From: a virus
DNA length: 22,964 bases
Direction: 5' to 3' (one strand)
IMG/VR virus record: IMGVR_UViG_3300030406_003155
Coordinates: 3,091-26,054 of that record
Each line of letters opens with the position of its first letter. Within the stretch, counting starts at the first letter, position 1. The translations under genes were made by a program, and so were the position numbers. Shown here piece after piece: positions 1 through 22,964 of this stretch. The notes below the pieces were generated by a model that did not search any database, was not told the origin of the DNA, and worked only from the letters and a program-made list of their open reading frames with translations.

Positions 1-46
1 TCATGGTAAGTAAATTTCCTTTTGGTGCGTTTCCTAAATAGGCCAT
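1..46 (-). CDS. Partial N-terminus of a probable tail or virion protein
   Basis: Only the first 15 codons lie in the window, reading MAYLGNAPKGNLLTM. The start is well supported: the ATG at 46..44 is preceded by AAGGAGATTC, a strong ribosome binding site, and the gene follows the 108-residue gene after a short gap. Starts of the form MAYLGN are familiar to me from tail-fibre-type genes of marine phages, and the neighbour upstream in the operon is a fibre module. This is therefore probably another tail or receptor-binding protein, but 15 residues cannot prove it. Confidence 0.55.
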   Translation of the reverse strand, partial: MAYLGNAPKGNLLTM

Positions 47-54
47 GAATCTCC

Positions 55-381
55 TTACGTACTTATTGCATCAACAAAGGAAGATATTATATCTAAACTT
101 GATGCCGTATCACTACGAGCTTTAAGTTGATCTCCACTTTGAAGAACTATTTTACTACCCCCATCAATGAGCTCAAGCGATCCGCCTGGAACTATCGGCG
201 CTCCTTTGATTAGTCTATGTTCATTTCCTCCGTTTAAAATAAATACATCCACATTGATTGTAGAAGTAATTATATTAGCGCATCTAACAGAAATAATCGC
301 ATCATCAGAATCAGCTGTTCGTAAAACTACGGAACTTGTACCTACGTTTCTTTGTATATCTCGTTCAAAATCTTGTGCCAT
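55..381 (-). CDS. Small beta-rich virion-associated protein, function unknown
   Basis: A 108-residue protein that looks all-beta, with alternating hydrophobic stretches such as VVLRT, IIVSVR-like strands and VDVFILNGG, and no membrane segment or cysteine pair. The ATG has a clean AGGAGAATT ribosome binding site. It sits between the tail fibre gene (389..1393) and the truncated gene at the left edge, so a tail or virion-surface role is likely. Proteins with this size and look recur beside fibre genes in uncultured marine phages, and the 106-residue protein at 7240..7560 has a similar strand pattern. No enzymatic motif is visible. The function is unknown and the virion role is inferred from position. 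Confidence 0.75.
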   Translation of the reverse strand: MAQDFERDIQRNVGTSSVVLRTADSDDAIISVRCANIITSTINVDVFILNGGNEHRLIKGAPIVPGGSLELIDGGSKIVLQSGDQLKARSDTASSLDIISSFVDAIST

Positions 382-388
382 AATTCTC

Positions 389-1393
389 CTATAATGCTAA
401 TGCCATTTTAATTGCAAATGCCTCAGTTGCACCTGTTGTAGGTGTTGCAAGACCAATATCTGTGCCATCAAATGTTAGCACATCTCCACTTGATGCACCA
501 GATTGTAGACCTGGAATTCTTAAAGAATTAATATTAGCGTCACCTAAAGTTATTTGATTTGAAGTTGTTGCGGATGCTGCTTGAGCGTTATGTCCTACTA
601 TTATGTTATTGTCACCCCCAGTCAAATCTAATCCTGCCTTATGACCTATAGCAACGTTTTTATCATTATTACCTAAATTTTTTAAAGTCCAAAAACCTAA
701 AGCTACATTTTTCTCACCTGAATAACTTGTTAACATTGACTGATAACCAATTGCGTTATTTTCAGTACTTGTATTTGCTTTTAATGCTTCTTGGCCAATA
801 GCCGTATTATAATTACCAGTAACAGTGGCTGTTAAAGCAAAAGCACCTATTCCCACGTTACCAGTACCAGTATCATCGGCAGTTAAAGCTGCATGACCAA
901 TTGCAACATTGTGACCTGCACCTCCATTTCCAATAGAATCTAATGCTGTGTTTCCCAATGCAACGTTATTAGTTCCAGTTGGATAATTACCATCAAGTTT
1001 TATGGTCCCTGAAGATACATCTATGTTAGCTCCTACAGTTAGATCTGCAGGTAAAGTTACATCATTATTTTCATCCTCAACAACTGCTTTTGAAGCAGGT
1101 AATGTACAAAATACATCTTTAGTTCCTGCGGAAAAATCAACAGGGTTATCTGAATTAGAAGATGAAAAAACTTGTGCTCTAGACAAAGTATCTGGAGTTG
1201 CATCCGTTACAGTCCCTCTTCCTACTTCAAATTCACCTGTTCCTGGGTGAACAATACAATAGTAAGTTTCGTTTGTTGTGCCAATTCCAGCTACAAAAGT
1301 TTCAAAATCCTGTACTGCTCCAGCAAGATTTAAAGTACCTGTACCAGTAGTGATACTGGTCTCCTTGACCCTATCATTTAGAATAAATGCCAT
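389..1393 (-). CDS. Tail fibre / adhesin with YadA-like head repeats
   Basis: A 334-residue protein with three zones. Residues 1-105 (MAFILNDRVKETS... to ...DVFCTLPASKAV) match a module common at the N-terminus of phage tail proteins and thought to anchor them to the tail. Residues 140-275 hold about eight repeats of the pattern N-x-A-I-G-x-x-A-L spaced 16-20 residues apart (for example NVALGNTAL, NVAIGHAAL, NTAIGQEAL, NVAIGHKAG). This is the signature of the left-handed beta-roll head of trimeric autotransporter adhesins (YadA/Hep_Hag type). Residues 285-334 form a short end domain. The protein is probably a homotrimeric receptor-binding fibre. It lies in the tail block, after a 141-residue virion-type gene and before other tail genes. 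Confidence 0.85.
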   Translation of the reverse strand: MAFILNDRVKETSITTGTGTLNLAGAVQDFETFVAGIGTTNETYYCIVHPGTGEFEVGRGTVTDATPDTLSRAQVFSSSNSDNPVDFSAGTKDVFCTLPASKAVVEDENNDVTLPADLTVGANIDVSSGTIKLDGNYPTGTNNVALGNTALDSIGNGGAGHNVAIGHAALTADDTGTGNVGIGAFALTATVTGNYNTAIGQEALKANTSTENNAIGYQSMLTSYSGEKNVALGFWTLKNLGNNDKNVAIGHKAGLDLTGGDNNIIVGHNAQAASATTSNQITLGDANINSLRIPGLQSGASSGDVLTFDGTDIGLATPTTGATEAFAIKMALAL

Positions 1394-1401
1394 TTAAATC
1401 C

Positions 1402-1827
1402 TTAACTAATTCTTAAAATAGCAGCCGATGTTGTAAATGCAGGAAATTGAATAGTAAACGTGCCAGATGTAGCTGTCTTATCACTTCCAAAATCTAAAGC
1501 ACAAACTGCTTTTTTTGAATCCGTACTATTATAAATTAATGCACCTCTTGCTGTCAGTGTAACTCCTGTAAATGATAAATCTGCAAAGTCAACTATTGCA
1601 ACCCCTGATGCTACAGAAGTTAGTTGTGATTGAAGTTGTTTACCGCCTGACGTATATCCTGAACTTGAAACTTCATTACCTGTGGTAAACGAAGTTGTTG
1701 CTGCATTAATAGTAGCTTGAGATGTGTACATTGCTAATTTAAATACATCGCCACCATTATCAAAATCGTGCACCCCATCCAAAAGATCTTTTTTGAATGA
1801 GTTACAAACTGCTTGTGTTATTGCCAT
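1402..1827 (-). CDS. Putative virion protein next to the fibre, 141 aa
   Basis: A 141-residue Ser/Thr/Gly/Ala-rich protein starting MAITQAVCNSFKKDLLDG, with predicted beta strands (DVFKLAMYTS, VAIVDFADLSF, GTFTIQFP). A strong AAAGGAGAAAAAAT ribosome binding site sets the start. I recognise the general type: proteins opening with 'VCNSFKxELLxGxHDF' and containing 'FKLALYTSxA' are frequent in tail gene clusters of phages and are usually annotated as hypothetical or structural. It is followed by the fibre gene with only 8 bases between them. Its role is probably structural, at the distal tail. There is no catalytic motif. Confidence 0.8.
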   Translation of the reverse strand: MAITQAVCNSFKKDLLDGVHDFDNGGDVFKLAMYTSQATINAATTSFTTGNEVSSSGYTSGGKQLQSQLTSVASGVAIVDFADLSFTGVTLTARGALIYNSTDSKKAVCALDFGSDKTATSGTFTIQFPAFTTSAAILRIS

Positions 1828-1847
1828 ATTTTTTCTCCTTTAAAATT

Positions 1848-2510
1848 TTATGGTGAAGGTGACGGCACGTTTACACGTGGTACACCATCATCAAATTCTG
1901 CACGTCTTCTTCTACCCATTTGTTGTAGAGCAAACGCTTGTATTTCTTCATTATACTTTGATTTATACAAATTGTACATATCTTGAGGTCCTTTAAGATA
2001 TGCAAAACACTCAGTTAAAACTCCATGAAGAAGCATTCCCTCTTGAAATTTAGATAAAAAAGTATCTGTTGAGCTATCAAAATGAGGAGGATCAATAATA
2101 TAATTCAATTGAACTCCGTAAGCGATATTTGGTGTTGGTGCTACAACAACCGTTGATTCATCCCAATTTGCATAATATTTAGGCTTACCTGTTACTCCAG
2201 TAGAATTAAATTCAGAAATAAAACTTGTATCTCTTTTTTCCATAAAAGTTCTTGCACTAGTTAAAGTAGTATCAGCAAAAACTTGCAATGATCTAATTAC
2301 TAAAAAGTCACTTGGTAAAATTAAATATCTTTTATTTGCTGTAAATGAAGAAGTAGCATATTTTCTAACATCATCATAATCAACTTTACCAGCTATTTCT
2401 AATTCAGTATTTCTAATAAATTGATCAATCAAAGTTGGTGTTAAAACATTTGCATCTACTTCAGTATAACTTCTTACTTGATCAACAAATTTTGTATAAG
2501 TTATAGCCAT
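1848..2510 (-). CDS. Head-tail adaptor / connector protein (SU10 adaptor-like)
   Basis: A 220-residue protein. The N-terminal half is helical (TKFVDQVRSYTEVDANVLTPTLIDQFIRNTELEIAGKV), followed by a beta part (RYLILPSDFLVIRSLQV, KPKYYANWDESTVVVAPTP) and a C-terminal helix-rich tail ending in RMGRRRR-like basic residues. This 'flexible helix, then LPxDFL..., then fleshed beta sandwich' layout is what I know from phage adaptor proteins such as that of Escherichia phage SU10, which join the portal to the short tail. The start codon overlaps the previous stop by one base (TAATG). The assignment rests on remembered family appearance plus position, so the family is likely but the exact structural role is inferred. 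Confidence 0.7.
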   Translation of the reverse strand: MAITYTKFVDQVRSYTEVDANVLTPTLIDQFIRNTELEIAGKVDYDDVRKYATSSFTANKRYLILPSDFLVIRSLQVFADTTLTSARTFMEKRDTSFISEFNSTGVTGKPKYYANWDESTVVVAPTPNIAYGVQLNYIIDPPHFDSSTDTFLSKFQEGMLLHGVLTECFAYLKGPQDMYNLYKSKYNEEIQAFALQQMGRRRRAEFDDGVPRVNVPSPSP

Positions 2511-2854
2511 TATGTAATACTCACAGTTACGTTACCTAAAATTGTATTTGCCTGTCTCTTTTTATTTTCTTCAAGAGGTTCAAGAGATGGTTGCATACCA
2601 TTTGAAGTGAACTGACCATCCCAATATTGTGGATCTAAAAAAACAGTGGTTGGTGCAGATTTAGATTGTCTCGCATTTCTTATGGCTACAGGATCAGCTT
2701 TATGTGCTTTAGGATCTAATTGTGGGTGTTTAGATTCAAATTCTGATATGTGCACTAAAGAACCATTCCATTCTTTAACCATTTCACTATAAGGAAAAGC
2801 TTGACCTGATCTATCAGATATTGATCTACTAAATTTGCCTTTTGCGTATGCCAT
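2510..2854 (-). CDS. Small conserved virion-region protein, 114 aa
   Basis: A 114-residue hydrophilic protein starting MAYAKGKFSRSISDRSG. It has a central motif SEMVKEWNGSLVHISEFESKHPQL, which resembles a small conserved module found between adaptor genes in phages, and it ends in VTVSIT. There is no membrane segment. It is sandwiched between two adaptor/nozzle-type genes, with a TAATG junction downstream and a 3-base gap upstream, so it is almost certainly translated with them and probably belongs to the connector or tail. The WNGxxVxxxDFExKHPQ-like stretch is the best handle for a homology search. No function can be read from the sequence. Confidence 0.8.
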   Translation of the reverse strand: MAYAKGKFSRSISDRSGQAFPYSEMVKEWNGSLVHISEFESKHPQLDPKAHKADPVAIRNARQSKSAPTTVFLDPQYWDGQFTSNGMQPSLEPLEENKKRQANTILGNVTVSIT

Positions 2855-2857
2855 CTT

Positions 2858-3529
2858 TTATCCTTGTGGAAAATAAATATTAGGGGTGAAATAAACTGAA
2901 GTTCTTTGGCCATCTTCATCTAATGCTCTTTTTAACTCATCTTCATAATATAATTTTAAAGATTGAACTCTTTCAGGAGCATATTTCTGTGAAAGATAAA
3001 AGGCTAATCCAGATACCATACAAGGATAAAATCTAAAAGGCATATCCGTTGTATTAGTATAAGCACCAGCGTCTTCAATTCTAGCTAAGTAATAATAAAA
3101 TATATTTGTTACAACATTCGTATCAGGGGCAAGATATAATGATATTGTTGGTGTCAATTGCCTATCGACATAATATTGTGAAGGAGTGCCTTTCTCAGTT
3201 TTATTTGGTATCGCAATATATTCAGATCTTGAAATTTTTACTAAACTTTGTTGCGTACCTCCTGAAACTGTTACAACAGCCTCTAAAACATCATTACAAT
3301 CACTTGGTGTATTGTAAGTTACCGTTCCATCAACCAAAGTTTCAGTTTTTGATTTTACTTTCCAAAGATTGATTCCTCTGTTGCCCCATTCAGAAAATAA
3401 TAAGTTAAGACTTCTTCTAGCAGATTTAATATCATGACCAGAATTAGTTCTTAGGCCACATCTTTCGTAAGCCTCTTCAATTGCTTCATCAATGGTAATG
3501 TTAAAAGTTGTAGATTGTGATGTAGCCAT
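2858..3529 (-). CDS. Tail adaptor / nozzle-region protein (P22 gp4-like family)
   Basis: A 223-residue protein. The N-terminus TFNITIDEAIEEAYERCGLRTNSGHDIKSARRSLNLLFSEWGNRGINLW is characteristic of phage tail-accessory/adaptor proteins related to P22 gp4. These proteins plug the portal after DNA packaging and attach the tail. The 'EAYERCG' and 'A..SLN.L..EW.N.G.NLW' pattern is the key. The second half is beta-rich and ends with a helix carrying Y..DL.RA..ED. It forms a connector block with the two genes downstream. In P22 the equivalent protein is needed for tail attachment; whether this one has the additional lysozyme-like activity reported for some relatives cannot be judged here. Confidence 0.75.
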   Translation of the reverse strand: MATSQSTTFNITIDEAIEEAYERCGLRTNSGHDIKSARRSLNLLFSEWGNRGINLWKVKSKTETLVDGTVTYNTPSDCNDVLEAVVTVSGGTQQSLVKISRSEYIAIPNKTEKGTPSQYYVDRQLTPTISLYLAPDTNVVTNIFYYYLARIEDAGAYTNTTDMPFRFYPCMVSGLAFYLSQKYAPERVQSLKLYYEDELKRALDEDGQRTSVYFTPNIYFPQG

Positions 3530-3536
3530 TTCATCC

Positions 3537-3695
3537 TTACGCTAATATTTTTTCTTGTAAATGTTTAGGTAGATTTTTTTGTTTACCAATTAACTTACCT
3601 GTCTTAGCACCCATAACACCAGACATCTTATAGTTTTTCTTTCCTCCACCCATTGGCATCCCACCAGCTTTTTTCTTCTCCATTTTTTTATACAT
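3537..3695 (-). CDS. Short Lys/Gly/Met-rich protein, 52 aa
   Basis: A small open frame read directly from the sequence. It begins MYKKMEKKKAGGMPMGGG and ends HLQEKILA. The ATG at 3695 has an excellent ribosome binding site (AAAAGGAGTAAAAAA), and the frame fills the space between the 105-residue gene and the connector gene exactly. Its central VMGAKTGKLIGK resembles GAKTGKMIKARGG near the end of the 137-residue protein at 14793..15206, so the GAKTGK segment may be a recurring phage peptide motif. The protein is strongly basic and could bind nucleic acid or the inside of the capsid, but that is inference. Confidence 0.7.
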   Translation of the reverse strand: MYKKMEKKKAGGMPMGGGKKNYKMSGVMGAKTGKLIGKQKNLPKHLQEKILA

Positions 3696-3721
3696 TTTTT
3701 TACTCCTTTTAACTATATTTG

Positions 3722-4039
3722 TTACTTTATGAGATCTTTAATGTAAGAGCCACCTTTTAAAATAGTACTCACAGCTCTTCCAGCAGGTGATCTCTTAGCT
3801 GCTTTCGTTATTATTGATTTAGTTTTGTTTTTTAAATTAAAATATTCATCTTCATTTTTAATACCAAGTTTTTTATAATCTTTAAATACAGCTTTCCCTT
3901 TTCCTCCTGCTGCTTCGAATGATTTTTGGTCATAAGTCGTTATGTTATATTCAGGTGTGTTTAACTTTTTACCAACAATGTTTTCTCTTATATTTTTTAA
4001 ATTTTTTAAATATTTTTTATAATCTTTTGCTTCGTCCAT
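3722..4039 (-). CDS. Small basic protein with C-terminal YIKDL tail, 105 aa
   Basis: A 105-residue Lys-rich protein starting MDEAKDYKKYLKNLKNIREN, predicted helical in the first third. The ribosome binding site AAGGAGAAGTT supports the start. The C-terminus ends STILKGGSYIKDLIK. The YIKDL(I/L) tail is nearly the same as the ends of the otherwise unrelated proteins at 12069..12302 and 17452..17811, suggesting a shared sorting or docking peptide. It lies in a run of small basic genes after the DUF5872-like gene. No catalytic motif is present and the function is unknown; an internal virion or scaffold-bound role is a guess from the shared tail. Confidence 0.75.
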   Translation of the reverse strand: MDEAKDYKKYLKNLKNIRENIVGKKLNTPEYNITTYDQKSFEAAGGKGKAVFKDYKKLGIKNEDEYFNLKNKTKSIITKAAKRSPAGRAVSTILKGGSYIKDLIK

Positions 4040-4048
4040 AACTTCTCC

Positions 4049-4441
4049 TTAATAATCTATCATACCACCATAATATAATTTAGTAAATGCACCTTTAGAT
4101 GCAAAAGTCTTTACATTCGTAGGTTTACCACCTACACCTTGAGCTTTACTTCTTTTTCTCGCAACAGCAGAACGCTTTTCTGATTCTGTCATTCGGGCGG
4201 CTTTTGCAGCAGGCACGCATTTGGGGTATTTTCTTTTTGATCCACTTGCAGATTTTCTTCCACATTCTCTATATCCTCCTCCTGGTTTTTTAGAACCTAT
4301 ATCAACCCATTTTTCATTGAACCATTTTTTTAGTCCTCCTTCTTTCATTCCTGAAGGAACACAATTCGGAACCATCTTGTTACCTTTTCTCTTCATGCCC
4401 TTTTGAACATAACCTTGCCAACAAGTTCCTCTTTGGCTCAT
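4049..4441 (-). CDS. DUF5872-like small basic cysteine-containing protein
   Basis: A 130-residue, very basic protein. The stretch KKWFNEKWVDIGSKKPGG, then YRECGR and KYPKCVPAAKAARMT matches what I know of DUF5872 (a W-V-D-I/V core, then CGR, then YPKC.P). Two further cysteines precede it (CWQGYVQKG, NCVPSG), so four cysteines might bind zinc or form disulphides. The C-terminus reads KLYYGGMIDY. The start overlaps the upstream stop by 4 bases (ATGA), giving tight translational coupling with the 115-residue gene. The function of DUF5872 is unknown to me. Being small, basic and Cys-bearing, it may bind DNA, which is an inference. Confidence 0.8.
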   Translation of the reverse strand: MSQRGTCWQGYVQKGMKRKGNKMVPNCVPSGMKEGGLKKWFNEKWVDIGSKKPGGGYRECGRKSASGSKRKYPKCVPAAKAARMTESEKRSAVARKRSKAQGVGGKPTNVKTFASKGAFTKLYYGGMIDY

Positions 4442-4785
4442 TTTAATAAATCACCGTAATAATTTACTGAACTTTGATTTGATAAATTTATATCAGCTGA
4501 ATCATGTTTAATAAATTTGCCATTGTAAGCTGTAATAGAATCAAGTTGCTTTGCTTGTTTTTTGTGTGTGGCAGATGCTTTGTGCAATCCTTTTGCAACT
4601 TCTTTTATTTTGATCTCTGAACCTTCACTCGCTTTTTTAGGTCCCCAGTCTTTTCTTTTAACTCCTGATGGATCTTTTATTTTACCTGCACATATTTTAC
4701 TAGCGTATGCGTTCGCATATGCACTGGGATATACCTTAAATTTTCTTTTAGCGGCCGCTTTGCCTCTAGCACATAGTTTTGTCAT
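4438..4785 (-). CDS. Small basic protein with 'YPSAYAN' motif, 115 aa
   Basis: A 115-residue basic protein. Residues 4-34 carry LCARGKAAAKRKFKVYPSAY followed by ANAYASKICAGKI. This is a conserved phage small-protein motif in which two cysteines flank a K.KFKV.PSAYAN core. It continues with a Lys-rich linker and ends in SSVNYYGDLLK, reminiscent of the YIKDLL tails of other proteins in this genome. A GAGG element precedes the ATG. It overlaps the DUF5872-like gene by 4 bases, so both are made together. I do not know a function; conserved cysteines plus high positive charge suggest a nucleic-acid-binding or internal head protein. Confidence 0.78.
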   Translation of the reverse strand: MTKLCARGKAAAKRKFKVYPSAYANAYASKICAGKIKDPSGVKRKDWGPKKASEGSEIKIKEVAKGLHKASATHKKQAKQLDSITAYNGKFIKHDSADINLSNQSSVNYYGDLLK

Positions 4786-4838
4786 AGTGTCTAAGCCTCT
4801 TTCTGTTGTACAACTTCTTTGATTGTACCACTCTTTGC

Positions 4839-4979
4839 CTAAACAGTAAATGTCCTGCTAAGAGGATTCTTTTTAAAGGGTTTTTTAAACTTAACTTTTT
4901 TTTCTTTTTTTTTCTCATCTTTTGACCCTCGTAATTTTCCCTCTACTTGCTTAGTCATTTGTGATCTTCCGATAACCAT
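4839..4979 (-). CDS. Very basic 46-aa protein coupled to the endolysin gene
   Basis: An open frame of 46 codons reading MVIGRSQMTKQVEGKLRG, then a Lys-rich middle (DEKKKEKKVKFKKPFKK) and ending NPLSRTFTV. Its ATG overlaps the endolysin stop by one base (TAATG), the same junction used by several secure gene pairs here, which is the main reason to accept it. A GGAAAGG element lies somewhat far upstream. Almost half of its residues are Lys or Arg. It occupies what would otherwise be a gap between the endolysin and the 115-residue gene. The function is unknown. Confidence 0.6.
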   Translation of the reverse strand: MVIGRSQMTKQVEGKLRGSKDEKKKEKKVKFKKPFKKNPLSRTFTV

Positions 4980-5455
4980 TATATTAAATCAACAGCCTTT
5001 CCAATTATTGGTTTATATTTTGTTTTACCATTTTCTTTATATGCTCTCATATACTGTGCTCTTGGATTAAATTCAACATAAGATGCATGAATCCACCCGC
5101 TGTTAGGTTCGCCTGGAGTGTAGAACTCCAGAATTAGCTGATCTGTCGTGCAGTTCATATTTATCCAATCAGCAACTTCAGCGTTGTCTACGCCTAAAAC
5201 CTCGAAGTCTGCGGCCTCGGCTTTAGCATGCTGTGAATTTACAGAACTACCTATTGCTGCACATAACTCAGGGGATCTGTATCCGCTAGTCACTTTAACT
5301 CTACCAAAGTGATCACGTACTGGCTGAAGAATTCTTTCGCATAACATTTCTAATTTTTTAATTTGGTCTGCGTTTGGATTGTTATCTATATCTAAACGTA
5401 TAGCTGTATCGGATTTAATAAGCTCTTGTAAGCTAAAATTTCGTGAAAGATTCAT
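4979..5455 (-). CDS. Endolysin, peptidase M15 (D-Ala-D-Ala carboxypeptidase type)
   Basis: A 158-residue zinc peptidase that should cleave peptide cross-links of peptidoglycan and release progeny. The M15A signatures are clear: VTSGYRSPELC (residues 55-65), then SQHAKAEAADFEV (74-86), where His76 and Asp83 are expected zinc ligands, and WIHASY (121-126) with His123 as the third ligand. The N-terminal NFSLQELIKSDTAIRLDIDN is the typical lead-in. The length fits single-domain M15 endolysins. No signal peptide is visible, so export should need a holin; the candidates are the gene at 11373..11756 and the 26-residue membrane peptide just upstream. It starts at a TAATG junction with the 69-residue gene. 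Confidence 0.9.
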   Translation of the reverse strand: MNLSRNFSLQELIKSDTAIRLDIDNNPNADQIKKLEMLCERILQPVRDHFGRVKVTSGYRSPELCAAIGSSVNSQHAKAEAADFEVLGVDNAEVADWINMNCTTDQLILEFYTPGEPNSGWIHASYVEFNPRAQYMRAYKENGKTKYKPIIGKAVDLI

Positions 5456-5664
5456 TAATTTAATATTATTTTTTTTATACTTTTTTCACCTAAATATATT
5501 TCTGTTTCTGCTTTACCTTTATAACATTTGTAAGATACAGATTCGCTGTATTGTCTTTCAGCCTGACGCTTGCCTCGAAGGCATGCGGCCATAGATTCTT
5601 GAATACGATGCTCCTTGATCTCTCCATTGTAGAACATAAGTAGAGCCACCACAGCTTCAATCAT
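5455..5664 (-). CDS. Small lysis-cassette protein, 69 aa
   Basis: A 69-residue protein with a short hydrophobic N-terminus (MIEAVVALLMFYNGEIKEHR) that could act as a weak export signal or anchor. It also has two cysteines (AACLRGK, YKCYKG) and a basic C-terminus. It overlaps the upstream 26-residue membrane peptide by 8 bases and the endolysin by one base, so it is embedded in the lysis cassette. I have seen similar small proteins beside M15 endolysins in marine phages. A spanin-like or endolysin-accessory role is possible, but no lipobox is present, so this is only positional inference. Confidence 0.75.
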   Translation of the reverse strand: MIEAVVALLMFYNGEIKEHRIQESMAACLRGKRQAERQYSESVSYKCYKGKAETEIYLGEKSIKKIILN

Positions 5665-5737
5665 ATTTCCTCGCTAATATAAGAATAGATAACATCATAA
5701 CTGTGAACACAATCCCTATGAAAAAAAGACCTATCAT
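5657..5737 (-). CDS. 26-aa single-pass membrane peptide in the lysis cassette
   Basis: A short gene reading MIGLFFIGIVFTVMMLSILI then LARKYD. It is almost entirely a transmembrane helix followed by a short positively charged end (ARK). It fills the gap between two secure genes: its ATG overlaps the upstream stop as ATGA (4 bases), and its stop overlaps the next start by 8 bases. Such double coupling is unlikely by chance. Small one-helix peptides beside an endolysin often act as holins, antiholins or pinholins. That role is plausible here but inferred from location and hydrophobicity only. Confidence 0.65.
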   Translation of the reverse strand: MIGLFFIGIVFTVMMLSILILARKYD

Positions 5738-6159
5738 TGTGAGTAACTTCCATTTTTATAACCAATCTCACGATTAGCATCTTTTAATTTTTCTATATCT
5801 TCTAAAACTTTATCCATTTGTTTTCTTAAAAATTCTATATTTACTTTATTTAAAGCCATATTCTCAATATGTTTATTTAATTTATCTGTGGTCTTATAAA
5901 GATCCTCAATCATCATAAATTGCTCAGAATCCGCAGGCAAGGAGCCTAGTTGTCCACGAGGCCATTTAATTCTAAACTCTGTATTTTCTTCTAAATCTTT
6001 TTCCATTAACTGAAGTCGTGTGTCTGCAACATTCAGACGTTCGATGATTTGGAAATATCCCATTGTACCAAGTGCCACAATAATTATCAAAGACGCTACA
6101 GTCTTCATTGGCATTTGAACTTTTGCTTCTTCTCCTATGTTTAAAGGTTTATTTTTCAT
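5734..6159 (-). CDS. Membrane-anchored coiled-coil protein of the lysis cassette
   Basis: A 141-residue protein with a short cytoplasmic N-terminus (MKNKPLNIGEEAKVQMPMK) and one transmembrane helix (TVASLIIIVALGTMGYF, about residues 20-36). A long hydrophilic part follows with heptad-like coiled-coil stretches (ERLNVADTRLQLMEKDLEE, then KLNKHIENMALNKVNIEFLR and on to about residue 130). This type II membrane topology with a periplasmic coiled coil resembles i-spanins and related lysis accessory proteins. It overlaps the upstream gene by 4 bases and is followed by the hidden 26-residue peptide, the 69-residue protein and the endolysin. A spanin role is plausible but no matching o-spanin lipoprotein is visible, so it remains tentative. 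Confidence 0.75.
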   Translation of the reverse strand: MKNKPLNIGEEAKVQMPMKTVASLIIIVALGTMGYFQIIERLNVADTRLQLMEKDLEENTEFRIKWPRGQLGSLPADSEQFMMIEDLYKTTDKLNKHIENMALNKVNIEFLRKQMDKVLEDIEKLKDANREIGYKNGSYSQ

Positions 6160-6821
6160 TCGTAGGTTTTGTCCTCATCTCTTGTTTTTTCTTCCATATC
6201 GTAAAACATTTTATCACTATCTTCTGTAACAAGTCCATTATCCTCTGCGTCCCAATAAGTAGTTTGGACTTTATAATCTGGCCAACTGTTATCAGTAGTA
6301 TAACTATTAATGTGCCATAAAAGACGATTATTAGGCTGAGCTGCATAATTACCGTTATCAAGAGCCAATATATGCGCACACTTATGTTCTTGAGGAATTT
6401 CAGAGTGTTCTGTATCCAAAATATTAGTGTCTGGGTGAGCCCAATCAATCGTAAATAAATATTTACCATGATAAAATGTTTTATCTAAACCTAAAAATTT
6501 TCCTGCTACACCATCCAACCAATCAAAGCAAGTGACACTAGGCCAGTAACTAAAACAATTCCACAATTCAAGCTCGTGTACCTGCATATCGGGCACTTGG
6601 GCTCTATCATACGATTTTTGAAAAAATGCTGAGATAGGCAGACGCCAATAGCACGCACCGTTGGGTAACATGATATTAAATAAGATTGCACGACCAGATA
6701 TGCTCGTAATACTAAAGATAACACAGTCTTCACTTTCTTCATGGTGTTCTGTAAGATCATAAAGATATTCCTTTCTTATTTTACAATAAATTGGAGGTAT
6801 GTTTGCATTCAGATAAGACAT
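6156..6821 (-). CDS. Conserved hypothetical phage protein, 221 aa
   Basis: A 221-residue protein rich in aromatic residues (Trp and Tyr throughout) and acidic toward the end. Notable stretches are PNGACYWRLPISAFFQKSYDR, LELWNCFSYWPSVTCFDWL and KFLGLDKTFYHGKYLFTIDWAHPD. The ribosome binding site TGGAGGG about 11 bases upstream supports the start, and the stop overlaps the next gene by 4 bases. It appears as a soluble beta-rich domain without known catalytic motifs. I recognise this as a recurrent protein just upstream of lysis genes in uncultured marine phages but know no function. It contains four cysteines (C13, C33, C57 and C107 region), not clearly spaced as a metal site. Confidence 0.78.
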   Translation of the reverse strand: MSYLNANIPPIYCKIRKEYLYDLTEHHEESEDCVIFSITSISGRAILFNIMLPNGACYWRLPISAFFQKSYDRAQVPDMQVHELELWNCFSYWPSVTCFDWLDGVAGKFLGLDKTFYHGKYLFTIDWAHPDTNILDTEHSEIPQEHKCAHILALDNGNYAAQPNNRLLWHINSYTTDNSWPDYKVQTTYWDAEDNGLVTEDSDKMFYDMEEKTRDEDKTYE

Positions 6822-6918
6822 TTTTATATTTTTCCCTCCAGTAATTTTTTCTTTCTAATATTCTAATTCTTTTTTCAAGTTGTTCAAATCCTAAAATTTT
6901 CTTTATCCAATTTAACAT
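6781..6918 (-). CDS. Possible 45-aa coiled-coil peptide
   Basis: A short open frame starting MLNWIKKILGFEQLEKRIRI and continuing LERKNYWREKYKNV, an amphipathic, coiled-coil-like helix. Its ATG overlaps the stop of the 106-residue gene by 7 bases. Against it, its last 41 bases overlap the start of the 221-residue gene in another frame, which is more than usual here, and no clear ribosome binding site precedes it. It otherwise fills a gap of about 90 bases. It is reported as possible, not proven. Confidence 0.45.
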   Translation of the reverse strand: MLNWIKKILGFEQLEKRIRILERKNYWREKYKNVLSECKHTSNLL

Positions 6919-7232
6919 TTCCATCTTCTTCTTGCTGCACATATTCTTTTTTCAGGTGTTTTACTGCAATTGATATTATGCATTTTCATTTGTCCTTTAG
7001 ATCTTCTGCAGTAAGATGCTCTTCTTTTAGCTGCTTTTGATCCTTTTTTAACTTTACCTGTTACTGCTGTTTTTAATTTTGATCCAGGATTCATTCTTCT
7101 ATAAGCACGAACTCCTGCTGCAGTCATACCTGCACCTGATTTTGTTGATCTGAAATTTTTTTTATTTTTCGCTGGCATACCGCCTTTAGCGAAACTATCG
7201 ATCTCTATACCTAAGTCAGCATAGTAATCCAT
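6912..7232 (-). CDS. DUF6321-like highly basic Cys-containing protein
   Basis: A 106-residue protein that is mostly Lys, Arg, Gly, Ser and Ala. The segment RSTKSGAGMTAAGVRAYRRM, then NPGSKLKTAV, KKGSKAAKRRASYCRRSKGQ and C-rich end (NINCSKTP, KRICAARRRWKC) resembles DUF6321 as I remember it. The acidic N-terminus MDYYADLGIEIDSFAKGG echoes the YYGDL and YIKDL ends of other small proteins in the window. It is followed by the short possible coiled-coil gene and preceded by a 106-residue beta protein just downstream of the capsid gene. High basicity suggests a DNA-associated internal virion protein. The function is not established. Confidence 0.8.
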   Translation of the reverse strand: MDYYADLGIEIDSFAKGGMPAKNKKNFRSTKSGAGMTAAGVRAYRRMNPGSKLKTAVTGKVKKGSKAAKRRASYCRRSKGQMKMHNINCSKTPEKRICAARRRWKC

Positions 7233-7239
7233 GTTAAAC

Positions 7240-7560
7240 CTAAACTGTTAATCCAGCGCCTGAATATTTATCTGTTAGCAAAGTATAAGCAGTCACTTTA
7301 GTTTTTGTTTTACAAAAAATTCCTTTTGGAAAAAGAATTCCATCTTCAGGAAAATTTATATTGATGACATCTCCAGATGGTACATCTGCCTGAAATAAAG
7401 TTGCTCCTGTATTTGATGTAGTTGTAAGTTCTAAAGTTCCAGCTCCTGTGCCATCAGAGGCAATAATAATACCTCTTAATCTTACTGGTGGTTCAATAAT
7501 CGCAGTTGCCCCTGCTGCTGCTGTTGATCTTGTTGCTTGAATATCGCTTTTGTATCCCAT
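7240..7560 (-). CDS. Small beta-rich virion protein next to the capsid gene
   Basis: A 106-residue protein starting MGYKSDIQATRSTAAAGATA, with a series of predicted strands (RLRGIIIASDG, GTLELTTTS, TLFQADVPSGDVININFPED, ILFPKGIFCKTKTKVTAYTLL). It looks like a compact beta sandwich, comparable to small head or tail decoration proteins, and has an overall pattern similar to the 108-residue protein at 55..381. It is the first gene after the major capsid gene and follows a strong hairpin in the intergenic space. A virion-surface role is likely by position, with no direct functional motif. Confidence 0.75.
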   Translation of the reverse strand: MGYKSDIQATRSTAAAGATAIIEPPVRLRGIIIASDGTGAGTLELTTTSNTGATLFQADVPSGDVININFPEDGILFPKGIFCKTKTKVTAYTLLTDKYSGAGLTV

Positions 7561-7585
7561 TATAAATCCTATTATAAACTCTTAA

Positions 7586-7614
7586 TGTAGGGGCGTAAAG
7601 ACTACGCCCCCACA
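7586..7614. terminator. Hairpin just downstream of the major capsid gene
   Basis: A perfect 8-bp inverted repeat (GGGGCGTA and TACGCCCC, 7590-7597 and 7603-7610) with a 5-base loop lies about 10 bases after the capsid stop. Three more pairs (TGT/ACA) form beyond one mismatch. On the minus strand no uridine run follows, so it may be a partial terminator, a processing site or an mRNA-stabilising hairpin that raises capsid expression relative to genes downstream. Confidence 0.6.
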
Positions 7615-7623
7615 GTTTATTTA

Positions 7624-8550
7624 TTACGCTCCTGGAGAACCAAAGATAGTTCTAGGGTCAGAGAAGCCGAAGCTGTATCTTTCTCTAGCTTTAAATCTTA
7701 CGTTTCCAGTGTCGAAATCACCTTCAATCGCTGTTTTAATTGGCGATCTTACAAAGTGTTTCAAACCGTTTGGCGCATCAGTCAAAATGAAGAATGCATC
7801 AGTATCAGTCAAGAAGTGGTTTACTCTGTACCCTTCTGGAATCATACCCATGTTCATCACTGCATTGATGTCGTTTTTAGCAAACGCATTTGAACCACCT
7901 GGAGTTGTTGATAAAGGTGATCTCATGATTCTCTCAGCAGTAAATTGTAACTCTTTTGGAATTATCAATTTTCTACCTTGTAGAGCGATCTTCAATCCTC
8001 TTTCATCAACAAACGCTGCGATGTCAATTAGCGATTGTTCTAACGATGTTTCTGACAAATCAGCTGCAGTAGAAAGTTCATTTCTGAAAGTTCCACCATT
8101 AGCAAGCGGGTGATCTGTAGTCATAAGTGCTTTTCCGTCTCCACCAGTGAAGTTAGCGTCAAAGCCATTATTTAAAATGTTTGCTGCTGTGATTTGTTTT
8201 GATTGCGCCATTGATCTTGCAAGAGCTCTTGTGTATCTGCCAGCTAACCTGTCGTATAAATTATCTTCAATAGCCTCTTCAGTTATAGCAAAACCTAATG
8301 CTACAGTATTATGAGTGTATCTTGAAGTATACGCTTCAGTTGCTTGATCCATAGTGACCATAGCACCTTCTGCTTTTGTAGCAGCAGTGCCAAAGCCAGA
8401 TAACATTACTTCTTCCTCAAACGCTCTGTCTGAAGTTTCAGTAACAAAGATCTCTGCATGTTCATTGTCGTATCTGTTGTATTCCAGGCCAAATAGTGCA
8501 TTTAAACCTGGCTCTAGTTCTTTTACTAGTTGTGATCTTGATATAGCCAT
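7624..8550 (-). CDS. Major capsid protein (Mu gpT-like, HK97 fold)
   Basis: A 308-residue protein that should form the icosahedral shell. The sequence resembles the Mu gpT-type major head subunit family: an early segment EIFVTETSDRAFEEEVMLSGFG, the hallmark AITEEAIEDNLYDRLAGRYT followed by LARSMAQSKQITAANILNNG, and then a G..L...DHP segment (KALMTTDHPLANGG). The C-terminal part includes GRKLIIPKEL, HFLTDTDAFFILTDAPNGL and RSPIKTAIEGDFDTGNVRFK with RERYSFGFSDPR. There is no cleavable N-terminal delta domain; a separate scaffold gene lies upstream. The length fits this family. The gene is isolated by a hairpin downstream, in keeping with high expression. Confidence 0.92.
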   Translation of the reverse strand: MAISRSQLVKELEPGLNALFGLEYNRYDNEHAEIFVTETSDRAFEEEVMLSGFGTAATKAEGAMVTMDQATEAYTSRYTHNTVALGFAITEEAIEDNLYDRLAGRYTRALARSMAQSKQITAANILNNGFDANFTGGDGKALMTTDHPLANGGTFRNELSTAADLSETSLEQSLIDIAAFVDERGLKIALQGRKLIIPKELQFTAERIMRSPLSTTPGGSNAFAKNDINAVMNMGMIPEGYRVNHFLTDTDAFFILTDAPNGLKHFVRSPIKTAIEGDFDTGNVRFKARERYSFGFSDPRTIFGSPGA

Positions 8551-8566
8551 AAATTATATACTCCTA

Positions 8567-9145
8567 TTATAAGCCTGCGCCTTGATCGTAGAAGTGATTG
8601 TTAATTCTAACTAACACATCTACATTAGCGCTTCCAGCTTCGCTATTTTGCGTATCTTGCGAAATATCGATAGCTTGGAGAACCGTACCACTGTTTGTTA
8701 AACCTGATACACTGTGGTCCAATTGGACTTGAGATATACCAGTAGCAGTGCTACCTGTTCCGTTTGTTATTGCAAAGTTTTTAAAGATGTCTGCTACTGC
8801 AAACGCACCATCAGAATCGATCGAGTAAACCACATTCGGATCGTCAATTACGTTAGCAACGATGTCACTAGCCGCAACTCCTCCAGGATAATGATTTTTA
8901 AACGTCGGCTTCTGAGTAGTTGGGTCTGTGTAGAACACTCCGTTAAAAACGCCCACGACTTTATCGGAAGTATTTGCTACTGCTCTTTCGATTCCGCCAC
9001 CAGTTACAGGTTTTACCAAGTCACCTTGGAATATTGCTGTAGCATAGCCACTTGCAATTCTGTATCTGTTTTGTGCGTTTATAAATGGAGAGCCATCTAA
9101 CTTTCTTACAGGTCTTAACCCGTATTTTTCAGCTACATTAGCCAT
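8567..9145 (-). CDS. Head-associated protein upstream of the capsid gene, 192 aa
   Basis: A 192-residue protein starting MANVAEKYGLRPVRKLDGSP, mostly beta, with GDLVKPVTGGGIERAVANTS and VVGVFNGVFYTDP. It lies directly upstream of the major capsid gene with a 16-base gap and has a strong ribosome binding site (AAAAGGAGAAAACA). Proteins opening with 'YGLRPVRxxDGSP' and containing 'GDPVxxxxxGxVxxA' are common partners of capsid genes in marine phages and are usually called head decoration or capsid-associated. The decoration role is inferred from context and appearance, without structural proof. Confidence 0.78.
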   Translation of the reverse strand: MANVAEKYGLRPVRKLDGSPFINAQNRYRIASGYATAIFQGDLVKPVTGGGIERAVANTSDKVVGVFNGVFYTDPTTQKPTFKNHYPGGVAASDIVANVIDDPNVVYSIDSDGAFAVADIFKNFAITNGTGSTATGISQVQLDHSVSGLTNSGTVLQAIDISQDTQNSEAGSANVDVLVRINNHFYDQGAGL

Positions 9146-9200
9146 AGTTGTTTTCTCCTTTTATTGTTACATTTTTTTTGGAGTGAATATTCCCAAATAA

Positions 9201-9671
9201 TTAGGATTTACTTCCACCACCAAAAGTTACGCGAGATTGTCTATTAATATTCATAGGCATCTCAGGTCGTTGTTCCTTCATGACATCGTTATCTACCGCG
9301 TCTATCCTGTCTTGAGTAATTCTTTTGAAATACTCCGCACGGCTCTTAACAATTTCTTCAGGTATCCTTCCCAACACAAGGCCAGCAACCCCGATCAAAC
9401 CTGCGTAAGTTCCCTCAGTGATAGTAGGGTAAGAGTGATCACCTAATTTATTTTTTATTTCTTCGGCTCTCACAAATTCCCAACCCTCTCTCATTTTTTT
9501 AGATACATTAGCTGTATCTTGGTAACCCATACTTTCGGTTCTTATCCATCTATGAACAAAACCGTCTGGCGCAGGTGGTGCATCCAGAGATGATGGTGGC
9601 GTCCAAACTTTTTTTCTTTCGTTTTTAACTTCGTCTGACGCGCGTGAAGTTCTATTTATTTCATCGCTCAT
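9201..9671 (-). CDS. Head-assembly-region protein, 156 aa
   Basis: A 156-residue hydrophilic protein that begins with a charged stretch (MSDEINRTSRASDEVKNERK). It then has WTPPSSLDAPPAPDGFVHRW followed by IRTESMGYQDTANVSKKMRE, and ends SRVTFGGGSKS. It sits between the scaffold gene (one base apart) and the head decoration gene. I recall similar 'P.PP.G..HRWIR....G..D..NV..R..EGWE.V' proteins next to scaffold genes of marine phages, usually annotated as hypothetical or assembly proteins. A VAGLVLGRIPEE stretch could be a short buried helix. The role is probably in capsid assembly, inferred only from position. Confidence 0.8.
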   Translation of the reverse strand: MSDEINRTSRASDEVKNERKKVWTPPSSLDAPPAPDGFVHRWIRTESMGYQDTANVSKKMREGWEFVRAEEIKNKLGDHSYPTITEGTYAGLIGVAGLVLGRIPEEIVKSRAEYFKRITQDRIDAVDNDVMKEQRPEMPMNINRQSRVTFGGGSKS

Positions 9672-9672
9672 A

Positions 9673-10680
9673 CTATTGTACCTCCTTCACGTATTTAGCG
9701 TATTCTTCTAGTGGCACCCCTAATTTTTTGGCAATAGCCACCTGTGATTTGGTGAGTCTCACAGTTCTGCGTCCTTGTTGTTTTCTTCCTGCGGAAGCAA
9801 CGGTTTGGACGGGTTTCCGTTGTATCTCATTTTCAGATTGCACAAATTTATGAGGAAAATTTTCTCTCATACGTTTGTCAACTTCATTATAGTACTCATC
9901 ACTTTCTACATCAATACCCATACCCACTAGATCTTCGTGTATGGTAAATGCAGCATTAGTCATGATTCTATCATTACCAAACCAAGTGTTTTCAGCAGCC
10001 CAACCTCTAGCTTTTTCACTAGCCTGTGGCGGTTGTTGTACTTGTTGCTGTTCCTCTGGTTTTTGAGATTTTTGTTCTTCGAGAGTTTTTAATCTTTGCT
10101 CTCTATCTGCCATTTTGATTCTAGCTTTTTCCTTTTCGACTGTAAGTCTGGTAAGCTCATCATTGGCTTCCATGATTTTTTCTGCATCATTGGATTCAAT
10201 GGCATCTTTAAGTTTGATTTTGACTTGTTCTCTTTGAGAATCAACTCTTGCATCAAACTCTTTCAAATATTGTTCATCAGCTGAATCGTACTTCTTTTCT
10301 GAATCTGAATATTTTTTTTGAAGACTTTTCGCATAATCTAAAGCAGCTTTTTCTCTTCTTTCTGCCTCACGATATCTTCGAGTTAATTTATCGATTCTTT
10401 TTTGAACACCATCAGAAAATTCTTGTAGATTGTTTTCTTTTGGTTCTTCATGTCTTTTTTCAATATCAGAAGTTTCTTCTTGTATTTCTTCAACTTCTGG
10501 TTTTTCTTCAGATTTAGAATCAAATGTTTGATAACCTAAATCAACTTCTCCCTTATTAAGATCAGGTGTTTCACTTTCAACTTTTTTCTCTTCGGGAAGT
10601 TCAACGGCTTCATCTTTAATACCGTCTGTATCTAATTCAACTTCAGGTTGTACCTTTGGTTGCAGTTCCTCTTTTGACAT
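9673..10680 (-). CDS. Capsid assembly scaffolding protein
   Basis: A 335-residue, strongly charged protein with low complexity. The N-terminal 100 residues are acidic, a long coiled coil spans roughly residues 95-210 (KRIDKLTRRYREAERREKAA and onward), and a Gln-rich linker follows (PEEQQQVQQPPQ). The C-terminus has a conserved-looking helix (VRLTKSQVAIAKKLGVPLEE, then YAKYVKE). This arrangement is typical of phage scaffolds: an extended coiled coil with a C-terminal capsid-binding helix. It lies upstream of the capsid and head genes, where a scaffold is expected. It would line the procapsid and leave before DNA packaging. No protease gene is evident nearby, so how it exits is unknown. Confidence 0.85.
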   Translation of the reverse strand: MSKEELQPKVQPEVELDTDGIKDEAVELPEEKKVESETPDLNKGEVDLGYQTFDSKSEEKPEVEEIQEETSDIEKRHEEPKENNLQEFSDGVQKRIDKLTRRYREAERREKAALDYAKSLQKKYSDSEKKYDSADEQYLKEFDARVDSQREQVKIKLKDAIESNDAEKIMEANDELTRLTVEKEKARIKMADREQRLKTLEEQKSQKPEEQQQVQQPPQASEKARGWAAENTWFGNDRIMTNAAFTIHEDLVGMGIDVESDEYYNEVDKRMRENFPHKFVQSENEIQRKPVQTVASAGRKQQGRRTVRLTKSQVAIAKKLGVPLEEYAKYVKEVQ

Positions 10681-10695
10681 TTTTTTTCCTCCTAA

Positions 10696-11148
10696 TTAAT
10701 ACAAATGAAGAATATCTTCTGGTTGATTGATAGTGGCGATAATCTCGTCATCGTTCAAAATACGGTGCTCACCATATTTTGTTTTAAATCTAGACCCAGC
10801 GTATCTTCCATAAATTACAAACTGACCCTCTTTACACCAAGCCCCGTTTGGAAATTTAGTTTTATCTTTGTAACAAAGATCACCTAAAGCTACGACTAAC
10901 CCAACAACAGTTGTCATTTGAATTGTTTCACTTGCAGTGTCTGTTAAAATAATTCCCCCTTTTGTTTTTTTAGGACCTGCGTAAGGTCTTACTAACATTC
11001 TATAACCAACAGGTTTTGGAATTAATTTAAGATACTTTTTAATACCCTCTGGATCTGTAGGTATTTCCATCTCCTTTGATTCTGGAGGTGGTTGCCTTGA
11101 ATTTGATACTCCTACTAAAGTTGTATCAGGTGTCACTATTGACTTCAT
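10696..11148 (-). CDS. Phage GroES-like co-chaperonin (Cpn10)
   Basis: A 150-residue protein whose residues 40-140 match the GroES fold. KPVGYRMLVRPY corresponds to the PLGDRVLV start, and KKTKGGIILTDTA is the mobile loop with the hydrophobic G-G-I-I-L tripeptide that contacts GroEL. TVVGLVVALGDLCYKD and EGQFVIYGRYAGSRFK are the barrel strands, and ILNDDEIIATI is the closing strand. It has about 40 extra N-terminal residues not present in bacterial GroES. It probably caps the host GroEL to help fold the capsid or another virion protein, as T4 gp31 does. A GGAG site 8 bases from the ATG supports the start, which overlaps the upstream gene by 23 bases. Confidence 0.88.
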   Translation of the reverse strand: MKSIVTPDTTLVGVSNSRQPPPESKEMEIPTDPEGIKKYLKLIPKPVGYRMLVRPYAGPKKTKGGIILTDTASETIQMTTVVGLVVALGDLCYKDKTKFPNGAWCKEGQFVIYGRYAGSRFKTKYGEHRILNDDEIIATINQPEDILHLY

Positions 11149-11338
11149 CGATATTCTCCGTTTTGTTCTGCAGGTCTTTTAGATCCTGTAGCAATGCTTC
11201 AAGCGCATTGAGTCTGCCTCTAGAATACTGCAGTTTATCGATTGTGTCTACATGGTACACCAAATCATCTTTTACTCTGTCAATTTGTTTTTTTATAAAT
11301 TGTCTAATGATTTGAAGTGTATCTAAATCAAGATTCAT
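11126..11338 (-). CDS. Small coiled-coil protein, 70 aa
   Basis: A 70-residue protein starting MNLDLDTLQIIRQFIKKQID. It is almost all helical with clear heptad spacing (RVKDDLVYHVDTIDKLQ, then LNALEALLQDLKDLQNK). It lies between the holin-like gene and groES and overlaps groES by 23 bases in another frame. There is no membrane segment or catalytic motif. It could be an assembly cofactor or a small packaging protein; similar short coiled-coil proteins occur here in marine phages. The function is unknown. Confidence 0.7.
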   Translation of the reverse strand: MNLDLDTLQIIRQFIKKQIDRVKDDLVYHVDTIDKLQYSRGRLNALEALLQDLKDLQNKTENIDEVNSDT

Positions 11339-11372
11339 TAAGGATTTATAACTTAGTAAATATAAGATGCAA

Positions 11373-11756
11373 CTATTTCTTACCCTTGAAGATCTGGGTG
11401 CCTTTTATACCATAAACGCTCGCCACGACAAGAATCCACAAGTTTGTGAACCAGGACGGAAGCTGTGAGAAATATTCAAAAAAAAGTTTAACTTTATCCA
11501 TAGAACTTGGATCATCACTTAGAACTGCCCAAGCTAGCACCAAAACAGGCGCAGAAAGAATTATTAAAATAAATTCGTCCTTGTAATCTGATTGTCTTGC
11601 TTCAAGAAGCTTGCCTTGATAAGCTTCTTCTCCTGCTGCCATTTTTTGTGCATGCATAAGTTGAGCATCTGACATTGCTTGTTTTGTCTTCTGACGGTTG
11701 GAGTAAATATGTGCTCCTGTTTTTACTGCCATTCCTAATAGATTGAACCATGCCAT
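11373..11756 (-). CDS. Holin-like membrane protein
   Basis: A 127-residue protein starting MAWFNLLGMAVKTGAHIYSN. After a helical, soluble N-terminal half, two hydrophobic segments follow: DEFILIILSAPVLVLAWAVL (about residues 59-78) and LWILVVASVYGIKGTQIF (about residues 104-121). The DE-(F)-x-L-x-L-x-S-A-P pattern and the final G-I-K-G resemble gene-transfer-agent type 3TM holins as I remember them. It is therefore a candidate for timing lysis, though the endolysin is far away at 4979..5455. I prefer the ATG at 11756 over the TTG four codons earlier, because the AAGGAGA site is then usable (12-14 bases away). The start lies inside the preceding homing endonuclease frame. Confidence 0.7.
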   Translation of the reverse strand: MAWFNLLGMAVKTGAHIYSNRQKTKQAMSDAQLMHAQKMAAGEEAYQGKLLEARQSDYKDEFILIILSAPVLVLAWAVLSDDPSSMDKVKLFFEYFSQLPSWFTNLWILVVASVYGIKGTQIFKGKK

Positions 11757-12066
11757 AATAATTATCAACTCTCCTTTTTCCTAGATAAGGTATCATTAAA
11801 TGGATTATTTTTAAAGCCTCTACCCCTGTTACTTTATACCTAAAAAGCTTTTTATAGTTTTTCTTTCGAGGTTTTGTTTCATAAACGCTTCCTTTTTTGA
11901 AGTATTTATAAAACTTTTGGATTATATCATAATCCGACATAGTTATTGAGCATTCGATATTATTTGTTTTGTTAATACCTTTACTATAGTATCCAAAACT
12001 ACCCTCTCCCTCAAATATTCCGCTTAAAAAAATTAATTTTTCTTTTGGTGTAAAAAAAGACCACAT
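11602..12066 (-). CDS. LAGLIDADG homing endonuclease, single motif
   Basis: A 154-residue protein. Residues 11-24 (LIFLSGIFEGEGSF) are a LAGLIDADG helix with the catalytic acidic residues, followed by beta strands (NNIECSITMSDYDIIQKFYK) and the closing IIHLMIPYLGKRR helix (about 87-99). One motif implies it acts as a homodimer, cutting a long DNA site and spreading itself. It seems free-standing; no intron or intein boundary is visible. The last 50 residues (104-154) are read in a different frame from the start of the holin-like gene and look non-native, so the functional protein may really end near residue 100-110. The codons for LGKRR also form the ribosome binding site of the holin-like gene. 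Confidence 0.85.
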   Translation of the reverse strand: MWSFFTPKEKLIFLSGIFEGEGSFGYYSKGINKTNNIECSITMSDYDIIQKFYKYFKKGSVYETKPRKKNYKKLFRYKVTGVEALKIIHLMIPYLGKRRVDNYYGMVQSIRNGSKNRSTYLLQPSEDKTSNVRCSTYACTKNGSRRRSLSRQAS

Positions 12067-12068
12067 TT

Positions 12069-12302
12069 TTATAATAAATCTTTAATGTAATCTTTTCCTT
12101 TTTTTATTTCGACTTCACCCCCAATGGACAATTTACCTGGAATTGATTTTGGCCCCATATCCTCTTCTCTGAGTTGTCTTAAAACTTCACTTACTCTTGA
12201 TTCAAATGCCATATCAACGCCCATTTCATTCATAAGCTCATCAAATCTTTTTTGCTTATCAGGGCGATTAGATAAATATTTTTTTGCTGTATCACTTGGC
12301 AT
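12069..12302 (-). CDS. Small helical protein with YIKDLL tail, 77 aa
   Basis: A 77-residue protein starting MPSDTAKKYLSNRPDKQKRF, with a charged helical body (DELMNEMGVDMAFESRVSEV, then LRQLREED). The last 25 residues form a separate tail: GKLSIGGEVEIKKGKDYIKD followed by LL. That tail is very close to GGEVTIGKGSDYIKDLID at the end of the 119-residue protein (17452..17811). Its ATG overlaps the stop of the 58-residue gene by one base (TAATG). It lies after the portal gene and before the homing endonuclease, so a portal- or head-related role is plausible, but the function is unknown. Confidence 0.78.
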   Translation of the reverse strand: MPSDTAKKYLSNRPDKQKRFDELMNEMGVDMAFESRVSEVLRQLREEDMGPKSIPGKLSIGGEVEIKKGKDYIKDLL

Positions 12303-12478
12303 TATTTTAATCCTATAAATTTAAATCCTTTTACTTGGATATTATTATTACCTGGATATAAATTTTTGTATGAACTTTCTCTGTGTGGACATCCAATACC
12401 ACCTTCATTAAATTTTACTGGTGGTACATTTGAATTAGGTCCTTTTTTAGGTGGTGGTCCTGATTTTTTTCCAATCAT
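12302..12478 (-). CDS. Small Pro/Gly/Lys-rich protein after the portal, 58 aa
   Basis: A short gene of 58 codons beginning MIGKKSGPPPKKGPNSNVPP, then VKFNEGGIGCPHRESSY, and ending IQVKGFKFIGLK. It starts 3 bases after the portal stop, and its stop overlaps the next start by one base (TAATG). It matches a type I recognise from uncultured marine phages: a K-S-G-P-P-P-x-K-G-P start, a G-C-P-H-R-E motif, and a final V-K-G-x-K-F-x-G. The Cys/His pair in GCPHRE might bind metal, but this is speculative. The function is unknown; conservation and placement suggest a virion or assembly role. Confidence 0.8.
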   Translation of the reverse strand: MIGKKSGPPPKKGPNSNVPPVKFNEGGIGCPHRESSYKNLYPGNNNIQVKGFKFIGLK

Positions 12479-12480
12479 AA

Positions 12481-14793
12481 TTATTTTTTATTTGCCTCTA
12501 ATTTTTCACGTGCAACAGCTAATCGTTGCTCTGACTGTTCTTCTTGATTTTCCATTTTCATTTTTTCTAAATCTAATTTTTCGTCAAATTGACTTTCTTT
12601 AATATCAAAGTCTTGTTGTGATTCCATAGCTTTTCTTTGCATATCCATAGCTTTTAAATCTAATTCTCTTTGTTTAAGTTGAACTAAAGGATCTGGTTTC
12701 TGATTACCCATTTCTTGTTGAACAAGTTCAGTTGTAAGTTCAGCAACTCTTTTTGCAACCATACTATCAAATTGTATTTTAAAACCTTGAGGATCTTGTT
12801 GTTGCATCATAAGCATATTTGGATTTGATTGCATCATTGCACCTACTTCGCCATGAGCTTTTAATGCAATGTGATCTGATATATGTCCTTGCAACAAACT
12901 GTAAACCATTGGATTGATTTGAACCATTCTAGTATTCATAAAAGCAACATGAGAAGCAATATGAGAATCATGATCTTGCTCTGGAAACGCTTTTAACATT
13001 TTCATCTGCAAAGCCTTAGCATTTTCAGTAGCTGGATCTTCTGCAACTGGCATTTCAGCAGGTTTTAACAAAGTATCAATTTGTCTAGTGCCTAAAGCTT
13101 CGTAAACTCTTCTGTAAGCCTCATGTAAGTTGTGCATTTGTGGATTTGATAGTGCAATTTTTAAATTTTCGTTAGCTAATGTAACTCTTTGTGACATTGA
13201 GAAGATATTTGGGTCTGCAACAGGTATTACATCAACTCTATTGTCGAAATCTTGTATTTTAACGGCCCTATCAGCCCCGTAGACAGCGTACGGATAGATT
13301 GGGGGTAGGTAATCAGCAAAAACTTTAGATAATAGTCTAAATTCTTGTCTCATAGCATAGTAACAACGCTTATGAATAGCACTCATGACTCTTGAACCAC
13401 GCTCTAAAAGTGCAATTGTAGTCCCTACAGCTCTATTTTGGCTATCTTCTCCTAATTGCATGTCTGCAATTGCTGCAAAACGCTGCCCTGCTTGTACAAC
13501 AAAGCCTAAAAGTTGAAATAAAGTGCCGCTTGGCTCTTTAAAAGGTAAAATTTGGAACTGATCACGTATATTTCCTCCTGGCGCATCCACATCTCTGAAC
13601 TCTCCAGGCTGAAAAGGTTGGTCATCGTCACGAATTCTTATACCTCTTGACTTAAATCCAGCAGGTAAATTGGCTAAAGTACCTGCATCAAGTAATTGTC
13701 TTAGTGCAGACGTTGCAGATCTTGATAATCCGCCAATCATATGTATTAAACCAAAGCCATAAAAACCTAAACCAGGTAAAAATTTGTAATGAACAAAATA
13801 TTCTTTACGTTTCATAAGTTCATCATCAGGATTATAGTTTCTATAAATTGATAAAACCTGTTGTGACCCTTCATCTATTGTAACTATGTAAGGAACTTTT
13901 ACATTTTTTTCTGAATCTTCTTTTTCAAACTCATCTAAATTCAAATCAACATGCATTTCAAGAATATTATATTGATATTCTTTTTGACCCGATGGTTTTA
14001 CACCTTCTAATTCGTTTAACTTATCTTGAATTGGGTTTTTTTCTGCTTGTTTTGGAATCAGTTCAACATCTCTATAAAAACCTGCTTGTTGTTTTTTAAG
14101 AACATCGTTCTCCCCCATTTTTACAACATGGGTAATTCTCTCACAATCTTTTAAATCTGTAGCATAGTATGGAACAATTAAATCTTCAGCAGGGACAAAC
14201 TTAGCAACCGCTCTTTGCATGATTTCATCGTAATAAACTTTTTTAAAAGTAGAACCTGATAGTGGTAGGTAAAATAATAATTGATCGAATTCTGGAGTAT
14301 ATTCTTCCATCTTTTCCATCAACATGTAGTTCATAAAATCAGAAACCCTTTGTGCTTGATTTTCTGTTTCAGGTGTTCTTGCTCCAACAACCTGTGTACG
14401 AACGGGTCCTTCAGATGGTAAAAGTTCTTTATACGCTTGTGCTTGAAATTGAGTGACAGCTTCAGCTAAAAGTGGATGGGTCACGCCACTCGCTCCTTGA
14501 AACGGTTTTGTTTGATCTTGATATTTAAATCCTAAAAGTTCTAAACCATTAGTATAAGTTTGTTCCCAGTCGGATCTCGAAACTTTATCTTTTTTATAAT
14601 CTTGAATTAATTGTGAAGATAGACGACCTAGCGTCCGATCATCCATATCCTCAGCCAAGTTTTCAAAAAATGACTCAGATTCTTGCTCAGTCTCCTCAAC
14701 GACCTCATCATCATTCGGAGTCTCAACTTCAATCTCAGCTTCTTCAGAAATTTCATCCTCAGCGATTTCATTCTGTCTTTCAACTTCAGCCAT
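12481..14793 (-). CDS. Portal protein (P22/SU10-type, large)
   Basis: A 770-residue protein that should form the dodecameric ring at one capsid vertex, through which DNA enters and leaves and to which the tail attaches. It has an acidic N-terminal arm (residues 1-45), then a typical portal core. The core includes FQGASGVTHPLLAEAVTQFQ with AQAYKELLPSEGPVRTQVVG, FLYLPLSGSTFKKVYYDE-like residues, FLPGLGFYGFGLIHMIGGLS and ATSALRQLLDAGTLANLPAG. The final 80 residues are a Gln/Met/Glu-rich helical barrel-like or coiled-coil extension (QLKQRELDLKAMDMQRKAME). The large size fits short-tailed phages with long portal barrels. It couples to the upstream gene by a TAATG junction. Confidence 0.92.
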   Translation of the reverse strand: MAEVERQNEIAEDEISEEAEIEVETPNDDEVVEETEQESESFFENLAEDMDDRTLGRLSSQLIQDYKKDKVSRSDWEQTYTNGLELLGFKYQDQTKPFQGASGVTHPLLAEAVTQFQAQAYKELLPSEGPVRTQVVGARTPETENQAQRVSDFMNYMLMEKMEEYTPEFDQLLFYLPLSGSTFKKVYYDEIMQRAVAKFVPAEDLIVPYYATDLKDCERITHVVKMGENDVLKKQQAGFYRDVELIPKQAEKNPIQDKLNELEGVKPSGQKEYQYNILEMHVDLNLDEFEKEDSEKNVKVPYIVTIDEGSQQVLSIYRNYNPDDELMKRKEYFVHYKFLPGLGFYGFGLIHMIGGLSRSATSALRQLLDAGTLANLPAGFKSRGIRIRDDDQPFQPGEFRDVDAPGGNIRDQFQILPFKEPSGTLFQLLGFVVQAGQRFAAIADMQLGEDSQNRAVGTTIALLERGSRVMSAIHKRCYYAMRQEFRLLSKVFADYLPPIYPYAVYGADRAVKIQDFDNRVDVIPVADPNIFSMSQRVTLANENLKIALSNPQMHNLHEAYRRVYEALGTRQIDTLLKPAEMPVAEDPATENAKALQMKMLKAFPEQDHDSHIASHVAFMNTRMVQINPMVYSLLQGHISDHIALKAHGEVGAMMQSNPNMLMMQQQDPQGFKIQFDSMVAKRVAELTTELVQQEMGNQKPDPLVQLKQRELDLKAMDMQRKAMESQQDFDIKESQFDEKLDLEKMKMENQEEQSEQRLAVAREKLEANKK

Positions 14794-15206
14794 TAAACTA
14801 ATTTAGTAGGTTTACTTCTTGCTAATCCGCCGCCTCTTGCTTTAATCATTTTACCAGTTTTAGCACCATCTGCTGGGCCTAATCCAAAACTTGAGTATCC
14901 GCTTGATTTACCAATTTTAGGTAAAGTAAAAACTTTTGATTTTGGATTTGTAGTAAAAATTTCATCACCTAAAAAATTTTTAATTTTATTCATTTTACTG
15001 ATAGGTGTACCTTGTTTTACTCCTTTACTTCCTCTCATGATCGCATCTTGAAATTTAGTTTTTTTTCTAAAGGTTTCACTTAGTTTTGATCCTCTGCCTT
15101 TATCAATGTTTGGTGTAACACTACCTGCCATTGTCTTTTTTAAAAGACCTGCACCTAACGTACCAACAATTCCTGCAGCTAATGCTTTTTTGATTCTTTT
15201 ATCCAT
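14793..15206 (-). CDS. Small basic protein with N-terminal hydrophobic segment, 137 aa
   Basis: A 137-residue, Lys-rich protein. Residues 8-24 (ALAAGIVGTLGAGLLKK) are glycine-rich and hydrophobic, possibly a membrane-active segment. The C-terminus ends GPADGAKTGKMIKARGGGLA followed by RSKPTKLV, a recurring tail in marine phage small proteins, and its GAKTGK also appears in the 52-residue protein at 3537..3695. It sits between the 736-residue protein and the portal (TAATG junction) with an AAAGGAGAAAATTCT ribosome binding site. Together with the 736-residue protein, it could be an ejected internal protein that helps DNA cross the host membranes, but the sequence alone cannot show this. Confidence 0.78.
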   Translation of the reverse strand: MDKRIKKALAAGIVGTLGAGLLKKTMAGSVTPNIDKGRGSKLSETFRKKTKFQDAIMRGSKGVKQGTPISKMNKIKNFLGDEIFTTNPKSKVFTLPKIGKSSGYSSFGLGPADGAKTGKMIKARGGGLARSKPTKLV

Positions 15207-15241
15207 AGAATTTTCTCCTTTTTATAACAGCAGTAATAATA

Positions 15242-17452
15242 TCATGCAAATAGATTTACGACTAGACCACCCTCTTTTCTGTATAATTTAAAAGGAGTTC
15301 CTTTCATTTCAGGTGTTATCTTAATTGCAAAAGCGTTGTAATAGTTATCTGGGTCGTTCGCCTCTATAAACTTAATATCTTTTCCCCCTGCTCTATAAGC
15401 ATTAGCCTCATCTTGTGTTTTAAAAGCAGCAATATGTCTTTCATTAGCTGTACCTTTTAGTTTAAGTTTATCAGCAACTGTTTTAGTATGAATATTTTCT
15501 ACTATTTTGTAAGGTTTTGAAGGGTCTGATTTTGATATTTTAATCATTCTAGCTTCTGAATTATATTGTTTAGCTAGCTTTTTAAATATTTCAGGAATTT
15601 GTGCAGTCATTTGATAATTAGACAGAGTCACGTCACCCTTCTTAATACTTTTATTTTTAATCCCTTTCATGCCTGCTTTACCATCCGCACCACCATAAAC
15701 ATTCCAGTTTCCTTTTGCACCAAAATATTTATCGTTACCACTGCCTCCCAGATTTCTTCCTACATGAACTCTTTCAACAGGGTTAACAGCAACCCATTCA
15801 ATACCGTCATCTGCTGCTTGCTTTATCAAATTTTTTACAGCATAGTCATTATACTGTGCACGCTCAAGCATTGGTAAATAAGGAGGTAACTCTCTGAATT
15901 TTTGATTGTTGATATTAAAAGCATTGACTGTAGTATTTTTTAATTCTTCTATTTCATTATCTAAGGCTCTAACTTTTTTCCTATCTTGATTAGTCATTTT
16001 TAATTGTTTATCAGTTAACTCTTTCATTTGTTTAACTTTATTTTTAATTAATGAAGTATAGAAAACATATTCTTGTTCTATATTAAACGGGTTTAATCTT
16101 TTTTCTACTTTACCAGCATCCTCAATTGATCTACTGTAATCAGATTGAATTTCATCAATTGCGTAAACCTTTTTATTTGGGTTTTCTTGTAAAGATCTCA
16201 TTCCATATCGATTATGTAATATTTGGTTTTGGAGTTTATCATAATGCCCTCCTGTATAATTCAAACCAAATGGTACATCTTTAGGATAATAAACTACATC
16301 CTCAAAATATTTTTCACTTCCTCTTTCTCTGTAAGAGAACTCAGCTCCATACTTAGGCATAGAGGCTTGGTTTTTATTAACTTGAACTGCTCTTTCAACA
16401 TTTCTGTATGCTGAAGCTAAGTCATCTGCTTCTTGTTTAGATATAAGTTCTACTCCTTTTGTTTTTTTTATCTCATCAGAAAATTCATTTAATTTACCTG
16501 CACCTATGTTTATTTCTTTTGGTGCATATATATTGGGTTTACCCGTAGCAACTAATTCTTGCATGATAGATTTTTGATTCTTCGCATCTATAATCAAATT
16601 ATTCAAGTCATCTTTATAAGGTTCTAAGCTTTTATCATTAAGGTTATCTATTTTTTGGATTGCTTGATTTGCTTTCGCGATAAACAAATTAGCAGCTAAA
16701 TCAGTCTTCTTATCAACATCACCTACATAGAAATGTCTTTTAGTTTTTAAATTAAGTGCAGGAGATTTTTCAATCATAGTCATAAGATCAAATTTACTAA
16801 CTGGAATATTTTTGTCTTGCGCTACTTTTAAAAAACCACCAACTAGTTTTCCATCTTTATCAAACTTAGCTATATTTGTTTCTTCTAATTCTTCTCTTGT
16901 AACATTAGCTCTAATTTTTGTATTTGGAACTTTAAGTGAACCCATTCTTGCATCACTAGATAATTCATTTATCCAATTCTGCGCTTTTAAAGATTTGTTA
17001 CTAGGATGTTTTGCAAAAAAATCAAAAGCAGCTGATCCAAATCTTGTAGACTTACCACCTACTGATAATGGATTCAAATCAACTCTTGCCTTTATCTGTC
17101 TACCAAGTTCATCAAATGTGCTAACAGTCTTTCTTTGAGCCATGGTTGCTTTAGCGGTATCCATTCTTGTAGGAACAATCTCAAGCACCTCATCAACTTT
17201 ATCCTTTATAGCTGGCACCGTGGGTCGTGATTCGGGATTCCTTGGTATTTTAGTACTGAATACACGCGCAACCCTCCCGAACCCAGGCGCACGATTAAGA
17301 AAATAAGCAGCAGCTCCACCGACTGCGCCTAAAGTAGCGAGTCCACCAATACCCGATGGATTATAATTAAAACCATCATCGTCCTTTGCAGGTACGGCAG
17401 TAGTAGGCTCTTCTGCTAAAACTTCTTCAATTGTTTTTGATATGTCTGACAT
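15242..17452 (-). CDS. Large protein with phage polyvalent-type 'EIQSD' domain; candidate ejected protein
   Basis: A 736-residue protein. Residues 34-53 (GIGGLATLGAVGGAAAYFLN) form a Gly/Ala-rich hydrophobic segment. Around 170-230 is a block that resembles the G-V-x-x-E-E-L-E domain of large phage proteins (KIRANVTREELEETNIAKF). At 370-445 there is YGAEFSYRERGSEKYFEDVV, GGHYDKLQNQILHNRYGMRS and KVYAIDEIQSDYSR, and at 526-562 LPMLERAQYNDYAVKNLIKQ then AADDGIEWVAVNPVER. This series (GGHxD...HxRxxxR...EIQSD...AVKxxIxxAAxxGxxxVA) is what I recall from the conserved 'large polyvalent protein-associated' domains that phages and conjugative elements deliver into hosts. The end, AFAIKITPEMKG, fits too. 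A virion-packaged, ejected effector or internal protein is the best guess. Confidence 0.75.
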   Translation of the reverse strand: MSDISKTIEEVLAEEPTTAVPAKDDDGFNYNPSGIGGLATLGAVGGAAAYFLNRAPGFGRVARVFSTKIPRNPESRPTVPAIKDKVDEVLEIVPTRMDTAKATMAQRKTVSTFDELGRQIKARVDLNPLSVGGKSTRFGSAAFDFFAKHPSNKSLKAQNWINELSSDARMGSLKVPNTKIRANVTREELEETNIAKFDKDGKLVGGFLKVAQDKNIPVSKFDLMTMIEKSPALNLKTKRHFYVGDVDKKTDLAANLFIAKANQAIQKIDNLNDKSLEPYKDDLNNLIIDAKNQKSIMQELVATGKPNIYAPKEINIGAGKLNEFSDEIKKTKGVELISKQEADDLASAYRNVERAVQVNKNQASMPKYGAEFSYRERGSEKYFEDVVYYPKDVPFGLNYTGGHYDKLQNQILHNRYGMRSLQENPNKKVYAIDEIQSDYSRSIEDAGKVEKRLNPFNIEQEYVFYTSLIKNKVKQMKELTDKQLKMTNQDRKKVRALDNEIEELKNTTVNAFNINNQKFRELPPYLPMLERAQYNDYAVKNLIKQAADDGIEWVAVNPVERVHVGRNLGGSGNDKYFGAKGNWNVYGGADGKAGMKGIKNKSIKKGDVTLSNYQMTAQIPEIFKKLAKQYNSEARMIKISKSDPSKPYKIVENIHTKTVADKLKLKGTANERHIAAFKTQDEANAYRAGGKDIKFIEANDPDNYYNAFAIKITPEMKGTPFKLYRKEGGLVVNLFA

Positions 17453-17811
17453 TAATCAATTAGATCTTTAATGTAGTCTGATCCTTTACCGATTGTAACT
17501 TCTCCACCTAGGTTAAAAACTTTATCAGCAGGTTTTTTACTTTGCGAAGTCCCTGTAATCGATGTTGTAGTATCGATTGTCATTGCTCTCGGTAAATCAC
17601 TTTCTTTTTGAAATTGTGGTTTATTAATTTTATCACCACTTGGTTTTTTCATTTTTTTGAATTTTTTTGTAATTTCCCTTACAGCATCCATATCAAGCTT
17701 TTTTTCATCAGCAAGCTTATAAGTATTTTTTGTACCTGGTTTTAGTATTGGTTTTTCATATTCAAATGAATCATCCCTTTTTAATAAAGGTTTTGTGTAA
17801 GTTTCACTCAT
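17452..17811 (-). CDS. Small charged protein with YIKDLI tail, 119 aa
   Basis: A 119-residue hydrophilic protein starting MSETYTKPLLKRDDSFEYEK with a Lys-rich middle and no hydrophobic core, so it is probably mostly disordered. It ends VFNLGGEVTIGKGSDYIKDL followed by ID; this tail is shared with the proteins at 12069..12302 and 3722..4039. It follows the terminase stop directly: its ribosome binding site TAGGAGAAGTA overlaps the terminase stop codon. The next gene starts at a TAATG junction. A disordered body with a shared docking-type tail suggests an assembly or internal virion protein, which is inference. Confidence 0.75.
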   Translation of the reverse strand: MSETYTKPLLKRDDSFEYEKPILKPGTKNTYKLADEKKLDMDAVREITKKFKKMKKPSGDKINKPQFQKESDLPRAMTIDTTTSITGTSQSKKPADKVFNLGGEVTIGKGSDYIKDLID

Positions 17812-17819
17812 TACTTCTC

Positions 17820-19304
17820 CTAATAATATTTGTATTCTTTTGGACTTGGATAATCATACATATCCTCTTTCCAATCTGATAATAACTCAATAAAGTTCCC
17901 TTGTCTGTACCTTAGCATGGCTTGAGACATGCTATCTACGTAATCATCATGCGCTCCATGAGGAAATGATGCGCATTCTTCAATAACTTCTTGAGCCCAA
18001 TGCTCCTGTTCAGGATACCAAACAGCTCCTGATTCAAACAACGGTGCAACAGAATTTACTCTTACAAATTTATCTTTACCTTTTGTAGGCACAAAATCTA
18101 CAACGGGTATACCCATACGTCTAAACTCTTGGGCTAATGGTTGTCCTGTTGCCTTAGCTTCAATGACCACGGTCTCAGGTTCCCAGTACTTGTATTGCTC
18201 TAATGCTATGGCTTTAAGTTCTGGAAAATCATATTTGCCTTTCATTGCATCTAATAAAATTACATTTGGTTCTTGTCCTTCTTTTGGAAAAAAAATACCC
18301 CATGTAGTAATCGCACTATAGTCTGCAGTTTCTTTTTTTGAAAAAGCTGTATCATAGGATTGGATTATTCCTTGTAAATTTGGAACATCCTTTTCTTTCC
18401 ATGGCCTCCACCATTCTCTTTTGATAATAGCACCCTCCTCAGAAGTAGGCTCTTGCATATATTGAGCTGACCAGTTTCTTACAGGCAATGATGCTTTTAC
18501 TTTTAACAATTCTTCTAGTTCCCAATACTCAGGCCATACAGGTTCTTCGTTTGGCATGATTGCGGGAAAAGAAATTTGTTTCCACTTATCTGCTTTAGGT
18601 TCTTTTTGAGCCTTGATTAATCTTCCAGTAAGATCATCTTCTGCCCAACGTGTCATAACCACGACTATTGTTCCACCAGGTTGTAAACGCTGTCTGGGTC
18701 CTGATACATACCAATCGAAAGATTTTTCCATAGCCGTATCTGACAAAGCATCTTGTTCAGTATGTGGATCATCGATAATAAGTAAGTCCGCCCCTCGTCC
18801 TGTGATAGAACCGCCAACCCCCGCTGCATAATATTCTCCCCCATGATTAGTCTCCCAACGTCCTTTAGCCTTACTATCTTCTCTTAGTTTAACATCTCCA
18901 AATATTTGTTTATAGTCTGCTGAGTCCATAAGATTACGAACCTTTGAACCGAACCTTGCTGATAATTCTGAGTTGTGGGATACCTGCATAATTTTTAATT
19001 TTGGAAACTTCCCTATCATCCAAGCAGGAAATAAATACGATGCAAATTCTGATTTAGTATGTCTAGGAGGCATATTAATTATGAGCCTTCCTTTTCGTTC
19101 TTTAGAAATTTTTGTAAACTCAGCAGCTATTATCTGATGGTGCCCCCATTTCTTTGGGTCCTTATCCAATCTACATACGAAGTCAGGCCAAACATTTTTT
19201 ACAAAATATATAAAATTATCTTGGCACAATTTTATGTGCTCAATCCATCTTTTCTCTACAGCTACTCTTAGCTGTTCAGTTGTTAATAATTCTTTTTGCA
19301 CCAT
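17820..19304 (-). CDS. terL: Terminase large subunit (TerL)
   Basis: A 494-residue DNA-packaging motor ATPase/nuclease. The ATPase half shows a deviant Walker A (MPPRHTKS, residues 78-85), a Walker B with catalytic acid (LLIIDDP, 174-180) and coupling motif III (VVMTRW, 215-220). The C-terminal RNase H-like nuclease has SYDTAFSKKETADYS (Asp318), TVVIEAKATGQPL (Glu382) and HGAHDDYVDSMSQ (Asp454/Asp457) as expected metal ligands. The length is normal. It cuts concatemeric DNA and pumps it through the portal encoded downstream. The start overlaps the acetyltransferase-like gene by 22 bases. I could not recognise a small terminase subunit anywhere upstream in the window. Confidence 0.95.
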   Translation of the reverse strand: MVQKELLTTEQLRVAVEKRWIEHIKLCQDNFIYFVKNVWPDFVCRLDKDPKKWGHHQIIAAEFTKISKERKGRLIINMPPRHTKSEFASYLFPAWMIGKFPKLKIMQVSHNSELSARFGSKVRNLMDSADYKQIFGDVKLREDSKAKGRWETNHGGEYYAAGVGGSITGRGADLLIIDDPHTEQDALSDTAMEKSFDWYVSGPRQRLQPGGTIVVVMTRWAEDDLTGRLIKAQKEPKADKWKQISFPAIMPNEEPVWPEYWELEELLKVKASLPVRNWSAQYMQEPTSEEGAIIKREWWRPWKEKDVPNLQGIIQSYDTAFSKKETADYSAITTWGIFFPKEGQEPNVILLDAMKGKYDFPELKAIALEQYKYWEPETVVIEAKATGQPLAQEFRRMGIPVVDFVPTKGKDKFVRVNSVAPLFESGAVWYPEQEHWAQEVIEECASFPHGAHDDYVDSMSQAMLRYRQGNFIELLSDWKEDMYDYPSPKEYKYY

Positions 19305-19744
19305 CTATATTTACTCTCACTATGAACTTTTTCTTGCCACTCCCTACCTGGTCTAGTTGTCCAACCTTTACCTTTTGCAAAAGGTCGAGTGACAGCTTCT
19401 TTTTCAAAGCCACAAGCGTTCAAACTAATACCTGACTCATTTTGTAGGGTATAAGTAATAATTTTTTTACCACCCATAAGCTGCCATATGTTCCAAGCTT
19501 TTGCATACAAAAAACTATTAACATTTTTTGTTCCATCAGAACAGGTTCTTAGTATCTCTGCAGTATACCTATTATCTAACTTTCTAGCTACAGGTCTACC
19601 AAGCACTAGGATTCCTACTAATTTATCATTCTTCAAAGCTCCTATACAAAATTTACAACCTCTTACCTTCTTACTATGACGATGTAACTTAATTATGAAG
19701 TTGTTGGCCTCAGCCATTGAAATAGGGATACATTTCATTTTCAT
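19283..19744 (-). CDS. XF1762 / Mom-related GNAT-fold protein
   Basis: A 153-residue protein. It contains the motif set I associate with the XF1762 family, which is related to the phage Mu Mom acyltransferase: EANNFIIKLHRHSKKVRGCK (residues 12-31), GILVLGRPVARKLD (44-57), EILRTCSDGTKNVNSFLYAK (63-82) and IITYTLQNESGISLNACGF (95-113). Mom modifies adenines in phage DNA and so blocks host restriction. Relatives in other phages have no established activity I can name. It stands immediately upstream of the terminase, overlapping it by 22 bases, so it is co-expressed with packaging. A protective DNA modification before packaging would fit, but is inference. The AAGGGGA site upstream supports the first ATG. 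Confidence 0.82.
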   Translation of the reverse strand: MKMKCIPISMAEANNFIIKLHRHSKKVRGCKFCIGALKNDKLVGILVLGRPVARKLDNRYTAEILRTCSDGTKNVNSFLYAKAWNIWQLMGGKKIITYTLQNESGISLNACGFEKEAVTRPFAKGKGWTTRPGREWQEKVHSESKYRWCKKNY

Positions 19745-19969
19745 TTTGGGTCCCCTTTTGTATCATAATAAAATAAACTCGACTACATGTATTAATCTTG
19801 TTCTCAAGGCGATCTCTAAGTTACATCAAAAGTTGTAGAACGTCGCAAGATATTGTGGTTAGTGGTTGTATGTCGTACTAGATATTGAGCCTTCTAACAC
19901 GTTACCTTCAGGAACCAGCTGCAAACCAGTTGCTGCCAGGCAGCAGCATCTACCTGCTGCCTGGAAATT
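19745..19969 (-). other. Intergenic region upstream of the terminase operon
   Basis: A 225-base stretch without a credible gene. It separates the GIY-YIG gene from the acetyltransferase/terminase operon, so it should contain that operon's promoter. An AT-rich patch with TATGAT on the minus strand (19772-19777) about 28 bases before the ATG could be a -10 box, but I see no convincing -35, so this is weak. The right half is GC-rich with an 11-bp hairpin at 19936-19964. It also has a short segment at 19898-19914 matching 21768-21784 at 15 of 17 bases. An 8-base palindrome TACATGTA lies near 19784. Confidence 0.5.
19936..19964. terminator. Strong GC-rich hairpin after the GIY-YIG gene
   Basis: A perfect 11-bp inverted repeat, CCAGGCAGCAG and CTGCTGCCTGG, with a 7-base loop, starts 5 bases after the stop of the GIY-YIG gene on the minus strand. 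It is likely to end or stabilise the transcript from promoter P1. There is no uridine run after it, so a classical intrinsic terminator is not fully met. GCTGCC just outside (19932-19937) could pair alternatively with the left arm. Confidence 0.6.
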
Positions 19970-20272
19970 TTAGATGTAAGGATTGTGTAAAGAATTAGTT
20001 TTTTTCGATGGTATTAATTTATTCCACGTTGGCTTGTATTTTTGTATCCAACGTCTTTCATACCATCTGATTTTATCGGGATCTTTTACTCGCAATATTT
20101 TAACAACACAATTCATTCTTTCAAAGTCGTAAGAACGCAATCTTTGATGAACATCCCAACGCGACATTCCAATATAACGAATAATTTTACTCTCTTTACC
20201 AATGATAAAGTATATACCCCCGAAACATTCGGGGATATAACTAGGTTTAAGGTTGAATATTCTTTTACCCAT
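19970..20272 (-). CDS. GIY-YIG endonuclease-like protein
   Basis: A 100-residue single-domain protein with the GIY-YIG nuclease motifs: GGIYFIIGKES (GIY at residues 19-21), RYIGMS (YIG at 33-35), a catalytic-type Arg in VHQRLRSYD (44-46), the metal-binding Glu in WYERRWIQKY (Glu72) and Asn in PTWN (84). The length fits a bare catalytic domain without a large DNA-binding module. It may be a small homing endonuclease or a phage nuclease. It overlaps the upstream 80-residue gene by 8 bases. A hairpin covers codons around the GIY motif and another lies right after the stop. Confidence 0.85.
   Translation of the reverse strand: MGKRIFNLKPSYIPECFGGIYFIIGKESKIIRYIGMSRWDVHQRLRSYDFERMNCVVKILRVKDPDKIRWYERRWIQKYKPTWNKLIPSKKTNSLHNPYI
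20213..20239. other. Inverted repeat inside the GIY-YIG gene
   Basis: CCCCGAA (20218-20224) and TTCGGGG (20228-20234) form a perfect 7-bp stem with a 3-base loop; TATA and TATA extend it by 4 pairs beyond a single mismatch. In the mRNA this hairpin would sit some 35-60 bases after the start codon, over the codons just before and at the GIY motif, where it might slow ribosomes or bind a regulator. Protein coding constraint could also create it. Confidence 0.55.
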
Positions 20273-20507
20273 TATTCAACTGTTCAAGTATCGGTCTTAA
20301 ATTTCTAATAAGATTTTGTTTTAATTCTTTTACAATATCATCATTAGGATACTTAACTAAAATTTCCTCAACAGCACTTTCTAACTGTTTATACATGAAT
20401 TGATAATTCAATGCTGTTGTAGGATTGTCAGTTGGTTGATCTACTTGTTGAGCAGATTGCTCAACAAGTGTTGTATTAAGTATGTTAATTAAATCGTTAT
20501 TAGGCAT
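20265..20507 (-). CDS. Small acidic helical protein, 80 aa
   Basis: An 80-residue protein starting MPNNDLINILNTTLVEQSAQ, then a polar Gln/Thr/Pro-rich linker, then a helix pair (YQFMYKQLESAVEEILVKYP, NDDIVKELKQNLIRNLRPIL). I choose the ATG at 20507 over a GTG two codons earlier, because it overlaps the upstream stop by 8 bases as ATGCCTAA, the usual style here. It is in the P1 unit between the 120-residue protein and the GIY-YIG gene. No known family is recognised. A small helical protein ahead of the terminase could in principle be a small terminase subunit or regulator, but there is no motif for that. Confidence 0.65.
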   Translation of the reverse strand: MPNNDLINILNTTLVEQSAQQVDQPTDNPTTALNYQFMYKQLESAVEEILVKYPNDDIVKELKQNLIRNLRPILEQLNNG

Positions 20508-20862
20508 CAGCACCCCCGATTTTTTCGTACTTAACTTTTATTTCAGTAGTTTCTTGTTCAACTAAAAATTCCTCATACAATTTTGGAAATTTTTCTTTGA
20601 ACTTAGTTGTGTCAAATCTTTTCATCTTTCTTTGAATAAGTTGAGCAAAGCCCTCAAAGTCATTGCCCATATCATTTAAGATAATAAGATTAGTTTTTAA
20701 GTCTTTGAAAGTTTGCACATATTCGGGTTTCATAAGACTTGTCTGTTTAGTGTATTCTGAAATAGTGGTTTTCAAAATACCATAGTTTAACAATGCAAGT
20801 TTTTGTTGTTGACTTGCTTTTTTAACTCTTATTTTTTTAAGAGTGTTTTTTTGCTTTGTCAT
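20500..20862 (-). CDS. Basic helical protein, first gene of the P1 unit, 120 aa
   Basis: A 120-residue, mostly helical and Lys-rich protein starting MTKQKNTLKKIRVKKASQQQ. It contains YGILKTTISEYTKQTSLMKP, LKTNLIILNDMGNDFEGFAQ and LIQRKMKRFDTTKFKEKFP, and ends ...YEKIGGADA. An AAAAGGAGTAAAGTT ribosome binding site and the P1 promoter lie directly upstream. The basic N-terminal arm followed by helices would suit a DNA-binding protein, and its position upstream of the terminase raises the question of whether it is the missing small terminase, but no helix-turn-helix is evident. It is an unrecognised family. Confidence 0.7.
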   Translation of the reverse strand: MTKQKNTLKKIRVKKASQQQKLALLNYGILKTTISEYTKQTSLMKPEYVQTFKDLKTNLIILNDMGNDFEGFAQLIQRKMKRFDTTKFKEKFPKLYEEFLVEQETTEIKVKYEKIGGADA

Positions 20863-20869
20863 AACTTTA

Positions 20870-20886
20870 CTCCTTTTGTTTATGTT
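20870..20886 (-). repeat. Leader repeat copy 1 (AACATAAACAAAAGGAG)
   Basis: A 17-base sequence holding the ribosome binding site of the 120-residue gene. It is identical to 21695-21711 in front of the 167-residue gene and partly matched at 22456-22471 in front of the 26-residue peptide gene. It suggests related promoter/leader cassettes for the three right-end units. Confidence 0.8.
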
Positions 20887-20897
20887 AAGTTATAACT

Positions 20898-20928
20898 AAT
20901 CTTATATAGATAAGATTTTTAAAAACAA
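20898..20928 (-). promoter_or_regulatory. Promoter P1 with operator-like inverted repeat
   Basis: On the minus strand TTGTTT (20923-20928) and TATAAG (20901-20906) are spaced by 16 bases, an acceptable sigma-70 promoter about 40 bases before the 120-residue gene. An inverted repeat AATCTTAT and ATAAGATT with a 4-base gap (20898-20917) overlaps the -10 box, as expected for a repressor-binding operator. It presumably drives the 120-residue, 80-residue and GIY-YIG genes. Confidence 0.5.
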
Positions 20929-21003
20929 CTCTTTTTTTCACTATTTCAAAAAAAAATTTCTTTCATAGAGCCACGCACATTAACATTTTAAACTCTTTTG
21001 ATA

Positions 21004-21204
21004 CTAGGGGTCATGGCTTTTTTTATCTAAAAAGATTTTAAATTTTCTACCCGTGTAGCGAACTGGCGTCCTAATCTTTCTTTTTAAAATAATTAGAGAA
21101 CGCAGAAACGAGAAACGAGACGGCACGGGTTGAAGCCCGTGCCGATTGAATAAATAACAAGCACAACATAAGTAGATTGCTATTTCAACAAATCCTAAAT
21201 CCAT
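21004..21204 (-). CDS. Possible 66-aa membrane protein containing a palindromic insert
   Basis: An open frame starting MDLGFVEIAIYLCCACYLFN (one hydrophobic helix with two Cys) followed by a strongly basic part (RHGLQPVPSRFSFLRSL..., RKFKIFLDKKSHDP). The ATG has a very good site, GAGGAAAGTA, and overlaps the end of the 167-residue gene by 20 bases. Against it, the middle is formed by the perfect hairpin at 21121-21144 and the CTCGTTT heptads, which look like a non-coding element or terminator. It may be a real small membrane protein carrying an inserted palindrome, or a chance frame. Confidence 0.45.
   Translation of the reverse strand: MDLGFVEIAIYLCCACYLFNRHGLQPVPSRFSFLRSLIILKRKIRTPVRYTGRKFKIFLDKKSHDP
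21108..21119 (-). repeat. Two tandem CTCGTTT heptads beside a hairpin
   Basis: On the minus strand CTCGTTTCTCGTTT follows directly after the hairpin at 21121-21144 and is followed by CTGCGTTCTC. Almost the same string, CTCGTTTATTGCGTTCTC, follows the hairpin at 21967-21992, showing the two hairpin-plus-heptad units are related. Confidence 0.75.
21121..21144. terminator. Perfect GC-rich hairpin at the end of the P2 unit
   Basis: CGGCACGGG (21121-21129) and CCCGTGCCG (21136-21144) form a perfect 9-bp stem with a 6-base loop, about 40 bases after the stop of the 167-residue gene. On the minus strand it is followed by a T/C-rich tail (TCTCGTTTCTCGTTTC), so it may act as an intrinsic terminator with an imperfect U-tract. 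It also lies inside the possible 66-residue frame. Confidence 0.65.
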
Positions 21205-21688
21205 TACTTTCCTCGCAGAACTCAATAAACTCATTTACATTCTCTAATGTAAAAGGGTATTCTGAAGCATAGTCGTACTTCGCTTGAATCCAACTCCATG
21301 TATCGTGATCGTCCTTTGGATAGTCACGTGGTGCGAGATTTTTTTCACCTGTTTCAGCTTCGACTTTCTTTCGTAACATTTCATGAAGTTTATTTACATG
21401 GCGATTATTTTCTTCGGCTTTCTTCATGTCCTCTTCACATTCTTTGATACCTTTCGCAACTGTTCCGTTGCTAATTAACGCTTTTAATTGATTTGCAATT
21501 TGCTTTGCTTGTTCTTGGCTTACCTCATGCCCACCATTAGACTGCCACAAAGGTTTATTTTTTTCTTCTATAACCCCTGTATGTTCGCAGACAAATTCGG
21601 CGAGACGACGCCACCACCAAACGTTGTTTCTGAAATACTCACCTTTTTCTGTTTTATGATTTCCTAGACTATATAAATCAAAGCCCAT
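21185..21688 (-). CDS. Conserved 'MGFDLY' protein of unknown function, 167 aa
   Basis: A 167-residue soluble protein. It begins MGFDLYSLGNHKTEKGEYFR, then NNVWWWRRLAEFVCEHTGVI, GGHEVSQEQAKQIANQLKAL, a helical middle (about 85-115), and ends with ENVNEFIEFCEESNGFRIC. I recognise this combination (GFDxYGxxxxxxxGxYFRNNVWWWRPLxxxVxE... ENVxxFxxFCxxSxGFxIC) as a conserved hypothetical family in bacteria and phages; no function is known to me. The start is the ATG at 21688 with an ideal AAAAGGAGAAAATC site. The frame stays open further upstream, but that part crosses the P2 promoter and the GC-rich repeat zone and should not be included. Confidence 0.82.
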   Translation of the reverse strand: MGFDLYSLGNHKTEKGEYFRNNVWWWRRLAEFVCEHTGVIEEKNKPLWQSNGGHEVSQEQAKQIANQLKALISNGTVAKGIKECEEDMKKAEENNRHVNKLHEMLRKKVEAETGEKNLAPRDYPKDDHDTWSWIQAKYDYASEYPFTLENVNEFIEFCEESNGFRIC

Positions 21689-21694
21689 GATTTT

Positions 21695-21711
21695 CTCCTT
21701 TTGTTTATGTT
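21695..21711 (-). repeat. Leader repeat copy 2 (AACATAAACAAAAGGAG)
   Basis: Identical over 17 bases to 20870-20886. It includes the ribosome binding site of the 167-residue gene and lies just downstream of promoter P2. A weaker match continues further upstream into the P2/P3 promoter similarity. Confidence 0.8.
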
Positions 21712-21720
21712 TATCCCATG

Positions 21721-21748
21721 AATGTAAGACTTTATTTGGTAAAGTCAA
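21721..21748 (-). promoter_or_regulatory. Promoter P2 with inverted repeat in the spacer
   Basis: On the minus strand TTGACT (21743-21748), 16 bases, then TACATT (21721-21726) make a good sigma-70 type promoter for the 167-residue gene. A perfect inverted repeat GACTTTA and TAAAGTC (21728-21746, 5-base gap) sits between the boxes, a likely operator. The AAGTCTTA next to the -10 and the downstream CATGGGA are shared with promoter P3. Confidence 0.6.
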
Positions 21749-21906
21749 GCACAAAATTTTCACGATCCACGAAACCTTCAGGAAGAAAAACTGGGGCTCT
21801 GGCTCTGGGAGCTGGTCTCTACACATTTGAGTGTCATCAAACGAGGAACTACCAACGAGACCACGCCTCTTCCAGCAGGATCTGGTGCTGGTACTGGCCA
21901 GGTCTC
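21749..21906. repeat. GC-rich intergenic segment A with heptad and hairpin repeats
   Basis: This stretch is visibly richer in G and C than the rest and has no credible gene. It carries a 33-base repeat (21828-21860) matching 22671-22703 at 25 of 33 positions, including two ACGAG boxes 14 bases apart. A CCAGCA/TGCTGG stem lies at 21872-21891; it is repeated in kind at 22530-22558 and preceded by the same TTCCAGCAG. There is also a 17-base segment (21768-21784) close to 19898-19914. It seems to be a diverged copy of parts of the array at the right end. Confidence 0.6.
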
Positions 21907-22017
21907 TTACCATAAGCTTAGAGCTGCTAGGACCGAGAACGCAATAAACGAGGGAACGCGACATGCGATGGCTGCCGAAACGGCAGCCCATCCAATGATC
22001 ATAATCCCGACTAACAT
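21907..22017 (-). CDS. Possible 36-aa hydrophobic peptide
   Basis: An open frame reading MLVGIMIIGWAAVSAAIACR then VPSFIAFSVLAALSLW, nearly all hydrophobic. Its ATG lies one base after the stop of the DUF2314-like gene, and a GGGGAAAG element could serve as ribosome binding site. However, codons for WAAVSAA are made by the hairpin at 21967-21992 and the rest by a CTCGTTT repeat segment, so it may be a by-product of a terminator-like element. It is reported as doubtful. Confidence 0.35.
   Translation of the reverse strand: MLVGIMIIGWAAVSAAIACRVPSFIAFSVLAALSLW
21967..21992. terminator. Hairpin after the DUF2314-like gene
   Basis: GGCTGCCG (21970-21977) and CGGCAGCC (21981-21988) pair perfectly over 8 bp with a 3-base loop; allowing one bulge, GATG and CATC extend it to 11 pairs. 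It begins about 27 bases after the stop of the DUF2314-like gene on the minus strand and is followed by CTCGTTTATTGCGTTCTC, the same tail seen after the hairpin at 21121-21144. It is probably an end-of-unit structure. Confidence 0.6.
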
Positions 22018-22018
22018 T

Positions 22019-22375
22019 TTACTTTCCCCATGTTATTCCCTCTACATCTGTCTTGAACTTAACGTGTTGACGCAACTGTAGCTTCGTAAGTATTTTAGGT
22101 ACGTTGTCTAACAAACCTTCACCTTTGAGTCTGCTGCCCTTGGTAATCCTCACCCACATCTTCTCGGCATAACCACGGTGCTTGAACCATACGTACACGT
22201 AATCCTGCATCGAAGGCCTCCTTTCCAGCGCTTTTATCTTGAAGTATGTTTCTTTGCCGTGGTGAGGGCACGAGAAAACAACATTGTCTTCTTCTATCTG
22301 TTTGGCTTCTTCTTCCATTTGTTTGGCTTCTTCAGAGTCTAACGGATCTCTCCAAATAAATTTATCTTTGGTCAT
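22019..22375 (-). CDS. DUF2314-like protein, 118 aa
   Basis: A 118-residue protein. The first 30 residues are acidic and Glu-rich (DPLDSEEAKQMEEEAKQIEE). The rest fits DUF2314 as I know it: DYVYVWFKHRGYAEKMWVRI, then TKGSRLKGEGLLDNVPKILT and KTDVEGITWGK, matching the family pattern (VKxxFxxxxxxEHMWVxVTxxxxxxFxGxLxNxPxxxxxxxxGxxVxxxxxDIxDW). The biochemical function is unknown. It starts at an ATGA junction with the 26-residue membrane peptide and forms the P3 unit with it. A single CPHHGK motif (Cys plus two His) is seen near residue 36. Confidence 0.75.
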   Translation of the reverse strand: MTKDKFIWRDPLDSEEAKQMEEEAKQIEEDNVVFSCPHHGKETYFKIKALERRPSMQDYVYVWFKHRGYAEKMWVRITKGSRLKGEGLLDNVPKILTKLQLRQHVKFKTDVEGITWGK

Positions 22376-22452
22376 AGTATTACCCCCACGAGCTTCAGGA
22401 TAACAATGATGCTAACGCAAAAGGTTAGCTCTACTAGTATACTTTTAGACAT
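22372..22452 (-). CDS. 26-aa single-pass membrane peptide before the DUF2314-like gene
   Basis: A short gene reading MSKSILVELTFCVSIIVILK then LVGVIL, essentially one transmembrane helix. It has an AGGAGAAAGAA ribosome binding site and is the first gene after promoter P3. Its stop overlaps the start of the DUF2314-like gene as ATGA (4 bases). Such coupling plus the good start site makes it likely to be translated, either as a real membrane peptide or as a leader that couples translation of the next gene. Confidence 0.62.
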   Translation of the reverse strand: MSKSILVELTFCVSIIVILKLVGVIL

Positions 22453-22480
22453 TTCTTTCTCCTATGTTATGTGTCCCATG

Positions 22481-22509
22481 TACATAAGACTTCTATCTCC
22501 TGCTGTCAA
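22481..22509 (-). promoter_or_regulatory. Promoter P3
   Basis: On the minus strand a consensus -35 TTGACA (22504-22509), a 17-base spacer and TATGTA (22481-22486) give a likely sigma-70 promoter for the 26-residue and DUF2314-like genes. The region from -35 to the ribosome binding site is recognisably similar to that of P2 (CTTGAC, AAGTCTTA, CATGGGA, ATAACAT). An 8-base palindrome ATGTACAT overlaps the -10. Confidence 0.6.
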
Positions 22510-22964
22510 GAACTTTTTTGAAATCTTTTCCAGCAGAGGTTCCTGACGCTGGTGCTGGGCCCATGGTCATTACCTCTTTGTTCAGCGAATGGCGATGAAC
22601 GAGAACGAGGACTGCGATACCATCACCTGCTTCCCAGCTCCTGGCTGCACCAGCCAGTACCCTATTTACCTGAGTGTTGTCAAACGAGAGTTCGCCAACG
22701 AGAACGTAGCTTTTCGTACCACGGTAATCCTTCGCGCTGCCAGCTCCCAGATCCTGGGCCCAGAGTCTGATGGTCTTTAGTGGCGTCAAACGAGGAAACG
22801 AGAAGCGAGGAACGAGGACTTCAGGAGGCAGCACCAGCTGCCTTCGCCAGCAGCCTCCAGATCCCTTGAGTTGTGGTGTCCGAGGACGTAGAAACGAGGT
22901 CAACGCAACGAGAATCACGGTTCACGGCCAGAATTTCTAAGGCTCTCTGCTTGAGGGGGGAGTT
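22510..22964. repeat. GC-rich array of CTCGTT heptads and hairpins at the right end
   Basis: This stretch of more than 450 bases has no convincing gene. On the minus strand CTCGT boxes occur in clusters at 22908, 22894, 22812-22790 (four, one varied), 22698, 22684, 22605 and 22599, mostly 7 or 14 bases apart. Between them are GC-rich hairpins: AGGCAGC/GCTGCCT (22826-22843) with an outer GGAGGC/GCCTCC pair, CCCAG/CTGGG plus palindrome CTGGGCCCAG (22746-22763), CTGGCTG/CAGCCAG (22641-22657) and CCAGCA/TGCTGG (22530-22558). A frame covering 22493-22918 stays open but its translation is largely repeat-derived. The role is unknown: origin, packaging site, structured RNA or mobile palindrome family. 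Confidence 0.65.

Follow-up and report, generated by a model that had tools for sequence, protein, structure and literature searches.

The DNA analysed here (the window), 22,964 bases long, comes from a virus record of 26,054 bases; its nearest named relatives are pelagiphages. On its minus strand, four genes follow one another in close order: the gene of a 141-aa protein, a frame of only 26 codons, the gene of a 69-aa protein and that of an M15 peptidase (Table 1). The short frame begins with ATG and encodes the 26-aa peptide MIGLFFIGIVFTVMMLSILILARKYD. A preliminary description of this DNA had joined it to the upstream neighbour by an ATGA overlap and to the downstream neighbour by 8 bases, and both overlaps match the sequence exactly; the TGA stop codon of the peptide is read from codons 2-3 of the 69-aa gene (ATGATTGA). 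The mean Kyte-Doolittle hydropathy is 2.71 over residues 1-22 and 2.83 in the best 19-residue segment, and the charged residues (R23, K24 and D26) lie at the end, in agreement with the membrane helix with a charged end that had been described; judged by hydropathy only, the peptide contains at least one transmembrane span. Its place two genes before the endolysin also holds, in that the 69-aa gene is followed by a peptidase gene whose product matches Pfam PF08291 (Peptidase_M15_3, E 2.2e-16) and the PHROGs endolysin family phrog_894 (E 1.7e-39) and has an 85% identical counterpart in phage Lederberg. For the 141-aa protein, we infer, and only infer, a spanin-like layout. A 221-aa gene at 6156..6821 has a match in phrog_3704 (E 6.6e-77), a family that bears the label 'ferredoxin' in PHROGs; given the length of the protein, this label is doubtful.

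Table 1. Features of the peptide locus and of related loci. Positions are those of the window, except where a locus handle (L) precedes them.
Feature	Position	Strand	Basis or family
26-codon gene, single-span membrane microprotein, MIGLFFxG family	5657..5737	-	ORF and relatives
ATGA start/stop overlap of peptide gene and upstream 141-aa gene	5734..5737	-	sequence
8-base overlap of peptide gene and downstream 69-aa gene	5657..5664	-	sequence
73-base block, cleanly present or absent between 141-aa and 69-aa genes	5665..5737	-	163 junctions
141-aa protein, N-terminal hydrophobic stretch and likely coiled coil	5734..6159	-	phrog_20984, function not given
69-aa protein, common in pelagiphages	5455..5664	-	phrog_24646, function not given
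M15 peptidase, likely endolysin	4979..5455	-	PF08291 and phrog_894
127-aa membrane protein, better holin candidate (by position)	11373..11756	-	phrog_2524, no function given
RNA element copies	L143:4663-4821, L261:2090-2230, L054:5270-5411, L307:1331-1472, L318:4090-4224		
Further RNA element copies	L310, L314, L325, L306, L297		

Is so short a frame a genuine gene? Relatives were first gathered through the neighbours and not through the peptide, the 69-aa gene, the 141-aa gene and the endolysin each contributing 80 loci. All loci fetched up to the time of counting, by this and other routes, yielded 79 distinct DNA copies encoding 75 distinct proteins. Positions 1-20 carry no charged residue, and G8 and S/T12 are kept, in 75/75 of these proteins; the +1 and +2 sense frames contain stops in 79/79 copies. 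Because copies were collected by a motif that prescribes residues 1-6 as M, I, any residue, L, F and F, the conservation of these residues is partly built in. The 81 distinct contexts with the start motif all closed at 26-32 codons, bar one that was ended by a contig edge. Differences between close copies were distributed over codon positions 1, 2 and 3 as 4013:817:4760, so that the second position, with 817 of 9,590, is under strong constraint; the pairs compared are not independent of one another. The dN/dS ratio was 0.33 in frame, 0.34 in the +1 frame and 1.46 in the +2 frame; because the first two values do not discriminate between the frames, we dropped this measure as support. We also rejected a 39-aa frame over the same bases (5661..5780), which is open only in some relatives and with unlike sequences, the other sense frames being stopped in every peptide copy. 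That 5657..5737 is merely a spurious open frame of AT-rich DNA is scarcely credible: its 26 codons are few and the family members in the HTVC008M and Mosig records were left unannotated, but the conservation is frame-specific across the 79 distinct copies, and the copies in L313 and HTVC008M are 69% identical (E 6e-5 in a search of 2.3 Gb). The same two records bear out the expectation that annotation would overlook such a frame. On the evidence of comparative sequence analysis, we regard it as confirmed that 5657..5737 is a genuine gene for an overlooked, conserved single-span membrane peptide. No family in Pfam or PHROGs matched the peptide, and its sole match in NCBIfam was a sub-threshold one to PEFG-CTERM (E 0.0064). 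In the GTDB genomes, 86 stretches fit the pattern and none was confirmed as a relative. Among the papers listed by literature searches there was nothing on this peptide, no text match for the strings MIGLFFIG or MIGLFFLG, and no match for LAGLIDADG together with pelagiphage.

How is the gene retained where its neighbours are kept? We counted the junctions downstream of the 141-aa gene, leaving out those in which the match to the 141-aa protein ended before residue 100 or its stop lay within 60 bases of the end of the locus; 203 rows were reduced to 163 distinct junctions by merging identical ones. The preliminary description had named stops or indels in relatives that keep the neighbouring genes as the sign of a false frame. 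The frame was never found broken: it is intact in 22 of the 163 distinct junctions and cleanly absent from the other 141, and it is thus not generally retained where the 141-aa gene is kept. Both neighbours are present in all 22 peptide-bearing junctions, of which 19 show the standard gap and three have a further gene, of 56 aa, ahead of the peptide. In 120 of the 163, the 141-aa gene is joined directly to the 69-aa gene; the remaining 21 peptide-free junctions have other inserts or no 69-aa gene in view, and a search of these 21 for remnants of the peptide found none. The closest peptide-free junctions read CAATGATTGA. The 69-aa gene starts with ATGATT in 22/22 peptide-bearing junctions, and with ATGATA (51), ATGATT (37) or another sequence in the peptide-free ones. 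Since the peptide gene also starts with ATGAT, the block of 73 bases stands between two ATGAT copies, and it could therefore be gained or lost without harm to either neighbour.

In a tree of the 141-aa proteins (150 rows, the window included; rows without a 69-aa gene, with a gap >300 or with a short 141-aa gene were left out), the presence of the peptide requires at least 17 changes, six of them forced by well-supported branches, against 21.8-21.9 changes when presence is shuffled, many forks of this tree being unresolved. The nearest relative of the window by this protein (L082, 97% identical) is without the peptide. About a dozen distinct relatives (e.g., L005, L016, L023 and L040) carry the 56-aa gene (MATGRITKK...) at this junction, on its own or ahead of the peptide (with a gap of 144 or 217). 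Because this gene has also been inserted there, the junction is a hot spot for small cassettes.

A profile built from 27 copies (alignment A1) was run on IMG/VR, and the best 80 of 150 confirmed loci were used to describe the genomic contexts of the gene. Among these best 80 of 150, the 69-aa gene adjoins the peptide in 47 loci (context A), the peptide lies directly before a LAGLIDADG-type gene in 25 (context B; the gene in L303 matches PF00961, E 1.7e-6), and eight loci have other contexts. Of the 80, 42 have the 141-aa gene immediately upstream, and 64 show an upstream overlap of 4 bases; downstream, the overlap measures 8 bases in 47 loci and 11 in 23. Where the start of the 69-aa gene was visible upstream in loci of the LAGLIDADG or a similar context, that junction was peptide-free in 14/14. 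The peptide genes of L287 and L288, which differ in context, are identical at 75 of 78 bases. Whole-record searches were positive in 11/41, 47/48 and 7/46 records (the second set named 50 loci, in 48 distinct records); after removal of overlaps between the sets, 132 distinct records had been searched, and all 63 positive ones held a single copy, three of these being weak matches to a second, longer subfamily. Because most records are fragments, 'one copy per genome' here means one per record. In many LAGLIDADG-context loci (e.g., L015:6580-6705, L280, L288 and L303), the gene before the peptide is an ORF of 41-58 aa, and by a text rule such an ORF carries near its start an LTAC-like motif, presumably lipobox-like, in 16 of the best 80 of 150 loci.

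Two cultured Pelagibacter phages, HTVC008M and Mosig, hold members of the family at still other junctions. In HTVC008M, an unannotated 32-aa member (from position 124303) lies between a 116-aa gene and a 213-aa gene in a nucleotide-metabolism region; the product of the 116-aa gene matches the PDDEXK family PF24608 at E 8e-5, below the cut-off of that family. The member in Mosig, likewise unannotated, has 26 aa (MLGLFFLGMVVSVIVMMIILKVMSYE, from position 118716 downwards), and here too its stop shares 8 bases with the start of the following gene. The T4-like contig L308 provides a further context. The second subfamily (27-41 aa, many members with an ending of the WYIVNN type) has members in 37 loci, and a LAGLIDADG gene is present in 31 of these; some members lie beside exonuclease genes, none of the 37 has an M15 gene in the flanks fetched, and none holds two family members. 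In L480-L488, L479, L358 and L398, second-subfamily peptides and an RNA element described below lie beside tiny membrane-type ORFs (33, 43, 44-53 and about 46 aa), which suggests that these phages have islands of small membrane proteins.

Does the peptide belong to lysis? The preliminary description had placed it in a lysis cassette as a good candidate for a minimal holin or antiholin, and the alternative to be weighed here is that, as such a protein or as a pinholin, it adjusts lysis jointly with the M15 peptidase and the 127-aa protein. The single span, the oligomerisation-type pattern of G8 and S/T12 and the endolysin two genes away in the window all accord with such a role. When we considered only those of the best 80 of 150 loci with at least 3 kb downstream, an M15 gene lay within 1.5 kb downstream in 27/34 loci of context A, but in 0/18 of context B (two of these 18 have M15 about 3 kb upstream) and 0/5 of the others. 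As a control, loci fetched through the 69-aa and 141-aa genes were compared: M15 follows the 69-aa gene within 1.5 kb in 5/10 loci with the peptide and in 20/54 without it, which, in these small numbers, are about equal. The closeness to the endolysin therefore appears to belong to the neighbouring genes and to be independent of the peptide. Together, this control, to which we give the greatest weight, and the variety of contexts led us to reject a lysis cassette as the sole explanation; the claim of membership is weakened further by the copies beside LAGLIDADG genes, by the HTVC008M member among nucleotide-metabolism genes, by the second subfamily, 0/37 of whose loci have M15, and by the 141 junctions that keep the 141-aa gene without the peptide. 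No holin profile in Pfam, PHROGs or NCBIfam matched it. Like class III (T4 T-like) holins and pinholins, the peptide would be a phage inner-membrane protein, with an endolysin gene not far off in the window. Class III holins, as characterised in PMC9636201, have one span and a large periplasmic domain and are oriented N-in/C-out; in contrast, the peptide has 26 residues, no domain and a basic C end, and it differs from holins in being optional and often far from an endolysin. The accessible portions of three pelagiphage papers (PMC9599517, PMC12753301 and PMC10504331) contain no occurrence of the word holin; in that of the last, on Skadi, peptidase M15 is named for lysis (PMC10504331). On balance, we consider a holin or antiholin role unlikely.

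A better holin candidate than the peptide, by position, is the 127-aa membrane protein. In the window, about 5.6 kb separate its gene from the peptide and about 5.9 kb separate it from the endolysin; in several cultured relatives (HTVC034P, HTVC010P and Lederberg), homologues directly adjoin M15, and matches extend to the M15 gene in HTVC100P, HTVC204P and Greip. The protein was found in 25 of 41 records, in 6/11 of the peptide-positive and 19/30 of the peptide-negative ones, so the two do not replace each other. It has no match in Pfam, the holin families included, and a profile comparison with the DSL-LC04 holin (PF11351) gave no support, for which reason it is a holin candidate by position only. 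A distant relative in a Vibrio phage is labelled DUF3154, which we take to be the older name of the GTA holin family. The proposal that this phage has two holin-type genes thus survives for the 127-aa protein and is not supported for the peptide; with this protein in a holin-like position, the phage need not use the peptide as a holin. A LAGLIDADG-like ORF at 11602..12066 (sub-threshold in Pfam, E 0.001; PHROG HNH endonuclease family, E 2.7e-18) overlaps the start of the 127-aa gene by about 155 bases in a different frame.

Could the peptide instead serve its immediate neighbours? The ATGA overlap in the window and the 141-aa gene directly upstream in the 42 loci mentioned above would suit a peptide that forms a subunit together with the 141-aa membrane/coiled-coil protein, as in an envelope complex or one of spanin type; but the other scan loci, HTVC008M and Mosig have the peptide without that neighbour and most 141-aa genes are without the peptide, and we consider such a partnership quite unlikely. 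Alternatively, the short frame might be a translational coupler or leader that sets the expression of the next gene, the peptide itself being unimportant. Overlaps with the neighbours in nearly all of the best 80 of 150 loci, and a stop read from the codons of the next gene in 22/22 peptide-bearing junctions, are what a coupler would display. However, the hydrophobic core, G8, S/T12 and the R-K-Y-D end are kept across different downstream genes, and because a mere coupler needs no conserved amino-acid pattern, this explanation is weakened to the point of being very unlikely.

The peptide is probably an optional membrane-acting accessory rather than a lysis hole-former, as far as comparison of its sequences can tell. 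Our preferred reading, which we hold at somewhat better than even confidence, is that 5657..5737 encodes an optional, relocating single-span microprotein that acts on an inner-membrane protein and is not tied to lysis, because the gene occurs at several unrelated junctions and most relatives of its neighbours lack it. As a counterpoint, the lysis-adjacent context A accounts for the majority of the best 80 of 150 loci, with M15 mostly close by, and a role as an accessory in lysis timing is compatible with these copies. The layout suggests that the peptide would be translated from the ATGA overlap, either by coupling or by re-initiation; a scan for Shine-Dalgarno-like motifs found none in 31 of the 79 copies. 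By the positive-inside rule, the helix would sit N-out/C-in with Arg-Lys at its C end, and the small-xxx-small face of G8 and S/T12 could contact a host or phage inner-membrane protein, helix to helix. Such contact may help the phage to take over its host; if one purpose is to be named, superinfection exclusion is the likeliest. This role in exclusion or takeover is the least certain step and is a guess, as any specific function must be, because the family is named in none of the profile libraries.

The small membrane proteins with which phages exclude superinfection or take over a host are tiny, accessory and patchy and lie among small genes, and the peptide resembles them in being tiny, accessory, membrane-spanning, patchy and located in regions rich in small genes; searches of Pfam, PHROGs and NCBIfam linked it by sequence to no named exclusion protein. 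Phage small genes were reportedly catalogued by Fremin, Bhatt and Kyrpides in 2022. Like uncatalogued genes of that kind, this one is below 50 codons, missed by annotation and recognisable by conservation; it differs from phage small genes generally in that it relocates between gene junctions with one copy per record.

Some of these loci contain a conserved non-coding element of about 130-140 bases that ends at, or within a few bases of, an ATG, that of a LAGLIDADG gene, of the peptide, or of a gene that we take, from its motif, to be HNH-like. RNAalifold, applied to 10 copies, predicted 39 pairs, and in 14 of these both partners have changed. At gathering thresholds, Rfam matched neither the window nor the element, its one hit being a tRNA in L308, and a permissive scan gave a single chance-level lncRNA match. 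No copy was found in named phages; a 17-base core of the element occurs in at least 120 stretches of IMG/VR. From this predicted folding and its surroundings, the element seems to be a structured RNA, as yet undescribed, that is linked with homing endonucleases and accessory genes.

How might the peptide gene have come to lie at so many junctions? We speculate, tentatively and with more doubt than belief, that it is a nomadic plug-in microgene that slots into ATGA junctions. Its ends, ATGAT at the start and TATGATTGA at the stop, would let the 73-base block enter such a junction and leave the genes on either side unharmed, and these compatible ends would account for a one-copy gene at several unrelated junctions in both podovirus-type and T4-like pelagiphages. 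The vehicle may possibly be a homing endonuclease of the LAGLIDADG or HNH type together with the structured RNA, which are often adjacent to the gene.

The host of these viruses is probably SAR11, the commonest bacteria of the ocean. SAR11 phages are among the commonest marine viruses, and most of their small genes are without an assigned function. What emerges here is a clearly conserved family of membrane peptides of about 26-41 residues, missed in the annotations of HTVC008M and Mosig, which recurs across very different pelagiphages and at different gene junctions. It also gives reason for caution, in that a place beside an endolysin is by itself poor ground for naming a small membrane gene a holin. 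If the peptide does block a second infection or alter a host membrane protein, it would offer a small, testable means of probing how a streamlined host is taken over by these phages.
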